Positions 1-64,000 of a stretch of 64,000 nucleotides of DNA are shown one piece after another. The stretch's first letter is position 1, and every line of letters starts with the position of its first letter. The stretch is taken from the NCBI RefSeq assembly GCF_036013745.1, contig NZ_CP107880.1, forward strand, positions 10,168,001 through 10,232,000. Reading direction: 5' to 3'. This DNA comes from Streptomyces sp. NBC_00483. Its GTDB lineage: Bacteria; Actinomycetota; Actinomycetes; Streptomycetales; Streptomycetaceae. A model generated the notes under the pieces. The model saw only the letters and a list, made by a program, of their open reading frames with translations, was not told where the DNA came from and did not search any database. The position numbers were made by a program, and so were the translations under genes.

Positions 1-34
1 GCGGCATGGCCAGGACCTCTTTCGCGAATCACGA

Positions 35-46
35 GACAACGTTGTC
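35..46. promoter_or_regulatory. Perfect 12-bp palindrome, candidate LacI-family operator
   Basis: GACAACGTTGTC is a perfect palindrome with the central CG typical of LacI/GalR operators. It lies beyond the 3' end of the GH2 gene, so it probably serves a gene to the left of the window. The same 12-mer recurs at 27695-27706. Binding is inferred. Confidence 0.45.
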
Positions 47-140
47 AGGTGGAAGGGGCTCAGTATTCGATCTCTGTCGGCGGGCGTCAACGGTCGGACG
101 GGGAGGGCGTGATGGCCTGTACGTGCCCACGGACGAGATC

Positions 141-184
141 CTGTACGTGCCCGCGGACGAGACGTCGTCCGCGGGCAGGCACAG
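141..184 (-). terminator. Hairpin terminator after the GH2 gene
   Basis: A perfect 12-bp stem (149-160 with 165-176, loop GACG) extends outward to about 19 bp with two mismatches. It sits 14 bases past the GH2 stop codon. The left arm is part of a 23-nt direct repeat (116-138 and 140-162, one mismatch), so the hairpin arm seems to have been duplicated. Confidence 0.65.
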
Positions 185-197
185 GCCATCACCGAGG

Positions 198-1994
198 TCA
201 GTCGCGGGTCCGGGTGAGGATCGCGCGGAGTTCGGGCACGGGGAGCTTCGGTTCGCGGTCCGCCGTCAGCAGGCCGTTGACCTCCTGCTCGGTGTCGGTG
301 AACTGGGTGTAGCAGAAGCCGGCGAGCCCCGAGTTCACGGCGGCCCCCACCAGCGAGGACAGCCGCTCGGCGAAGTCCTTGTCGGTGGCGACGGTGTCGT
401 AGCCGAACCACTCGGCGCCCTCGGCCGGTTCGAAGGTGGCGCCGCCGAACTCGCTGAGCACGACCGGCTGCCCCTGGTGGCGCACCCCGTCCAGCGTGAG
501 GCGCCGGACGCCGGGCCACTGCTCGGTCAACTCACCCTGGCGCAGGGACGCATGGCCGTAGCGTTCGCGCAGCACATCGGCGCTCTGCGTGTAGTCGTGC
601 ACGCCCCACATGTCACCGGCCGAGATCTCCCAGCCGTCGTTGGAGACGGCGGGCCGCGAGGGGTCGAGGGCCTTCGTCAGGTGGTACAGGGCGTCCATGA
701 AGTGGCGCTGCTCGGGGACGAGCGCCGGATTGGGTGCGGACCAGGATTCGTTGAGGGGAATCCAGGCGACGATCGAGGGGTGACTCAGGTCGCGCGAGAC
801 CGCCTCGGTCCACTCGGCGACCACCCGCTCGACGGTGGTCGTGGAGAACGCGTACGCCGACGGCATCTCGCCCCACAGCACGAGGCCGAGCCGGTCCGCC
901 CAGTACAGGAAGCGCGGATCCTCGATCTTCTGGTGGATGCGCAGCCCGTTGAGGCCGATCTCCTTGGCCAGTTCGGCCTCCCGCCGCAGCTCCTCCGCCG
1001 ACGCCGCGAGGTGCGAGCCCGACCAGTAGCCCTGCTGCAACGCGAGCCGCAGGAAGTACGGCTTGTGGTTGAGCAGGAAGAGTCCGTCGTCCCAGCCGAT
1101 GTCACGCAGCCCGAGGTACGACGAGACATGATCGACGGCCGCGCCGTCCGCCGCATCGTCGATGTCGACCGTCGCGTCCACGAGGTGCGGGTGCTCCGGG
1201 CTCCACAGCACACCGTCCAGGTCCTGGCCGTTGCGCAGCGCGGGCACCGCGATGTCGAACGTCGTCTCCTGTCCTTCGGCGAGGGTCCGCTGGTCGGCGA
1301 GGACGCGCCCGCCCAGCGCGAGCCGCACCGACACATGCACGGGCGACGCCGGCCACCCGCTCAGGCGCACCCGGCAGCGGACGCGGGCGTTCGCGACATC
1401 GGGAGTCCAGTGCAGCGTCGTCACGTGAAGTTCGGGCACCTCCTCCAGCCACACCGGCTGCCAGATCCCCGAGGTGCGGTGGTACCAGATGACGTGCGGG
1501 TCGTGGTGCCAGTCCTGCTTGCCGCGCGGCTGCGTCACGTCGAGCGGCTGGTCCTCCGCGCGCACCACGAGGACGTGCTCGCCGTCCCCGTCGAGCACGT
1601 CCGTGACATCGCAGGAGAAGCCGGTGTGTCCGCCCTCGTGCCGGCCGACCAGGCGGCCGTCCACCCAGACCTCCGCACGGTGGTCGACCGCACCGAAGTG
1701 CAGAAGCAGGCGGCGGCCCGGGGCGGGCCGTGTCACGTCGATCGTGCGCCGGTACCAGAGCACGGGGTGGAAGCCGGCGTCCCGCGCCCCGGACGCCTCG
1801 GACTCGGGCGGGTAGGGCACGGTCACGACGCCGGTGAACGGCGCGGTGACCTCCGGGTCCATCCAGCGCTCCGCGCGGCCGCGGTCGGCGTCGTCACGGG
1901 CGAACCGCCACGGACCGCTCAGGTCGTGCCAGTCCGGGGCCCGGACGAGCTGCGGCCGGGGGTGTCCTGCGACGTCGTGGTGGGTGTGAGACAA
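198..1994 (-). CDS. Glycoside hydrolase family 2 protein
   Basis: A 598-residue GH2 enzyme of the beta-galactosidase / beta-glucuronidase / beta-mannosidase superfamily. It has an N-terminal jelly-roll domain, an immunoglobulin-like middle and a C-terminal TIM barrel. The acid/base pair N415-E416 is in WIPLNESW and the nucleophile E515 is in VVLSEFGG. There is no signal peptide, so it should act in the cytoplasm on imported oligosaccharide. The start is TTG with GGAG six bases upstream. It is the last gene of the leftward operon with the YesL protein, permeases and binding protein, and presumably cleaves the transported sugar. Exact substrate cannot be read from the sequence. Confidence 0.88.
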   Translation of the reverse strand: MSHTHHDVAGHPRPQLVRAPDWHDLSGPWRFARDDADRGRAERWMDPEVTAPFTGVVTVPYPPESEASGARDAGFHPVLWYRRTIDVTRPAPGRRLLLHFGAVDHRAEVWVDGRLVGRHEGGHTGFSCDVTDVLDGDGEHVLVVRAEDQPLDVTQPRGKQDWHHDPHVIWYHRTSGIWQPVWLEEVPELHVTTLHWTPDVANARVRCRVRLSGWPASPVHVSVRLALGGRVLADQRTLAEGQETTFDIAVPALRNGQDLDGVLWSPEHPHLVDATVDIDDAADGAAVDHVSSYLGLRDIGWDDGLFLLNHKPYFLRLALQQGYWSGSHLAASAEELRREAELAKEIGLNGLRIHQKIEDPRFLYWADRLGLVLWGEMPSAYAFSTTTVERVVAEWTEAVSRDLSHPSIVAWIPLNESWSAPNPALVPEQRHFMDALYHLTKALDPSRPAVSNDGWEISAGDMWGVHDYTQSADVLRERYGHASLRQGELTEQWPGVRRLTLDGVRHQGQPVVLSEFGGATFEPAEGAEWFGYDTVATDKDFAERLSSLVGAAVNSGLAGFCYTQFTDTEQEVNGLLTADREPKLPVPELRAILTRTRD

Positions 1995-2042
1995 GGAGAA
2001 CTCCGGTGGTGTGGTGCGCTGTTCAGGGGACGGGTCGGGGTG

Positions 2043-2666
2043 TCAGGGCGCGGTGCGGACCGTGGGGGAGCGGAGGTCGACGGCCGTGGCGGCGAAGGCC
2101 AGCGGGCCGGGCAGCAGTGGGACGAGCATCGGCATCGCCCACGCGAGGAGCGCGGCCAGGACCACGGCGCCCGCGAGGAGCAGGCTGCCGCGCGGATCGG
2201 CGACCGAGCGGACGAGACTCTCACGGGCGGACAGCCGATGCGGTTCCTCCAGCGCCGTGGCGCGCAGCCCCACGACCGCGGCGCCCAGGGCGAGCAGCAA
2301 CAGGGCGGGTGCCAGCACCTGCGCTCCGGGCAGGTCGGCGCCGAGCAGCCGGCTGTCGAGGAACAGGAGCAGGGCGAAGAGCGGCGGGACGAGGCCGGCC
2401 AGCAGCGTGCGCGCGCCGAGGCGTGCGCGCAGCTCACCGACGTATCCGCGGACACTGATCTGGACGCCGCTGCGTGCCGTACCGCGCAGCGTCGCCGACG
2501 CGGCCGAGAAGGCTGCGGGCGCCGTGACGACGGGCAGGCAGGCGACGCTGGTCAGCAGGCCGACGAGCAGCATGTCCGCGAAGAGCGAGAAGCCGCCGCC
2601 GAACACCTCGCCGGGCTCCCGGCGTTGCCGTCCCGTGCCTCGTGGCGCGACAGGTGTGTGAGTCAT
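2043..2666 (-). CDS. YesL-like (DUF624) membrane protein
   Basis: A 207-residue protein with several hydrophobic segments (about 28-50, 87-108, 118-140 and 165-190). It resembles the YesL/DUF624 family, small membrane proteins found inside carbohydrate ABC operons in Gram-positive bacteria and possibly acting as transporter accessories. The family assignment rests on size, topology and context. It starts nine bases after the preceding permease stop, so the two are co-transcribed. Confidence 0.72.
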   Translation of the reverse strand: MTHTPVAPRGTGRQRREPGEVFGGGFSLFADMLLVGLLTSVACLPVVTAPAAFSAASATLRGTARSGVQISVRGYVGELRARLGARTLLAGLVPPLFALLLFLDSRLLGADLPGAQVLAPALLLLALGAAVVGLRATALEEPHRLSARESLVRSVADPRGSLLLAGAVVLAALLAWAMPMLVPLLPGPLAFAATAVDLRSPTVRTAP

Positions 2667-2675
2667 GTGTGTGTC

Positions 2676-3512
2676 TCAGCCCTTCAGCCCGGAGGTCGCC
2701 ATGCCCTGGACGAGATAGCGCTGGAAGACGAAGAAGAACAGCACGATCGGCAGGACGGAGATCACCGACATGGCGAACATCGGCCCGTACGCGGAGGTGC
2801 TGCCCTGGTCGACGAAGCTGCGCAGGGCGAGGGTGATGGTCGACTTCTCCGGCGAGAACAGATAGATCATCTGCGTGAAGAAGTCGTTCCACGTCCAGAT
2901 GAACGTGAAGATGGCCGTGGTGATCAGCGCCGGACGGCTGAGCGGCAGCGTGATCGCCCAGTAGGTGCGGAACGGGCCGCAGCCGTCGATCCGCGCCGAC
3001 TCCTCGAGCTCCCGCGGAAGCCCCCGCATGAACTGCACGATGAGGAACACGAAGAACGCCTCGGTGGCAAGGAACTTCGGCAGGATCAACGGCCAGAACG
3101 TGTCCGTGAGGCCGAGCCGGTTGAAGATGATGTACTGCGGGATCAGTACGACGTGGTGCGGCAGCATCAGCGTCGCCACCATGAACCCGAACATCGGCTT
3201 GCTCATCCGGAACCGCAGCCGCGCGAAGGCGTACGCGGCCAGCGAGCAGGACAGCACATTGCCGAGAACGGCGCCGCCGGCGATCAACAGGGTGTTGCCG
3301 AGCAGCCGGCTCACCGGCACGCCCGACACCCCGTCGAGCGCGGTCGTGTAGTTGCCCCACTCCAGGTGGCTGGGCCACAGGTCGAGGCTGGCGATGACCT
3401 CGTCGGCCGGCTTCAGCGACGTGGCGAGCAGCCAGGCCAGCGGGTACAGCAGCACCAACAGGCCCACGGCGGCGATCGTGTGCGGCACCCACCGCTTCGC
3501 GGCGATGTTCAT
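2676..3512 (-). CDS. Carbohydrate ABC transporter permease (MalG type)
   Basis: A 278-residue inner-membrane permease of the CUT1 family with about six transmembrane helices. The EAA loop, which contacts the ATPase, is visible as EESARIDGCG followed by PLSRPALIT. It pairs with the adjacent permease, whose stop overlaps this start as ATGA. A longer open frame exists upstream, but family length and the ATGA overlap fix the ATG at 3512. No ATPase gene is present nearby; a shared MsiK-type ATPase is the usual solution in Streptomyces. Confidence 0.92.
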   Translation of the reverse strand: MNIAAKRWVPHTIAAVGLLVLLYPLAWLLATSLKPADEVIASLDLWPSHLEWGNYTTALDGVSGVPVSRLLGNTLLIAGGAVLGNVLSCSLAAYAFARLRFRMSKPMFGFMVATLMLPHHVVLIPQYIIFNRLGLTDTFWPLILPKFLATEAFFVFLIVQFMRGLPRELEESARIDGCGPFRTYWAITLPLSRPALITTAIFTFIWTWNDFFTQMIYLFSPEKSTITLALRSFVDQGSTSAYGPMFAMSVISVLPIVLFFFVFQRYLVQGMATSGLKG

Positions 3513-4477
3513 CGGCCCTCCTCGTCGGCGTAGAAGACCCAGGACCGGGACGTCCGGAAGAGGATCAGGGTGACCACGCCGATCGCGATCAGCAGCAGCC
3601 AGGCCATCGCCGAGGCGTAGCCCATGTGCGAGGCCGTGAAGCCGCGCTCGTACAGGTACAGCGTGTAGAACAGCGTGGAATCGGCGGGCCCGCCGTCGCC
3701 GCCACTGACGGCGAACGCGGGGGTGAACACCTGGAAGGAGTTGATGACTTCGAGGACCAGGTTGAAGAAGACGACCGGGGACAGCATCGGCACGGTCACC
3801 GACACGAACTGCCGCCAGCGGCCCGCCCCGTCGAGCGCCGCGGCCTCGTACAGATCGGGCGAGATCTGCTGCAGACCCGCCAGGAAGATCACCATCGGCG
3901 CGCCGAACTGCCACACCGTCAGCAGGACGATCACGTAGATCGAGAGGTCGGCGTTGCCCACCCAGCCGCCCGTGTGGATGCCGATCGAATCCAGCGCGCG
4001 GGAGATGGTCCCGCCGTCGTTGAACAGCGCACGCCACACCAGCGCGATGGACATGCTCGCACCGAGCAGCGACGGGGCGTAGAACGCGGAGCGGTAGAAG
4101 GCCCGGCCCCGGCTGAGGTTCTTCAGCAGCATGGCCGCACCGAGGGCGAGACCCAGCTTCAGCGGGACGGCCACGACGACGTACAGCATCGTGGTGCCCA
4201 CCGAGCGCCAGTAGCGGGGGTCGTCCGTGAGCATGTCGGTGTAGTTGCGCAGGCCGATCCACTTCGGCGGGTCGAACAGGTTGTAGTCCGTGAACGACAG
4301 ATACAGCGACACCGCCATCGGTACGAGCGTCAGCACGACCGCGCCGATGATCCACGGCGAGAGGAACACGTAGGCGGGCCACTGCTTCTCGCGCACCCGG
4401 CGGACGCGGCCGCCGGACGTCGACCGCTCGGGGTCCTGGTGTGCGGGGGCGGGCGCCTTGGTGGTGAGTGCGCTCAT
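3509..4477 (-). CDS. Carbohydrate ABC transporter permease (MalF type)
   Basis: A 322-residue CUT1 permease with a basic cytoplasmic N-terminus, six predicted transmembrane helices and the EAA loop EAAALDGAGRW. It forms the membrane channel with the downstream MalG-type partner. Its ATG overlaps the stop of the binding-protein gene by four bases, indicating translational coupling. The operon order is binding protein, MalF type, MalG type, YesL-like protein, GH2 enzyme. Confidence 0.92.
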   Translation of the reverse strand: MSALTTKAPAPAHQDPERSTSGGRVRRVREKQWPAYVFLSPWIIGAVVLTLVPMAVSLYLSFTDYNLFDPPKWIGLRNYTDMLTDDPRYWRSVGTTMLYVVVAVPLKLGLALGAAMLLKNLSRGRAFYRSAFYAPSLLGASMSIALVWRALFNDGGTISRALDSIGIHTGGWVGNADLSIYVIVLLTVWQFGAPMVIFLAGLQQISPDLYEAAALDGAGRWRQFVSVTVPMLSPVVFFNLVLEVINSFQVFTPAFAVSGGDGGPADSTLFYTLYLYERGFTASHMGYASAMAWLLLIAIGVVTLILFRTSRSWVFYADEEGR

Positions 4478-5811
4478 GACCTCAGCTCCTTGTTGGCCTC
4501 GTCGACGAGTTCGCGCGCCGCCTGGCGGGGAGTGGCCTTGCCGTACATCACGCGCTGGTACACGCGGTTGAACGTGGGCTGGATCGCCAGGTCGGCGGGC
4601 GGCGGGGCGGTCGGCGGAGCGTCGAGGCCGTACTTCTCCATCGTCTGCGCGTAGCGGTAGATCTCCAGCTCGGGGCCCTTGAGGGTCTTGCCGACGCGTG
4701 CGGCGATCGTCCGGTTGGGCGGGGTGGACCGGGAGAACCCGAGAATGTCGCCGACCCGGCGGTCGTTGAGCAGGAAGTCGACCAACTGGGCGGCCTCCTT
4801 GGGGTGCGCGGAGTGCGCGCCGATCCCGACCAGCATGCTCGGCTTGAAGTACGCGCCCTGCCTGCCGTCGGTCGTGGGCACGGACGCGTAGTGGATGTGG
4901 TCGCCGAGCAGGTCGACATAGCCGGGGAAGGGTGCGTCCCACGTGAAGTCGGAGGCGGCGAGATGGCGGCCCATCGGGGTCATCTCGGTGTTCTTGGCCT
5001 GCACGGAGTCCCGGGGCTCGGCGACCGCGCCCGCCTTGCGGAGGCGGTCGTAGAACGTCCAGAACTCGGCGAGATCGTCCTCGGTGAAGGCGAGTTCGGT
5101 CTGGCTCTTGTAGAGCTTCCCGCCGCGGCCGCGCAGCCAGTCCTCGAAGATGTCCTCGTTGCCGCCGCCGTCGTTGGAGCCGCGCAGCGTGCGGCCGTCG
5201 GGGGCCTTCAGGTCGAGGGCGGTGATTTTCTTGTTGGCCTCCGCCCACTCCTGCCAGGTCCAGTCGTTGGGAGGTGTGCCGATCCCGGCCCGCTCGAAGA
5301 TCTTCGAGTCGTAGGCGAACCCGGTGATGCCGCGACCCATCGGCAGGGCGTACTGGCCACCCCGGTACGTGCCGGTGCGCAGGAAGCTGTGGTCCATGTC
5401 GGACGTGTCGATGGTCCCGCGCTTGATGGCGTCGTCCAGGGACAGCAGCGCGTCACCGCCGGCGTACTGGGACACCTGCCGGTAGTCCAGCTGCACCACG
5501 TCGGGGATACCGCCGCCCGCGGCCTGCGTGGCCAACTTCTGGAGGTACGCGCCGAATTCACCGTTCGACGTGCGGACGGTGACGCCGGGGTGCTCCTTCT
5601 CGAAGAGGCGCACCGCCTTCTCGGTGCGCGCGGCACGGTCGTCATTGCCCCACCAGGAGAACCTGAGGGTGACACCGCTCGACGTGCCGCCGCTCGCGGT
5701 GGAACAGCCGGACAACGTGCCGGTCAGCGTGGCACCGACCCCGGCGGCCGCGGTGGTCAGGACGGCCCGGCGGCTGAGGTGGGGGCGCGGGCCGCTTCGG
5801 GGCTCGGGCAT
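4474..5811 (-). CDS. Extracellular sugar-binding lipoprotein (ABC transporter)
   Basis: A 445-residue family 1 solute-binding protein. The N-terminus combines a twin-arginine-like motif (SRRAVLTT) with a lipobox (LSGC, Cys36), so it is likely exported by Tat and lipid-anchored outside. The mature part has the expected SBP features (RFSWWGND near the start, then GIPDVVQLD). It captures the sugar for the two permeases and is the first gene of the leftward operon. A LacI-type operator candidate (5891-5904) lies about 80 bases upstream. Confidence 0.92.
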   Translation of the reverse strand: MPEPRSGPRPHLSRRAVLTTAAAGVGATLTGTLSGCSTASGGTSSGVTLRFSWWGNDDRAARTEKAVRLFEKEHPGVTVRTSNGEFGAYLQKLATQAAGGGIPDVVQLDYRQVSQYAGGDALLSLDDAIKRGTIDTSDMDHSFLRTGTYRGGQYALPMGRGITGFAYDSKIFERAGIGTPPNDWTWQEWAEANKKITALDLKAPDGRTLRGSNDGGGNEDIFEDWLRGRGGKLYKSQTELAFTEDDLAEFWTFYDRLRKAGAVAEPRDSVQAKNTEMTPMGRHLAASDFTWDAPFPGYVDLLGDHIHYASVPTTDGRQGAYFKPSMLVGIGAHSAHPKEAAQLVDFLLNDRRVGDILGFSRSTPPNRTIAARVGKTLKGPELEIYRYAQTMEKYGLDAPPTAPPPADLAIQPTFNRVYQRVMYGKATPRQAARELVDEANKELRS

Positions 5812-5890
5812 GGGAGACCTCTCGTGAGGCAGGCGTGTGGGGCACCGCGACTGGCGCGCAGGGGCTGCGACGCGCTCCGACGGCGGCGGA

Positions 5891-5904
5891 TTCCAACGTT
5901 GTAA
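5891..5904. promoter_or_regulatory. LacI-type operator candidate between binding protein and lacI-type gene
   Basis: TTCCAACGTTGTAA is a near-palindrome (6 of 7 outer pairs) centred on AACGTT, in the divergent gap between the sugar ABC operon and its LacI-family gene. The identical 14-mer occurs at 6082-6095 inside the regulator gene. Confidence 0.6.
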
Positions 5905-6022
5905 CCAGTGGGTGTCGTCGAGGTCAACCCTCTGACGTAAATGAACGCGGACCGGAACCAGGGCTGTGAATGGCGGGCGCCACGTGCATAATCAGGGGCA
6001 ACAACATGAGGGGAGCCGGTCA

Positions 6023-7066
6023 GTGGCAGCAGTGACGCTCAAGGACGTCGCCGAGCGGGCGGGGGTGTCGATCAAAACGGTTTCCAACGTTGTAAGGGAC
6101 GCGCCACGGGTCTCGGAAGCCACGCGGACCCGCGTGATGCGCGCTGTGCAGGAGCTGGGGTACCGGCCGAACCCCTCGGCCCGCAGGCTGCGGACCGGGC
6201 GCAGCGGCCTGATCGCCCTCGCCGTCCCCGACCTGGCCACGCCCTACTTCGCGGAACTCGCCCACCATGTGCGCACGGAGGCGGCGGCTCTCGGCTTCAC
6301 CGTCCTCATCGAGGAGACCCTCGGCGACACCAAGGAGGAACTGCGCCTCGCGACGGGTGTGGGTGCGTCACTCCTGGACGGTGTGATCCTCTCCCCGCTG
6401 CATGTCTCGCCGCACGAACTCGCCCCCGTCACCGACCAGTTCCCCCTCGTCCTCCTCGGCGAGCGCAGCTACCAAGGCGACCGCGTGGTGGCGGACCACG
6501 TCCTCATCGACAACGTGGCGGCCGCCCGCGAGGCCACCGCACACCTCGCGAGTCTTGGCCGCACCCGCATCGCCGCGATCGGCGTCGACAAGGCGGGCTC
6601 CGCCACCAGCCGACAACGCCTGGAGGGCTTCCAGCAGGCCCTGCACGACGCGGGCCTGACCTACGACCCCCGCCTCGCACCCCAGATCAAGGACTTCGAC
6701 CGCCGCAACGGCCTCCAGGCGATGCGCACCCTCACCGCCCTCCCCGAGGATCAGCGCCCGGACGCGGTCTTCTGCTTCAGCGACCTCCTGGCCGTCGGCG
6801 CACGCCGCGCCCTGCACGAAGCGGACCTGACCATCCCCGGCGACGTGGCCCTGGCCGGCGTCGACGGCTCGGAGGAGGCCCTCTACGGCACCCCGTCGCT
6901 GACCTCAGTGGTCCCCGACAAGTCGGCGATCGCCGCGCTGGCGGTGAAGTGCCTGGTCGACCGCGTCCGCGCGGAGGACCCACCGCCGTTCGAGGTGCAC
7001 ATGGCGCCGCATTGGCTGGAGGTGCGGGAGTCGAGCGGGGGCGAACGGAAGCCGTTGGAGCCCTGA
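6023..7066 (+). CDS. LacI-family transcriptional regulator
   Basis: A 347-residue repressor: N-terminal HTH (residues 5-24, with the TVSNVV recognition segment), hinge with PNPSARRLRTG, and a periplasmic-binding-type sugar-sensing domain to the C-terminus. The GTG at 6023 is chosen because AGGGGAG lies 8 bases upstream and it places the HTH at the usual N-terminal position; earlier in-frame ATGs add a non-family extension. It is divergent from the sugar ABC operon and should repress it and itself until the sugar binds. The HTH codons contain a second copy of the upstream operator (6082-6095), using codons rare for this genome. Confidence 0.93.
   Translation: MAAVTLKDVAERAGVSIKTVSNVVRDAPRVSEATRTRVMRAVQELGYRPNPSARRLRTGRSGLIALAVPDLATPYFAELAHHVRTEAAALGFTVLIEETLGDTKEELRLATGVGASLLDGVILSPLHVSPHELAPVTDQFPLVLLGERSYQGDRVVADHVLIDNVAAAREATAHLASLGRTRIAAIGVDKAGSATSRQRLEGFQQALHDAGLTYDPRLAPQIKDFDRRNGLQAMRTLTALPEDQRPDAVFCFSDLLAVGARRALHEADLTIPGDVALAGVDGSEEALYGTPSLTSVVPDKSAIAALAVKCLVDRVRAEDPPPFEVHMAPHWLEVRESSGGERKPLEP
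6082..6095. promoter_or_regulatory. Operator copy embedded in the LacI helix-turn-helix codons
   Basis: Exact repeat of the 14-mer at 5891-5904, located 191 bases away inside the regulator gene. The codons around it (AAA, GTT, GTT, GTA, AGG) are atypical for this GC-rich genome, suggesting the DNA sequence itself is conserved, for example for DNA looping. The role is inferred. Confidence 0.5.
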
Positions 7067-7190
7067 ACGCTCCTGCTCAGCCACGCCGTTCGCCCCTCGT
7101 TGGAGTCTTGAACGCTCGTGCTCAGCCCGTCCGTTCACCCCTCGTCGGAGTCCTGAACGCCCGCGCCCCGCCCCGCCGTTCACCCCTCGA
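7049..7190. repeat. Three degenerate 45-bp tandem repeats across two convergent stop codons
   Basis: The segment TTGGAGYCYTGAACGCTC recurs at about 7055, 7100 and 7146 (third copy more diverged), each followed by a CCGTTCRCCCCTCG segment. The array starts in the last codons of the LacI gene and ends in the last codons of the GntR gene, so both C-termini are encoded by repeat sequence. Confidence 0.6.
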
Positions 7191-7857
7191 AGGACGCCGC
7201 CAGAATCTCCTGCACCCGCGCCGCGTTCGACGCGATGTGATGCCGTGCCTCCCGCTGCGCGCGCTCCGCGTCGCCCGCGCGGATCGCGGACATGAGAGGT
7301 TCGTGCTCGCCGAGCAGCTTGCGCGGGTTCTCGTTCTCGCGTTCGTGGGCGGACAACGCCATGAGGTAGAAGCGCAGTTCACGGGTGAGCCCGGCGTAGA
7401 ACGCGTCGAGGCGTGCGTTGCCGAGCGTCGCCACGATCGCCCCGTGGAAGGCCAGGTCCGCGGCCACGATGTCGGCACGCCGCAGTGAGCCCGTGACCGT
7501 GACGAGGTTCTCGTACGCCGCCTCCACAGCGGCGAGTTGAGCCGTGCCGAGGGGCGCCGCGAGGGCCGCCGCCTCCAAGTGCTCGCGCGCCATGTAGAGC
7601 TCGTCGACGCTCCGCGGCGTGGGGGAGATGACCACGGCCCCGCGGTTGGCCTGGAACCGGATCAGACCGCCGTGTTCCAGCAGACGGACGGCCTCGCGCA
7701 CCGTGTTGCGGGCGATGCCGAGTTCGGCGGCGATGGCGCTCTCGCGCAGGCGCTCGCCCGGCCGGAAGGAGCCGGCGAGGATCCGCTCCGACAGACCGTC
7801 GGCGATCTGCTGCGCGGTCGTGGTCCGCTGGGCCACCAGCCCTTCAAGTGCCGTCAT
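7180..7857 (-). CDS. GntR-family transcriptional regulator (FCD/FadR type)
   Basis: A 225-residue regulator with an N-terminal winged HTH (about residues 12-75, GERLRESAIAAELGIARN) and a C-terminal all-helical FCD ligand-binding domain. FCD domains typically sense small carboxylic or amino acids. The ATG at 7857 gives normal family length; the open frame extends further upstream without family similarity. It is divergent from the APC permease-aminotransferase-NCS1 group, which it probably regulates. A perfect inverted repeat at 8083-8097 is a candidate operator. Confidence 0.9.
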   Translation of the reverse strand: MTALEGLVAQRTTTAQQIADGLSERILAGSFRPGERLRESAIAAELGIARNTVREAVRLLEHGGLIRFQANRGAVVISPTPRSVDELYMAREHLEAAALAAPLGTAQLAAVEAAYENLVTVTGSLRRADIVAADLAFHGAIVATLGNARLDAFYAGLTRELRFYLMALSAHERENENPRKLLGEHEPLMSAIRAGDAERAQREARHHIASNAARVQEILAASFEG

Positions 7858-7890
7858 GGCGTCATCGTAGCCACCCTGTGACCCTAGGTC

Positions 7891-8066
7891 CCTTCTGGCG
7901 GATCCTGCTGGAGTCGCGGGGCCTGGCACGCACATCTGCTGCGTTGTCGTCGGTTGCCAACGCTCCGCGTTGACGCCCTCCTCCGCCTTGCAGCTGCACG
8001 CACCAGGCCCCGCTCGCCTGCACCGCACGTGGACGCCGTCCGCATCCAGCCTGATCCGCCAGAAGG
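7891..8066. repeat. Nested long inverted repeat, possible structured RNA or repeat element
   Basis: A 14-bp perfect outer stem (7891-7904 with 8053-8066) extends inward with few mismatches. An inner stem follows (7916-7926 with 8003-8013, 11 bp exact) and an apex hairpin CAACGC-TCC-GCGTTG (7958-7972). The whole 176-bp unit fills the gap between the GntR gene and the permease promoter. No coding frame is convincing. It could be a palindromic repeat element, a small RNA or a long leader fold. Confidence 0.5.
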
Positions 8067-8082
8067 ACCCTGGTGCCGAACA

Positions 8083-8097
8083 GTAGAACTGTTCTAC
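8083..8097. promoter_or_regulatory. Perfect inverted repeat, candidate GntR operator
   Basis: GTAGAAC-T-GTTCTAC is a perfect 7-bp inverted repeat with a one-base centre, 80 bases before the APC permease start and downstream of the structured repeat. Its size and position fit an FCD-type GntR operator controlling the divergent genes. Confidence 0.55.
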
Positions 8098-8176
8098 AGT
8101 TGCGCACTGCTTCGGCCGCTCACGGCCCGTCGCCTGCGTGACCCACTGAACCGATGTTGCAGGAGGGCTCTCCACA

Positions 8177-9589
8177 GTGCGGACAACTCGCGAGAACGAC
8201 AGGATCGATCCGGGTGAGGGGGCGGCCCCCGAGCAGCAGCCCTCCGACGCACCCCGCACCCTCAGGCAGCGGCACGTCCGCATGATCGCCCTCGGCGGCA
8301 TCGTCGGCGCCAGCCTTTTCGTCGGCAGCGGCGCCGTCATCCACACCGTCGGCCCGGCCAGCATCCTGTCCTACGCCCTCGGCGGCCTCCTGGTCATCCT
8401 CGTCATGCGGATGCTGGGCGAGATGGCCACCGCCTCGCCGACTCTCGGCTCGTTCATGGAGTACGCCAGGACGTCCCTCGGTGGCTGGGCCGGATACACC
8501 ATCGGCTGGCTGTACTGGTACTTCTGGGTCGGTGTCGTCGCCTTCGAGGCGGTCGCGGGCGCCAAGCTGCTGATGCTCTGGATACCCGGCGTACCGCAGT
8601 GGCTCTTCTCCCTGGTCCTGATGACACTGCTGACCGCAACGAACCTGGTGTCGACCCGCTCGTTCGGGGAGACCGAGTTCTGGCTGGCCTCCATCAAGGT
8701 CGTCACGATCGTCGTGTTCCTCGTCGCGGGCACACTCTTCGCGCTGGGGCTGTGGCCGGACGCGAAGCTGTCGGTGGGCAACGTCGCCCTCGACGGATTC
8801 GCGCCCAACGGTGTCTCGGCCATCCTGCACGGCGTCGTCCTCGTGATCTTCTCCTACGTCGGCACCGAGATCGTCACCATCGCCGCCGCCGAATCCGACA
8901 ACCCAGTGAAGTCCGTCGTCAAGGCGACCTCCTCCACGGTGTGGCGGGTCATCATCTTCTACGTCGGCTCGGTCACCCTGTTGGTGATGATGACTCCGTG
9001 GGACCGGATCCCGACCGAGACCAGCCCGTACGCGGCCGCCTTCGGCAAGATGGGCGTCCCCGCGGCGACGACGATCATCAACGTCGTGGTGCTCACCTCC
9101 GTCCTCTCCGTGCTCAACTCCGGTATCTACACGGCCTCCCGCATGCTCTTCGCCCTCCAGCGCAACAAGTGGGCACCCCGCTGGGTCGCCCACCGAAGCC
9201 GCAAGGGCACCCCGTGGAAGGCGATCCTGGCCTGCACGTCCGTCGGGTACGTGACCGTCGCCATGAGCTATGTCGCCCCTGACACCATCTTCAACTTCAT
9301 CATCAACTCGGCAGGCGCCGTCGGCCTGTTCGTCTACGCGATCATCGCCGGCTCGCAGCTGCGCATGCGGCGGCAGCTGGAACGCGAGTCCCCGGAGCGG
9401 CTCAAGCTGCGCATGTGGGGCTACCCGTACCTGAGTTGGGCCACCCTCGCGGCCATCATCGTCGTCCTGAGCTCCATGCTCCTGGTCCCCGACGCCCGCT
9501 CGCAGCTGTATCTGAGCGTCCTGAGCCTGGCCGCGATCCTCGCCACCTACGTGCTCGTACGGTTCCGGCGACGCGGCACCACACACTGA
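8177..9589 (+). CDS. APC-superfamily amino acid permease (GabP/AnsP type)
   Basis: A 470-residue secondary transporter with about twelve transmembrane helices. The N-terminus carries the amino acid transporter signature (RHVRMIALGGIVGASLFVGS) and the middle has SYVGTEIVTIAAAES, as in the GABA, lysine and asparagine permease group. The GTG start has AGGAGG eleven bases upstream. It is followed 30 bases later by a class III aminotransferase, so the imported substrate is probably an amino acid with a terminal amine such as GABA or beta-alanine. Substrate is inferred from the neighbour. Confidence 0.88.
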   Translation: MRTTRENDRIDPGEGAAPEQQPSDAPRTLRQRHVRMIALGGIVGASLFVGSGAVIHTVGPASILSYALGGLLVILVMRMLGEMATASPTLGSFMEYARTSLGGWAGYTIGWLYWYFWVGVVAFEAVAGAKLLMLWIPGVPQWLFSLVLMTLLTATNLVSTRSFGETEFWLASIKVVTIVVFLVAGTLFALGLWPDAKLSVGNVALDGFAPNGVSAILHGVVLVIFSYVGTEIVTIAAAESDNPVKSVVKATSSTVWRVIIFYVGSVTLLVMMTPWDRIPTETSPYAAAFGKMGVPAATTIINVVVLTSVLSVLNSGIYTASRMLFALQRNKWAPRWVAHRSRKGTPWKAILACTSVGYVTVAMSYVAPDTIFNFIINSAGAVGLFVYAIIAGSQLRMRRQLERESPERLKLRMWGYPYLSWATLAAIIVVLSSMLLVPDARSQLYLSVLSLAAILATYVLVRFRRRGTTH

Positions 9590-9619
9590 CCGCCCACCCC
9601 CACACCTCATGGAGACCTC

Positions 9620-10894
9620 ATGGCCCAGGAGAACCCGCCCGTCCTGCCCGGCCCCGCCCTGTGGAGCGCGCAGGCCCACCTCCCGTCCGTCCTCGGACGC
9701 CAGCTGACCATCGAACGCGCCGAGGGCAGCTACCTGTTCAGCACGGACGGCCGCCGCCTCTTCGACGGCACCGCCGGCCTGTGGCACGCCAACGTCGGTC
9801 ACGCACGCCCCGAACTCGCCGACGCCGCCCACGACCAGATGCGGCGCCTGGAGACGTACCACGTGTTCGGCCGCTACCTGAACGACCGCGCCGTCGCCCT
9901 CGGCGAACGCCTCGCTGCCCTGTCACCCATCGACGACCCCAAGGTCATCCTCAACAGCGGCGGCAGCGACGCCATCGACGTCGCCTGCAAGCTCGCCCGC
10001 AGGCACTGGCAGCGCGAGGGCCGCGAGGACAAGACCATGATCCTCAGCCGCGAGTTCGCCTACCACGGGCTGCACGCCTACGGCACGAGCATCGCGGGCC
10101 TCGAATTCAACCGGACCGGCTACGGCACCGAGTCCCTGGTCCCGGAGACCGCGCGCGTGTCCACGTACGACATCGACGCGGTCGAACGCACCGTGCGGGA
10201 GATCGGTCCTGAGCACATCGCGGCGATCGTCGCCGAACCCGTCCAGGGCACCGGCGGTGTGATCCCGCCCGCGGCCGGCTACCTCGAAGGCCTGCAGCGC
10301 ATCTGCCGGGAGAACGACATCCTGCTGATCATCGACGAGGTCATCACCGGATTCGGGCGCACGGGCCACATGTTCGCCACCGAACGCTACGGCCTCACAC
10401 CCGACCTGATCACCTTCGCCAAGGGCGTCACCTCCGGCTACGCCCCGCTCGGCGGCGTCCTCGTCGCCCCGCACATCTGGCAGCCGTTCTACCGGGACGC
10501 CGACGACACACCCATGTTCCGGCACGGTGCCACCTACTCCGGGCACGCGACCGCCTGCGCCGTGGCACTGCGCAACCTCGACATCCTCGACGAGGAGAAG
10601 CTGGTGCCCAGGGTGGCCGAGCTGGAGCAGGTACTCGCCGACGAACTGCGGGTCCTGGGCACGCGGGAGTCCGTCGTCGAGACACGTGTCGCGGGACTGC
10701 TCGGCGGTGTCGCCCTCGTCGACGACATCAGCGCGGAGGCGGTCACCGACGAGCTCGTCGAGCACGGCTTCGTCACCCGTCCGCTGCGCGGCAACACCGT
10801 GCAGATCAGCCCGCCGTTCATCACCACCGACGAGGAACTGCGCGGGCTCGTGACCGCCATCGGCACGGTGCTCGCGGCACATGAAGGCCGGTGA
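9620..10894 (+). CDS. Class III (omega) aminotransferase
   Basis: A 424-residue PLP enzyme of the omega-amino acid:pyruvate / GABA aminotransferase group. Visible landmarks are the phosphate-binding region NSGGSDAID, D239 in LLIIDEVITGFG which contacts the pyridine nitrogen, and the Schiff-base lysine K268 in TFAKGVTSGYAPLGG. It would transfer a terminal amino group to pyruvate or 2-oxoglutarate. It lies between an APC permease and an NCS1 permease and overlaps the latter, consistent with one uptake-and-deamination operon under the GntR regulator. Confidence 0.92.
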   Translation: MAQENPPVLPGPALWSAQAHLPSVLGRQLTIERAEGSYLFSTDGRRLFDGTAGLWHANVGHARPELADAAHDQMRRLETYHVFGRYLNDRAVALGERLAALSPIDDPKVILNSGGSDAIDVACKLARRHWQREGREDKTMILSREFAYHGLHAYGTSIAGLEFNRTGYGTESLVPETARVSTYDIDAVERTVREIGPEHIAAIVAEPVQGTGGVIPPAAGYLEGLQRICRENDILLIIDEVITGFGRTGHMFATERYGLTPDLITFAKGVTSGYAPLGGVLVAPHIWQPFYRDADDTPMFRHGATYSGHATACAVALRNLDILDEEKLVPRVAELEQVLADELRVLGTRESVVETRVAGLLGGVALVDDISAEAVTDELVEHGFVTRPLRGNTVQISPPFITTDEELRGLVTAIGTVLAAHEGR

Positions 10895-12365
10895 AGCGAT
10901 GCCGATGACGCAGGGGCAGTCCGGCGGCCTGGTCGAGTCGCGGTCGATCGACGTCGTGCCGGACGAGGAACGGCACGGCACCGCGTTCAGCCAGTTCACG
11001 CTGTGGGTGGGCGCGAACCTGCAGATCACGGCCGTGGTCACGGGCGCCCTCGCGGTGGTGCTCGGCGCGACCGCCTTCTGGGCGGTCATCGGGCTCCTCG
11101 CCGGAAACCTGCTCGGCGGCTCGGTGATGGCCCTGCACTCGGCGCAGGGACCCCGGCTCGGCCTCCCACAAATGATCTCCTCGCGGGCCCAGTTCGGGGT
11201 CCGCGGCGCGGTGGTGCCGCTCGTCCTCGCGGTGTTCATGTTCATCGGCTGCACCGCGAGCGGCACCGTCCTCGCGGGCGAGGCGGTCGGCGAACTGACC
11301 CACCTGGGACCCGTCGCGGGCATCCTCATCTTCACGGTGGTCACCGCGGTGGCGGCCGCCGTCGGCTACCGCCTCATCCACTTCCTCGGCCGCCTCGCCG
11401 GAGTGGTGTGCGGCGTGGCGTTCGTCTATCTCGGCGTACGCCTCCTGCAGCACGACGACATGGGTACGGTCCTCGCCGACCACAGCTTCGCCCTGCCGGC
11501 GTTCCTGCTCGCCGTCTCGCTGTCGGCGTCCTGGCAGCTGTCGTTCGGCCCGTACGTCGCCGACTACTCGCGCTATCTGCCGCGTTCCACCTCGGCCCGC
11601 GCGACGTTCGGCTGGACGCTGGCCGGGACCGCGCTCGGGGCCCAGTGGTCGATGGCCTTCGGGGCACTGGCCGCGGCCGCCGCGGGGGAGGCGTTCGTCG
11701 GCCACGAGGTGACGTACGTGGTGTCACTCGGCGGGGCGGGCCTGATGGCGGCGGTGCTGTACTTCGTCATCGCCCTCGGCAAGCTGACCGTCACGGTCCT
11801 CAACACCTACGGCGCGTTCATGTCGACGGTGACGAGTGTGACCGGGATGCGGCGGCGGGGCGCGGTGCCCCACCGGCTCTCGCCGCGCGGGCGGGTCGGC
11901 TACATCGCCGCGATCATCGTGGCGGGCGCCGCCCTCGCCCTCGCGGGGCGGGGCGACTTCCTCAACACGTTCTCGACGTTCCTGCTCATCGTGCTGGCCT
12001 TCTTCACCCCGTGGAGCGCGGTGAACCTGGCCGACTACTACCTGGTCGCGAAGGAGCGCTACGACATCCCGGCCCTCAACGACCCCGACGGGCGCTACGG
12101 ATCCTGGCGGGCGCCGGCCCTGGTGTCGTACGGAGTGGGTCTGGTGGTCCAACTCCCGTTCATGGCAACGGACCTGTTCACCGGCCCGTTCGTCGCGCCG
12201 CTGGGCGGCGCGGACATCTCGTGGATCGTGGGTCTCACGCTGCCCGGAGTCCTGTACTGGTTCCTGGCCCGCCGCGAACGGCACCGGATCCCGGACCGGA
12301 TGATCTACCCGGAGGATGCGATGCCGAGTCAGGCGTCCCGGGGCGCGACGGAGGTGCCCGCCTAG
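10881..12365 (+). CDS. NCS1-family purine/cytosine permease-like transporter
   Basis: A nucleobase:cation symporter-1 type membrane protein of up to 494 residues with about twelve helices, recognisable from the N-terminal block FSQFTLWVGANLQITA, the LGLPQMISSRAQFG segment and the LADYYLVAKERYDIPAL block. Start choice is uncertain: ATG 10881 overlaps the aminotransferase end by 14 bases, while ATG 10899 lies just after its stop. Coupling to the aminotransferase suggests an N-containing heterocycle or amine substrate. Confidence 0.87.
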   Translation: MKAGEAMPMTQGQSGGLVESRSIDVVPDEERHGTAFSQFTLWVGANLQITAVVTGALAVVLGATAFWAVIGLLAGNLLGGSVMALHSAQGPRLGLPQMISSRAQFGVRGAVVPLVLAVFMFIGCTASGTVLAGEAVGELTHLGPVAGILIFTVVTAVAAAVGYRLIHFLGRLAGVVCGVAFVYLGVRLLQHDDMGTVLADHSFALPAFLLAVSLSASWQLSFGPYVADYSRYLPRSTSARATFGWTLAGTALGAQWSMAFGALAAAAAGEAFVGHEVTYVVSLGGAGLMAAVLYFVIALGKLTVTVLNTYGAFMSTVTSVTGMRRRGAVPHRLSPRGRVGYIAAIIVAGAALALAGRGDFLNTFSTFLLIVLAFFTPWSAVNLADYYLVAKERYDIPALNDPDGRYGSWRAPALVSYGVGLVVQLPFMATDLFTGPFVAPLGGADISWIVGLTLPGVLYWFLARRERHRIPDRMIYPEDAMPSQASRGATEVPA

Positions 12366-12416
12366 CGCGGAGTCACCTGCGCGGCCCCGCTCTCGGCGAT
12401 CAACGGATGGTGACGG

Positions 12417-13997
12417 TCACTGCGGGACGGATTCGTGCGGGGGAGCGGCGGGCACCGGCTCCTCCCGGCGGGCCGTGCGGTCGAAGAACTCCGGGGCGAC
12501 ACGTGCGTAGCCGAGCATCAGCAGCCAGCCCAGGAGGAGCGTGCCGACGCCGATGAGGAAGACGCCGCCGATGTGCCAGTGCGGTGCGAAGGGCAGCGTC
12601 CAGGAGGTGTAACTGTTCGCCGGGTCCCAGTCGTTGCGCAGGCTCCACAGGCCGGCGGCGACCAGTATCAGGCCACCGATCGCGGGCAGTACGACCCGCA
12701 GCCACAGATCCCCGGCGCTGCGGCGCCACTGGTCCCGGTACGCCCAGGCCGAGGTCAGCCCGGTGAGTCCGTAGTAGAACGCGATCATCAAGCCGCAGGA
12801 GGAGACCGCGTCGCCGATCACCTGCCCGTCGCTCAGGAAGTTCATGACGATGTAGCAGATCGCGCCCGCGATCCCGGTGGCGATGGTGCCGAACTGCGGG
12901 ATCGCGTACCGCGGATGCACCTTTGCGAGGATCCGCGGGCCGGCGCCGCGCCGCCCCATCGCCAGCATCGTGCGCCCCAATGTCAGGACGGTCGTCTCGG
13001 TGGAGGCCGCCGCGGACGACAGCACCATAAGGACGAGCAGATGCCACAGGAAGGACCCGAGGCCGCTGTCACCGAAGACGGCGCGGCCGATGGCGGAGAA
13101 CACATCACCGAAGTTGTCGGGGTTGCCGAGGCCGACCCCCGTCGTGCCGATACCGGCGAACGCCAAGGTCGCGATGGTGGCCACCAGATAGAGCCCGAGG
13201 AGCGTCAGCGTGGACCAGGCGGCGGCCCGCCCCGGCGTGCGGTGCCGGTCGGTCGTCTCCTCGTTCACGGTGAGCGCCGTCTCCCACCCCCAGTAGATGA
13301 ACAGCATCAGTACGAGCCCGCTGACGAAGGCGCTCGGCGAGGGGATCTCGAAGGGATTCAGCCACGACAGCTGCGGATGGTGTGCGCCGGGGCCGGCGCT
13401 GCCGGAGTAGACACGCACGAGCGCGACCACGGAGAGCACGGCCAGCATCCCGAACTCCAGGAACAGCAGCGCGCGTTGAACGGCGGCCGCCACCTCGATG
13501 CCCCGATAGCAGACGGCGCTCATCAGGGCGATCCAGCCGAGCCCCACCAGCAGCACCCACGGGCTCGACGGGTCCGCGCCGATCCCCTCGGCGCCGAAGA
13601 GGATGAAGACGTACTGACCCGCGACCTGCGCCAGGCTCGCGAGGACCAGGACGAACGAGGTGATGATGGCCCAGCCACCCATGAAGCCCACCCGCGGGCC
13701 GAGCACCCGGCTCGCCCAGGTGAAGATCGTGCCGCAGTCCGGCTCCTGACGGTTCAACGCCGCGTAGCCGAAGGACACGAACAGGATCGGCACAAAGGCC
13801 AGCACGACGATCGACGGTGCCTGGAAACCGACGAACGCCACGATGAACGCGAGCGTCGCCGCGAGGCTGTACGCGGGAGCGGCCGACGCCACCGACAGGA
13901 TCAGGCTCGTCGTCATGCCGAGCGCGTTGGCGCGCAGACCCTGCTGAGGAGGGTCACCGGAAGGCTCGTCGGTGGTGGTGCGTGGGATGACCGGCAC
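12417..13997 (-). CDS. APC-family amino acid/polyamine permease
   Basis: A 526-residue permease with about twelve membrane segments and the APC features LGMTTSLILSVASAAPAYS and EPDCGTIFTWASRVLGP. The GTG at 13997 with an AGGAAG box is preferred; the frame stays open upstream into the neighbouring operator. It converges with the NCS1 gene (51 bp gap) and is divergent from the flavin amine oxidase, so it probably imports the amine that the oxidase degrades. Confidence 0.87.
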   Translation of the reverse strand: MPVIPRTTTDEPSGDPPQQGLRANALGMTTSLILSVASAAPAYSLAATLAFIVAFVGFQAPSIVVLAFVPILFVSFGYAALNRQEPDCGTIFTWASRVLGPRVGFMGGWAIITSFVLVLASLAQVAGQYVFILFGAEGIGADPSSPWVLLVGLGWIALMSAVCYRGIEVAAAVQRALLFLEFGMLAVLSVVALVRVYSGSAGPGAHHPQLSWLNPFEIPSPSAFVSGLVLMLFIYWGWETALTVNEETTDRHRTPGRAAAWSTLTLLGLYLVATIATLAFAGIGTTGVGLGNPDNFGDVFSAIGRAVFGDSGLGSFLWHLLVLMVLSSAAASTETTVLTLGRTMLAMGRRGAGPRILAKVHPRYAIPQFGTIATGIAGAICYIVMNFLSDGQVIGDAVSSCGLMIAFYYGLTGLTSAWAYRDQWRRSAGDLWLRVVLPAIGGLILVAAGLWSLRNDWDPANSYTSWTLPFAPHWHIGGVFLIGVGTLLLGWLLMLGYARVAPEFFDRTARREEPVPAAPPHESVPQ

Positions 13998-14095
13998 GGT
14001 CGAACTTCCTGTCGGGGATAGGTGAATCGCAACGTTGACGCGAAGATCAATCATGCGCGCGACGCGCGGCATGTCAAGGGTGCCGGGCGCTCCCG

Positions 14096-14129
14096 GTCGC
14101 AACATTGACTGAATGATCAGTGTTGCGAC
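14096..14129. promoter_or_regulatory. Large imperfect inverted repeat operator between permease and amine oxidase
   Basis: GTCGCAACATTGA, an eight-base spacer, then TCAGTGTTGCGAC: 12 of 13 positions pair. It ends 13 bases before the oxidase start. A related half-site TCGCAACGTTGA lies at 14027-14038 near the permease start. The likely ligand is the XRE-TetR regulator encoded just after the oxidase. Confidence 0.65.
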
Positions 14130-14142
14130 ATGCTCTCGTGCC

Positions 14143-15534
14143 ATGTGGGAACAGAGCGAAAAGAACCTGGTCGAGACCGAGGTCGTCATCGTCGGCGGCG
14201 GCTACGCGGGTCTCGCCGCGGCGCTCCAACTGCACGACCACGGCGTCGACTTCGCGCTCCTCGAGGCGGCGGACCGGGTCGGCGGCCGCGTACACACCGA
14301 GTCCCGGAGCGGCCTGCGCCTCGACCACGGAGGCCAGTGGATCGGCCCCACCCAGACCCGGCTGCACGCCCTCGCCACCCGCTTCGGCTGCACCACCTTC
14401 CCGACCTGGGAGACCGGAAAGCACATCGAGGTGTGGCACGACGGAGCCACCGTCCCCTACCTCGGTGCGGCGCCCGCCGACGGGCCCGGAATCACCGCGT
14501 ACACCCACATCACCGAAGCCCTCGACACACTCGCCCGGACCGTGGACACCACCGAACCGTGGCGCACCCCCGGCTTCGCCGAACACGACGCGCAGACCGC
14601 GCAGTCCTACTTCCGCGCGCACACCGACGACCCGGACGCGCTGCGCCGACTCGCGCTCGCCGTCCAGGGTGTGTGGTGCGCGGAGCCGTACGAGATCTCG
14701 CTGTTCCACGTGCTCTTCTACGTCGCCGCGGCCGGCGGCTGGGAGCAGCTCATGGAGACCGGCGGCTGCGCCCAGGACAGCCGCTTCGTCACCGGCGCCG
14801 CCGGACCTGCCCGAGCCGTCGCCGAACTGCTCGGCGACCGGATCCGCCTCGGCGTCGCGGTCCGCCGCATCGAGCACGACACCGACGGCGTACGCGTCCA
14901 CACCGCCGACACCGTGTACGAGGCCCACAGGGCGGTCGTCGCACTCCCGCCGCCCGCGGTCCGCGCCGTTGAATTCGCCCCGGCGCTGCCGGTCAGCAGG
15001 GAGGGCTGGCTCTCGCACAGCCCGATGGGGCGCGTCGCCAAGGTCCACGCGGTGTACGACACCCCGTTCTGGCGCGAGGCGGGCCTCTCCGGCATCGCCA
15101 CGCTGTACGACGACGGTCCGCTCGGCGTCGTCTTCGACAACTCGCCCGCGGACGCGGCGCAGGGTGTGCTCGTCGGTTTCGTCTACGGCGACCGGCTCTC
15201 CGAGTGGAGCCGCCTCGACGACGCTGCCCGACGCGAGGCCGCCCTCGCGAGCCTCACCAGCGTCGTCGGGGACGCGGCCGCCTACCCCCTCGACTACACC
15301 GAGAAGAACTGGTCGAAGGACCCGCACGCACGCGGCGGGTACGAGGCCTACGTGACCCCCGGCGGCTGGACCGGCTACGCACGTCACGGCTGGCGGACAC
15401 CCACCGGGACGCTGCACTGGGCCGGCACGGAGACGGCTAGTGTGTGGAACGGCTACATCGACGGCGCACTCTCCTCCGGGATCCGGGCGGCCGACGAAGT
15501 CATCACGTCACTCCCGGCGCAGGCGGAAGGCTGA
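14143..15534 (+). CDS. Flavin monoamine oxidase family protein
   Basis: A 463-residue FAD enzyme of the monoamine oxidase / putrescine oxidase family. The N-terminal dinucleotide fold is VVIVGGGYAGLAAA. The C-terminal FAD-binding block is LHWAGTETASVWNGYIDGA, with the usual EASGAA-like region replaced by ETASVWNGYIDGAL. It would oxidise an amine to aldehyde, ammonia and hydrogen peroxide. ATG 14143 follows the operator with no clear ribosome site, so the mRNA may be near-leaderless; the in-frame ATG 14113 lies inside the operator. Six bases separate it from the XRE-TetR gene. Confidence 0.9.
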   Translation: MWEQSEKNLVETEVVIVGGGYAGLAAALQLHDHGVDFALLEAADRVGGRVHTESRSGLRLDHGGQWIGPTQTRLHALATRFGCTTFPTWETGKHIEVWHDGATVPYLGAAPADGPGITAYTHITEALDTLARTVDTTEPWRTPGFAEHDAQTAQSYFRAHTDDPDALRRLALAVQGVWCAEPYEISLFHVLFYVAAAGGWEQLMETGGCAQDSRFVTGAAGPARAVAELLGDRIRLGVAVRRIEHDTDGVRVHTADTVYEAHRAVVALPPPAVRAVEFAPALPVSREGWLSHSPMGRVAKVHAVYDTPFWREAGLSGIATLYDDGPLGVVFDNSPADAAQGVLVGFVYGDRLSEWSRLDDAARREAALASLTSVVGDAAAYPLDYTEKNWSKDPHARGGYEAYVTPGGWTGYARHGWRTPTGTLHWAGTETASVWNGYIDGALSSGIRAADEVITSLPAQAEG

Positions 15535-15540
15535 ATCAGC

Positions 15541-16419
15541 ATGGGCCCCGACACCGAGGGCGAGGAGACGCTCGTCGAGCGGGCCCGCCAGGTGGTCCTC
15601 TCCGCACCCATGAGTCAGCGGGAGTTCGCCGACCGCGTCGGCATGGACCCCACCGCCCTCTCCAAGGCGCTGCGCGGCAACCGCCGTCTGCGGGACGTCG
15701 AGGTCGCCGCCATCGCCCAGGTCGGCAAGGTGTCGCAGCGCTATCTGCGGACCGGCGTCGGCCGGCCACCCGTCCCGCGGCAGGGCACGAACGGTACGCA
15801 GAGCACCCGCAGGCGCGCCGACGCCGTCGACGCCGAACTCCGGCGCACGCAGATCCTGGAGGCCACGGCCCGGCTCATCGCCCGTCGCGGCTTCCACAAG
15901 GTGCGCGTCGCGGACATCGCCGAGGCCTGCGGCACCAGCACCGGCACCGTGCACTACCACTTCCCGACGAAGGACGCCGCGCTGCGCGCCGCGCTCGTCT
16001 TCTACGCGGACCGCTTCCACACCCGTCTGGAAGCCGAGTTCGAGACCGCCGACAGCACCGTCGAGAAGCTGCGCCGCCTGATCGAGGTGCAGTTGACGAC
16101 CACGGAGGAGGACGCCGACGAGTGGTCGGTGTGGGTGCAGTCGTGGAACGAGGCGATCCTCGATCCGAGCCTGCGGGACGGCCAGCGCGGTGTCTACGCC
16201 GGCTGGCACGGCGTCGTCCTGGACCTGGTGCGCACCTGCCGGCGCGAGGGCATGGCCGAAGGCGTCGACGCGGAGGCCCTGGCCGCCCGCTTCACGGGAC
16301 TCGTCGACGGCCTGGCCATCCAAGTCCTGGCAGGAACGGGCGACATGGACGCGGCGCGCATGCGGGAACTGCTCCTGGACGCGTTCGAGCCGTACATCAG
16401 CCTGCGAAAGGGCAGTTGA
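15541..16419 (+). CDS. Double-HTH regulator: XRE-like domain fused to TetR regulator
   Basis: A 292-residue protein with two DNA-binding modules. Residues 10-75 form a Cro/cI-like HTH (SQREFADRVGMDPTALSKAL). After a Gly/Arg-rich linker, residues 98-145 form a canonical TetR HTH (KVRVADIAEACGTSTGTVHYHF) followed by a helical ligand domain. TetR proteins normally have only the second module. It lies six bases after the amine oxidase gene and probably controls it and the divergent permease through the inverted repeat at 14096-14129. Confidence 0.85.
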   Translation: MGPDTEGEETLVERARQVVLSAPMSQREFADRVGMDPTALSKALRGNRRLRDVEVAAIAQVGKVSQRYLRTGVGRPPVPRQGTNGTQSTRRRADAVDAELRRTQILEATARLIARRGFHKVRVADIAEACGTSTGTVHYHFPTKDAALRAALVFYADRFHTRLEAEFETADSTVEKLRRLIEVQLTTTEEDADEWSVWVQSWNEAILDPSLRDGQRGVYAGWHGVVLDLVRTCRREGMAEGVDAEALAARFTGLVDGLAIQVLAGTGDMDAARMRELLLDAFEPYISLRKGS

Positions 16420-16572
16420 GCGCGCCGTTCGCACGTGGGTTCTGGAGTAATCTCCAAGATCTTATGCGGAGTTGATGTGGGGGCTTCCGCGCCGGATGGG
16501 TCTCAACGATAGTGATGCACCGCGGAATTGATCTTCCGTGATGCAGAATATCCGCCCATGTAGGAGTGCCCC

Positions 16573-17955
16573 ATGGCGCACGCCAACGGAAACATCGCAC
16601 GCCGCGCAGGCCGTCTCCTGCGCACCAGTCTCTTCGCTCAAGTGCTGCTCGCCCTGCTGCTCGGAGTCCTCGTCGGACGCCTGTGGCCGGACGCCGGATC
16701 GGCCCTGCAGCCCCTCGGGGACGGCTTCGTCCGGCTCATCAAGGCGATGATCGCGCCCCTGGTGTTCTGCGTCGTCGTCGCGGGCATCACCAAGGCCGGT
16801 GACCTGAAGGCCTTCGGCCGGATCGGCGTGAAGGCGCTGATCTGGTTCGAGGTCGCCACCACCGTCGCCCTCGTCATCGGGCTGCTCGCCGGCAACATCC
16901 TGGCGCCCGGCGCCGGTATGAACGTCGACCCGGCAACCCTGGACAAGGGCGCGGTCGACGAGCAGACCGGCGGCGGGCATCTCCCGTCCACCGCCCAGTT
17001 CGTGCTGGAGTCCCTGCCGGACAGCGCCGTCGGCGCATTCGCCGAGAACTCCCTGCTCCAAGTGCTCGTCCTGGCCTGCCTCGTGGGCGCCGCGCTGCTC
17101 CACCTCGGCCAGCGCAAGGTCCCGCAGATCCTGCCCTTCATCGAGCAGGCCCAGGACGTCGTGTTCACCATCGTCGGCTACATCATGAAGCTCGCCCCGC
17201 TCGCGGTCTTCGGAGCCACCGCACACCTCGTCGGCGAATACGGCGTGGGTGCGATGTCGACGTACGGAAAGCTGATCGCCGTCTGCTACGGCGTCGCCCT
17301 GCTCTTCCTGGTGCTGCTCGGCCTCGCCCTCAAGGCGGTCACCGGTCTCAGCCTGTGGAAGTTCGTCCGCTACACCCGCGAGGAACTGCTGCTCGCCCTC
17401 GGTACCGGCTCCAGCGAGACCGTGATGCCACGGATGATGCAGAAGCTGCGCGCGGCGGGCTGCCGGGACGACGCGGTCGGGCTCGTCCTGCCCACCGGGT
17501 ACTCCTTCAACCTCGACGGCGCCTCCATCTACCTCTCCATCGGCACCCTCTTCATCGCCCAGGCCGTCGGCGTCGACCTCAGTCTCGGACAGCAGGTCAC
17601 GGTCGTCCTCGTGCTCATGCTGACCAGCAAGGGCATGGCGGGCGTGCCCGGTTCGGCGTTCCTCGCGCTGTCCGCGACCGCCTCCGCCCTTGGTGTCATC
17701 CCGGCCGCCGCGGTGGCGCTGCTGCTCGGCGTCGACCGGATCATGGACTCGATGCGCGTCGCCACCAACCTCCTCGGCAACTGTGTCGCGGTGTTCGCGG
17801 TGTCGCGCTGGGAGGGAGCCCTGGACCGGGTCACCGCGAAGCGGGTGATGAACGGCGAGGAACCGGGTGCGGCACCCGCGGCCACGACCGAGGGCGTGAC
17901 ACCTGCCGAGGACGTGACGCCCGCAGGCGAGGCGGCGCCCGCCAAGGACAGCTGA
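16573..17955 (+). CDS. Dicarboxylate/amino acid:cation symporter (DAACS family)
   Basis: A 460-residue glutamate/dicarboxylate transporter of the DctA/GltP family: hydrophobic helices, then the substrate-site blocks GTGSSETVMPRMM (HP1) and PTGYSFNLDGASIYLSIG (TM7), then MLTSKGMAGVPGSAF (HP2). The last 40 residues are a low-complexity Ala/Glu/Thr tail. The ATG has TAGGAG upstream. An AT-rich leader (16440-16560) probably holds the promoter. It may import a C4-dicarboxylate or acidic amino acid. Confidence 0.92.
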   Translation: MAHANGNIARRAGRLLRTSLFAQVLLALLLGVLVGRLWPDAGSALQPLGDGFVRLIKAMIAPLVFCVVVAGITKAGDLKAFGRIGVKALIWFEVATTVALVIGLLAGNILAPGAGMNVDPATLDKGAVDEQTGGGHLPSTAQFVLESLPDSAVGAFAENSLLQVLVLACLVGAALLHLGQRKVPQILPFIEQAQDVVFTIVGYIMKLAPLAVFGATAHLVGEYGVGAMSTYGKLIAVCYGVALLFLVLLGLALKAVTGLSLWKFVRYTREELLLALGTGSSETVMPRMMQKLRAAGCRDDAVGLVLPTGYSFNLDGASIYLSIGTLFIAQAVGVDLSLGQQVTVVLVLMLTSKGMAGVPGSAFLALSATASALGVIPAAAVALLLGVDRIMDSMRVATNLLGNCVAVFAVSRWEGALDRVTAKRVMNGEEPGAAPAATTEGVTPAEDVTPAGEAAPAKDS

Positions 17956-18120
17956 CGCCCGGCCATCACCACATCAACCAACTCCCTTGCCGCGCCCAAC
18001 ATTTGGCAAAACTAGATTCATGCCGCATGGATCTCGACCGGCAGGGCAGACGGCCGCCCAGTAGCAGATCAAGCGAGCGACCTCGAAAGAGTGGGCCGCA
18101 GATCAGGGACGGATGTGGTG

Positions 18121-19794
18121 ATGGCCACGCTGACTGAGTCTTCGGGCAAGACCTCGGAGCAACAAACAGCGCTACGCAGAGACATGGGTCGCATCAGCCT
18201 GCTTTTCGCGGGCGTGGGATCCATCATCGGGTCCGGCTGGCTCTTCGGCGCGTTGAACGCGGCGAAGATCGCCGGGCCCGCTTCCATATTCTCGTGGGCG
18301 ATAGCCGCCGTGATGATTCTCCTCATCGGGCTGTGCTTCGCCGAACTCGGAACCATGTTCCCGGTGTCCGGGGGAGTGGTGCGCTTTCCACACCTCTCCT
18401 TCGGCTCCTTCGCCAGCTACACCATGGGCTGGATCACCTGGATCGCCGCCGCGACGGTGGCACCCATCGAGGTCGAGGGCGCCCTCCAATACGCCACGAA
18501 GTGGGCGCACTTCACCGATTTCCACAAGGCGAACGGCGCCTACACCCTGACCACACTCGGCTATGCCGTCGCGGTCGTCGCCATGGCGTTCTTCGTGCTG
18601 CTGAACTACTACGGCATCCGCTGGTTCGCCCGCGTTAACAATGTCCTCGTCTGGTGGAAACTGCTGGCCATCGCCCTGGTGATCGTGGCGTTCTTCGTGA
18701 CCGCATTCCACGCGCACAACCTCGGAGCCGCCGAGTACGGGGGCTTCGCCCCCGGCGGCGCCAAGGGCATCTTCACGGCCATCTCCACGGCGGGCATCAC
18801 CTTCTCCTTTCTGGGCTTTCGGCAAGGCGTGGAACTCGCGGGCGAGACCGACAATCCGCGGCGCAACGTCCCGTTCGCCGTCATCGGCTCCGTACTGCTC
18901 ACCGGCCTGATCTACGTACTCCTCGAAATCGCCTTCCTCGGCGCGGTCCCCAAGAGCGACCTGCAGCACTCGCACGGCTGGCTCAACCTGGCCTTCGCCA
19001 ACGACTTCGGACCGCTCGCCGCCATCTCCAGCGCCATCGGCCTGGGCTGGCTGGCCTACATCCTCTACGTGGACGCGGTGATCTCACCGGCCGACACCGG
19101 CCTCATCTACACCACCGTCACGGCCCGTATCTCCTACGCCATGGCCCGCAACCGCAACGCGCCCGCAGGGCTGGCCAAGACCACGCCCAAGGGTGCGCCG
19201 TTGGTCAGCCTGGTCGTGACCTTCGTCCTCGGGCTGATCGTCTTCCTGCCCTTCCCGAGCTGGCAGGAACTGGTCGGCTTCATCACCTCGGCGACCGTCC
19301 TGTCCTTCGGGTCCGGCCCGCTCGTCCTGGCCGTGATGCGCCGTCAGATCCCGGAGCACGAGCGGCCGTACCGGATTCCAGGCGGCGACATCATCCCGTT
19401 CCTCGGCCTCTACTCGGCGAACCTGATCGTGTATTGGGCGGGCTGGAACACCAACTACAAGCTGTTCCTCACCATTTGCATCGGCTTCGTCGTCCTGGCG
19501 GTCCTCCAGGTGCTCGACAAGGGACACGCTCCGAAGATGGACTGGAAGGCGGGCGCGAGCTGGGTGCTGCCGTGGCTCATCGGCCTCGCCGTGATCAGCT
19601 GGCTCGGCGACTACGACGGCGGGCTCGGCTGGATCGGCCTCGGTTGGGGCTTCGTCGCCAACCTCGCACTCACCGCGCTCGTCTACCTGCTGGCCCTGCG
19701 CGTACGACTCCCGCGCGAGCGCGTGCTGGAGCACATCGAGGAGGCGCGCGAGGAGTCCCGTATGGAGGACGCGGAACTGGGCGCGACGCACTGA
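18121..19794 (+). CDS. APC-family amino acid permease
   Basis: A 557-residue membrane transporter with about fourteen hydrophobic segments. The N-terminus has GRISLLFAGVGSIIGSGW and the FRQGVELAGETDNPRRNVP block of the amino acid/polyamine/organocation group, related to aspartate and metabolite permeases. ATG 18121 is chosen; in-frame GTGs at 18118 and 18091 are alternatives. It stands alone with its own upstream gap and a very strong terminator after it (19821-19874). Substrate unknown. Confidence 0.88.
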   Translation: MATLTESSGKTSEQQTALRRDMGRISLLFAGVGSIIGSGWLFGALNAAKIAGPASIFSWAIAAVMILLIGLCFAELGTMFPVSGGVVRFPHLSFGSFASYTMGWITWIAAATVAPIEVEGALQYATKWAHFTDFHKANGAYTLTTLGYAVAVVAMAFFVLLNYYGIRWFARVNNVLVWWKLLAIALVIVAFFVTAFHAHNLGAAEYGGFAPGGAKGIFTAISTAGITFSFLGFRQGVELAGETDNPRRNVPFAVIGSVLLTGLIYVLLEIAFLGAVPKSDLQHSHGWLNLAFANDFGPLAAISSAIGLGWLAYILYVDAVISPADTGLIYTTVTARISYAMARNRNAPAGLAKTTPKGAPLVSLVVTFVLGLIVFLPFPSWQELVGFITSATVLSFGSGPLVLAVMRRQIPEHERPYRIPGGDIIPFLGLYSANLIVYWAGWNTNYKLFLTICIGFVVLAVLQVLDKGHAPKMDWKAGASWVLPWLIGLAVISWLGDYDGGLGWIGLGWGFVANLALTALVYLLALRVRLPRERVLEHIEEAREESRMEDAELGATH

Positions 19795-19820
19795 CCGTGC
19801 CTGGCCGATCCCAGGCCCAC

Positions 19821-19874
19821 GCACCGCATGTGGAGGCCCGCCCGACAGTCCGGGCGGGCCTCCACATGTGGTGC
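19821..19874 (+). terminator. Strong intrinsic terminator
   Basis: An 18-bp perfect stem (CATGTGGAGGCCCGCCCG and its complement, loop ACAGTC), extended by five more pairs past a single mismatch, follows the permease stop by 27 bases. Confidence 0.8.
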
Positions 19875-20030
19875 GGTACGGCTCCTCGGATTCGCCCCTC
19901 CCCGGAAAATCGCCCAGATCGCGATATCAGTGGCAATCCCTAGCGTTACGGAATCATCACATCATCACGACCATAGGGCTCCAGGTACGGGGCAGGCGAA
20001 AAGGGAGAAGTCGAGGAAAGGAAGCCACCG

Positions 20031-20231
20031 ATGCTGATCGTGGCTCTTTTGCTCCTGCCGGCCATGGCACTGCTCTTGCTCGGCATGGACCGCATAGAGG
20101 ACCGAATGGGCGGAGTGACCCGCCCGGGATCCGGACACCATCGACTGAGTCATCTGCGCCTCGTCCACGGTGACGAGCAAAGCAGCCGAGATACGGACAC
20201 CACGAGAAGGTCCGACCGTGAGGCCGCCTGA
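20031..20231 (+). CDS. Small membrane protein of unknown function
   Basis: A 66-residue protein: an N-terminal hydrophobic helix (LIVALLLLPAMALLLLGM) directly followed by the acidic/basic patch DRIEDRMGG and a hydrophilic, Arg/Asp-rich tail. AAGGAAG precedes the ATG by about eight bases, which supports translation. Short one-helix proteins with a MERIED-like juxtamembrane motif are common in Streptomyces but have no assigned role. It converges with the GH130-like gene. Confidence 0.6.
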   Translation: MLIVALLLLPAMALLLLGMDRIEDRMGGVTRPGSGHHRLSHLRLVHGDEQSSRDTDTTRRSDREAA

Positions 20232-20245
20232 AGTGTCCGGCACGC

Positions 20246-21319
20246 TCAGGCCGCGTGCCCGGGCCGCCACACCGCGACACCGAGCACCGAATCCGCCATG
20301 CCGTAATAGAGGAACCAGGCATCGCGGAACCGCACCAACCCCTCGGTGAACACCACGTGGTTGACCTGGCCGTCCTGCTCGTCCGCCGACGTCGGCACGA
20401 GGAACGGCCGCTCAAGCCGGGCCACCGCCTTGGTCGGGTCGGCCGGGTCGATGAGGAGCTGACCCGTGGAGTACTGGCCCTTGGTGTACCCGCCCTTGCC
20501 GTCGGAACGGGCGTTGTAGACGAGCAGGATGTGTCCGTCGTCCGTACGCAGCGGCGGCGGACCGGGCTCGATCAGGGACCCCTCCCAGGCGTGCACGGGC
20601 TTCGCCACCGGATCGTCGTTCCCGACGGTCTCCCAGTGGATCAGATCCTTCGACCGGGCCCAGAAGACGTTGGACTCACCGAAGTACATCCAGTACGTGC
20701 CGTCGATGGGTGTACTGAGGATGGCGCCCGACTTGTTCCAGGGCTTGTCACCATGGATCGGGTCGTGCAGCTCGGGGAAGAGCGGCCCGTGCTTCTCCCA
20801 GTGCACCAGGTCCTTCGACGTCGCCAGGCACAGCAGCGCGCTCGTCCCGTCGTAGCCGGTGTACGTCATGTAGAAGGTGTCACCGATGTGCACCACCCGC
20901 GGATCCTCGCACCCACCGGGCAGCTCGTACGGCTCGCTCGGCGTGAGCACCGGCTCCGCCCTGCGCCGGAACGTGATGCCGTCATCGCTCCAGGCGAGCC
21001 CGATGCTGGACCTCTTCGCCTTGTTCTGCGCCCGGTACAGCAACGCGATCCTGCCGCCGACCACGATGGCGCAGGGGTTGTACAGATACGCCGACTCCCA
21101 CTCGTGTGCCGGCTCGGGACGCAGAATCGGATTCGCGTCGCTCTTGGTGAACGGCCCCATGGGGAACGTCGCGGGACCACGCGGGAACCGTTCGGGCTTG
21201 TCCGCGGCCGCGGCGCTACCCGCGCCGGCGAGCGACCCCGTGAGCGCCGCGCCGACCACGGTCGCCGAGGCCTTGAGCATGCCGCGGCGCCCGTGCGCCT
21301 GCCGGTCGTTGTGCGCCAT
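20246..21319 (-). CDS. Secreted GH130-like glycoside phosphorylase/hydrolase
   Basis: A 357-residue five-bladed propeller protein of the GH130/GH43-like group. The N-terminus is a Tat signal (GRRGMLKASATVVGAAL, cleavage near AAAAD), so it is exported. Landmarks are NPILRPEPAHEWES, the GGCEDPRV block holding the expected catalytic Asp, YTGYDG, and a distal HVVFTEG. GH130 enzymes act on beta-mannosides, by phosphorolysis in the cytoplasm or hydrolysis outside; Tat export favours hydrolysis here. It lies downstream of the GH38 alpha-mannosidase, separated by a terminator. Confidence 0.82.
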   Translation of the reverse strand: MAHNDRQAHGRRGMLKASATVVGAALTGSLAGAGSAAAADKPERFPRGPATFPMGPFTKSDANPILRPEPAHEWESAYLYNPCAIVVGGRIALLYRAQNKAKRSSIGLAWSDDGITFRRRAEPVLTPSEPYELPGGCEDPRVVHIGDTFYMTYTGYDGTSALLCLATSKDLVHWEKHGPLFPELHDPIHGDKPWNKSGAILSTPIDGTYWMYFGESNVFWARSKDLIHWETVGNDDPVAKPVHAWEGSLIEPGPPPLRTDDGHILLVYNARSDGKGGYTKGQYSTGQLLIDPADPTKAVARLERPFLVPTSADEQDGQVNHVVFTEGLVRFRDAWFLYYGMADSVLGVAVWRPGHAA

Positions 21320-21356
21320 GTCGGGTGAACCTCCTGGTCGTCGAGTTCTCGAAAGG

Positions 21357-21390
21357 ACGGGGCCCCGCGCACACGCACGCGGGGCCCCGT
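21357..21390 (-). terminator. Terminator between GH38 and GH130-like genes
   Basis: A perfect 13-bp stem ACGGGGCCCCGCG (21357-21369 with 21378-21390), 17 bases past the GH38 stop on the minus strand. It may reduce read-through from the ABC/GH38 operon into the GH130-like gene. Confidence 0.75.
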
Positions 21391-21406
21391 CACACCTGCC
21401 GCGTAC

Positions 21407-24400
21407 TCAGTCCCGTACGGCCGCCAAACGCACCGTCAGGATCTGGAACGGCCGCAGTCGCAGCCGCACCCCGTCGTCCGTGACCTCGCACGCGGGCTCG
21501 TCGGCAGCGCGCGGGCGCTCCAGCAGGTCCGTGGCCGTCGCCGAGGCGAGGCGGAAACCGGGGGTCAGGAGAGCCGTGGCGCGGGCGCCCCGGGACTCGT
21601 ACAGGCGGACCACGACGTCGCCCGAGCGGTCGTCGGCGAGCTTGACCGCCTCGACCACCACGGCGGGGTTGTCGATGGCGACCAGCGGTGCCACCTCCGC
21701 CGAGCCGGACACCGTCCGCTCGGGCAGGTTGAGGTGGTAGCCCTCGCGGATCGCGTCGTCGACGTCCGCGCCGATCAGCAGGGCATAGCGCAGCCGGTGC
21801 GTGCCCTGGTCGGTGTCGGGGTCGGGGAAGCGCGGCGCGCGGGCCAGGGACAGCCGGACCGTCGTCGTGGTGCCGCCGTCCTCGCGGACGTCACGCGTGA
21901 CGTCGTGCCCGTACGTCGAGTCGTTGACCAGGGCCGCGCCCCAGCCCCGCTCGCCGACGTGCACGAAGCGGTGCGCGCACACCTCGAACTTGGCGGCGTC
22001 CCAGCTGGTGTTGGTGTGCGTGGGCCGCTCGACGTGCCCGAAGGGCACCTGCGCCGTGGAGTGCCCGGCCCGCACGTCCAGCGGGAACGCCGCCTTGAGC
22101 AGCTTCTCCGTCTCGTGCCAGTCGAGGACCGTGTCGACGTCCAGGCGACGCGAGCCCGGCGCGAGCGCGAGGGTCTGCTCGATACGCGAGTCACCAAAGG
22201 CACGCACGACACGGACGCCGCCGTCCACGGCGGTCACCGACTCCGCTGCCGTCAGATCCGTGACGGTGTTGCGGTAGAAGGCGTCCAGGTCCCAGGCGTC
22301 CCACTGGTTCGGGAAGTCCTGGTGCAGCTGGAGCAGGTTGGCCACCGCACCCGGCGGCAGCGCCTCCCGCTCGCCCTCGATGTCGTACGCCGAGGTGACC
22401 AGGCCCCGCTCGTCGATGACGATGCGGACCAGGCCGTTGTCCAGGACGAATCCGCCGTCCTGCGGCTGCGGGTCGACCGTGACCGCCACCGGCTCGCGGC
22501 GCACCGTCGTGCCCAGGGCGGCGGCGCCCGAGCGGGCGTGCGGAGCGGCGTTGAAGACGACCCGCGAGCCGTCCCCGGCGGCCGGCCCCGCGAGAGCTTC
22601 CTGCGCCGACCTGATCAACTCGCCCAGTTCGGCCGCGACCTGACGGTACGTCTCCTCCGCCTCCCGGTGCACCCACGCGATCGACGTACCCGGCAGGATG
22701 TCGTGGAACTGGTGCAGCAGCACCGTCTTCCACAACCGGTCGATCGCCTCGTACGGGTACGCCGCCCCCGTGCGCAGCGCCGCCGTCGCCGCCCACAACT
22801 CGGCCTCCCGCAGCAGGTGTTCGCTGCGCCGGTTGCCCTGCTTGGTGGCGATCTGACTGGTGAGCGTGCCCCGGTGGAACTCCAGGTACAGCTCGCCCAC
22901 CCACACCGGCGCGTCCGGGTACTCCTCCAGGGCCTTGGCGAAGAAGTCGCCCGGCTTCTCGATCTCGACGCGCGCCGAACCCTCCAGGTCCGCGAGGCGC
23001 TCGGCGCGCGCGAGCATCTCGCGGGTGGGGCCGCCACCACCGTCGCCGTAACCGAACGGGGCGAGCGAACGGTTCGCCGCGCCCTTGTCCTGGAAGTTGC
23101 GCACACTGTGCGCGACCTCCGCGCCGGACAGATCACTGTTGTACGTGTCGACCGGCGGGAAGTGGCTGAAGATACGGGTGCCGTCGATGCCCTCCCACCA
23201 GAACGTGTGGTGCGGGAACTTGTTCGTGGTGTTCCACGAGATCTTCTGCGTGAGGAACCAGCGCACCCCGGCCAGCTTCATCAGCTGTGGCATCGCCGCG
23301 TTGTAGCCGAAGGTGTCCGGCAGCCACATGTCCTCGGTCTCGACACCGAACTCGTCGAGATAGAACCGCTTGCCGTGGATGAACTGGCGGGCCAGCGCCT
23401 CACCCCCGGTGATGTTGGTGTCCGGCTCCACCCACAGGCTGCCCGTGGGCACGAACTGCCCCGTCTTCGCCTTCTCCTGGGCTCGCTCGTACACCTCGGG
23501 CCGGTGCTCCTTGAGCCAGGCCAGCTGCTGCGCCTGGGACATCACGAACCGGAACTCCGGGTACTCGTCCATCAGTTGGGTGACATTGGAGACGGTACGC
23601 GCGACCTTGCGCACCGTCTCGCGCAGCGGCCACAGCCACGCAGTGTCGATGTGGGCGTGCCCGATCGCCGAGATGCGGTGCTCGCCGGCCGCGGCCTGTG
23701 AGGCGAGGGCCGGGGCGAGGATCGCGCGGGCGGCGGCCGCGGTGCCGCCGATGTCCTGGAGGTCCACGGCGTCCAGCGCGGAGGACAGCGCCCGCAGGAT
23801 CTGCCAGCGGCGCGGCGACTGCTCGGGCAGCTCCCGCATCAGCTGGTCGAGGACCTCCATGTCGTGGACGAGGTCATAGACCTCCGCGTCGAAGACGGCC
23901 AGGTCGAGGCGGCGCAGCCGGTAGATCGGCTCACCGTTCGAGGCGCCCTCCTCGTCCAGCCACGGGGCGCGACCGCCCAGCGGCGTGATGGCGAAGGTGC
24001 GGTCCTCGGGCCCCGAGTGCATGACGAGCGGGTTCGCCGCGGCCTCGACGTAGCAGACGAACTCCTCGCCCCCGACGGCCTGTTCGGCCACCGGCAGCCA
24101 GGTGTTGCGCGGGTTGAGCGCCTTCACGGCCGTGCCGTCGGGCCGGTACGCCAGGCCCTCGGCGGAGAATCCCGGCTCGGTGGTACCGAAGCCGAGGTCG
24201 ACGACGGCCTCCACACGCCGGCCCGCCCACTCCTCGGGGACGCGGCCGCTGACCTTGAACCAGTTGGTCGTCCAGGCGGGGCCCCAGGGCGCGCCCACCT
24301 CGGTGGGCCGGTACTCGGCGGCCAGCCCCTCGGCCACCGGGACGGGCTCGCCCGGCACCTGCCAGATGCCGATCTCCAGGGGGACGGAGGTGGCGTGGAC

Positions 24401-24469
24401 GGCGGGCCGGATGCGTTCGTCGAGGACGCGCCGGAGGCGGTGCTGGACGATGTCGCGGTCGGAGTGCAC
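21407..24469 (-). CDS. Alpha-mannosidase, glycoside hydrolase family 38
   Basis: A 1020-residue GH38 enzyme. The zinc site is in GHAHIDTAWLWP (H273 and D275), and the catalytic nucleophile is D385 in WLPDTFGYN. A linker and C-terminal beta domains follow, ending in the typical LRLRPFQILTVRL. It hydrolyses alpha-mannosidic bonds. With no signal peptide it should work in the cytoplasm on imported mannosides. GTG 24469 is chosen for its GAAAGG box; the frame is open further upstream. It is the last gene of an operon with two permeases and a binding protein. Confidence 0.94.
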   Translation of the reverse strand: MHSDRDIVQHRLRRVLDERIRPAVHATSVPLEIGIWQVPGEPVPVAEGLAAEYRPTEVGAPWGPAWTTNWFKVSGRVPEEWAGRRVEAVVDLGFGTTEPGFSAEGLAYRPDGTAVKALNPRNTWLPVAEQAVGGEEFVCYVEAAANPLVMHSGPEDRTFAITPLGGRAPWLDEEGASNGEPIYRLRRLDLAVFDAEVYDLVHDMEVLDQLMRELPEQSPRRWQILRALSSALDAVDLQDIGGTAAAARAILAPALASQAAAGEHRISAIGHAHIDTAWLWPLRETVRKVARTVSNVTQLMDEYPEFRFVMSQAQQLAWLKEHRPEVYERAQEKAKTGQFVPTGSLWVEPDTNITGGEALARQFIHGKRFYLDEFGVETEDMWLPDTFGYNAAMPQLMKLAGVRWFLTQKISWNTTNKFPHHTFWWEGIDGTRIFSHFPPVDTYNSDLSGAEVAHSVRNFQDKGAANRSLAPFGYGDGGGGPTREMLARAERLADLEGSARVEIEKPGDFFAKALEEYPDAPVWVGELYLEFHRGTLTSQIATKQGNRRSEHLLREAELWAATAALRTGAAYPYEAIDRLWKTVLLHQFHDILPGTSIAWVHREAEETYRQVAAELGELIRSAQEALAGPAAGDGSRVVFNAAPHARSGAAALGTTVRREPVAVTVDPQPQDGGFVLDNGLVRIVIDERGLVTSAYDIEGEREALPPGAVANLLQLHQDFPNQWDAWDLDAFYRNTVTDLTAAESVTAVDGGVRVVRAFGDSRIEQTLALAPGSRRLDVDTVLDWHETEKLLKAAFPLDVRAGHSTAQVPFGHVERPTHTNTSWDAAKFEVCAHRFVHVGERGWGAALVNDSTYGHDVTRDVREDGGTTTTVRLSLARAPRFPDPDTDQGTHRLRYALLIGADVDDAIREGYHLNLPERTVSGSAEVAPLVAIDNPAVVVEAVKLADDRSGDVVVRLYESRGARATALLTPGFRLASATATDLLERPRAADEPACEVTDDGVRLRLRPFQILTVRLAAVRD

Positions 24470-24539
24470 AGAACACCTTTCGAAGAGCGTTGAACAGGAC
24501 TGCACGGGAGGGAAGTTGGGACCTCCCGGGGGTGCGGGC

Positions 24540-25448
24540 TCAGCCCTTGAGGGCGCCGCCGAGGGCGAACCCGCCGCCCAGCTTGCGGGTCAGCAGCAGG
24601 TACAGCATCACCACGGGCAGCGTGTACACGAGGGAGAACGCGGCCAGCTGCCCGTACTGCGTCTGGTCATGGGCACTGAGGAACGTGAACACACTCACCG
24701 ACGCCGGCAGCTTCTCCGGCGACAGCAGCAGCACGAACGGCACGAAGAAGTTGCCCCACATGCTGATGAAGGTGAACACGGTGACGACGGTGACACCCGG
24801 CCACATCAGCGGCAGCACCACACGCCCCAGCGACTGCATGGCGTTCGCGCCGTCGATCCGCGCGGCTTCCTCCAGGACGATGGGCACCCCGTCCATGAAG
24901 TTCTTCATCAGCCAGATCCCGATCGGCAGCGCGGAGGCCGCCAGGAACAGCGTCGTCGCGAACATCGAATCGATCAGCTCGACCTGCACGAACATGCTGT
25001 ACACGGGGATCATCACGGCGGTGATGGGCAGCCCGGTGGTGAACAGCACGGTGTACAGGAACGGGCGGCGCAGCCGCGAGCGGTAGCGCGAGAGCGGATA
25101 CGCGGCCAGGATCGACGTGACCACGCACAGCAGGGTCGCCCCGCCGCACAGCAGCAGCCCGTTGAGCAGCGGCCGGAACGTCGTCTCGGTGTTCAGGATC
25201 GCGTGGAAGTTGTCCAGCGTCGGCGGCGAGGGAACGCTCAGCTCGAAGCTGGCCGTCGAGCTGAACGACGCGAACACCATCCACACCAGCGGCAGCACGA
25301 ACAGCAGGCTGATCACCAGCAGGACAACATTGACGGCGATACGTCCCGGACGGATCCGGCGGCGTGCCGTGCCCGCCGCGGGAGACGGCCGGGCGCCGCC
25401 GTCGGCGCGGCCGGCCTCGGCAGCGGGCAGCAGATCGGTGGTCGCCAT
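24540..25448 (-). CDS. Carbohydrate ABC transporter permease (MalG type)
   Basis: A 302-residue CUT1 permease with a hydrophilic Ala/Arg-rich N-terminal 40 residues, six helices and the EAA loop EEAARIDGANAMQ. The ATG at 25448 shares one base with the preceding permease stop. It ends 70 bases before the GH38 start. With the neighbouring permease and lipoprotein it forms a mannoside importer; no ATPase gene is present. Confidence 0.92.
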   Translation of the reverse strand: MATTDLLPAAEAGRADGGARPSPAAGTARRRIRPGRIAVNVVLLVISLLFVLPLVWMVFASFSSTASFELSVPSPPTLDNFHAILNTETTFRPLLNGLLLCGGATLLCVVTSILAAYPLSRYRSRLRRPFLYTVLFTTGLPITAVMIPVYSMFVQVELIDSMFATTLFLAASALPIGIWLMKNFMDGVPIVLEEAARIDGANAMQSLGRVVLPLMWPGVTVVTVFTFISMWGNFFVPFVLLLSPEKLPASVSVFTFLSAHDQTQYGQLAAFSLVYTLPVVMLYLLLTRKLGGGFALGGALKG

Positions 25449-26374
25449 CAGTCCTCCTCCACCTTGAGCAGCTTCAGATACACGGCGGAGAACAGCGCGC
25501 CCACGACCAGCAGCACCAGAGCGATCGCGGTGCCGTAGCCGATCATGCTGTTCTGGAACGCCTGCTGGTACATGAACACCGGCAGGGTCTGGCTCTTGTT
25601 GCCGGGCCCGCCCCGCGTCATGGCGTAGATCAGCCCGAAGACCGAGAGCGTCTGCAGGGTGATCAGCATCAGGTTCGTCATGATGGTGCGGCGGATCACC
25701 GGCAGCGTCACGTGCCACAGCCGGTGCCACACGCCCGCGCCGTCCATCTCGGCGGCCTCGACCAGCTCGCGCGGCACCTCGTTGAGCGCGGCGGAGTACA
25801 CCATCATCGAGAACGCGGTGCCGCGCCACACATTGGCGAGACACACCGCGAGGATCGGCAGGGTGTACAGCCAGTTCTGCTGCGGCAGCCCCAGGAAGCC
25901 GAGGACGTCGTTGAGCGCGCCCTGCTTGTAGAAGAACGCGTACATCAGGTACCCGGCGACCACCTCGGGCAGCACCCAGGCGGCGATCACGACACCGTTG
26001 GTGAGCGTGCGCAGCGGCTTGGTGGCCTTCTCCGCCATCACCGCGAGGCTCAGGCCGAGGGTGTTCTGCCCGATGACGGCGGAGCCGACGACGAACACCA
26101 GGGTCAGCCACAGCGCGTTGAGGAAGTTCGGATCGTCGAGCGCCCGCGTGAAGTTGTCCAGGCCGACGAAGTTCGTCTCGGCGGCACCCGTCAGCTGGGC
26201 GTCGGTGAACGCGTCGTAGACGCAGTACAGGATCGGTCCGGCCAGGAACACGGCCAGCAGGACGATCGACGGCAGCAGCGGCATGCCGCGCAGCAGTGAG
26301 CGACTCGCGGCGCTGCGGCCCGCCGCGCGCCCACCGGGGGCGGTGGAACCGGCAGTGGCGACGGCGGATTTCAT
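25448..26374 (-). CDS. Carbohydrate ABC transporter permease (MalF type)
   Basis: A 308-residue CUT1 permease: low-complexity N-terminus, six helices (first SIVLLAVFLAGPILYCVYDA) and the EAA loop EAAEMDGAGVWHR. Its ATG overlaps the stop of the binding-protein gene by four bases. It forms the heterodimeric channel with the downstream MalG-type permease. Confidence 0.92.
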   Translation of the reverse strand: MKSAVATAGSTAPGGRAAGRSAASRSLLRGMPLLPSIVLLAVFLAGPILYCVYDAFTDAQLTGAAETNFVGLDNFTRALDDPNFLNALWLTLVFVVGSAVIGQNTLGLSLAVMAEKATKPLRTLTNGVVIAAWVLPEVVAGYLMYAFFYKQGALNDVLGFLGLPQQNWLYTLPILAVCLANVWRGTAFSMMVYSAALNEVPRELVEAAEMDGAGVWHRLWHVTLPVIRRTIMTNLMLITLQTLSVFGLIYAMTRGGPGNKSQTLPVFMYQQAFQNSMIGYGTAIALVLLVVGALFSAVYLKLLKVEED

Positions 26375-27747
26375 CGGGCGCCCTTGACGGTGGCGTCCGG
26401 GCCGACGGCCGTGGCCAGGTCCTGGTCATAGGTCTTGGCGGCCTCGCCCACCGAGGCCTGCCCGGTGGTCACGGACTCCATGGCCTTGGTGACGGCGTTG
26501 GAGACCTGCGGGTACTTCGGCAGCGCCGGGCGGAAGTGGGTGTACTTCACGAGGTCGGTGAAGAACTTGTTGGTCGGCGTGGCGTTGAGGTACTTCGGGT
26601 CGGCGGCCACGTCGGTGCGCACGGCGGTCGTGGACTCGATGATGTTCCACTTCACCGAGTTGTCCTTGTCCTTGATCGCCTTGGTGAACTGCCAGGCCAG
26701 ATCGGGGTTCTTGGCCTTCGACGGAATCGACCAGGCCCACCCGCCCGACATGCTGACCTTGCCGGGCGCCTGGCCGTGTTGAGTCGGCATGGCGGCGGAC
26801 TTCATCGTCTTCGCCCAGTCGGGCCACGGGCTCGGGCCGGTCTTCAGCCAGTTGTTGGCCATCCAGGAACCGTCGATGTTGATGGCGAGCTTGCTCTTCG
26901 GCAGCAGCTTCGTACCCACCTCGGTGCCCGCGTTCGGGCCGAGCGCGGTGGACTTGTCCAGGCCCAGGTCCTCGTCGTAGACGCTGTGCACGAACTTCAG
27001 CGCGTCCTGGAAGCCCTGCGAGCCGACGATCCACTTCTTCTTCTTGGCGTCGTACAGGGAGTCACCGGCAGCATCGGTCCCGTACAGCAGCATCTCGAAG
27101 CCCTGCATGGTGGACTGCTCACCACCGGCCTGACCGGTGTAGAGATTCATCGGAATGACGCCCGGGAGCTTCTTCTTCAACGTGCGCGCGGTGTCGAGCA
27201 GCTCCTGCCAACTCTTCGGCTGCCAGGGCGTCTTGATGCCCGCCTTCTTCAACAGCTTCTGGTTGTACCAGATGCCACGGGTGTCGGTGTCGTCCGGGAC
27301 GGCGTACGTCTTGCCGTCGGTGGGGGAGGAGACGGCGTCCTTGGCGGCCTTCGCGAACTTGCTCCAGTCCGACCACTTGGACACGTACTCGTCGAGCGGC
27401 TTGAGATAGCCGCTGGCGATGTCGGAGTTGATCAGCGCGGTGTCCTCGTAGACCAGGTCGGGCGCGGTCGAGGGTGACCGCATCATCAGCTGGATCTTCG
27501 TGTAGTAGTCGTTCTCGGAGGCCGTGACCGGAACGATCTGGACCTTCTTGCCCGGGTGGGCCTTCTCGAACGACTTCTTCATCGAGGCGAGGAATTTCTG
27601 CTGCTTGTGGTCGTTCTGATCCAGGTGCTGCCAGTAGACGACCTTGATCGAGTCGCCACCGGCGGAGGATCCGGAACCACCGCAAGCGGTTGCGGACAAC
27701 GTTGTCGCGATGGTGACCGCGAGGGCGGCGAAAAGCTTCTTGCGCAA
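26371..27747 (-). CDS. Sugar-binding lipoprotein of the mannoside ABC system
   Basis: A 458-residue extracellular solute-binding protein with a Sec lipoprotein signal: basic MRKKLF, a hydrophobic stretch and lipobox ATAC at about Cys22. The mature domain has typical SBP features (VVYWQHLDQND, APDLVYEDTAL, INIDGSWMANNW). It is the first gene of the operon and delivers the sugar to the two permeases. A palindrome GACAACGTTGTC lies inside the signal-peptide codons (27695-27706), encoded with the rare codons ACA and TTG, which suggests an embedded operator. Confidence 0.93.
   Translation of the reverse strand: MRKKLFAALAVTIATTLSATACGGSGSSAGGDSIKVVYWQHLDQNDHKQQKFLASMKKSFEKAHPGKKVQIVPVTASENDYYTKIQLMMRSPSTAPDLVYEDTALINSDIASGYLKPLDEYVSKWSDWSKFAKAAKDAVSSPTDGKTYAVPDDTDTRGIWYNQKLLKKAGIKTPWQPKSWQELLDTARTLKKKLPGVIPMNLYTGQAGGEQSTMQGFEMLLYGTDAAGDSLYDAKKKKWIVGSQGFQDALKFVHSVYDEDLGLDKSTALGPNAGTEVGTKLLPKSKLAINIDGSWMANNWLKTGPSPWPDWAKTMKSAAMPTQHGQAPGKVSMSGGWAWSIPSKAKNPDLAWQFTKAIKDKDNSVKWNIIESTTAVRTDVAADPKYLNATPTNKFFTDLVKYTHFRPALPKYPQVSNAVTKAMESVTTGQASVGEAAKTYDQDLATAVGPDATVKGAR
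27695..27706. promoter_or_regulatory. Perfect 12-bp palindrome inside a signal-peptide coding region
   Basis: GACAACGTTGTC, identical to 35-46, about 40 bases into the binding-protein gene. Its location next to the start codon would suit a roadblock repressor site. Binding by a LacI-family protein is inferred only from the central CG palindrome. Confidence 0.4.
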
Positions 27748-27892
27748 GGGGTTCCTCCAGGAGGTGGCGGCTCGGCACCCGAAGACGGGCGCTCAACTGC
27801 AGGCGGTACCAGAGGTGTTGCGATGCACCGGTCGGGTGGCGATGCGGAAGCCACCGACGATGCGGGCGTTGTGCGTGATGCGTTGGCGATTA

Positions 27893-27917
27893 CCTAAATC
27901 CAATGGATGGACTAAGT
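27893..27917. promoter_or_regulatory. AT-rich imperfect inverted repeat, candidate ROK operator
   Basis: In the divergent gap between the mannoside ABC operon and the ROK gene, TAAATCCA and TGGACTAA form an imperfect inverted repeat (6 of 8) around ATGGA, with a smaller TCCA-A-TGGA palindrome inside. It is the most AT-rich part of the gap and probably overlaps the promoters. Confidence 0.45.
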
Positions 27918-28012
27918 CAACGCCTGCTGCATAATCTCGACGCCGAAACCCGGTGCGCCGGCCACGAGTTGGCGGGAGTGCCGGGGCGGACTTGCCCGAA
28001 GGGAGGAACGCC

Positions 28013-29254
28013 ATGGCGCGCAGCGGCACCAACCTGCCCAGGGTCGGCGGCTACAACCAGGCCGTCGTCCTGGCCGCCATCCGCACCAAAGGGCCGGTGA
28101 GCCGCGTCGAGTTGGGCCCACTGACCGGACTCACCAACCAGACGGTGTCCAACGTCGTACGCAGACTGCTCGACGAGGGCCTGATCGCCGAGTCGGGCCA
28201 CGCACCCTCCAGCGGCGGCAAACGCCGCACCCTGCTCACCCCGCGAGCCGACGGCGCCTACGCCCTCGGGGTGCACCTCGACCCGGACGCCGCCGTGATC
28301 GTCCTCGTGGACCTCGCCGGATCGATATTGCTCAGCCGCCGCTTCGCACTGCCACGCCCCAGCGATCCCGCCGAGGTGGTCGACCGGGTGGCGCGTGCGG
28401 CGCTGCGGCTGCCGGAGCGCGCCGCGATCGACCGCAGCCGGCTCCTGGGCCTGGGCATCGCGGCGCCGGGCCCCATCGACGCGGAGACGGGCGCGGTCGT
28501 GGACCCGCCCAACTTCGACGGCTGGCGGCGCGTACCCCTGCTCGACATGTTCGCGCAGACGACGGGCATGCCGGTCGCGATGGACAACGACGCGACGGCC
28601 GCGGCGATCGGCGAGCGCTGGATCGGCGGCGAGAAACGCGCGGACGGCTTCCTCTACCTGTACATGGGCGCGGGGATCGGCGCGGGCGTCATGCTGGGCG
28701 GTCATGTGCTGCGCGGTGATTCGGGCAACGCGGGCGAGATCGGCCACGCCCAGACCGAGCCGGGTGGCCGCCGCTGCGACTGCGGTAGTGACGGTTGCCT
28801 GGGCCCGTACTGCAACCCCGCCGCGCTGGTCGAGGACCTGTTCACCCGACACGGAGGTACGGCTGCACGCCGGATCGGCCTGAGTGGTGTCCCTGGTGCG
28901 GTACGCGCCGACTGGAAGCTGTTACGGCGCGCGGCGGGCGCGGGGGACGAAGCGGCGCTCGATGTGGTGCGCCTGGCGGGGCGTCGGATGGGGCAGGCGG
29001 TGCGAGGGGCGGTGGCGCTGCTCGACGTGAGCCGGGTGGTACTGGGCGGCGAGGCGCTCGTCGGGGTGGAACAGGTGCTGGGCGAGGAGATCGACAAGGC
29101 GATCAATACGACGTCGGTGGCTCGTGCGTTGGGTGGTGTGGTGGTGGAGCCGAGTCTGATTGGTGAGACAGCGGGGGCAGTAGGGGCGGCGTCGCTTGTG
29201 CTGTATGGGCGTTACGCGCCGGGGTGGGGGATGTTGACAGAGGTGTCGGGGTGA
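28013..29254 (+). CDS. ROK-family transcriptional regulator
   Basis: A 413-residue regulator: winged HTH (residues 15-75, TNQTVSNVVRRLLDEGL) followed by a sugar-kinase-like ROK domain. The ROK signatures are visible: DNDATAAAIGE, GAGIGAGVMLGG, and the zinc-binding CDCGSDGCLGPYCN. ATG 28013 has GGGAGG seven bases upstream. It is divergent from the mannoside ABC/GH38 operon and is its probable repressor, relieved by a sugar or sugar phosphate. Confidence 0.94.
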   Translation: MARSGTNLPRVGGYNQAVVLAAIRTKGPVSRVELGPLTGLTNQTVSNVVRRLLDEGLIAESGHAPSSGGKRRTLLTPRADGAYALGVHLDPDAAVIVLVDLAGSILLSRRFALPRPSDPAEVVDRVARAALRLPERAAIDRSRLLGLGIAAPGPIDAETGAVVDPPNFDGWRRVPLLDMFAQTTGMPVAMDNDATAAAIGERWIGGEKRADGFLYLYMGAGIGAGVMLGGHVLRGDSGNAGEIGHAQTEPGGRRCDCGSDGCLGPYCNPAALVEDLFTRHGGTAARRIGLSGVPGAVRADWKLLRRAAGAGDEAALDVVRLAGRRMGQAVRGAVALLDVSRVVLGGEALVGVEQVLGEEIDKAINTTSVARALGGVVVEPSLIGETAGAVGAASLVLYGRYAPGWGMLTEVSG

Positions 29255-29379
29255 GGGGGCGCTTGTACGCGGGGGAGCGGCGCTCCGGCGCGGGATGCCG
29301 CCCACGGAACGTCCCTCGCTGCCACCGGCACCGGCACCGGCGGCGCCCGCCTCGGTCACGGGGATGGCAGTCTGCCTGT

Positions 29380-29428
29380 CACCGGCCGCGACCGCCTGCC
29401 TGTCATCGGCCGGCGGTCGCGGCCGGTG
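29380..29428. terminator. Bidirectional hairpin between convergent genes
   Basis: A perfect 16-bp stem (CACCGGCCGCGACCGC at 29380-29395 with 29413-29428), 17-base loop. It includes the last codons of the DUF3291 gene and separates it from the ROK gene. Confidence 0.6.
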
Positions 29429-29873
29429 CCGGATAGGGGGCGCGGAAGGTGAACGCCTCGGGCCCCGGACCGTGTTGACGGATCTGCGCGACCCGCTCCA
29501 TCGCCTCGGCGGCGCTCGGCCGATGGCCGGCCGGCACCCACCACAGGGCCTGGTATGCCTCGGCCATGCGTTGGAACCACTCGCGGCGGCGGCTCAGCAC
29601 CCGTAGGTGGTCGCTGTGGTAGGTGAACGCGCGCAGTGCCTCGACCGACTCCCAGACGGAGCAGTTGATGATGACCATGTCGTCGTCGCTGTCGGGCCGG
29701 AGGTCGGTGGCGTCCTCCCCTTCGTCGCCGACCATGCGCCAGACGAATCCGGGGCTGCCGTCGGCGAGCGCGTTGATCTCGGGGAGCTGTGCGACGAAGT
29801 CGGCGAGCTCGGGTCCGGTCAGCGGGGCGACGAGGCGGCCGATGTTGACCTGTGCGAGGTGGAAGTCGGTCAT
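29403..29873 (-). CDS. DUF3291 domain protein
   Basis: A 156-residue soluble protein matching the DUF3291 pattern: starts FHLAQVNIGRL, central PGFVWR and INCSVWESVEALRAFTYHSDHLRV, then RREWFQ and LWWVPAGHRPS. The fold is a ferredoxin-like dimeric barrel resembling monooxygenase/heme-degrading proteins, but no function is established. It lies 55 bases downstream of the HTH regulator gene, with its own promoter-like TTGACT and an inverted repeat in the gap. Confidence 0.85.
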   Translation of the reverse strand: MTDFHLAQVNIGRLVAPLTGPELADFVAQLPEINALADGSPGFVWRMVGDEGEDATDLRPDSDDDMVIINCSVWESVEALRAFTYHSDHLRVLSRRREWFQRMAEAYQALWWVPAGHRPSAAEAMERVAQIRQHGPGPEAFTFRAPYPAPAATAGR

Positions 29874-29895
29874 GGGCTCAGCATGGCCGAGCCCG

Positions 29896-29927
29896 TTTCT
29901 ATAGTCAACACTCGCTTGTTTTAGAAA
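29896..29927. promoter_or_regulatory. AT-rich inverted repeat before the DUF3291 gene
   Basis: TTTCTA (29896-29901) and TAGAAA (29922-29927) flank a segment containing TTGACTATAGAA read on the minus strand. It is the only AT-rich stretch nearby and fits an operator/promoter for the DUF3291 gene. Confidence 0.45.
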
Positions 29928-29928
29928 T

Positions 29929-30588
29929 TCACCCGGATTCGCGAGCGGAATCCTGCTCGGAGTTCCGGCGGAGCGCCACGCAGCAGCCGCCCGGGCGCGG
30001 ATCCATCGCCGGCGACCACGCCGCGGGTGCGAGTCCCTCCAGAAGTGCGAGATTCATCCCGCAAATGAGGGCGGGGAACTCCTCGGCCAACGAGTGGAAG
30101 GGGCAGTTGCGCAGCCGCAACGTCTCCTCGTCCCAATAGGGTTGATAACCGCGCTCGCTCAGCACGTCGACCAGATCGTCGGCGGCCACGTCGGGCTGCG
30201 CCGCCCCCGCGGACCGAGCGGCCTCCTGCAACTCCCGGTCCAGGCCCGCGTTTTCCACGGTCGAGGCGAGCAGATGACTGACGGAATCGTAGGACCGGGG
30301 CGGGAGGGACACGGCGTGCTCGCCCTCCCCGCGCCGGTACACCTTCGCCGGCCGCCCCGCTCCTGGACCGGTGCGCCCGGACAGCCGCCGCGACGACGGG
30401 ACGAGCAGCCCCGCCTCGACCAGCTTGTCCAAGTGGAACGCGGCAAGCGACCGCGAGACACCGACCGCCTCCGCGGCCGCGTCACGTCCTACGTCGTCCG
30501 GTTGGGCGGCGACGTAGCGGTAGAGGCGACGGCGTACGGGGTCGCTCAGCGCGCCCACTGCTGCGAATGCGGAATCGTCATTGGTCAC
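29929..30588 (-). CDS. ArsR/DeoR-like HTH regulator with C-terminal cysteine cluster (SufR-like)
   Basis: A 219-residue regulator starting at GTG. Residues 8-75 form a winged HTH (SRSLAAFHLDKLVEAGLL). The C-terminal half has NCPFHSLAEEFPALIC (C-x13-C), then a GGCCVAL pair, close to the four-cysteine pattern of SufR-type Fe-S sensing repressors. It may sense iron-sulfur or redox state and control the downstream DUF3291 gene. The cofactor is an inference from the Cys spacing. Confidence 0.8.
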   Translation of the reverse strand: MTNDDSAFAAVGALSDPVRRRLYRYVAAQPDDVGRDAAAEAVGVSRSLAAFHLDKLVEAGLLVPSSRRLSGRTGPGAGRPAKVYRRGEGEHAVSLPPRSYDSVSHLLASTVENAGLDRELQEAARSAGAAQPDVAADDLVDVLSERGYQPYWDEETLRLRNCPFHSLAEEFPALICGMNLALLEGLAPAAWSPAMDPRPGGCCVALRRNSEQDSARESG

Positions 30589-30691
30589 GCGTCGAGTCTA
30601 TGACCAACGAGGGCCCTCGATAGAGCGCGAGGCGCGAGGCGCGAGGCATGCGGCGCGAGGCGTGCGGCGCGCGGTCGGGTCCGCTGCGTCC

Positions 30692-32290
30692 TCAACACAC
30701 CGCGAGGCCCGGCACCGGCTGATCGTTCTTCCCGCCGGTGAGATACACATCGCTGACGAACACCCCGGAGTTGCCGCTGTCGTCATCGGTCTTCGCCCAC
30801 CACACGTTCGTCCACTCCCCGTGGGTCTCCCGCTGCGGCCGCTTGGCCTGGCAGTAGAAGTAGTTGGTGCCCGGGCGGATGGTGCCGACGGGGCGGTGCT
30901 GGGAGTCGTACGAGGTGGCGGAGCGCCACACGCGGCAGTTGGACCTGCCGCCGCCGATGTGTGTGCAGGCGGGGGAGGGGGTGGCACTCGCGGAGACGCT
31001 GGGAGCGGCGCTCGTGGAGGCGCTGGGGGTGACGGTCGCGGGAGGCGTTGCCGACGGGGTACCGGACGGCGGGTCGGAAGGCGAATGTGACGGCGGCGTC
31101 GGCGACTTGGAGCGATCTGCGGCGACGGTCCCCGCCGCACTTCCGCTCCCCTCGTCGTCGCCCTGGCTGGTCACGAGGTACGTGGCGCCGGCCCCGACGA
31201 GCAGCGCCGCGGCGACCGCGACGGCGACGGTGCCGCGTCGCCGAGTGTCGCCACGCTGCGCGCTGACGGTCTCCGCGCCGGCCGGTCCGGGGTGTCGCGG
31301 TGGAGCGGCCATGGGGGATGCCCCGGCGGCGAAGGCATGGGGACCAGGTCTGGGCACCTGCTGCTCTGCCTGTGTCTCTGTCCCTACCTCGGGCCGGCGC
31401 AGCCGCATGGTGTCGGGGGATCGGGGTGGCAGCGGCTCACCCGCGGCCGTGGCTCTCAACAACTGCGCGGCCCGCACGGCGTCGGCCCGCAGCGCCGGAT
31501 CCTTGTCCAACAGCTCGGCCAGCGCGGGCGCCAGAGGCCCGGCTCGCCGCGGCTCGGGCAGCGGTTCCGTCACTATCGCCGTGATCGTCGACCACGTGGA
31601 GGTCCGCCGGAACGGCGGCGCACCCTCGACGGCCGAGTACAACGAGGCACCCAGCGCCCACACATCCGTGGCGGGCCCCACGTCGCCGCCGCGAGCCTGC
31701 TCGGGCGCGAGGTAGTCCAGCGAACCCACCAGCTCGCCACTGCGCGTGATCCGTGTGGCGGCGCCATCATCCGGCTCCTGGAGCGCGGCGATCCCGAAGT
31801 CGGTGAGCACGACCCGGCCACCGTGCTCGAGCAGAATGTTGCTGGGCTTGACGTCCCGGTGCCACACCCCGGCCCGGTGCGCGGCCGCGAGCGCGTCCGA
31901 CACCTCGGCGCCGATACGAGCCGCCTCCACGGGATCGAGGGGGCCACGCCGCTGCAACAGTCCCTGGAGCGACTCGCCGTCCACCAACTCCATCACGATC
32001 ACCGGACGGCCCTCGTGCTCGACGACGTCGTGCACGGCGACCACACCGTGGTGGCGTACCCGCGCGGCCGCCCGCGCCTCGCGCTCCATCCGCAACCGCT
32101 GCTCGGTAGGATCAGGCCCGTCGGCGCCGTCGAACGACCGAAGCTCCTTGACGGCGACCTCGCGCCCCAGCCGCTCGTCGACGGCCCGCCAGACGGTCCC
32201 CATCCCGCCACTGCCGAGCCGCCCGACGACGCGATAACGCCCGGCGATCACCCGTCCGTGCCCCGCGCCGCTCGCACGCTCGTCCCCCAT
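30692..32290 (-). CDS. Membrane Ser/Thr protein kinase with SH3-like sensor tail
   Basis: A 532-residue Hanks-type kinase. It has a glycine loop (GRLGSGGMGTVWRA), K48 in VAVKEL, the catalytic HRDVKPSN (D146) and DFG (D164). A Pro-rich linker leads to one membrane helix near residue 350-370, then a Ser/Thr/Pro-rich stalk. The extracellular tail of about 90 residues contains four cysteines (CTHIGG, NCRVW, YFYCQ, LAVC) and is probably SH3b-like. There are no PASTA repeats. ATG 32290 follows GGAG. The ligand and substrate are unknown. Confidence 0.92.
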   Translation of the reverse strand: MGDERASGAGHGRVIAGRYRVVGRLGSGGMGTVWRAVDERLGREVAVKELRSFDGADGPDPTEQRLRMEREARAAARVRHHGVVAVHDVVEHEGRPVIVMELVDGESLQGLLQRRGPLDPVEAARIGAEVSDALAAAHRAGVWHRDVKPSNILLEHGGRVVLTDFGIAALQEPDDGAATRITRSGELVGSLDYLAPEQARGGDVGPATDVWALGASLYSAVEGAPPFRRTSTWSTITAIVTEPLPEPRRAGPLAPALAELLDKDPALRADAVRAAQLLRATAAGEPLPPRSPDTMRLRRPEVGTETQAEQQVPRPGPHAFAAGASPMAAPPRHPGPAGAETVSAQRGDTRRRGTVAVAVAAALLVGAGATYLVTSQGDDEGSGSAAGTVAADRSKSPTPPSHSPSDPPSGTPSATPPATVTPSASTSAAPSVSASATPSPACTHIGGGRSNCRVWRSATSYDSQHRPVGTIRPGTNYFYCQAKRPQRETHGEWTNVWWAKTDDDSGNSGVFVSDVYLTGGKNDQPVPGLAVC

Positions 32291-32570
32291 GGCCCGCACT
32301 CCACCCGTCTCCTGTCGGCCCTTCAGGTTCCTGCCGAACCTTGAAGCCTGGGCAATCTCACCACCACCGTAGACACCACGGACCCCGATGAGTACGCCGG
32401 CCCGTATCGGCCCCGCGATTCAACCAGGAGGATGAGGGGACCGCCTCCGTCGCCTCGGCGGTGGCGGGACGTGGTTGTGGGCCGCTGGGAACGTCAGGGT
32501 GACCACTGCCCGTTGGGCTGCTTGTTCCTTCAGGTCGGTCGGTCAGGACCCGGGGCGCGGGCCACCGGCC

Positions 32571-32891
32571 TCATGCATCGCTGTCCGGTCGGCCGTCCTC
32601 GGCCTGAGCGGCCTGCCTTCTGGCGAGTTCGGCCTCGTAGCGGCGTACGCGCTCGGCCAGCGGCAGCGGCGCCTCGTCCAGACCGGTGGTCGACCCACTG
32701 GCCATCCGGGCGCACACGCCCCGGCACGCGAGCGTCGGTCCCTCATCGCCGCGCGAGACGACGAAGGCGTCCGCGGTCGGCGTGGTCCGGTAGTCCGTGC
32801 CGCAGATGACACAGGTCAGACCGAAGAGTGCCTCTTCGGTCGGTGTCGAGCGACCGCTGCGACGGCTGGAAATCGAGGATTGCGAATACAT
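32571..32891 (-). CDS. Hypothetical small protein with CxxC motif
   Basis: A 106-residue cytoplasmic protein. A Ser-rich start is followed by FGLTCVICGTDY (CxxC) and LACRGVCARM, together a possible four-cysteine zinc site, then a charged helix ending QAAQAEDGRPDSDA. ATG 32891 has GGAAGA upstream; a 34-residue N-terminal extension is open but unlikely. No family is recognised. Gaps of about 280-300 bp on either side hold no other gene. Confidence 0.62.
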   Translation of the reverse strand: MYSQSSISSRRSGRSTPTEEALFGLTCVICGTDYRTTPTADAFVVSRGDEGPTLACRGVCARMASGSTTGLDEAPLPLAERVRRYEAELARRQAAQAEDGRPDSDA

Positions 32892-33193
32892 CGGTCTTCC
32901 GTCCTCGGGAGCCGGCGGGCTCCCCGGCTTGCCATTCCCCGAGAGCGACACCGAAAAGGGCGACGGCATGCGAGACACACCCGGTACTCGCACCGTACTC
33001 CGCCGCGTGCCGGGCCCGTGGGCAGAGCCAGATCGGGCCGAAAGTCAGAGGGCATCGAGGCGGAGCGCTTCCTTGGGAACACGTTCCGTTCAGTTCATCG
33101 GACTACATCAACCCGGTTACGGAAGTCTCGTACTGTTTTAGTGATCAAGGCCGGGGGGTTGGCGTGAAGGCCTGACGGTGATGAGGGGGCCGG

Positions 33194-34620
33194 ATGGGCG
33201 CTGAGCGGGAGTAGTTCGGGGCGGTGCTGCGGGAATTCCGGCCGGCCGCGTCGCTGACCATGGAGGGCCTGGCGGAGGCCTCGGGCGTCAGCGTCCGCGG
33301 CATCGGTGACCTGGAGCGGGGACGGAAGGCCGCGCCGCAACGGCGTACCGTGGCCGCGCTCGCCGACAGCCTCGGACCGAGCGGGGCGGACCGGGACCGG
33401 CTCCTGGAGGTCGCCCGCGGCGATCGCGGCACCGGATACAGCCCCACGGGCGTACGGTCGTTCCCCCGCGGCATCGACGACTTCGTCGGACGCGAACAGG
33501 AACTCGCCCAGCTCACGAAACTCGCGGAGCGCGTCGCCTCGCAGGGCCTGGCCGAGGTGACCAGCGGACCGTGGAGCGCGCGGTCCCACCCGGTGGCGGT
33601 CGCGGTGTCCGGCCCACCGGGAACGGGCAAGACGACGCTCGCCCTCCACGCCGCACGGGACCTCGCGGACCGGTTCCCGGACGGGCAGCTGGTAGTGGAC
33701 CTGCGCGGCATGGACGAAGCGCCGCCGGACCCCGCCGAGTTGATGCTCGGCGTCCTCAAGGCGCTCCAGGTCGCCGACCGGGACCTCGCGAAGGCCGGCC
33801 CCCAGGGACACGCCGGACTGTACCGTCGCCTGCTGGCCGACCAGCGGGTCCTGCTGGTCCTCGACAACGCCCGGGACGAGGCCCAGATGCGCCCGCTGTT
33901 GCCGGGCGCCGGAGCGGGCATGGTCGTGGTGACGAGCCGGCGCATGCTCACGGGCCTGGAGAGCGTGCACCGCATTCCGTTGGGCGAACTGAGTCCCGAC
34001 GAGGCGGCCGCGTTCCTGACCACGCTCGTCGGACCGGAGCGGGCGCAGGCCGATCCGGCCGCTCTAGCCGACGTCGCCCGGTGCTGCAGGCATCTTCGGT
34101 TGGCGCTGCGCGTGGCGGCCGCCTTCCACCTGTCCTACCGTCAGCTCACCCCGGCGGGCGCCGGCCTCTTCCGCCGCTTCTCCCTCGTTCCGGGCCCGGA
34201 CACCGGTGCCCCGCCCGCGGCCCGACTGACCGGACAGCACCTGTACGACGCCGAGGACACCCCCGAGGAACTGGTGGAGGCAGGGCTGCTCGGCACCGAC
34301 CGGGACCGCTAGCGCCTGCACGATCTCTTGTGCCTGTTCGCTCGTGATCGTTTTGGGGTTGGTTGGAACCGGTCCACGGCGTCCCGGCTGCCGGTTGGTG
34401 CGGCGCTGTGGGCCTGTCCTCGGCCGGCAGTGCGCTGGAGTGGCTGAGGGCCGGGAGTGCCGACTGGCTGGCCGTCTTCCGTGCTGCCGTGGCGGCTGGT
34501 CGGCACGCCGCTGTGGTGGGGGTGGCTGGGGTGTTGTGCTGGTTTTTTGGTCGGTGGTTGTTCTGGGGGTGCTGGTCCGGGGTCTTTGTCAGGGTCGGGT
34601 GGGTGGTGGGTGGTGGGTGG
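33194..34620 (+). pseudogene. Decayed AfsR-like STAND regulator (XRE + NB-ARC + TPR remnants)
   Basis: The frame starts ATG 33194 (MGAERE) and hits TAG at 33212 where family members carry a charged residue. It then continues FGAVLREFRPAASLTMEG, an XRE HTH, a P-loop (SGPPGTGKTT) and LLVLDNARDEAQ. A second TAG at 34310 interrupts the conserved DRYRLHDLLRLFA block, and reading continues RLHDLLCLFARDRFG. The C-terminal helical part (ALEWLRAGSADWLAVFRAA) survives only in another frame. The region after CRHLRLALRVAA also looks internally deleted. It would have been a signal-transduction ATPase regulator. Confidence 0.85.
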
Positions 34621-34635
34621 TGGGTTTCTGGGGGT
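34597..34635 (+). repeat. G-run repeat with G-quadruplex potential
   Basis: Five GGG runs separated by T or TGGT, followed by GGGGG, lie within 40 bases inside a strongly G/T-biased stretch (about 34500-34790) between the STAND pseudogene and the secreted-protein gene. Confidence 0.55.
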
Positions 34636-34813
34636 GATTCTTTTGGTTGTGTGTGTGGGAGGTTCGGGTGGGGCTGGGAATTGTGTGGTGGGGGGTCTTT
34701 TGTTGGGTTGTGTGGGTGTTGCTGGGTGTGTTGTTGTGGTTGCGGGGTGTGTGTGGTGTTTGCAGGGTGGCGGGGTGTAGTGCTCGTCAACTGCAATCGC
34801 GAAAAGGTGGGTT

Positions 34814-35443
34814 ATGCGTTTTTCCCGGAAAGTCGGTGTCTTGGGGTCCACCGTGTTGTGTGGTGCGCTCGCGTTGGGTGTGGCCGGTCCGGCCGGTCCG
34901 GCGTTCTCGTCGGTGATGGATTCGCGGGCCGGTGGTGTGTCCGGTGCGTCGGTTGCTCCGGTTCCGGGGGCGGATGCGCTGGCGAAGCAGAATGCGGCGC
35001 TGGCGGGGGCGGGCGCGGTCCTGCAGCCGGTGACCGGCCTTGTTGCCGGTGTGCTGAAGGCGCCCGGCGGGAAGCTGTCCAAGGAGGAGGCCGCCGGGCA
35101 TGCGGCCGGCGTGAAGAAGGCGCTGGACGGTCTGACGGCCGGTGCGAAGGCGGCGGCTGACAAGGCGGGTGCGCCGGGTGCCCGCGGGCAGGCCCCGGGC
35201 GCCGAGCTTGTCGCGAAGGCGGCGGCGGACCTGCAGGCCAAGGTGGACGCTTTGGTGAAGGCGTCGGCTGCGGGGGATGCGAAGGCGACGGCTGCGGCGC
35301 TGCAGGCGACGTTGACCGGGACGGTGAATGTGGTGGTTGCGATCGTGCTCGGTGGTGATCTGCCGGCGCCGGACCTGAAGGGTCTGCCGAAGCTGCCGTC
35401 GCTGCCGGGTGTGTCGCCGGCGCAGACGCTGCCGTCGTTGTAG
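34814..35443 (+). CDS. Secreted Ala-rich protein of unknown function
   Basis: A 209-residue exported protein. The signal peptide is MRFSRKVGVLGSTVLCGALA with probable cleavage after GPAFS. The mature part is helical and Ala/Lys-rich (KLSKEEAAGHAAGVKKALDG, AAADLQAKVDALVKASAAG) and ends in a Pro/Leu-rich tail LPKLPSLPGVSPAQTLPSL. AAAGGTGGG precedes the ATG. A 15-bp stem terminator follows the stop. No catalytic motif is seen; a cell-wall or spore-surface role is possible. Confidence 0.75.
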   Translation: MRFSRKVGVLGSTVLCGALALGVAGPAGPAFSSVMDSRAGGVSGASVAPVPGADALAKQNAALAGAGAVLQPVTGLVAGVLKAPGGKLSKEEAAGHAAGVKKALDGLTAGAKAAADKAGAPGARGQAPGAELVAKAAADLQAKVDALVKASAAGDAKATAAALQATLTGTVNVVVAIVLGGDLPAPDLKGLPKLPSLPGVSPAQTLPSL

Positions 35444-35467
35444 GTGCCTGGGGCAACTCGAGGCGGG

Positions 35468-35502
35468 GGGAGGGGCCGGCCCGTTCGGGGCCGGCCCCTC
35501 CC
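35468..35502 (+). terminator. Intrinsic terminator after the secreted-protein gene
   Basis: A 15-bp perfect GC stem (35468-35482 with 35488-35502), loop GTTCG. Confidence 0.8.
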
Positions 35503-36056
35503 TTGTGCGCGCGACCGTAAGCGGTCCGTTCACCGGTAGCCGGCAGAGCGCACCGGTATGGGTGGCTGGGCGATGCCGGTGCTGGCACACGACGTCAGGA
35601 GCGGTTGTGGCCGAGCTTCCTGTCCCGGGTCGGGGCGAGGGCGCATGCCGCTTCTGCTCGGCCGGCGGTTTGGGGCGTGAGGGCTTGCGGCCAAGGGGTT
35701 CCGTCTCGCCGGTCGCGCGCGGGGATCCTGTTCGCGTGCGTCCTGGTGCGGCCCGCGGGCGCCGAATTGCGTGGTGCCGGAGACGGGGACGGGGTGGATC
35801 CCTTTCCACCTCAACCGGGGGAAAGGTGCGCGGGCTTGGGCTGCAAGGCCACTTCCGCCACGCCGTCCCCACGGGTGGCGAAGCCGCGCCATTGCCGAAG
35901 GTTCTGTCGTCAAACTCCCGTCTGCCCGGCGGCGTCTGACACGCTCGCGGCGTTGCCGAAAGGCCTGAGTAGCTCCACGACGAGGGCTTTCCGGCGCCTT
36001 GCGGTCGCACGTTTCCCCAAGCTCTCGGCTTCGCTCGAGCAGGGGTGGCCCCATTA
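35503..36056. repeat. Non-coding stretch with IS-end-like and intergenic repeats
   Basis: No convincing gene. It holds CTGTCGTCAAACTCCCGTC (35904-35922), present inverted at 37990-38008 beyond the two IS elements. Close to the first IS there is also a CTCTCGGCTTCGCTCGAGC segment, a small self-complementary motif that looks like a repeated Streptomyces intergenic sequence. Confidence 0.5.
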
Positions 36057-37060
36057 GGCACTGTTTCTCGGATCAGGTGCGGAGCCAGATGATGAGGGTT
36101 GCGAGTGTGACGGTGCCGAGGTAGATGTAGGCGCGTTTCTCGTAGCGGGTGGCGACGGCACGGAACCCCTTGAGGCGGTTGATGGCTCGCTCGACGGTGT
36201 TGCGCTTCTTGTAGTGCTCGCTGTCGAATCCGGTGGGCCGGCCGCCGCCCGACCCGCGATTCTTCCGGTGCCTTCGCTGGTCGACGCGTTCGGGGATGGT
36301 GTGTCGGATTCCGCGTCGGCGCAGGTAGCGGCGGTTGTTCCGGGACGTGTAGGCCTTGTCTGCCAGCACGCTGTCGGGTCGGCTGCGGGGCCGTCCAACC
36401 CCTTGGCGGGGCACCGAAATCAGCTCCAGTACCCGCTCGAGCTGAGGGCCGTCACCGTAGTGTCCGGGTGTCAGGACGAGGGTGAGGGGCCGGCATCGTC
36501 CGTCGGCGGCGAGGTGGATTTTGGTGGTGAAGCCGCCGCGGGAGCGTCCCAGGCATTCGCCGATCTGACCACCTCCTCCAGCCGGACGACCAATTTCCGC
36601 AGCACCGGATCGACCCGGTTCGTCCCCGCTGCCGCCCCCTTTTGAGGCGTGGCGGGTGGAGACTGTTTCCTCGCGCCCGCGGCGTGCTGGTGAGCGCGTA
36701 CTGCGGTGGAGTCCACCGAGACGTCCCAGTCGATGCGGCCCTCGGCATCAGCGGCGGCCTGGACGCGAGACAGCAGCATCACCCACGTCCCGTCCGCCGA
36801 CCAGCGCCGATGCCGCTTGTAGACGGTCTCCCACGGACCGAACCGCTCGGGCAGGTCCCGCCACTGCACCCCCGTCCGCACCCGGTACAGCACTCCGTTG
36901 ATCACCCGCCGGTGATCACTCCACCGGCCTCCGCGCGCACCACCACGAGGCAGCAACGACTCAAGCCGGTCCCACTCCGCATTCGTCAGATCCCCACGCC
37001 CCATCCACCCAGACTGGCCCCAACTCCCCACTCACGTAAGGAGATCCGAGAAACAGCCCC
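36057..37060 (-). mobile_element. IS5-family insertion sequence (first of a back-to-back pair)
   Basis: A 1004-bp element. Its ends match as inverted repeats: CTGTTTCTCGGATC on the left and GATCCGAGAAACAG on the right. It is flanked by TA on both sides (36055-36056 and 37061-37062), the usual target duplication for this group. It encodes a two-frame DDE transposase on the minus strand. Confidence 0.85.
36073..37004 (-). CDS. IS5-family transposase, two overlapping frames
   Basis: The first frame (MGRGDLTNAEWDRLESLLP, then DWDVSVDSTAVRAHQHAAGARK with the first catalytic Asp) runs into a second frame carrying CLGRSRGGFTTKIHLAADG, PDSVLADKAYTS (second Asp) and KKRNTVERAINRLKGFRAVATRYEK (Glu). 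The switch is around 36560-36600. Related elements make one protein by ribosomal frameshifting, so it may still be active. A lost-frame mutation is the alternative. Confidence 0.78.
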
Positions 37061-37062
37061 TA

Positions 37063-37961
37063 GGGGCTCTCGTTTGGATCACCGTGCGGACCAGAGGAAG
37101 ATTCCGGCGACGTGGAGTCCGGCCAGGTAGATCGTGGCTGTCTTCTCGTAGCGGGTCGCGATGCCGCGCCACTGCTTGAGGCGGTTGATGCACCGCTCGA
37201 CGGTGTTGCGCTGCTTGTATGCCTCACGGTCGAAGGCAGGTGGCCTGCCGCCGTCACTTCCTCGCCGCATGCGATGACGGAGCTGGTCCGCCGGGGCCGG
37301 AATGACGGTGCGGATGCCGCGCCTGCGCAGGTGGTCTCGGATCGCGCGTGAGGAATAGGCCTTGTCGGCCAGGACCATGTCGGGTCTGGTGCGGGGCCGT
37401 CCCCGGTGTCGTGGAACCCGCAGACGGGCCATGACTGCTGTGAACGCGGGTGCGTCGCCGGCCTGTCCGGCGGTCAGGACGAAGGCCAGAGGCCGGCAAC
37501 GGCCGTCGCAGGCCAGGTGGATCTTTGTGGTCAGTCCGCCGCGGGAGCGGCCGATGGCGTGGTCGGCCGGTTCGCCAGCCGGGGCCCCTTTTTGCGGGCC
37601 CCGGCCGCGTGCTGGTGGGCGCGCACGATCGTGGAGTCCACGGAGACGGCCCAGTTAAGGTCCTCGTCGGCGTCGGCCTGGGCCATCAGCGCGGTGAAGA
37701 CGCGTTCCCAGGTGCCGTCGATGGCCCACATCCGCAGCCGGTTGTAGACGCCTCGCCAGTTGCCGTACCGCTCCGGCAAGCACATCCACGGGGTGCCGGT
37801 CTGGAACTTAAAGGCGATCGCATCGATCACCTCGCGGTGGTCTCGCCACCGGCCGCCCCGCTTCGGCGCCCGGTCGGGGAGTAACGGCTCAATCCGCGCC
37901 CACTGCACGTCAGTCAACGACACACCCGGACCAACGATCAGATGATCTGAACGAAACGGCC
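37063..37961 (-). mobile_element. Second IS5-family insertion sequence
   Basis: An 899-bp element directly abutting the first, sharing its TA (37061-37062) and followed by TA at 37962-37963. The terminal repeats are imperfect (13 of 19), with TCGTT and GATCA conserved. It belongs to a different subtype from its neighbour. Confidence 0.78.
37079..37923 (-). CDS. IS5-family transposase, two overlapping frames
   Basis: The first frame starts at GTG 37923 (MSLTDVQWARIEPLLPD) and carries WAVSVDSTIVRAHQHAAG with the first catalytic Asp. The second frame gives IGRSRGGLTTKIHLACDG, PDMVLADKAYSSRAI (Asp) and KQRNTVERCINRLKQWRGIATRYEK (Glu). The shift is near 37570. It is about 55 percent similar by eye to the neighbouring transposase, so the two are distinct elements. 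Confidence 0.78.
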
Positions 37962-38009
37962 TAGGCCGCCGGGCCGCCCTTGGGGCGACGACGGGAGTTT
38001 GACGACAGG

Positions 38010-38240
38010 TCTTAAGAAGGCTGACGCGCCGCTCGATGGTGTAGTGCTGCGTGTGTGTCTCGCGCTCGGGAGCCGGTGGCCTGCTGTGCCGTGTCCGGCC
38101 GCGGGGGTGGGGCCGGCCGGGACCGGAGCGACGGTGTACCGCGTGTGGCCTGGTTCACGTCATACGGCGGCGGATGCCCGTCTGCTCGAGGGCCGGTCGG
38201 TGCGCCGGGGCGGGCGATCAAGTGCCGGCCCCGGCGTGGG
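38010..38240 (-). pseudogene. Eroded IS5-family transposase remnant
   Basis: The sequence from GGCTGACGCGCCGCTCGATGG onward follows the second IS (TTGATGCACCGCTCGACGG) over about 60 bases with many substitutions and then decays. It is preceded by the 19-bp motif at 37990-38008. It appears to be an older insertion into which or beside which the two intact IS elements landed. Confidence 0.45.
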
Positions 38241-38249
38241 GCGGTGTGG

Positions 38250-39017
38250 TCAGGGTCGTGGCTCGTCGAGGTACTGGTCGGCCCAGGCGCTGATGATGTG
38301 CGCGGCGCGCTGCGCCTGTCCCCGCGCGGTCAGCAGGTGGTCGGCTCCTTCGAGGGAGATGAAACTGCGGGGGTGGCGGGCTTCCTGGAAGATTTCCGCG
38401 GCGTTGTCGATGTCGACGGTGGAGTCGGTGGGGGAGTGCGCGACCAGCAGCGGAAGGTTCAGTTCGCCGATCGTCTCGCGCAGATGCGCCTTGCGGACGT
38501 CCTCGACGAAGGCACGTTTGAGGACGAGGGTGCGCCCGCCCACGAACCATTCGTGGGAGCCCTCGCTGAGTACGCGGTCCAGGACCGTGTCGTACTGGCG
38601 CTCGACGTGGCTGGGGTCGACGGGTGCGGCGATGGTGGCGAGGGCGCGCAGGCCGGGGATGTCGCGGGCGGCGGCGAGGGCGGCGGCGCCGCCCCAGGAG
38701 TGGCCGACCAGCAGATCCACGGGAGTCCCGCGCTCGGCCATGAAGGCCGCGGCTTGGATGGTGTCCTGGACCTTGACGGTGAAGGAGCCGTCTCCCCAGT
38801 CGCCGTCGGAGTCGCCGATGCCAAGGTTGTCGAAACGCATCGTTCCGATGCCCTCGCGGGCCAGCTGCTTGCTGACGCGGGAGGCGGCCGGCGAGTCCTT
38901 GCCGAGGGTGAAGCCGTGCGCGAAGAGTCCCCAGCCGCGGACCTCGCCCTCCGGCAGGTCGATCACTCCGGCCAGTTCGGGGCCGACGACGCTGGGGAAT
39001 CTCACTTTTTCTTTCAT
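38250..39017 (-). CDS. Alpha/beta hydrolase (dienelactone-hydrolase-like)
   Basis: A 255-residue cytoplasmic alpha/beta hydrolase. The nucleophile elbow is GHSWGG (S107); D198 (HSPTDSTV) and H227 (LEGADHLL) complete the triad. FAHGFTLGKDS forms the oxyanion region. In many bacteria this type is encoded with an OsmC-type peroxidase, but none is next to it here. It is probably an esterase of unknown substrate. Its C-terminus lies ten bases from the IS debris, so its downstream context may have been lost. Confidence 0.88.
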   Translation of the reverse strand: MKEKVRFPSVVGPELAGVIDLPEGEVRGWGLFAHGFTLGKDSPAASRVSKQLAREGIGTMRFDNLGIGDSDGDWGDGSFTVKVQDTIQAAAFMAERGTPVDLLVGHSWGGAAALAAARDIPGLRALATIAAPVDPSHVERQYDTVLDRVLSEGSHEWFVGGRTLVLKRAFVEDVRKAHLRETIGELNLPLLVAHSPTDSTVDIDNAAEIFQEARHPRSFISLEGADHLLTARGQAQRAAHIISAWADQYLDEPRP

Positions 39018-39689
39018 CTGTGGTGCTCACCTAGGCAGGAACCGGTCGGGGGACAGGGGCGCGCGTGGCACCGGCCGGTGCCACGCGCGAGCCGGTGAGC
39101 AGCATGTCACGCGCTGATCACTCCTCTCGACAGTTCAACTGTTGACCGCTCAGGGGGGAGGGCCGGGCGGCCCCCGCCGGCGCACACGGTCCGGCGGGCA
39201 CCGGGCACCGGGCACCGGGCGGCGGGCACCGGCCCGGGCGGGCACCGGGCCGGCACATACCGGGCCGGGCGGGTGCCGGTCCGGCGTATAGCGGTCCGGC
39301 GGGTGCCGGTCCGGTGGTTTCGCCGGGTGGCGGTGGCGTGGTGTGTGGAGCAGGGGTGGTGTGGCTGGGCCGAGGGGGAGTCGGGGCCGGGCCCGCCGGG
39401 TACCGCGCCCGGACGGCCCGGACGGCCCGGACGGCCCGGACAGCCCGGACAGCCCGGACGGTCCGGGCGGTCCGGGTGGCGGCAGTGGCCTGCTCGTGGG
39501 TGTCGTTGTCTGTGCCGGTCGTTAGCTGTACGGCGTTGCCGGGAAGTGCCATCACCACCGGTGCGCGGCCACAGCGCTGCACGGGCGGCCCCTGAACAGC
39601 CCGCCTTCCCCCGTTCGTACGCTTTCCGTACGGTCGATGTACGCGATGTGTGCGGTTGGTGGGGTAGGGTCTGGGTCGGGAGGTGTTCC
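39018..39689. other. 672-bp gap before tap, rich in GC tandem repeats
   Basis: No credible gene. It holds GGGCACC-type repeats around 39195-39260, the 9-nt array at 39408-39479 and an AT-containing promoter-like stretch at 39605-39680 just before tap. Confidence 0.6.
39408..39479. repeat. Eight tandem 9-bp units upstream of tap
   Basis: Eight consecutive units close to CCCGGACGG (variants CCCGGACAG, TCCGGGCGG, TCCGGGTGG) span 72 bases. Their position 210 bases upstream of the telomere-protein operon is suggestive of iterons or a regulatory array. Function is unknown. Confidence 0.65.
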
Positions 39690-42188
39690 ATGTCCGAGTC
39701 CGAGTCCGGGTCCGGGTCCGGGGCTGAGTCCGGGGCTGATTTGTTTGATGCGGTCGATGCGCTGGTGGCGTCGCGTGCGTCGTTGCCGCCCGCGCAGGAG
39801 CGCAAGCGGTTGCGCGTGGCGCATGGTCTGACGCTGGATCAGGTGGCGGTGGCGTTGAAGGTGCGGCGGGCCACGGTGTCCGGCTGGGAGTCGGCGAAGA
39901 AGCCGACGGAGCCGCGTGGTCCGGAGCGGGAGGCGTATGCGCGGCTGCTGGGCCGGCTCGCGGAGCTTTATCCCGCCCCGGCGGAACCGGGCGCGCCGGT
40001 GTCCGCCGCGTTCACCGTCGCGCCCGGTCCGGCGCACGCGCGGAGTCTGTCCCCGGGCCGGGCCCCCGGGGCTGCGGCCGTGACTGCAGCCGAGACTCGC
40101 CAGCCCCAGCCCCAGCCCCAGCCCCAGCCCCAGCCCCAGCCCGCGGCCCCGGCTGCGACGGCTTCGGCCCCGGATCCCGCGGCCGCGGTCGTGTCCGGGG
40201 CTGGGACGGCTCCGGCTCCGGGCCCCGCGCGGCGTGCGGCGCGGAGCGCCGGGCCGTCGTCGACGCCGCGCCGCCCCGGTGCGAAGAAGCCGGCCCCGGC
40301 GGCGAACTCCCCGGCCCCGGCGGCCGATTCCCCGGCGCCGGCGGCGAACACCCCGGCGCGGGCGGCGGATTCCCCGGCCCCGGCGGCCGGTACCGCGGTG
40401 GCCGGTACCGCGGTGGCCGGTGCCGGTGCCGGTGCCGGTGCGCGGTTCGCGAACGGCCCGCTGGCTGTCGTCGATGTCGATGCGGAGGGGCGGGTGGTGG
40501 CGTACTGCACCGGTGGTCTGGTCCTGGACGTGCCCGCCAGGTCGATGCCGGCCCTGGTGGAGTGGACGCTGACGGAGGCGGAGCTCGGGCAGCCGAAGCT
40601 GTCCGGGCCGGGCAAGGACGCCGACCCGCTGCTCGTGCTCACCGAAGCCGCGCTGGAGCGTTACGGTCTCCCGGCCGCCCTCACGGAACAGGAACGGCTG
40701 GCCGGCCGTCTCCCGGACAGCCACCGGGCCGTCAGGCAGCTGGCCCGCGCGGACTGGAAGCTGACCAAGCGCGGCTTCGGGCCCTGGGCACGCATCTACC
40801 GGCCCGCCACGGGTACGGAGCGGGCGTGTGTGCAGCTGTGCATCCCGTCCTGGCAGGCGCTGGACACCCGGCACTGGGACACGGCCGGACAGCTCCCGCC
40901 AGCCGAACTCGCCCGCGTCCTGGGCGTGTACGCCTCGCGGGTGATGACGCCGCGCGGTTCGACGGCGGTGACCGGTCTGGAGCTGATGACCGCGCTGCAC
41001 CCGCCGACGCGGGCCTCGGGTCCGGACGGCGACGGTATCCGGCACTCCGAGCACAATCCCGGCTCGCTGGGCAGGGATCCGGTCGATCCGGCGCCGTGCG
41101 AGGCCCCCGACGGCCACCCGCTGCTCAGGGACCTGCCCCGTTTCCACGTCCGCGGCCCCGGCGAGAAGCTGTTCGAGGAGGCCCTGGACTGGGCGCGGCC
41201 GATGACGGACGCCGAGTGCACGCTGCGTCATCTGGTCGGCATCGACGTCAATATGGCCTTCGCGGCCGGCGCCAACGGCCTCCATGTCGGCCTCGGCGCG
41301 CCTGCGCATGTCACGGACCCGGTCTTCGACGCGAAGCTGCCCGGCAGTTGGCTGGTGGATCTCTCCCACGTCGATCTGTCGAGGGTGAAGACCGGCAGGG
41401 ACCGGTGGGTGGAGCTGGACGGTTCGCTGCTGCCCTCCCCGTTCACACCGAAGGGCGAACGGCCGACGGGGCCGGCCTGGTATGCGACCCCGACCGTCGC
41501 CTACGCGGCCGAGCTCGGCTACGAGGTCCGCCCAATCGAGGCGTGGGTGCGCTACGACAGCGGCCGCTATCTGGACGGCTGGTACCAGCGGCTGCGCGAC
41601 GCCTACCTCGCCACGATGGCCGACCTCGGCGTCGCCGCGGACCTGCCGCCCGGGGACTTCCTGGCGGCGATGGACGGCTACCGGGACCGCGACCCCCAGC
41701 TGGCGATCGTCGGCTCGGCGATCAAGGCGACCGTGAAGGGTGGTCTGGGCAAGCTGCGCGAGCGTCCCCGCGGGGAGGGCTGGCGGCCGGGCGAGCCGTG
41801 GCGCGCGCTGGCCCGCCCGACCTGGCGCCCGGACATCCGCGCGGCGGTCATCGCCCGCACCCGCATCAACCTGCACCGCAAGATCGTCAAGCATGCGGCG
41901 TTCACGGGGCAGTACCCGGTTGCGGTGCTGTCCGACTGTGTCGTCTACGCCGCGGGCGGGCCGGGTCCGCTGGATTTCCTGCCCTACCGGGACGGCAAGC
42001 CGCTGCCCGGCGGTTTCCGGCTCGGCATCAACCCCGGCCTGGTCAAGCACGAGGGCACCCAGTCCGTTTTGTGGGGTGAGGAGGTCCGCGAGCGGTTTGA
42101 CGCCCCGGAGCTGAACCTCGCCCGTTACATCAAGGACGGCACCGTCACCGACGCCGACACCGGTGAGCAGGGGAGGGGAGGGCGATGA
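39690..42188 (+). CDS. tap: Telomere-associated protein Tap
   Basis: An 832-residue Tap, which binds the 3' overhang of the linear telomere and recruits the terminal protein Tpg for end patching. An N-terminal XRE-like HTH (about residues 37-90, LTLDQVAVALKVRRATVSGW) precedes a low-complexity linker (about 138-250: PQ repeats, then SPAPAA and Ala/Gly repeats). The conserved body begins at RFANGPLAVVDVDAEGRVVAYC. Known Tap proteins are about 740 residues, so the linker accounts for the excess. GGGAGG precedes the ATG; its stop overlaps tpg as ATGA. Confidence 0.9.
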   Translation: MSESESGSGSGAESGADLFDAVDALVASRASLPPAQERKRLRVAHGLTLDQVAVALKVRRATVSGWESAKKPTEPRGPEREAYARLLGRLAELYPAPAEPGAPVSAAFTVAPGPAHARSLSPGRAPGAAAVTAAETRQPQPQPQPQPQPQPAAPAATASAPDPAAAVVSGAGTAPAPGPARRAARSAGPSSTPRRPGAKKPAPAANSPAPAADSPAPAANTPARAADSPAPAAGTAVAGTAVAGAGAGAGARFANGPLAVVDVDAEGRVVAYCTGGLVLDVPARSMPALVEWTLTEAELGQPKLSGPGKDADPLLVLTEAALERYGLPAALTEQERLAGRLPDSHRAVRQLARADWKLTKRGFGPWARIYRPATGTERACVQLCIPSWQALDTRHWDTAGQLPPAELARVLGVYASRVMTPRGSTAVTGLELMTALHPPTRASGPDGDGIRHSEHNPGSLGRDPVDPAPCEAPDGHPLLRDLPRFHVRGPGEKLFEEALDWARPMTDAECTLRHLVGIDVNMAFAAGANGLHVGLGAPAHVTDPVFDAKLPGSWLVDLSHVDLSRVKTGRDRWVELDGSLLPSPFTPKGERPTGPAWYATPTVAYAAELGYEVRPIEAWVRYDSGRYLDGWYQRLRDAYLATMADLGVAADLPPGDFLAAMDGYRDRDPQLAIVGSAIKATVKGGLGKLRERPRGEGWRPGEPWRALARPTWRPDIRAAVIARTRINLHRKIVKHAAFTGQYPVAVLSDCVVYAAGGPGPLDFLPYRDGKPLPGGFRLGINPGLVKHEGTQSVLWGEEVRERFDAPELNLARYIKDGTVTDADTGEQGRGGR

Positions 42189-42742
42189 GCCTGTTCGCCG
42201 ATGGTCTGGACGCCGCGGTGCAGAAGGCGTTCACGCGCCCGGCACCCAAGAGGGCGGGCCCGCAGATGCGCTACCTGGTCAGACAGCTGGGCGGCACCAG
42301 GAAGGCGGCCCAATTGCTGGGCGTCTCCCAGCGCACCGTCGAGCGCTATGTGAAGGACCAGATCAAAAAGCCCCGCCCGGATCTCGCCGCGCGCCTGGAA
42401 CGCGAGGTGAAGAGGCGCTGGCAGCCGCAGGTCCGCGCCAAGGCGCGGCAGAAGGCGGCCAGCACGGACGGCCTCGTCATCGACACCCGCGCCCGCATGG
42501 GCTACACCGCCCCGATCGGCACCACCGACCAGGACCGCATCCGGCACCTGACCGTCGCGCTGCCGCCCGTCCACGCCGGCCGCCTCTTCGATGCCCGGCA
42601 GGCCGGCGCCTCCGATGAGGAACTCCGCCGGATCGCGGCCGACGCGCTGCGCGAGGTGTACTTCCAGGACGGCGGCCGCCGCGCGGGCAGCCTGGAAGAG
42701 GTCCGCTTCACCGATATCGAGCACCTGGAGTTCGACCTGTAG
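42185..42742 (+). CDS. tpg: Telomere terminal protein Tpg
   Basis: A 185-residue terminal protein, matching the standard Tpg length and order: MSLFADGLDAAVQKAF, LGVSQRTVERYVKDQIKKP (HTH), a basic KRRWQPQVRAKARQKA block and IDTRARMGYTAP. Tpg is covalently attached to the 5' telomere ends and primes DNA patch synthesis. It is translationally coupled to tap by the ATGA overlap. Together they imply a linear replicon or a region derived from one. Confidence 0.93.
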   Translation: MSLFADGLDAAVQKAFTRPAPKRAGPQMRYLVRQLGGTRKAAQLLGVSQRTVERYVKDQIKKPRPDLAARLEREVKRRWQPQVRAKARQKAASTDGLVIDTRARMGYTAPIGTTDQDRIRHLTVALPPVHAGRLFDARQAGASDEELRRIAADALREVYFQDGGRRAGSLEEVRFTDIEHLEFDL

Positions 42743-43657
42743 CGGCCGTTGCTCCGAACAGCCCGCGGGGGCCTGCCGGACGGCCCCGCGGGCAGGCGCG
42801 CCGTGCCCGCGGCATCCGGCCCTGCCGGCGACGGGCGGCCACGGGCCCGTCCCCACGCGCCTGCCGCTCGCACAGCTGCTGGATGGGGGGCAGGGCGGTC
42901 TTCGCCGCCCGGCGTGCCGGAGCACCCGGGCCCGTCTGCCGGCCGGCAGGGTGTGAGCCGCCCGCGTCCGTCCGCGTCCGCTCGTGTCCGCCGTACGTAC
43001 CGCCGGTCCCGGCCGTGCCGGCACGGGAACCGGCGGCGTTCCTCGGCCCGGTGCGTGAGCGGCTTCCCGAAGCCTGAAACGGCCCCTTCTGCCGGACGGT
43101 CCGGCCCCGTCGCAGACTGCGGCTGGAGCAGGGAAGACAGAGGGGGCAGCAGAGGATGATCCGGGATCGTCCCCGAAGCCGAAGCCGAAGCCGAAGCCGA
43201 AGCCGAAGCCGAAGCCGAAGCCGAAGCCGAAGCCGAAGCCGGGTTCCCGGTCCGCATCCACGTCCTCCTCTGTGCGCGCTGGAATGACGTCCTGGCCCGG
43301 CGCGCCCATTTCCTGCCTCGTCCTCCCAACCACCCGGCCACCTGGCACCGGCAGTTCCTGGAGCGAGGGCCTGGGGCCGGCCGGCAACGTGGCCGCGACG
43401 GGTACCGGCCAGGTCCTGGCCACGTGCCCGGCAGCCACAGCCCGGTGATGGACCGCGAAGTCCTGGTCCGTGGGCTCCTCGCAGCAGGCGTCAACAGGCA
43501 GGGAGGAACGGGGGAACGGGTGCCCGGATGCATGGGACGCCGCCGGGGGAGCCCTCGGGCCGCGCGCCGGCGGAACCTCGCCGCCCTCGCCGCGCCCGCC
43601 GAACGGCCCGGGAGGAGGCGGAGGCGATCGCCGGCGGTCCGGCCCGGCGGCCTCGCC
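42743..43657. other. 915-bp gap after tpg without a supported gene
   Basis: No frame combines a start site, protein-like composition and codon bias. The only structure seen is the hexamer array at 43175-43240. The strand-opposite open frames across the array read as Phe-Gly or Glu-Ala repeats and are not believable. Confidence 0.6.
43175..43240. repeat. Eleven perfect GAAGCC hexamers
   Basis: Sixty-six bases of uninterrupted GAAGCC, 430 bases downstream of tpg, in apparently non-coding DNA. The perfect copies indicate recent expansion. Confidence 0.85.
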
Positions 43658-44332
43658 TCAGGGACGGGCCCCGGCAGTGCCCATCACATCGGGCTTGCGG
43701 GCCAGGAGGCAGGCGTGCGGCCTGGTCACGTGTTGGCCGGGTTCCTGTTCCAGTCGTGCGGTGACGGCGAGGCCGGCCTGCTCCAGCAGGCCGGCCATGC
43801 GGTCCAGGGGCAGGAGGTACGACTCGTAGGACACCGGTCGGCCGTGGCCGTGGGTCGGCTGCAGCCGCTCGTTGCCGACGTAGTCTCCCCAGAGCAGGTG
43901 GCCGCCGGGCGCGAGCGTGCGGTGGAACTCGGCGAACACCGCCGGCAGCCATTGCGGGGGCGTGTGATGGGTGGAGTACCAGGCCAGGATGCCGCCGAGT
44001 TCGCCGTCCCCCGTCTCCAGCGCGGTCATCGAGCCCTCGGTGAACCGCAGCTTTGGGTAGGCGCTTCTGGCCGGCCCGACCATCTTCGGCGACAGGTCGA
44101 CACCGAAGGCGGGCACCCCCGGTCCGGCCAGGTGCGCCGTCACGCGGCCGGGGCCGCACCCCAGGTCCGCGACCGGCCCCAGAGCGGCCATCCGCACGAG
44201 TTCGGCGAACCCGGCCGGCATCGCGCGGGACAGCGGGTCCATCTCGGCCGGCGACGGGACGCGTTGGACGTAGTCGGCGGCGACCGTGTCGTAGGACTCG
44301 CGGACGGCGGTCAGGTAGGAGAGCTCAGCCAC
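43658..44332 (-). CDS. Class I SAM-dependent methyltransferase
   Basis: A 224-residue Rossmann methyltransferase. The SAM-binding glycine loop is VADLGCGPGRVTAHL, motif II FGVDLSPKMV, and the post-motif ILAWYSTHHTPP region follows. The start YLTAVRESYDTVAADYV is typical of small-molecule methyltransferases of Streptomyces. GTG 44332 is chosen; the frame remains open for 160 codons upstream but with no similarity. Substrate unknown; it stands alone on the minus strand. Confidence 0.87.
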   Translation of the reverse strand: MAELSYLTAVRESYDTVAADYVQRVPSPAEMDPLSRAMPAGFAELVRMAALGPVADLGCGPGRVTAHLAGPGVPAFGVDLSPKMVGPARSAYPKLRFTEGSMTALETGDGELGGILAWYSTHHTPPQWLPAVFAEFHRTLAPGGHLLWGDYVGNERLQPTHGHGRPVSYESYLLPLDRMAGLLEQAGLAVTARLEQEPGQHVTRPHACLLARKPDVMGTAGARP

Positions 44333-44783
44333 GCGGGCGACCCCAGAGCAGACAACTGACAGGCCGTGCCACGCCCTTCGGCCGGCCTGCGCAACGCCCA
44401 CCACTGTCGCCCCCAGCCGCCACCCCACCCCGCCCCGGTGATCGTTCCCGGCCACGGCACGGCGGCCACCGCCATGCCCTCCATCCCCTCCCCGGAAAGT
44501 CCGGCGCCGCACGGCACCCCGCCCGCTGAGAAGCTGCGCGACACACCCCCTGTCTTGCTCTTGCTGCAGATCGGGTGGTGCTTGGCCGCGGATGGCGCTC
44601 TGCTCAGCGGCACAGCGTTCCCGGACGGCGAGCCGCACCCGGCAGCATCTGGCCGGCCGGGTGCGGGCCTTGGCTTGCATCAGTGCCCGGGTGCGGCTCC
44701 AGCGGTGCCCGGCGAACCCGAACGCCCGCGTGGGGGGCCGGCACTTCACCGTCGCGCGGAGCAGCACGGGGCGGGCGGTTGCC
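44333..44783. other. 451-bp gap with no supported gene
   Basis: Between the methyltransferase start and the MerR stop. Several open frames exist on both strands but none shows a start signal or recognisable motif. Confidence 0.55.
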
Positions 44784-45206
44784 TCAGGCGGTCGGGTCCC
44801 ACAGGCCGCCGGCTTCACCGCGGGCGAGGTGTTCGGCGTAGACGCCGGTCTTCCAGGCGATGAGGGACCGGCATTCCTCCAGGGCCTGGATCTGTGCGTC
44901 GACGCGTCGGCGGTGGGTGTCCAGCAGCCGCAGACGTTGCTCCTCGTTGCCCGGTCCGTGGCGGACGAGTTCGGCGAAGTGTTTGAGGTCGGCGAGCGGC
45001 ATGCCGGATGCGCGGAGCTTGACGCAGATCAGCAGCCAGTCGACATCGAGGGCGGTGTAGCGCCGGCGGCCGCCGGATGTGCGCTGGAGAGGCCCGACGA
45101 GCAGGCCCTCGCGCTCGTAGAAGCGCAGGGCGTGCACGCTCAGCCCGGTCCGTTCGGCGACCTCGCCGATGCCCAGCGACTGCATAGGAGCCCCGGTGCT
45201 GGTCAT
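44784..45206 (-). CDS. MerR-family transcriptional regulator
   Basis: A 140-residue MerR protein: HTH with IGEVAERTGLSVHALRFYEREGLL, wing GGRRRYTALDVDWLL, then a dimerising coiled coil (EEQRLRLLDTHRRRVDAQIQ) and a short C-terminus with no cysteine sensor. ATG 45206 or ATG 45185 (MQSLGIGEV) could start it. It is divergent from the SDR gene, with a perfect palindrome between them, and should control that gene as in the common MerR-SDR arrangement. Confidence 0.9.
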   Translation of the reverse strand: MTSTGAPMQSLGIGEVAERTGLSVHALRFYEREGLLVGPLQRTSGGRRRYTALDVDWLLICVKLRASGMPLADLKHFAELVRHGPGNEEQRLRLLDTHRRRVDAQIQALEECRSLIAWKTGVYAEHLARGEAGGLWDPTA

Positions 45207-45225
45207 GCCGCTCACTCCCGGACTT

Positions 45226-45247
45226 GATCTAGACCTTGCTCTAGATC
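45226..45247. promoter_or_regulatory. Perfect MerR-type operator palindrome
   Basis: GATCTAGA-CCTTGC-TCTAGATC: two perfect 8-bp arms and a 6-bp spacer, between the divergent MerR and SDR genes and 15 bases before the SDR start. MerR proteins bind such dyads within an elongated promoter spacer. Confidence 0.75.
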
Positions 45248-45261
45248 GTAGCGTCCACGGC

Positions 45262-46233
45262 ATGTCCTTCACCGATCAGCAGCAGCCCCGCGGCTCGCCC
45301 TTCTCCGCCTCCAGCACCGCCGAAGACGTCATGGCCGGCCTCGACCTCTCCGCAAGGACGGCCGTGGTGAGCGGGGGCTACTCGGGGCTCGGCCTGGAGA
45401 CCACCCGGGCGCTGGCGGCCGCCGGAGCCCGGGTCATCGTTCCCGCACGCCGCCCCGACGCTGCCCGTGCCGCGCTGAAGGAGGTGAACAACTGCGAGGT
45501 CATTGCCATGGACCTGGCCGACCTCGCCGGTGTCCGCGCAGCCTGCGCGTACATCGGCGACCGTTTCGGGCGGCTCGATCTCCTGATGGCTGTCGCCGGG
45601 GTCATGGCCACAGCGCAGCGGCGCGTCGGGCCCGGCTGGGAGGGCCAGCTCACCGCCAACCACTTCGGGCACTTCACCCTCGCCTGCGAGCTCTACCCGC
45701 TGCTGGCCGCCGCGGACGGCGCGCGCGTCGTCGTCAACAGCTCCGCCGGACACGCCCTGACCGGCATCCGCTGGCACGATCCGCACTTTCGTACCGGCTA
45801 CGACAAGTGGCTGGCCTACGGCCAGGCCAAGACCGCCAACGCCCTGTTCGCGGTCCACCTCGACGCCGTCGGGCAGGGCGACGGGGTGCGGGCCTTCGCC
45901 CTGCACCCCGGCAGGATCATCACCGCTCTCCAGCGGGAGATGACACTCCGGGAGCAGATCGACCGCGGCTGGGTGGACGAGCACGGCACGGTCATCGGCG
46001 ACGGTTTCAAAACCCCCTCCCAGGGGGCCGCCACCGGCCTGTGGGCCGCCACGTCCCCGCTCCTCGCCCACCGGGGCGGCCTCTACCTGGAGGACTGCGA
46101 CGTCGCCCGCGTCTGCGCCCCCGGCACCCCCATGGACGACGGCGGCGTCCGCGCCCACGCCGTCGACCCCGGCGAGGCGGCCCGGCTCTGGGACCTGTCC
46201 CTCGCCGCGACCGGCGCCACGCCGATCACCTAG
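45262..46233 (+). CDS. Short-chain dehydrogenase/reductase
   Basis: A 323-residue NAD(P)-dependent SDR. The cofactor loop is SGGYSGLGLETT (residues 37-48, the TGxxxGxG equivalent), with AGARVIVPARR for cofactor preference. Active-site residues are S161 in VVNSSAGH, and Y186 and K190 in YGQAK. Length and the HDPHFRTGYDKW region resemble the retinol-dehydrogenase/oxidoreductase-type SDRs found with MerR regulators. ATG 45262 is chosen after the operator. Substrate unknown. Confidence 0.9.
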   Translation: MSFTDQQQPRGSPFSASSTAEDVMAGLDLSARTAVVSGGYSGLGLETTRALAAAGARVIVPARRPDAARAALKEVNNCEVIAMDLADLAGVRAACAYIGDRFGRLDLLMAVAGVMATAQRRVGPGWEGQLTANHFGHFTLACELYPLLAAADGARVVVNSSAGHALTGIRWHDPHFRTGYDKWLAYGQAKTANALFAVHLDAVGQGDGVRAFALHPGRIITALQREMTLREQIDRGWVDEHGTVIGDGFKTPSQGAATGLWAATSPLLAHRGGLYLEDCDVARVCAPGTPMDDGGVRAHAVDPGEAARLWDLSLAATGATPIT

Positions 46234-46688
46234 CCACCCGGGAGCCACCCCGGGAGCCCCGGCGGATCAGCGCCGAGGCCACGCGGCCACCGGAGCACCC
46301 CAACAACCAGGACCAGCAGCCGAGCAGACGCACCCCTGGGCCGCATCAGCAGACACACCCCTGGGCCGCATCACCGGACAGAACCCGGACCCGCAGACAC
46401 GGCAGGCCCGGCAGACACGGCAGGCCCGGCCGGCGCAGAGCCGGGCGCGGCGCGGGACTCCAGGTCCTTCTCCGGCCGAGGCCAAGGTCCCGCCACAGCC
46501 GGGCAGTTACTCCCTATATGCGCACTTTCAAGGCGCTGTCACATGTCTGTGATGTTCTGTGCGGAATGCCTTGATGTGTGCCGCCTAGCTTCATGAGTAC
46601 GCGGTCCACACGACGCGTTCGACTCAGCCAACTCAGCCAACTCGTTCGACTCGCTCGACTTGTTCGACTCATGGAAAGGGGCCGGCGC
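46234..46688. repeat. Gap with two direct-repeat clusters
   Basis: No gene in 455 bp. It contains two copies of a 25-bp GCACCCCTGGGCCGCATCA unit (about 46325-46373), an exact 18-bp duplication (46393-46410 and 46411-46428), and six 9-bp units related to GACTCGYTC (46619-46672) immediately before the secreted-protein start. Confidence 0.6.
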
Positions 46689-47357
46689 ATGCAGACCTCT
46701 CGTATTCTCCGCACGTCTCTGGCATCCGCCGTTCTCGGCCTCGGTGCCGTGACCGCCGTCGCCGCCACCGCCGAGGCCGCTCCGGCGTCCACTGGGCCCG
46801 CGGCCGCCGCCTCCGCCGCCCAGCACACTGCCACGGCGGGCCGTACCCAGACCCTGCCGCTCAGCGACGGCAGCACCGCGCATGTCACCCGGCTGGCGAA
46901 CCACACCTACCAGGCCTGGATCACGCACAAGGGTGTGCGGATCGCGGCGCTGGACTCCGCGCACAAGACCCAGCGCGTGCACGGCTACACGTATGCGCTC
47001 AACCAGGCGAACGGCTTCGTCGGCGTGGTGCACCCAGGCGGCTGGCACAGCGAGCAGAACGTGCCCCAGCACCCGGCGAAGAAGCACCACAAGAACAACG
47101 ACCACCAGAACAAGCACCACAAGAACAACGACCACCAGAACAAGCACCACAAGAACCAGACCGGCAAGACCCACGACATACGGCTCGCGGACGGCGCCAC
47201 CGCCCACGTCACCAAGCTGGCGAACGGCACCTACCAGGCCTGGATCACCCGGCACGGGGTGCGCATCGCCGCCCTGGACGCCGGTCACAGCACGGCCCGC
47301 GCCCACGGCCACCACTACACGCTGAACGCCCACACCGGAGCCGTCCACCTGCGCTGA
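46689..47357 (+). CDS. Secreted protein with duplicated domain joined by a His/Lys/Asn linker
   Basis: A 222-residue exported protein. The signal peptide is MQTSRILRTSLASAVLGLGA with cleavage near AEAAP. Two homologous domains of about 50 residues follow (LSDGSTAHVTRLANHTYQAW and LADGATAHVTKLANGTYQAW, each continuing VRIAALDxxH). They are joined by a linker with two 10-residue KHHKNNDHQN repeats. ATG 46689 follows GAAAGGGG; ATG 46671 is an alternative. The linker could bind metal or polyanions. No family recognised. Confidence 0.8.
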   Translation: MQTSRILRTSLASAVLGLGAVTAVAATAEAAPASTGPAAAASAAQHTATAGRTQTLPLSDGSTAHVTRLANHTYQAWITHKGVRIAALDSAHKTQRVHGYTYALNQANGFVGVVHPGGWHSEQNVPQHPAKKHHKNNDHQNKHHKNNDHQNKHHKNQTGKTHDIRLADGATAHVTKLANGTYQAWITRHGVRIAALDAGHSTARAHGHHYTLNAHTGAVHLR

Positions 47358-47951
47358 CACTCCCGCAGCCCCCACCCCTGCCCCCCACCCCTGCCCCCTG
47401 CCCCCTGCTCTCTGCTCTCTGCGCCCGCGGGGGAGGGCGGGGGCGGGGCCGTGACAGTCCGGACACGGTGCCCGAGCCACGCCGTTCGCGGGAGGGGGGT
47501 GCAGACACCCGTGCGCTGCGGCCGGCCCACGGCGCACGGCGCACGCAGCACCCGGTCCACGTGCCTCGAGCGCGAAGCCGCTCGCCGCGCCGAGCGGCTC
47601 GCTGAGAGAAGAGAGCAGGGGGGGGGGCGGCGCCGCGATTCCGGGGTACCACCGCTCCCGCAGCCGGGGTGTCCTGCCGGCCGAGACCTCGGCCCCTCCA
47701 CTGCGGCTGCCGAGGATGGGGGCTGGCTGGGGCGGCGTTCTGCGGCTCCGCCCAGACGACTCCAACTGGCCCCATTTCACGGATGCTTGGTGCAGATCGG
47801 GCGACTTGAGATGGTCCCGGAGGGCGGGGCCGTGTGGGACCACAGCATTGTTGCCGTCCGTGGGTACGCGGGCGGGTTCGGCCGGTCTGGGAGGAGCAGC
47901 ACGGCCGATGGGGCTGCGCTGACAGACTGGGGCGGACCGACAGGGGGCCAC
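47358..47951. other. 594-bp gap, low-complexity pyrimidine runs
   Basis: CCCCTGCCCC-type runs (47370-47420) and a G-run at about 47623. No supported gene. The BAAT-type hydrolase frame remains open through much of it but lacks protein-like composition. Confidence 0.5.
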
Positions 47952-48809
47952 GTGGTTGTCATTGAGCGGGAGCTGACCGAGCCCTGGGAAGGTGTTCTGG
48001 TCGCTCCCGCCTGCGGCAGTGGCATCGGCGTTGTGGTGCTGGCGGGTTCCAGCGGGCGTATCGAACGGGAGAGAGCGCGCATCCTCGCCCAGCAGGGCAT
48101 GACGGCCTTGTCGATCCGCTGGTTCGGCGGGCCGGGCCAGGCTCCGGGAATCTGCGAGGTCCCCCTGGAGACCTTCACCGCCGCCGTCGGCTTCCTCCGG
48201 GCGAACGGGGCGGAACGCATCGGCGTGCTGGGCAGCTCCAAGGGGGCCGAGGCGGCTCTGCTGACGGCGGTGCACGATCCGCGCGTGGACGTGGTGATCG
48301 CGCTGTCGCCCACGTCTCGCGTCTGGTGCAACGTCGGACCGGGGCGCGACGGAGCGCAGCGCCCTTATCGATCGTCCTGGACCTGGCGGGAACAGGCGCT
48401 GCCTTTCGTCCCGCTGGATGATTCCTGGACTCCCGCCAAGCCGGGCAGCGGGCCGGTCGCCATCCGCGGATGGTACGAACGCAGCGAGCTGACGTTCGCT
48501 CACCTGCTTACTCCAGCGGAGATCGCCGTGGAGCAGGCTCGGGTCGATCTCCTGCTGGTCGCAGGCGGAGACGATGCGATGTGGCCGTCCCTTCCCTTCG
48601 CCGAACAACTGGCCGGGCGCCGACGCTTGGTTGGGGCCCCCGTGCGTCTGATCGTCCGCCATGATGCCGGCCACCGGACGCGGTTTCCTGGTGAGAGTGC
48701 CGCGTCGGCATCCCCGCAATTCCTGTACGGAGGCACGCCCGAAGCCGACGCGGCCTTGGGGGCGGCTGCCTGGCCCCACATCCTCAACTCGCTCCGCGGC
48801 GGGGGCTGA
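47952..48809 (+). CDS. BAAT-like acyl-CoA thioesterase / alpha/beta hydrolase
   Basis: A 285-residue hydrolase with the BAAT C-terminal-domain layout: GVVVLAGSSGRIERER, GGPGQAPGICEVPLE, the nucleophile elbow GSSKGAE (S96; the human enzyme family has a Cys or Ser here), GGDDAMWPS and the distal HDAGH histidine. It probably hydrolyses a thioester or ester. The N-terminal beta-sandwich of full-length BAAT enzymes is absent. GTG 47952 follows AGGGGG. It stands alone. Confidence 0.82.
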   Translation: MVVIERELTEPWEGVLVAPACGSGIGVVVLAGSSGRIERERARILAQQGMTALSIRWFGGPGQAPGICEVPLETFTAAVGFLRANGAERIGVLGSSKGAEAALLTAVHDPRVDVVIALSPTSRVWCNVGPGRDGAQRPYRSSWTWREQALPFVPLDDSWTPAKPGSGPVAIRGWYERSELTFAHLLTPAEIAVEQARVDLLLVAGGDDAMWPSLPFAEQLAGRRRLVGAPVRLIVRHDAGHRTRFPGESAASASPQFLYGGTPEADAALGAAAWPHILNSLRGGG

Positions 48810-48853
48810 CCCCGTGTTGATCGTGTGCGAAGTTGGGGGGACGGTCTCTCACT

Positions 48854-49240
48854 TCATCCCGTTGCGCTTTTCGCTTTGGTGCGGGCCGGGCGGTAGGACT
48901 CGGTGCCGGTCTCGATCAAGGTGGCGTTGAAGGTGAGCCGGTCCACGATCGCTGCGCAGAGCCATGGGTCGGTGAAGATCGTGCTCCCACCGCTGAAGGC
49001 CGCGTTCGAGGCGATGGCGAGGCTGTTCTTCTCCTCGCACTCGGTCAGAACCTGGAAGAGCATCTCGGCGCCGCGGCGGTCGAGTTCGAGATAGCAGAGT
49101 TCATCGATTTCGAGCAGGTCGACGCGTCCGTAGCGGGTGATGGTCTTGCCGAGTGGGTCGTCGGCGGCTTCGACCAGCTCGTTGACCAGGCTGGCGGCCA
49201 TGGCGGCAGCGGTGCCCAGCGCGATCAGCAGGTGGGACCT
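48854..49240 (-). pseudogene. IS21-type helper ATPase (IstB) remnant
   Basis: The C-terminal half of IstB is intact in sequence (LVNELVEAADD, DLLEIDELCYLELDRRGAE, FTDPWLCAAIVDRLTFN). Upstream, SHLLIALGTAAAMA joins directly to ASLVNEL: the usual GYRVRYTLATK segment is missing and the Walker A start is gone. No IstA or terminal repeats are seen, so this is a transposon relic. Confidence 0.75.
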
Positions 49241-49448
49241 ACCGGTGCTGGTAACCCTTGGTGATCCAGCCGCCCGACGCCAGACAGACCGAACAGGCTC
49301 CGTCCTCTCCGCATGGAAGACCGCACAACCGAATCACTGTCGACCGGGGATGGCGCCGTCGCGCTCTGCGCCACGGCCGACTCGAGGCCTACCACGAGGC
49401 GACCGGCGCGGGCCCCAAGGATGCCAAGGACGAACTCGCGACCGGTGG

Positions 49449-50105
49449 TCAGTGCCGGCGGTTGCGGCGGCGCACGAGCAGCAGTACCGCCGAGCCCGCG
49501 GCGATCAGTGCAACGGCCGTACCTCCCACGGCGGTTCGCATGGTGGACGCCCCGGTCTCCGCCAGGCGCGGGTGACTGCCGGTGCCGCCCTTCGGGGGTG
49601 TGGGCAGCGGCGCGGCCGACCGGGACGAGGTGCCGGTCGGCCGCGGGGGAAGCGTGGGGGTGTCGGTGGGAGACGCCGCGGGGGACCGCGTGGGAATGGG
49701 CTTGACCGTGGGGGGCGGGGTCGGGGTGGGGGTGGGGGATGCGGTGGCCTCGACGTTCACGGTTACCAGGTTCGCCCTGGTCTCGGCTCCGCTCGGGCTC
49801 ACGCAGAAGGCGTCGAAGAGGTGCTCTCCGGGGGGTGTGTCGGCGGGGACCGTGTAGGGGCCGTAGGTGCCCTGCTTCCCGTGGGTGCTGGCGGTCACGC
49901 CGATGAGCGGGAAGTCCCGTTCGATGTCGACCACGTCGTCGGCATGGGGGCATGTGAGGCGCACGGTGTAATGGCCGCCGGCCGCGACCGGGTCCGGGTC
50001 GGTGGTCCGGAATACGAGGTCCTGGGGTGCGGCGACGGCCTGCGTGCCGCCGAGCCCTGCCAGGAGACCGGCGACTGCGGCCGCCGCACACCTTCCGAAG
50101 GCCAT
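49449..50105 (-). CDS. Sortase-anchored surface protein (LAETG motif)
   Basis: A 218-residue cell-wall protein. It has a signal peptide (MAFGRCAAAAVAGLLAG, cleavage near QAVAA), a mature beta-rich domain with two cysteines (LTCPHADD, DAFCVSPSG), a long Pro/Thr/Ser stalk and a sorting signal: LAETG, a hydrophobic helix and RRRNRRH. LAxTG is the class E sortase motif of actinobacteria; no sortase gene is nearby. ATG 50105 follows AGGGAG. Function unknown. Confidence 0.85.
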   Translation of the reverse strand: MAFGRCAAAAVAGLLAGLGGTQAVAAPQDLVFRTTDPDPVAAGGHYTVRLTCPHADDVVDIERDFPLIGVTASTHGKQGTYGPYTVPADTPPGEHLFDAFCVSPSGAETRANLVTVNVEATASPTPTPTPPPTVKPIPTRSPAASPTDTPTLPPRPTGTSSRSAAPLPTPPKGGTGSHPRLAETGASTMRTAVGGTAVALIAAGSAVLLLVRRRNRRH

Positions 50106-50515
50106 GAGGAAGCTCCCTGATCGACGGCGCTGCACCCCGACAGCGTGAGGCCGGCTCGTCGGACCACTGGACCAACGCGCCGCACAGGCAAAGGGAGAAC
50201 CCGCACGGCGTAGGCGCGCATTGCGGCCGCGGGAGCGGGGGCGCCCGGGAACCCGCTCGTGCAGCCTGCACGCCAAGCGATCCGTTGCGGTGGCGGCAGC
50301 CGGCACGGCACGGCACGGGGCCGGGCGTGTCGACGGCCGGCCCCCTTGTGAGGACGGCGTCACGTCCCTCTCGCTCCGCGCGCCCTGTGCCGTCGCGGCC
50401 TTCCCTTGCGGACGGAGCAACGGCGGTGATGGCCGGGCTCACGCCCCGTCCGTCCTGCGCGGGCCCGCTGCTCCGGCAGCACTTAGTGCGCGCACGACAG
50501 CTGCTGGAGCGCCCA

Positions 50516-50596
50516 CAAAGACAGAAAAGACAGAAAAGACAGAAAAGACAGAAAGGGCAGAAAGGGCAGAAAGGGCAGAAAAGGCAGAAAAGGCAG
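50516..50596. repeat. Nine-base tandem array (AGACAGAAA type)
   Basis: About nine 9-bp units: AGACAGAAA, then GGGCAGAAA, then AGGCAGAAA variants. They lie immediately beyond the cspA terminator and give a C/U-rich tract on the cspA strand. Strand asymmetry is nearly complete. Confidence 0.85.
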
Positions 50597-50597
50597 G

Positions 50598-50630
50598 ACG
50601 GGGCGCCCACCGTTTTGGTGGGCGCCCCGT
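50598..50630 (-). terminator. Terminator of the cold-shock gene
   Basis: Perfect stem ACGGGGCGCCCACC with its complement around a CGTTTT-type loop, 18 bases after the cspA stop. Confidence 0.85.
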
Positions 50631-50647
50631 GCTGGTGCGGGCGAGGG

Positions 50648-50851
50648 TTAGCCGCGCACGATGTTCTCGGCCTGCGGGCCCTTCTGGCCCTGGGTGACGT
50701 CGAAGCTGACCTTTTCGCCCTCGGTGAGCTCGCGGTAGCCGTTGCCGGAGATGTTGGAGTAGTGGGCAAACACGTCGGGGCCCCCGCCGTCCTGCTCGAT
50801 GAAGCCGAAGCCCTTCTCGCTGTTGAACCACTTCACGGTGCCGCTGGCCAT
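50648..50851 (-). CDS. cspA: Cold-shock protein CspA family
   Basis: A 67-residue nucleic-acid chaperone, a single OB-fold cold-shock domain. The RNP1 motif is [20 protein letters not shown], with a second motif in VFAHYSNI. It binds single-stranded RNA/DNA and helps transcription antitermination and translation. The length is standard. Upstream there is a 570-bp gap that could contain a long regulated leader, and a strong terminator follows the gene. Confidence 0.96.
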
Positions 50852-51422
50852 ACGTCAGTCCTTCACATCACTCGAGCCGTTCCGTGGCGGATCGGCTCGG
50901 TTTCCACGAGCGTTCCCGGGTGGGACGCTCGGACGTCATCCTGCCCCAAACACGTCGGTGCTGGCCAGGACTTCGAGCGTCGACAGGATGCACGAACACA
51001 CCGCAACATCCTTGAAGGGCCCCGCGCACCGCTTCGCACGCCGCGCGGGGCCCCGCCTTTCGGCGTCGCGCCGGCGGAGCAGACCACGACGCCGCCTGCC
51101 GGGCCAGGCCGGTGGCACGGACCCACAACCCGCATCCGGCAGTCCTCCGGAGGCTCTCTGGTGCCGCACACCCGCGGCCCGCACACCGCGGCCCGCGGCC
51201 CGCGGATCTGGAGTCTCGCTCTCCGTGCCGCCCGCCGCAAGCCCGGCCACCAGCGGCCCCTCCACCAGCGGGCCCCCTTTACCGCGAACCGACCGCGAAC
51301 CGACCGCGAACCGACCGCGAGTACCGGTCAGGAGGCCGGCGCGCCGGAGGTGGCGCGTTCGGTCCGCGTCGTGGCGCCTTCGGCCCTCCTTGCCGCGCCC
51401 TTCCCTTTCATAGCGTCGTGGC
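50852..51422. other. 571-bp gap upstream of cspA with a hairpin
   Basis: No supported gene. It contains the cspA promoter/leader on the minus strand, an 11-bp perfect stem GGGCCCCGCGC (51017-51027 with 51043-51053) followed by a CTTT tract that could act as a plus-strand terminator, and short ACCGCGA repeats near 51283-51320. Confidence 0.5.
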
Positions 51423-52128
51423 ATGGACGAACACGTTGCCCGGAACGGGGCTTCAAGGGCGGGCCTGCGGCAGTGGGTGGGACTGAGTGTTCTGCTGCTG
51501 CCCACCGTGCTGCTCACCGCCGATCTCGGCGTGTTGTGGCTGGCCACTACCCGCAGATCATCGAAGCCGGCCGGGCCCGCGGCTGGGCCTGGCTCGCGCA
51601 CGGCCGCACCAACTCCGTCCTGCAGGCCGGCATGACGCCGCAGGAGGAGCGGGAGTACCTCACCGACGTCGTCGCCACGATCGAGAAGGCCACCGGGCGC
51701 CGCCCGCGCGGCTGGATGGGCCCGGCGCTGACCGAGACCTTCCACACCCCGCGGCTGCTCGCCGAACTCGGCCTGGACTATGTGCTCGACTGGACCGCCG
51801 ACGACCAGCCGTTCCTGCTGAACGAGCCCGGCATGCTGAGCGTGCCGTACTCCGTCGAACTGAACGACCTGGCACTGTTCACCCTGCACGGCATGACGGG
51901 TCCGGACTTCCTGCAGCTGGTCAAGGACCAGTTCGACCAGCTCTACGCCGATGCGGCGGACAGCGGCCGGGTGATGGCGCTGGCCCTGCACCCGTTCGTC
52001 ATCGGCCAGGCGTTCAGGACCAGATACCTCGCGCAGGCGCTGGCGTACATCTGCGGGCACCGAGGCGTGTGGCTGACAGCGACGAGATCGCCGAGCACTA
52101 CCGCCGTACCGTGCAGACAAGAACGTAG
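51423..52128 (+). pseudogene. Chimeric relic: MFS transporter start fused to polysaccharide deacetylase end
   Basis: The first 40 codons (WVGLSVLLLPTVLLTADLGVLW) are the N-terminal helix of a DHA2-type drug exporter. At about 51545 the sequence switches frame into the C-terminal half of a polysaccharide deacetylase (GWAWLAHGRTNS, EKATGRRPRGWMGPALTET, HPFVIGQAFRTRYLAQ). Near 52070 another frameshift moves the conserved SDEIAEHYRRTV tail into a different frame. So two truncated genes were joined by deletion and then decayed. Confidence 0.75.
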
Positions 52129-52306
52129 AGGCGACCGCCGCCACGGCACGCAGGCGCCGAAGCCGACGACGGCACCCCTATCACCCATGACCGCGGGCCG
52201 AGTTGGACCGCACGCACCGCACCGCACCGCACCGCATCCACCCGGCCGGGGCCTCCCGGCGCAATACAGCGTTGTCCCCGGCCAGGGCCTGGAATAGAGT
52301 CCGGGC

Positions 52307-53335
52307 GTGTCCGCATCCGGTCGGGTTCCGGCCGGAACCGTTCCCCCGCACGTGACGCGGCTGCTGCTGCGCGCGGGACAGGCGGCGGGACTGGACCGAA
52401 GCCGGCTGGCGAAGGTGGCCGGGCTGGCAAGCCTGGACGACGAGGCCGTGCGGCTGCCCTCGGCCTCGCTCGTACGGATATGGGAGGAGTGGGCGGCTCG
52501 GCTGCGCGACCTCGGCGGCGGCTCGCTGCCCTGGCGGCTGTGGCGCCCCGGCTCGCTCGGCGTGTGGGACTACCTGTTCACCAGCGCCGATACGCTCACG
52601 GAAGCATTCGAGCACGCCGACCGCCACGCGGCAGTCGTCACCGATCCGTCGGAGTCGTTCACACCGGTGCACGATGCCGCCGGACTCACCGTCACCTTCC
52701 ACGGCCGGTTCGCCAGCCACCCGATCTTCCCGATCATCGCCGAGTTCGCCGTGTCGATGATCCTCACCGCGGCCGCCTCGGGCGCCGGCCGCCCGCTGAC
52801 CCCGCTCCGGGTGACCCTCACCGGCCCTGCGCCGCGCCGGCACGGGCACCTGGCCGAGACGTACGGCACCCGCAACATCGCGTTCGGCGCGGAGACGCCC
52901 TCCGTCACCTTCTCGGCCGCCGACACGAACCGGCCCCTGCCGCGGGCGGATCCGGTACTGGCAGCCATCCTGCGCGACCACGCGCGCACCAGGGTGGCCA
53001 CCTCCCGCGCCGTGCTGTCGTGGCTCGACCGCTTCCGCGGCGAGGTCGAACTGAGCCTCACCCACGGCGCACCCGACCTCACCCACATCGCCCACAGACT
53101 GGGGATGTCACCCCGCACGGTGCAGCGCCGCCTCCACGAAGAGGACACCACCTGGCGCACGGAGCTGGAATGCGCCCGCCGGCGGCGCGTGGAGCAGCTG
53201 CTCGCGACCTCACTGACCGTGGAGTCGATCGCGACCCGCACCGGCTACACCGACCCGCGCTCCCTGCGCCGCGCCCTCCACCGCTGGTACGGCCAGGGCC
53301 CCGCCGAACTGCGCCGCCCCCGCACCTCGCCGTAA
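52307..53335 (+). CDS. AraC-family regulator (OruR/OxyR-repressor-like type)
   Basis: A 342-residue regulator with an N-terminal arabinose-operon-type effector domain (about residues 20-200, with FGAETPSVTFS) and a C-terminal double HTH: DLTHIAHRLGMSPRTVQRRL, then TVESIATRTGYTDPRSLRRALHRWYGQGP. GTG 52307 starts it just after the deacetylase relic. Target genes are not evident; the adjacent gene is a weak hypothetical. Confidence 0.88.
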   Translation: MSASGRVPAGTVPPHVTRLLLRAGQAAGLDRSRLAKVAGLASLDDEAVRLPSASLVRIWEEWAARLRDLGGGSLPWRLWRPGSLGVWDYLFTSADTLTEAFEHADRHAAVVTDPSESFTPVHDAAGLTVTFHGRFASHPIFPIIAEFAVSMILTAAASGAGRPLTPLRVTLTGPAPRRHGHLAETYGTRNIAFGAETPSVTFSAADTNRPLPRADPVLAAILRDHARTRVATSRAVLSWLDRFRGEVELSLTHGAPDLTHIAHRLGMSPRTVQRRLHEEDTTWRTELECARRRRVEQLLATSLTVESIATRTGYTDPRSLRRALHRWYGQGPAELRRPRTSP

Positions 53336-53506
53336 CCCCCCAGGAACCCAGCCCCCCGGGGAGCCGGCACACACTCCGACGCACCCCATGAAACACAGCG
53401 AATCGGGGAGAGCAACGGCCAACACAGGGCGCGGTGGCGCGACGAGGACGACACGGCACACCGCCGGGCCCGCTCCGGGCGCCGTGAGCGCCGCGTGGAT
53501 GCGGCC

Positions 53507-53905
53507 ATGAACACCTTCATGCCGCTGCGCCGCGGGAGCGCCGATGACGCCCGCCGGAGCGTGCCGCTCACCGGCGGCGGCACCGTACGCCTCCAGACCT
53601 CGGCCGCCCTGCGGCTGGACGAGAACGCGTTCGCCGACGTACTGACGCAGCCACGCATCGAGGAGCGGACCGGCATGACGGTCCACGCCATGGGGTCCCC
53701 GGAGCGGATGGAGCTCTTCCCGACCTGCCCTCTGCCGTCGGGACCGATCCGAATGCTGTTGCCGAAAACCGCCAGGGGCACGCTGCTCACCGAGGCCCCT
53801 GCCCTCGTCCACGGCGGCCGTGAAAGGTGCCGATCGGTCGTCTCGCCGCTTGCCGCGAGCGCCGAGGCAGGAGCCCTCCCGGGCCGCGCGGGCACACCTG
53901 GCTGA
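53507..53905 (+). CDS. Doubtful hypothetical protein
   Basis: A 132-residue frame with fair composition in its first 85 residues (LQTSAALRLDENAFADVLTQ, IEERTGMTVHAMGSPERMEL) but no ribosome site or recognised motif. The tail looks like non-coding sequence. It may be the eroded start of a gene. The following 220 bp up to the conservon hold no gene. Confidence 0.35.
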   Translation: MNTFMPLRRGSADDARRSVPLTGGGTVRLQTSAALRLDENAFADVLTQPRIEERTGMTVHAMGSPERMELFPTCPLPSGPIRMLLPKTARGTLLTEAPALVHGGRERCRSVVSPLAASAEAGALPGRAGTPG

Positions 53906-54127
53906 AATCTGGTGGGTGTGTGGCTGGGATCATTCGGGTGCCGGGCGGGCCAAACGGAATCTTCCAACAGGGGTGCTGGGCAGGCAGGTTGAGGCGAAAC
54001 GGTCCTGATAGCATCCCGGCGGCGATCTTGATCAACTCATCCAGCGTGCCGACTTGACACGTGCCTGCGGGGTGAGAGCGGGGGTACGGGTCGCCAGTTC
54101 CTCCTACCCGTGCCACGAGAGGTGTCC

Positions 54128-55342
54128 ATGACCCACGCACTTGTGTGGACCCTGGGTGCGATTGCGCTGATATCCGTCGCCGCGAATGTCGCACTCATTA
54201 CCCGCAACCGAGCGGTGACCGCGAAGAGACGCCAGGCCGAGGCCGCGCAGAAACAGGAGCTGAGCCGCGCCACCGCGCAACTCGCGGCCCAACAGGGCGA
54301 GTTGGCTGCGGCCCGCTCCGAGCGGGAGAGCGTCATCGCCGGGGCGCGCGAGGCCGCGGAGGACAGCACGAAGAGCGTCCTCAAGGGCGCGGCGAGCTTC
54401 CTGCAGAGCCTTGCGGCCGAACAGACCGCCCTGCTGGACACCGTGCAGCGCAAGCACGGCGGCCACGAGGTGCTCAGCGACCTCCTCGACGTGGCGCACG
54501 CGAACGCCCAGATGGCACGCAAGGCACAGGGCATCGCGGTGATGTGCGGTGCGCCGCTGGGCCGCCGCAACCGGCCGGCCAGCGTGTACGACGTCGTGCA
54601 GAACGCGAAGGGCCAGATCCGCAACTTCCAGCGCGTGTCGATCATGCAGCAGAGTGGTCTCGCCCTCAAGGCGTCCGCGGTCACGCCGGTGGCGCTGGCG
54701 GTCGCCGAGCTGCTGGACAACGCGGCGAGCTTCTCGCAGCACGACGCTCCGATCGAGGTCACGTTCCAGCGTGTCCAGGGCAACCTCTGCATCGTCATCG
54801 ACGACGCCGGCGTCAGCATGAACGACGAGGACCGGCAGCGGGCGACCGCCCTGCTCTCCGGCGACGAGGCGCCGCGGCTGCAGCAGCTGGGCACGCAGCC
54901 CAAGTTCGGTTTCCCCGTGATCGGCCTGATCGCCCGTCAGCACGGCTTCCGGGTGGACGTCACCGGGGTCTCCCGCTACGGCGGAGTGCGGGCCGTCGTC
55001 CGACTGCCCGAGGAGTTGTGGACCATGGAAGAGGCGACCCCCAAGGCCGCGGCGCCGGCTCCCGCTCCCGCCCCGGCCCCCCACCCTGCGACCGCCCCCG
55101 TGCGGCAGGGCCCGGGCCCGTCCGGGGTCGCTCCCCAGCGCACCGCGCACGGACTGCCCAAGCGTGCTGCCCGGCAGACGCCGACGGCCTCCCCGGCCGC
55201 GGGCCGTGCGCCCCGTCCGGTGGACGAGGCCACGCAGACCGGGCCGCGGGCATCCAGCCGGGGCCTGGGTGCGTTCCAGCGCGGCACCCTTGAAGCCCGC
55301 GCCGATGAGTCCCCCCTGGGCGAAGGGTCTGATGAGCGGTGA
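54128..55342 (+). CDS. cvnA: Conservon sensor histidine-kinase-like ATPase (CvnA)
   Basis: A 404-residue membrane protein, first gene of a conservon. It has one N-terminal helix (ALVWTLGAIALISVAANVAL), a charged coiled coil (residues 30-95) and a HATPase_c domain (N-box AELLDNAASFSQHD, G1 VIDDAGVSM, then FGFPVIGLIARQHG). There is no phosphorylatable HisKA module, as expected for conservons. A Pro/Ala-rich tail follows from residue 300. It is shorter than many CvnA proteins and lacks the nitrate-sensor-type extracellular domain. ATG 54128 overlaps none; the stop overlaps cvnB. Confidence 0.88.
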   Translation: MTHALVWTLGAIALISVAANVALITRNRAVTAKRRQAEAAQKQELSRATAQLAAQQGELAAARSERESVIAGAREAAEDSTKSVLKGAASFLQSLAAEQTALLDTVQRKHGGHEVLSDLLDVAHANAQMARKAQGIAVMCGAPLGRRNRPASVYDVVQNAKGQIRNFQRVSIMQQSGLALKASAVTPVALAVAELLDNAASFSQHDAPIEVTFQRVQGNLCIVIDDAGVSMNDEDRQRATALLSGDEAPRLQQLGTQPKFGFPVIGLIARQHGFRVDVTGVSRYGGVRAVVRLPEELWTMEEATPKAAAPAPAPAPAPHPATAPVRQGPGPSGVAPQRTAHGLPKRAARQTPTASPAAGRAPRPVDEATQTGPRASSRGLGAFQRGTLEARADESPLGEGSDER

Positions 55343-56178
55343 GCACCTCCGACCTGTCATGGATGCTCGATGACATCGTTAACAACGTGCCCGGCGCGCG
55401 CCATGCGGTCCTGCTGTCCGCCGACGGCCTGCCCCGTGCATCCACCGAGGGCCTCGGCGAGCGGGACCTGGTGACCATCTCCACGGCCATGTCCGGTATC
55501 CAGGCCCTGAGCCGGGCCACGGCGCCCTTCGTCGGAACCGCGCCGGCCGCGTCCTGGACGCAGACCATCATCGAGTTCCAGCACGGCTGGATCTTCCTGA
55601 TCGGTGCCGGTCAGGGCGCCTATCTGGCGGCGGCCGCGGAACCCCATGTGGACATGCAGCAGATCAGTTACCGCATGCACCGTCTGGTGGCCCGGCTGGG
55701 ACACAACATGACGTCCGCACCTCGCGTGGACGGTCCGCAGGCAGGCCGGCGCGGCAGCCCCGAGCCGGCGCCCGGTGAGGAGACGGCCGATGTGCTCAAG
55801 GAGCTCGATGTGGCGCTCGCCGACGTGCCCGGCGCCCGCCACGCGGTGCTGCTGGGCGGCGACGGCCTGCCGCGCGGCGGCACCTCGGGCCTGCCGCGCG
55901 ATCTCGCCGACCGGATCTCGGCGGCCATGACCGGCATCCACGCCAACAGCCGGGCGGCCGCGCAGTTCGCGGGCGCGACCGCGGACGTGGCGTGGCAGCA
56001 GACGGCCATCGAGTTCCAGCACGGGTGGATCTTCCTCATCGCCGCCGGCGACGGGGCGCTCCTGGCGGCCTCCGCCGACCACGACTGCAACATCGAGCAC
56101 CTGACGTCCCAGCTGCATGCGGCAGAGCTCAGGATCGCGGCCTCTGCCGGGGCCGGCAGGGTGCCCGGCAATGTCTGA
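55339..56178 (+). CDS. cvnB: Conservon roadblock protein with two LC7 domains (CvnB)
   Basis: A 279-residue protein made of two consecutive Roadblock/LC7 domains. The first (about 5-120) has VPGARHAVLLSADGLPRAS and EFQHGWIFLIGAGQGAYL. The second (about 150-268) has VPGARHAVLLGGDGLPRGG and EFQHGWIFLIAAGDGALL. Usual CvnB is a single domain of about 135 residues, so this is an in-frame tandem duplication with a linker of about 30 residues. Roadblock proteins regulate the conservon GTPase. The GTG start overlaps the cvnA stop. Confidence 0.9.
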   Translation: MSTSDLSWMLDDIVNNVPGARHAVLLSADGLPRASTEGLGERDLVTISTAMSGIQALSRATAPFVGTAPAASWTQTIIEFQHGWIFLIGAGQGAYLAAAAEPHVDMQQISYRMHRLVARLGHNMTSAPRVDGPQAGRRGSPEPAPGEETADVLKELDVALADVPGARHAVLLGGDGLPRGGTSGLPRDLADRISAAMTGIHANSRAAAQFAGATADVAWQQTAIEFQHGWIFLIAAGDGALLAASADHDCNIEHLTSQLHAAELRIAASAGAGRVPGNV

Positions 56179-56554
56179 GCCCAGCGGTCCGGACCTCGAG
56201 CTGACGTCCGACCTCGTCCCGCTCTTCGTGATCACGAACGGGCGGTCCCTGCCCCCCGAGCACGAATTCGAGCACACCGCGATGGTGACCTCTGCCGACG
56301 GGTCCGAGGCCGCCCTGCGCGCCCTGACACCCGAGGCCCGCAGGGTCATGGAAGTGGTCACCGGCGGAGTCCTGTCCGTCGCCGAGGTCGCCGGCCACAC
56401 CCGGTTCCCGATCGGCGTCGTGCGCATCCTGCTGGCCCAACTCGCGGAGGCCGGCCTGCTCGACGTCCGCCAGCCGGTCCCGGCCGCCGAACTGGTGGAC
56501 ATCGACCTCGTCCGTGCTGTGCGCACCGGCCTGCAGAAGAAATTCGGAGTGTGA
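56171..56554 (+). CDS. cvnC: Conservon DUF742 protein (CvnC)
   Basis: A 127-residue DUF742 protein with a winged-helix-like C-terminal half: LVPLFVITNGRSLP, then VAEVAGHTRFPIGVVRILLAQLAEAGLL and RTGLQKKFGV. It is thought to link CvnA-B with the GTPase. ATG 56171 overlaps the cvnB stop by eight bases. Confidence 0.92.
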   Translation: MSEPSGPDLELTSDLVPLFVITNGRSLPPEHEFEHTAMVTSADGSEAALRALTPEARRVMEVVTGGVLSVAEVAGHTRFPIGVVRILLAQLAEAGLLDVRQPVPAAELVDIDLVRAVRTGLQKKFGV

Positions 56555-56555
56555 C

Positions 56556-57119
56556 GTGTACCTGGATCCCTCTGTCAGCCAGGCCGTGAAGGTGCTCATC
56601 GTGGGCCATTTCGGCGTGGGGAAAACCACCTGCATCGGCAGTCTCTCGGAGATCAAACCGCTGCGGACCGAAGAGCAGATCACGATGGCCAGTGTGGGGC
56701 TCGACGACCTCACCAACACACCGAACAAGACGACCACCACCGTGGCCATGGACTTCGGCCGCCTCACCCTCTCCGACAGCCTGGTCCTCTACCTGTTCGG
56801 CACGCCCGGCCAGGAGCGGTTCACCGAAATGTGGGAGGACCTCTCGCGCGGCGCACTGGGCGCGCTCGTCCTGGTCGACCCCGCGCGCATCGACGAGTCC
56901 TTCGCCGTCCTCGACCTCGTCGAGTCCTTCGGTCTCACCTACACGGTCGGTGTGAACTCCTTCGCGGGCGGCACCGAGTACGCCCTCAAGGAGGTGCACG
57001 AGGCACTGAACCTCCACCCCGAGACCCCGATCGTGCGGTGCGACGTACGCGACGAGCGTTCCTCCGCCGAGGCACTGATCACCCTCGTGCAGCACCTCAT
57101 GACCCAGCTCGCCGCCTAG
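56556..57119 (+). CDS. cvnD: Conservon small GTPase (CvnD)
   Basis: A 187-residue Ras-like GTPase of the MglA-related bacterial group. P-loop GHFGVGKTT, switch I region with TTTTVAMDFGRL, and switch II FGTPGQERFTEM, where Q replaces nothing and is conserved. The NKxD position is replaced by VNSFAG, as usual in this group. The GTG start is two bases after the cvnC stop. It acts as the molecular switch of the conservon. Confidence 0.93.
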   Translation: MYLDPSVSQAVKVLIVGHFGVGKTTCIGSLSEIKPLRTEEQITMASVGLDDLTNTPNKTTTTVAMDFGRLTLSDSLVLYLFGTPGQERFTEMWEDLSRGALGALVLVDPARIDESFAVLDLVESFGLTYTVGVNSFAGGTEYALKEVHEALNLHPETPIVRCDVRDERSSAEALITLVQHLMTQLAA

Positions 57120-57129
57120 GAGCCCCTGC

Positions 57130-58560
57130 ATGTCCCAGCCGACCGACCCCCGCCTGATACCGCCCGGCTGCCCCGCGCACACCCAGGGCGGCAACACCCA
57201 GCTGTACGGGACCGATTTCGCGGCCAACCCCGAGGCCTACTACGCGCACCTGCGACAGGCCGGGCCCAGCGCGCCCGTCGACATCGCCCCCGGCGTCGAG
57301 GCCGAACTCGTCACCAGCTACGACGCCGCCCTGCACATCCTGCAGAACCCGGCCACCTTCCCGCGCGACGCGCGCCGCTGGAACGCGCTGAACGAGGGGC
57401 GGGTGCCGGCCGACAGCCCGGCCCTGCCGATGATGGCCTGGCGGCGCAACGCCCTGTTCGCCGACGGTGCCGACCACGCCAAGCTGCGCCAGGCCGTCAC
57501 CGCTGCCCTGGCCACCGTGGACGAGCGTGCGCTGATCCGCCAGACCCAGGCCTCCGCCGACTACCTCATCAGCGGCTTCAGCTCGGACCGGCACGGCCGC
57601 GCCGAGCTCATGGCCGAGTACGCCGGCCCCCTGCCCCTGCTGGTCTTCTCCCACCTGTTCGGCTGCCCTCCCGAGATCGGCGACCGGGTCATCACCGGGA
57701 TCTCCGGCATCTTCGAGGGCGCCGCCGGCGCGGACCAGATCCTCGGCCAGGCGCTCGCCGAGCTGATCGCGCTCAAGCACCGCCGGCCGGGCGACGACCT
57801 CACCACCGAGCTGATCCGCCAGCACACCCTCCTCACCAGCGACCGGGCCGAGGCCGACGAGGCCGTGCTCCAGCAGCTCGTCACGCTGCTCTCCGGCGGC
57901 ACCGCGCCGCTCGCCGCGGCCATCGGCACCAGCGCCGCCCTGTACCTGGGGGAGGACTGGCCCACCGGCCTTCCGGTCGAGGACGCCGTCTCCCAGGCCC
58001 TGTGGTCCTACGCGCCGATCGCCAACTACGCCGGTCACTACCCGACGGTGGACATCGAACTCGGCGAGCGGAGGCTGCGGGCCGGCGATCCGGTGCTCAT
58101 CTCGTTCGCCGCGGCCAACACGGATCCGCGGCTGACCGAGCACCGGGCCCAGCTCAACTCGAAGGCCCATCTCGCGTTCGGGGCGGGACCCCACGCGTGT
58201 CCGGCGAAGGACCCGGCGCTGCTGATCGCGGTGACGGCGGTCGAGTGCCTGCTCAACCGGCTGCCCGACCTGGAGCTCGACAGGCCCTTCTCGGCGCTCG
58301 ACTGGGTGCCCTCGCCGTGGAGCCGCGCGCTGGCCGCGTTGCCCGTGCGCTTCTCCCCACGGGCCGTCTCCACCGCCTCCGCCCCGTACGAGTCCGCCGC
58401 CCCGGCGGTGTCCCGGCCCACGCCCGGCCTCCAGCCGCCCGCGGCCGAGCCGGCCGCCTCCGCTTCCACCGGAGCCGGCGTCGATGACGAGTCCGGCCAG
58501 GGCAAAAAGCGCAAGGCGGGACTGTTCAGCCGCTTCGTGGCATGGACCAGGGGCGAGTGA
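57130..58560 (+). CDS. cvnE: Cytochrome P450, CYP157-like, lacking ExxR (CvnE)
   Basis: A 476-residue P450 encoded ten bases after cvnD. The heme-ligand loop is HLAFGAGPHACPAKD with C357. The K-helix ExxR motif is replaced by Q289-A-L-W292 (VEDAVSQALWSYAPI), a hallmark of the CYP157 family, which shows that ExxR is not essential for heme binding. I-helix TLLSGGTAPLAAAIG lacks the usual acid-Thr pair. A hydrophilic tail of about 75 residues follows the P450 fold. Substrate unknown. Confidence 0.9.
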   Translation: MSQPTDPRLIPPGCPAHTQGGNTQLYGTDFAANPEAYYAHLRQAGPSAPVDIAPGVEAELVTSYDAALHILQNPATFPRDARRWNALNEGRVPADSPALPMMAWRRNALFADGADHAKLRQAVTAALATVDERALIRQTQASADYLISGFSSDRHGRAELMAEYAGPLPLLVFSHLFGCPPEIGDRVITGISGIFEGAAGADQILGQALAELIALKHRRPGDDLTTELIRQHTLLTSDRAEADEAVLQQLVTLLSGGTAPLAAAIGTSAALYLGEDWPTGLPVEDAVSQALWSYAPIANYAGHYPTVDIELGERRLRAGDPVLISFAAANTDPRLTEHRAQLNSKAHLAFGAGPHACPAKDPALLIAVTAVECLLNRLPDLELDRPFSALDWVPSPWSRALAALPVRFSPRAVSTASAPYESAAPAVSRPTPGLQPPAAEPAASASTGAGVDDESGQGKKRKAGLFSRFVAWTRGE

Positions 58561-58586
58561 CGCAGGCAACTCCACTTTCCTGCGGT

Positions 58587-58625
58587 GCCATTGGATACTC
58601 AAATGATCTTGTGGGTATCCATGGC
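58587..58625. promoter_or_regulatory. Inverted repeat between the two P450 genes
   Basis: GCCATTGGATAC and GTATCCATGGC pair with one bulge around a 16-base loop, 25 bases before the second P450 start. It could be an operator or weak terminator separating transcription of the second P450. Confidence 0.5.
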
Positions 58626-58649
58626 GGCTGATGCTCGGAAAGGAGCACA

Positions 58650-59900
58650 GTGGGAATCGCCGTACTGCCGCAGGATCTTCGCCGCGCCACCGTCAGAGTC
58701 TTCTCGCGCCTGCGCACCCCCCAGGGGCAGGCAAATCCACTCCCTCACTACGCCGAACTCGCTGCATCAGGACCGGTCAGCCCCGCACCCTGGGGCGGCC
58801 ACCTGGTCACCGGGTTCGCCGAGTGCGACCAGGTCCTGCGCGACCGGCAGTGGTGCGAACCCGACCGGCGCTGGCGCGAGCGGCAGGGCCGGGGCACCCG
58901 CTGGGCCGCGCCGTCCTCGCAGGAGATGAGCCACGCCCTGCCCAACCTCAACGGGCCGGAACACGCCCGAATACGCCGGGCGGCCGACGGTTTCGACCGC
59001 GCCGCCATCGGCCGTCTCCTCCCCGTGATCACGACAGCCACCGACCGCCTCCTCGACACATTCCACGAACAACTCCGCCACGGGGAGGCCGACTTCGCAG
59101 CCCTGGTCGGCGAGGAGCTCCCCATCGCCACGGTCGGACACTGGCTGGGTTTACCCCGCGCCGACTGGCCCCGGCTGCGCGAGCTCACCCACGACCAGGT
59201 GTTCACCCAGGAACTCCTGCCGACCGCGAGCCAGCTCGCCCGCTCCGACGCCGCAACCGTGGAACTGCGCACGTACTTCACCGACCTCGTCCGCGCTCGC
59301 CGCGCCCGCCCGGGAGACGACCCCGTCTCGCAGTGGATCCGCACCTGGGACACCCTCGAAACCGACCGCGACCAGGCCGACCACCAGGTCTACCACCTGG
59401 CCCGCTTCGTCCTGCTGGCCGCGCTGGAGACCACCGCGACCCTGCTGTCCCAAGCGGTCCTCCACCTCGTCGAACACCCCCTGCACTGGGACGCGGTCGC
59501 CGCCGACCCCGAACTCGTCCCGGGCGCCGTGGAGGAGAGCCTGCGCTACGACCCACCCACCCACGTCATCAGCCGCGTCGCCTCCCACGACATGCGCCTG
59601 GCCGGCCGCCACATCCGCGAGGGCGAGATGGCCCACCTCCTGATCGGCGCCGCCCACCACGACCCGCACCGGCACGCCGACCCCGCCACCTACAACCCGC
59701 ACCGAAACCCCGGGGGCCACCTCGCCTTCAGCGGCGGCGTCCACTACTGCCTCGGCGCCCCCCTGGTCCGCCTGGAAGCACAGACCCTCATCACCCAACT
59801 CACCCGCCGCATCCCCCGCCCCACCCTCGTACGCCCGCCCACCTGGGCGCCCCGCGTCGCCTTCCGCCGCCTCCTGAACCTGGACCTCACCCTCGCATGA
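58650..59900 (+). CDS. Cytochrome P450 (CYP154-like)
   Basis: A 416-residue P450 with complete motifs: I-helix AALETT (E260-T261), ExxR as E296-S-L-R299, and heme loop HLAFSGGVHYCLGA with C367. Conservons often carry a CYP157/CYP154 pair, and this fits the second member. The GTG start has GGAAAGGA upstream. It overlaps the enoyl-CoA hydratase-like gene by ATGA, so its oxidised product or substrate may be an acyl-CoA or other thioester; that is inference. Confidence 0.9.
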   Translation: MGIAVLPQDLRRATVRVFSRLRTPQGQANPLPHYAELAASGPVSPAPWGGHLVTGFAECDQVLRDRQWCEPDRRWRERQGRGTRWAAPSSQEMSHALPNLNGPEHARIRRAADGFDRAAIGRLLPVITTATDRLLDTFHEQLRHGEADFAALVGEELPIATVGHWLGLPRADWPRLRELTHDQVFTQELLPTASQLARSDAATVELRTYFTDLVRARRARPGDDPVSQWIRTWDTLETDRDQADHQVYHLARFVLLAALETTATLLSQAVLHLVEHPLHWDAVAADPELVPGAVEESLRYDPPTHVISRVASHDMRLAGRHIREGEMAHLLIGAAHHDPHRHADPATYNPHRNPGGHLAFSGGVHYCLGAPLVRLEAQTLITQLTRRIPRPTLVRPPTWAPRVAFRRLLNLDLTLA

Positions 59901-60652
59901 CCGACCACCTCCAGCCCTCCGACGGCTACAAAACCCTCCACCTCGACCAGGACGGGCCCGTCCTGCACGCCCGGCTCCACGCCGGCCGCACGGACGCCGT
60001 CCTCGACGTCGCCGCCATCGACGACCTCCTGCGACTGCTCGACAGCCTCACCGAGCGCACCGACGTGAAGGTCCTGGTCCTGTCCTCGCTGGCCGACGAC
60101 TTCTGCCTGGGAGCCGACCGCAGCGAGTTCGCCGACGCACGCAAGGCCGACCCGACCGGCGCGGCCCTGCGCCGCATCGTCGACAAGGGCTTCCGGCTCT
60201 GTCAGGCACTGGAGACCACCGACGCCATCACCATCGCGCGCCTCCACGGCCGGGTCACCGGTGCCGGCCTCGCCCTCGTCTCCTACTGCGACCTCCGCGT
60301 CGGCGCCGACACCAGCCGCTACCGCATGCCCGAAGTAGGCCTCGGACTGCCGCCCGCATGGGGAGGGGCCACCGGCCGCCTCATCACCGAGGTCGGAGTC
60401 TCCCGCATCCGCGAACTCATGCTGACCAGCCGCGAGTTCGACGCCGCCACCGCGCACCGGATCGACTTCCTGCACGACACCGTGCCCGAAGAGGACCTCG
60501 ACCGCGCGGTCACCGCCTGGACGCGTCTCCTCGGCCGCCGCTCCCAGGAATCAATGATCGCCGCCAAACGGATACTGACCGGCTACGCCCGCGCCCGTCA
60601 CACTGCCGACCTGGGCCCACTCGACGCCAATCTCCTCACCGCCCACCTGTAA
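59897..60652 (+). CDS. Enoyl-CoA hydratase/isomerase family protein
   Basis: A 251-residue crotonase-fold protein: oxyanion-hole segments CLGADRSEF and GRVTGAGLALVSYCDLRV, then YRMPEVGLGLPPAWGGATGRL. The second position often holding a catalytic Glu is E in PEVGLG; the other is replaced (TGAGLALVS). So the reaction could be hydration, isomerisation or another crotonase-type step. It is translationally coupled to the preceding P450, which is unusual for a conservon. Confidence 0.88.
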   Translation: MTDHLQPSDGYKTLHLDQDGPVLHARLHAGRTDAVLDVAAIDDLLRLLDSLTERTDVKVLVLSSLADDFCLGADRSEFADARKADPTGAALRRIVDKGFRLCQALETTDAITIARLHGRVTGAGLALVSYCDLRVGADTSRYRMPEVGLGLPPAWGGATGRLITEVGVSRIRELMLTSREFDAATAHRIDFLHDTVPEEDLDRAVTAWTRLLGRRSQESMIAAKRILTGYARARHTADLGPLDANLLTAHL

Positions 60653-60653
60653 T

Positions 60654-61140
60654 TCAGGTCGGGCTCGGAGCCGGGGTGGGCGCCTGCAGGAGGGAGGCGG
60701 GCAGATAGGCAGAGGTCGTCTGCAGGTCCCAGCCGTGGACCTGCACGGCCAGCACGGACAGACCGATCGCGCCCAGGGGGAGCAGGCTCTCGGGCCCGGC
60801 CTCTTCACCGGCGGCGCTTCGGTGGGTGACGAGCCGTTCGTGCAGCGCCTGCTCGAACGCGGCCTGGTCGCCGCGGAGCAGGATGCGCAGCAGCCGCTGG
60901 TCGGGGCCCGTGGCCCCGGCCGCATCCAGCGCGAGGGCAGCGTCGAGGCGCTCGCCCATCGACGGCATCCACAGGGGAACTTCCGGCCAGTAGCGGGGCA
61001 GACGGCCGGCCGACGGCGTCAAGTAACCGCACAGGGCGTCCACCTGCGCGAGACCGGCTGCATCGGAGACCGAGCCGCGCGCTACGCGCTGAACTCACCG
61101 ACGCGATGGAAGAGCGGCCTGTCGCTGCGGCGACTGCGGG
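60654..61140 (-). pseudogene. Imm49-family immunity protein remnant
   Basis: The C-terminal part is readable: LAQVDALCGYLTPSAGRLPRYWPEVPLWMP, LPLGAIGLSVLAVQVHGWDL, TSAYLPASLL, matching the Imm49 family. Upstream, the conserved HRVGEFSA segment lies in another frame and is followed by an in-frame TAG, so there is a stop plus a frameshift, and the N-terminal half is missing. No toxin gene is next to it. Confidence 0.72.
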
Positions 61141-61265
61141 TGTCGGGCGATCTTGCGGGTCTGCTGCGTCTACTCGCGATCGAGGCGCTCGGCCGGCGAA
61201 CCGTGTGAGACATGCAACGAACACCCATGATCAATTTCCGCCGCGTCCGGCCCGCCGCCTAGCGT

Positions 61266-61291
61266 CCCCCGGACACATCGACAGCCGGGGG
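61266..61291. promoter_or_regulatory. Inverted repeat upstream of the small-membrane-protein cluster
   Basis: CCCCCGG and CCGGGGG pair across 12 bases, 24 bases before the first start codon. It may be an operator, or a leader hairpin for the whole run of genes. Confidence 0.4.
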
Positions 61292-61314
61292 CTTATCGAG
61301 CGGAAAGACAGCAC

Positions 61315-61671
61315 GTGATGACCCCGGCCCACAGCGGCAGAGGCTCCGGGAGCCTCATATCCGCCCTGCTGCCCGACGGGGCAGAGGGGCCGTTCCTGGT
61401 GCTCCTCTTCGCCGCCCTGATCGGGCCGGCCTTCTACGGCCGGTACAAGCAGCGCCGCGACGGCACGCACCTGCCGCGTGTGAACGCCGCGGTGCAGCGG
61501 GGCGCGGCCCGGGTCACCCTCTGCGGCGCCGTCCTTGCGGAAATCCTCGGCCTGATCGGGATCTTCGCCTTCAAAGCCACGTGGTGGGCAGGCGTCGCGC
61601 CGCTCGTCCTCTGCGCCTTCGGGATCGTCCTGGTCCGATGGGCACGCGCGCACGCCCGGGGACACAGGTGA
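61315..61671 (+). CDS. Small membrane protein 1 of the overlapping cluster
   Basis: A 118-residue protein, first and largest of the run. Three predicted helices: PFLVLLFAALIGPAFYG, VTLCGAVLAEILGLIGIFAF and GVAPLVLCAFGIVLV, then a basic end ARAHARGHR. GTG 61315 or ATG 61318 could start it. Its stop overlaps the next start as GTGA. No family recognised. Confidence 0.72.
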   Translation: MMTPAHSGRGSGSLISALLPDGAEGPFLVLLFAALIGPAFYGRYKQRRDGTHLPRVNAAVQRGAARVTLCGAVLAEILGLIGIFAFKATWWAGVAPLVLCAFGIVLVRWARAHARGHR

Positions 61672-61865
61672 CGCGCTCGGACAAGTGGCTGGTCGTCGCC
61701 CTGGTCGTGCTGATCATGGCCACCATCTGCAACGTCGTCACGAGCCGCACCGGCTGGGGCCGCGTGCGCGAGCTGGCCATCGGCGTCTACGTCATCAGCT
61801 TTCTGGCCTGGCACCTCCGCAGCGACCGGCGCAAGCGGCGCGCAGGGAAGAGGAAGCCGAAGTGA
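61668..61865 (+). CDS. Small membrane protein 2 of the overlapping cluster
   Basis: A 65-residue protein: two helices (WLVVALVVLIMATICNVV, LAIGVYVISFLAWHL) and a very basic C-terminus RSDRRKRRAGKRKPK. It overlaps both neighbours by four bases (GTGA). The basic tail should face the cytoplasm. Confidence 0.75.
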   Translation: MTRSDKWLVVALVVLIMATICNVVTSRTGWGRVRELAIGVYVISFLAWHLRSDRRKRRAGKRKPK

Positions 61866-62107
61866 AGCTCCACATGGACTGGACGGACCGGGTCCTGCTC
61901 ATCGCACTGACCATCCTCGGCATTGCCAACGCCACGGACTCGGACACCTCGAACGGGTGGCGGCTGGGGGGCACCTTCATGCCCGCCGCCCTCGCCTGCA
62001 GCGTCATCCGCGCTGCCCGCCGCAAGCGGCGCAGGCAGCGTGCCGAGCGCCAGGCCCTGCTGACGCGCCTCGACCGCCTCATGCGCCGCGAGGTGAAGCG
62101 CCGATGA
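61862..62107 (+). CDS. Small membrane protein 3 of the overlapping cluster
   Basis: An 81-residue protein: two short helices (VLLIALTILGIANA, FMPAALACSVIRAA) with the loop TDSDTSNGWRLGG, then a long basic helix RRKRRRQRAERQALLTRLDRLMRREVKRR cut by the end of the gene. GTGA overlap on the left and ATGA on the right. Confidence 0.75.
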   Translation: MKLHMDWTDRVLLIALTILGIANATDSDTSNGWRLGGTFMPAALACSVIRAARRKRRRQRAERQALLTRLDRLMRREVKRR

Positions 62108-62319
62108 AGAAGCACCTGAAGAAGAACCTCCGCGCCGTGCCGGGCGGTGCTGCGGTCAGCGCGGCGGGCGGGGCGAGCGGCGCCGCCTGGGGCGGATCCG
62201 GCGGCGCCGTCGTGCCGTGGTGGCTGTGTGCCCTCGTAGGAATCGTTCTCCTCCCACTGATCGTGATCATCGTCAAGAACGTCCGTGACATGGTCCGGCT
62301 GGCGAAGGCGAACCGATGA
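62104..62319 (+). CDS. Small membrane protein 4, Gly/Ala-WWL type
   Basis: A 71-residue protein: basic MKKHLKKNLRAV, a Gly/Ala-rich segment, one helix VVPWWLCALVGIVLLPLIVI and a C-terminal VKNVRDMVRLAKANR. It is a clear paralogue of protein 6 (MPWWLWALLGAVLC, VKNIRDALSLAKANR). ATGA overlaps at both ends. Confidence 0.78.
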   Translation: MKKHLKKNLRAVPGGAAVSAAGGASGAAWGGSGGAVVPWWLCALVGIVLLPLIVIIVKNVRDMVRLAKANR

Positions 62320-62525
62320 AGTGGATCTCGCCCAGCGGGCCGCCGCGCAGCCGGAGGTTCCATGCCGTCCAGATCGGGCTCGTCGTGGGCTGCTGCCTCG
62401 CGGCCGGCGTCGAGGCCTCCGTATGGCGCTACTCGGTGCAGGCGGCCTGCACCGGCGCGCTGATTGCCTCGTCCGTCTGGAACTGGTGGCGCATGCGGCG
62501 CACATGGAAGAAGGGCCCCAAGTGA
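62316..62525 (+). CDS. Small membrane protein 5 of the overlapping cluster
   Basis: A 69-residue protein: basic N-terminus, two helices (IGLVVGCCLAAGVEASVW, AACTGALIASSVWNWW) and basic tail RMRRTWKKGPK, similar in plan to protein 2. ATGA overlap on the left and GTGA on the right. Confidence 0.75.
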   Translation: MKWISPSGPPRSRRFHAVQIGLVVGCCLAAGVEASVWRYSVQAACTGALIASSVWNWWRMRRTWKKGPK

Positions 62526-62743
62526 TCAAGCGCCTGAAGAAGCTCGGTGCGATGCCCGCCACCACTGGCGGCGTCGCCGCTGGCGGGGTCGGCGGCAGCA
62601 CCTGGAGCGGATTCGGTTCCGATGTCGCCGTGGTCATGCCGTGGTGGCTGTGGGCCCTCTTGGGGGCCGTCCTCTGCGCGCTGTTCGTGGCCACCGTCAA
62701 GAACATCCGTGACGCACTCAGTCTGGCAAAGGCGAACCGATGA
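62522..62743 (+). CDS. Small membrane protein 6, Gly-WWL type
   Basis: A 73-residue paralogue of protein 4: basic MIKRLKKLGAM, Gly-rich GGVAAGGVGGSTWSGFGS, one helix VVMPWWLWALLGAVLCALFV and the shared end VKNIRDALSLAKANR. The GTG start and stop both overlap neighbours by four bases. Confidence 0.78.
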   Translation: MIKRLKKLGAMPATTGGVAAGGVGGSTWSGFGSDVAVVMPWWLWALLGAVLCALFVATVKNIRDALSLAKANR

Positions 62744-63162
62744 AGCCGCGTGCCAAACGGCGGCTCAAGTTCGTGGGTGTGGTTGCGGACCCGCCGAAGC
62801 CGCTCACCGTCCTGGAGATCGTGGTGAACGTTGCCACGGTCGTCATGGTCTTCGGCGCCCTCGGGTTCATCACCGGCAAGTGGGACATGGCGATCGGCGC
62901 GGGCGTCAGCGGCACGGGGGTCCACCTCCTGTTCCAGTGGTGGTGGCGCCGTTCCGACCGGCCGGAGCACAACGAGGGCGAAGATGGGGAAGCCCACGAG
63001 GCTCGTCCTGTACGCCTTGGTCGTGTTCGCCGTTCTGGGCGCCATCGGAGCCGTCACGGGAAAGTGGAACGCCGTCATCAACGGCGGGTGCATTTTTCTC
63101 GGCTCCGTGGGCTGGAACTACTTCCACGCCCGGCGCATCGAGCAGCGCGGGAACGACGATGA
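62740..63162 (+). CDS. Small membrane protein 7, C-terminus probably read through
   Basis: The frame gives 140 residues, but only the first 80 are convincing: basic KPRAKRRLK, helix LEIVVNVATVVMVFGALGF, ITGKWDMAIGAGV, helix SGTGVHLLFQWWWRR, then SDRPEHNEGED. From about 62984 on, codon bias switches to another frame (protein 8), so the natural stop was probably lost and the tail (RPVRLGRVRRSGRHRSRHG) is shadow sequence. The frame ends in an ATGA junction with the following start. Confidence 0.65.
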   Translation: MKPRAKRRLKFVGVVADPPKPLTVLEIVVNVATVVMVFGALGFITGKWDMAIGAGVSGTGVHLLFQWWWRRSDRPEHNEGEDGEAHEARPVRLGRVRRSGRHRSRHGKVERRHQRRVHFSRLRGLELLPRPAHRAARERR

Positions 63163-63169
63163 TCATTAA
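62984..63169 (+). CDS. Small membrane protein 8 of the overlapping cluster
   Basis: A 61-residue protein nested within the extended frame of protein 7: helix LVLYALVVFAVLGAIGAVTG, GKWNAVINGGCIFLG, SVGWNYFHARRIEQRGNDDDH. It is paralogous to protein 7 around the TGKWxxxI motif. High third-position GC supports this frame over the overlapping one. Confidence 0.7.
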   Translation: MGKPTRLVLYALVVFAVLGAIGAVTGKWNAVINGGCIFLGSVGWNYFHARRIEQRGNDDDH

Positions 63170-63444
63170 CGTCCTGGTCCGGATCATGTACGCGCTCATC
63201 CTCGGCGGCCTTCGGTGCCATCACCGTCGCCGTCTGCGCTGTCTGGAACCTGCGCCGGGCCACGGTGTACCGCGACAAACGGCTTGGCAGCTCCGGCACC
63301 CGTATCAGCCGGTTCCTGGCCACGCGTACCGGCCTCGCCGTCATGCTCGTAGTGCTGGCGCTGGCCATGGCGCTCTTCATGCTCGGCTGGGGCAATGTCC
63401 CACGCGGGACGCCTCCGGGAAGTGCGGCATGCCCAGCCACATGA
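63159..63444 (+). pseudogene. Small membrane protein 9, frameshifted
   Basis: Reading begins ATG 63159 (IINVLVRIMYALILGGL). At about 63200 the coding signal moves by one base into FGAITVAVCAVWNLRRATVY and continues with TGLAVMLVVLALAMALFMLGWGN to a stop at 63442-63444. Together they form one two-helix protein of about 95 residues interrupted by a one-base indel. Confidence 0.62.
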
Positions 63445-63515
63445 ACTGGTAGCCAAGCAGGGAGCCTGGCCCCCCTGTCCGGGAATCGCGACCATTACGG
63501 CCGCTCCCGAAGTTT

Positions 63516-63755
63516 CTACTCCTCCTGCTTCGGTGGGTTCCGAGTGACCTGACGGAGCTGCTTCTCGACGTCGAACCGGTTGAGGTCGCTTTTGAACGCG
63601 TACATGGAGACCGCATCCTGTGCCCTCGCCGCGGCCTCGAACCAGACCTCGCGTTGCTTCTCGCGTTCATCATCATCGAGGTGCTCGAGCTTCCGGCCCT
63701 CGTCGTCGGCCGAGTGGAGGCGCGATACGGCGGCAGAGCTCCACAACCGGATCAT
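63516..63755 (-). CDS. Small charged hypothetical protein
   Basis: A 79-residue soluble protein with a helical, strongly charged middle (DDEGRKLEHLDDDEREKQREVW, shortened here to its core LEHLDDDEREKQ) and SMYAFKSDLNRFDVEKQLRQV. Its ATG overlaps the stop of the upstream small gene by four bases (ATGA). No family recognised. It converges with the membrane-protein cluster. Confidence 0.6.
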   Translation of the reverse strand: MIRLWSSAAVSRLHSADDEGRKLEHLDDDEREKQREVWFEAAARAQDAVSMYAFKSDLNRFDVEKQLRQVTRNPPKQEE

Positions 63756-63961
63756 CGTCGGCGGAGCGAGGTCGGGTCAGCTCGGATCCGTCCGCAGCTG
63801 CCCGGTGGCGGGGCCGCGGGAGCCAGGGTGACGCCATGGGCTGCTGCGAGGCGGATGACTGCATCCTCGAAGGCCGTGATGTTCTTCCCCGTCGGGCCTT
63901 CGGAGCGGGCCCTTGCAGAGGCGGCGTTCAATTCGGCCTGAGCTGCTTCCTTTCCCTCCAT
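63752..63961 (-). CDS. Small hypothetical protein
   Basis: A 69-residue frame: EGKEAAQAELNAASARARSE, GKNITAFEDAVIRLAAAHGV, then a Pro/Arg-rich end. The ATGA coupling to the next gene supports translation. It may be the first gene of a two-gene unit on the minus strand. Function unknown. Confidence 0.52.
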   Translation of the reverse strand: MEGKEAAQAELNAASARARSEGPTGKNITAFEDAVIRLAAAHGVTLAPAAPPPGSCGRIRADPTSLRRR

Positions 63962-64000
63962 GCTGCGACTTTATGAGAGGAAGCTCGGCTGACCGGTGCG

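What the first reader, a model, noticed from the sequence alone, without database searches (positions are those of the whole stretch)
61315..63444. Run of about nine tiny overlapping membrane-protein genes with no known function
Proteins of 61-118 residues, each with one to three helices and strongly basic tails, are joined by GTGA or ATGA overlaps at six successive junctions. Such strict coupling implies equal or assembled products, like a multi-subunit membrane complex. The plan resembles plasmid spread (Spd) or holin-like sets in general shape only. I recognise no family. A hairpin-like repeat precedes the first gene and an Imm49 relic lies just upstream.
Basis: partly seen in the sequence, partly recalled or inferred. 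Interest (0 to 1): 0.85.

Follow-up and report, generated by a model that had tools for sequence, protein, structure and literature searches.

The report
Shuffled operon of tiny membrane proteins
The run of tiny membrane-protein genes is real and is one of several scattered, mutually shuffled copies of an operon seen in some Streptomyces, at one site inside the remains of an integrating mobile element; the copy in this window is decaying, and what the proteins do is not known.

Summary
The chain is real: six successive 4-nt overlaps join seven genes (A-F), an eighth (G) follows, and the ninth (Z) is broken. It lies in a terminal inverted repeat, so the chromosome holds it twice. Related clusters sit at three more sites in this genome, at five in Streptomyces sp. 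NBC_01016 and as a tandem pair in KL109B. The plan is a conserved ~110-bp leader, a changing chain of overlapping genes for 1-3-helix proteins, and a constant last gene Z. At one site two strains share flanks, leader and Z at 93-97% identity, but the genes between are replaced. That site is an integrated island bounded by a tRNA-Ser end and an imperfect copy; KL109B keeps an integrase remnant there; eight genomes with the site empty were read. No Pfam, NCBIfam, PADLOC or Rfam family passes its threshold. The window copy is degenerating: against NBC_01016 it shows 26 replacement to 7 silent changes, as expected without selection, while neighbouring genes are constrained. Best reading (0.4): an exchangeable membrane-complex module of Streptomyces integrative elements that works like spread (Spd) or exclusion genes, without shown kinship. 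Structure is shown; function is inferred.

The parts
61203..61314 (+). Leader: ~110-bp conserved element before the first gene (GTGTGAGAC ... CCCCCGG-loop-CCGGGGG); promoter role inferred
   Evidence: Aligned left ends; 4 matches in own genome, 5 in NBC_01016 and 2 in KL109B. A sigma-70 consensus scan found no promoter-like site
61318..61671 (+). Gene A, 117 aa, 3 helices (a GTG at 61315 is a possible start)
   Evidence: relatives in L008 and L024; frameshifted by a 7-nt insertion in NBC_01016
61668..61865 (+). Gene B, 65 aa, 2 helices, basic tail; relative of C
   Evidence: hhalign B-C probability 98
61862..62107 (+). Gene C, 81 aa, 2 helices, conserved basic tail
   Evidence: 20 relatives; invariant tail residues
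62104..62319 (+). Gene D, 71 aa, 1 helix
   Evidence: paralog of D' and of D in L024 and L027
62316..62525 (+). Gene E, 69 aa, 1-2 helices, basic tail
   Evidence: decayed relative in L027
62522..62743 (+). Gene D', 73 aa, second copy of D
62740..63162 (+). Gene F; ortholog is 83 aa, window copy has lost the stop and reads 140 aa
   Evidence: relatives in L006, L007, L027, L028
62984..63169 (+). Gene G, 61 aa; relative of F
   Evidence: decayed relative in the first KL109B cluster
63159..63452 (+). Relic of Z, the constant last gene (115 aa, 3 helices, HMNW end when intact); internal deletion and a further frame disruption here

Best explanation
Shown: the window holds a decaying copy of a multi-copy, mosaic operon family of Streptomyces with a constant leader, a changing chain of translationally coupled 1-3-helix membrane proteins and a constant last gene Z. 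At the tRNA-Ser(GCT) site the operon lies inside an integrated element remnant. Inferred: the leader is the promoter; re-initiation from gene to gene gives matched subunit amounts; the subunits assemble with Z in the membrane; integrative elements carry the operon between strains; recombination through the similar leader and Z sequences swaps the inner genes. I commit to a role in the life of the carrying element: a membrane complex that helps its DNA spread through the mycelium or excludes related elements. It would work like Spd or entry-exclusion proteins without demonstrated descent from them. The window copy itself is probably no longer functional.
For: Shared leader, Z and overlaps at several sites and in three strains. 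Inner genes replaced as a block between leader and Z at one site. tRNA-Ser end plus imperfect copy around the L007/L024 cluster, and 8 of 8 fetched empty sites without the insert. Integrase C-terminal remnant beside tRNA-Ser in KL109B. Passages of PMC4170104: 3-6 diverse, often unique spd genes per plasmid, SpdB2 an oligomeric membrane protein that interacts with TraB and Spd79. Passages of PMC9513070: AICE remnants and accretion at tRNA genes, one family at different sites.
Against: No tra-type FtsK gene near any cluster: the nearest in three genomes is 38.6 kb away. No pIJ101 protein matches a cluster. Element ends were shown at one site only. The window copy is broken and neutral, and several other copies are damaged. 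A promoter consensus scan of the leader found nothing. No direct functional evidence.
Confidence: 0.4

Rival explanations
1. [not shown]
For: Content replaced between strains at one site; inner genes change fast in several comparisons, e.g. F 10 replacement to 1 silent and D 11:6 between L006 and L027, while Z shows 4:12; in the C family helices vary while a cytoplasmic-type tail is conserved; an Imm49 relic lies beside the window copy.
Against: No PADLOC match for 10 proteins; no Imm family in the cluster proteins; I saw no Imm gene named beside the other clusters, but only 10 flanking frames in all were scanned.
Confidence: 0.17
2. No present cellular function: the clusters are remains of element cargo that drift and are reshuffled because they are repeated sequences.
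For: Neutral ratio 26:7 in the window copy (p 0.69 against neutral); lesions in F and Z here, in A of NBC_01016, in E of L027, the first KL109B cluster and the truncated L006.
Confidence: 0.25
3. Phage lysis or holin-like module, or small pore-forming toxins.
For: Size, two helices and basic tails; sub-threshold holin matches: E 0.11 for E and 0.13 for D' in PHROGs, 0.032 for D' in NCBIfam, 0.00099 for k of L027 in Pfam, below its cut-off.
Confidence: 0.08

Closest known systems
Spd (intramycelial spread) operons of Streptomyces plasmids and AICEs, e.g. pIJ101 spdA-spdB-orf66
   Same: Small coupled membrane-protein genes on Streptomyces mobile DNA; sets differ between elements (passages of PMC4170104); spdB and the next frame of pIJ101 overlap by 4 nt
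   Different: No sequence match to pIJ101 proteins; no tra gene nearby; more and smaller genes; constant leader and constant last gene; several copies per chromosome
Decayed AICEs and their accretion at tRNA genes
   Same: tRNA-Ser insertion with an imperfect tRNA-end copy, integrase remnant, tandem clusters at one site (passages of PMC9513070)
   Different: No transfer gene found; clusters also at sites where no element ends were found
Polymorphic immunity gene arrays
   Same: Gene sets that change between strains next to conserved parts
   Different: No toxin gene identified; proteins are membrane hairpins of no Imm family
Phage holins
   Same: Size, one to three helices, basic tails
   Different: No family match over a cut-off, no phage record

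Membership tests
Spd spread operon | Sequence relation to known Spd/Tra proteins | tested here: not met
   tblastn of nine pIJ101 CDSs against 11 cluster sequences: one hit, E 0.085, at window 47685-47795, outside the cluster. Weak test, since Spd proteins of different plasmids are often unrelated
Spd spread operon | Neighbourhood of a traB-type transfer gene | tested here: not met
   PF01580 in three genomes: nearest hit 38.6 kb from a cluster
Spd spread operon | Effect on pock size or intramycelial spread | not testable with these tools
   needs matings
AICE or its remnant (tRNA-Ser island) | Direct repeat of the tRNA end at both ends and an empty site elsewhere | tested here: met
   27 of 36 bases, 17 exact, in L007; similar copy read by eye in L024; empty site in 8 of 8 fetched genomes
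AICE or its remnant (tRNA-Ser island) | Own integrase beside the attachment site | tested here: inconclusive
   C-terminal remnant in KL109B; none inside the island in the own genome, where the nearby integrase lies beyond tRNA-Arg
AICE or its remnant (window copy) | Repeats at both ends | tested here: inconclusive
   Nothing convincing within 250 bp of the cluster, but that test also misses the known L007 ends; no tRNA-Ser end copy in L012 or L025; no tRNA in the window
Anti-phage defence system | Match to a PADLOC model | tested here: not met
   0 of 10 proteins at E 1
Phage holin | Match to a holin family over its cut-off | tested here: not met
   sub-threshold only

The most novel reading that the evidence does not exclude
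A cassette-type hypervariable membrane system: a constant leader and a constant last gene bracket an exchangeable, ordered set of coupled mini-membrane proteins, carried to several chromosomal sites by integrative elements and reassorted by recombination, so that each Streptomyces strain makes its own membrane complexes for recognising or excluding related elements or kin.
Probability: 0.25. Interest if true: 0.8.

Novelty: new variant of a known kind. Interest (0 to 1): 0.5.

Why it matters
If it holds, it is a class of strain-specific membrane operon whose genes are easily missed by annotation because they are about 40-115 aa long and overlap. Constant ends with a swapped middle give a ready test of how such sets are reassorted, and of whether spread or exclusion genes of Streptomyces elements live on after the rest of the element is lost. 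The copy in this window is a poor one to study: intact clusters lie elsewhere in the same chromosome (L007, L008).

Tried and rejected

Genus searches: Z in 3 of 295 genomes, F in 8 of 392. Only the own genome is convincing; the other 2 and 7 have E 1.3e-4 to 7.0e-4 inside frames of 189-701 aa, which I read as chance membrane-helix matches.

Rejected: that the integrase next to L007 drives the cluster. It lies beyond tRNA-Arg, and G023 and G030 have DNA like its 3' part there but no cluster match. Not supported: an unusually stable leader hairpin. Search for a parental element by its repeats: 1 of 295 genomes, the own one. Empty site of the L008 cluster: no usable answer. The search for end repeats around each cluster covered only 250 bp per side and missed even the known L007 ends. 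AlphaFold2 models of Z and F (mean pLDDT 57 and 61) show helices only and were not used for a fold search. A first silent/replacement control used wrong frames for some flanking genes and was redone. Paralog dN/dS values are kept only as a hint, because third positions are nearly all G or C.

Papers: passages of PMC9513070 and PMC4170104 were read; all others were seen in search listings only. In those four searches of the open-licence PMC library I saw no description of this operon; subscription papers are not covered.

Full report
What is in the window. A 61318-61671, B 61668-61865, C 61862-62107, D 62104-62319, E 62316-62525, D' 62522-62743 and F from 62740 follow one another through six 4-nt overlaps. 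G lies at 62984-63169, and a ninth gene, Z, starts at 63159. The overlaps alone are only moderately unlikely by chance. The longest chain of 60-125-aa ORFs is 7, one of them a doubtful ORF at 61106, so 6 without it; 2 of 300 shuffles reached 6 and none 7. Third-position G+C is 84-95% in A, B, C, D, E, D' and G, and the frames recur in other genomes, which is the stronger evidence. Two genes are damaged here. F lacks the stop that its ortholog in Streptomyces sp. NBC_01016 has and runs to 63162. Z has an internal deletion and a further frame disruption; its conserved end is reached at 63452 in another frame.

Where it lies. The window is bases 10168001-10232000 of a 10,237,418-base contig; 60600-64000 has a 100% identical copy at 5470-8870 on the other strand. 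The last 11.4 kb of the contig match the other end at 99.97%, so the cluster is in a terminal inverted repeat whose full length I did not determine.

Swapped middles. At the L007 site the own genome and NBC_01016 agree at 97.4% over 6,207 bp up to and including Z and the last bases of the gene before it, and at 93.2% over 518 bp that include the leader. The DNA between (L007 6146-7127, L024 9165-9941) gives no match at E 1e-10: the inner genes are replaced as a block. KL109B has a further content at that site. L027 is a mosaic: c-d-C match L007 (74.6%), E-D-F the window (82.1%) and D-F also L006 (92.7%), j L008 (77.4%), k-Z KL109B (75.6%), Z with the right flank L006 (97.7%). This fits recombination through similar ends; the mechanism is inferred.

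An integrated element. In relatives the tRNA-Ser(GCT) end and the DNA beyond the L007 cluster are adjacent. Eight such sites were fetched; in 8 of 8 the tRNA is followed closely by a terminator-like hairpin. In the own genome that hairpin lies beyond the cluster, after an imperfect copy of the tRNA end (27 of 36 bases; 17 exact, L007 4708-4724 and 7330-7346), next to TGGCAC repeats that look like integrase arm sites (general knowledge); NBC_01016 looks alike by eye. The island is about 2.6 kb: one frame that I read from memory as phosphotransferase-like (no Pfam match) and the cluster. In KL109B the C-terminal part of a tyrosine integrase stands beside the tRNA, while the far-end copy is only partial. 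The intact integrase at L007 7705-8979 is on the tRNA-Arg side. Around the window, L008 and L027 clusters nothing convincing was found within 250 bp, but that test also misses the L007 ends. In three genomes the nearest FtsK/TraB-type gene is 38.6 kb from a cluster. Accretion and decay of AICEs at tRNA genes are described in passages of PMC9513070.

How it most likely works. Shown: leader, coupled frames, recurring Z, swapped middles, element association at one site, decay in the window. Inferred: one transcript, stepwise re-initiation, assembly with Z, carriage between strains, and a role in spread or exclusion of the carrier. A consensus scan found no promoter in the leader; the TAGCGT that I read as a -10 box is a judgement by eye. 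Spd genes are the closest working likeness (passages of PMC4170104). Membership fails on the two features tested, relation to the pIJ101 set and neighbourhood of a tra gene; the first is a weak test.

Verdict. A real operon family for which I found no description in the searches listed, seen here in a poor copy; functional claim at 0.4. The interest lies in the constant-ends, variable-middle design rather than in this copy.

Noticed in passing
window 60600-64000 and own genome C1:5470-8870: The window end lies in a terminal inverted repeat: a 100% identical copy stands at the other chromosome end. Full repeat length not determined.
   Followed up: partly
window 60654-61043 (-): C-terminal relic of an Imm49 immunity protein (PF15575, E 1.6e-14), about 160 bp upstream of the leader; also present in NBC_01016 at 97%.
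   Followed up: partly
L007 7705-8979 and 7551-7624: Tyrosine integrase next to tRNA-Arg(ACG), probably a second element beside the cluster island.
   Followed up: partly
L027 7845-8060 (-): Divergent 71-aa frame just upstream of the leader, no Pfam match over a cut-off; L008 shares about 100 bp of DNA there, perhaps a remnant of it.
   Followed up: partly
L009 5651-5719 and own genome C1:8719952-8719983: Isolated short matches to the last bases of Z, perhaps remains of further clusters.
   Followed up: no
window 56514-60652: Upstream genes look like a small GTPase, two P450s and an enoyl-CoA hydratase (my reading of the translations, recalled; not family-searched except one partial frame without a match); as a group with two further frames they are under strong purifying selection.
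   Followed up: no
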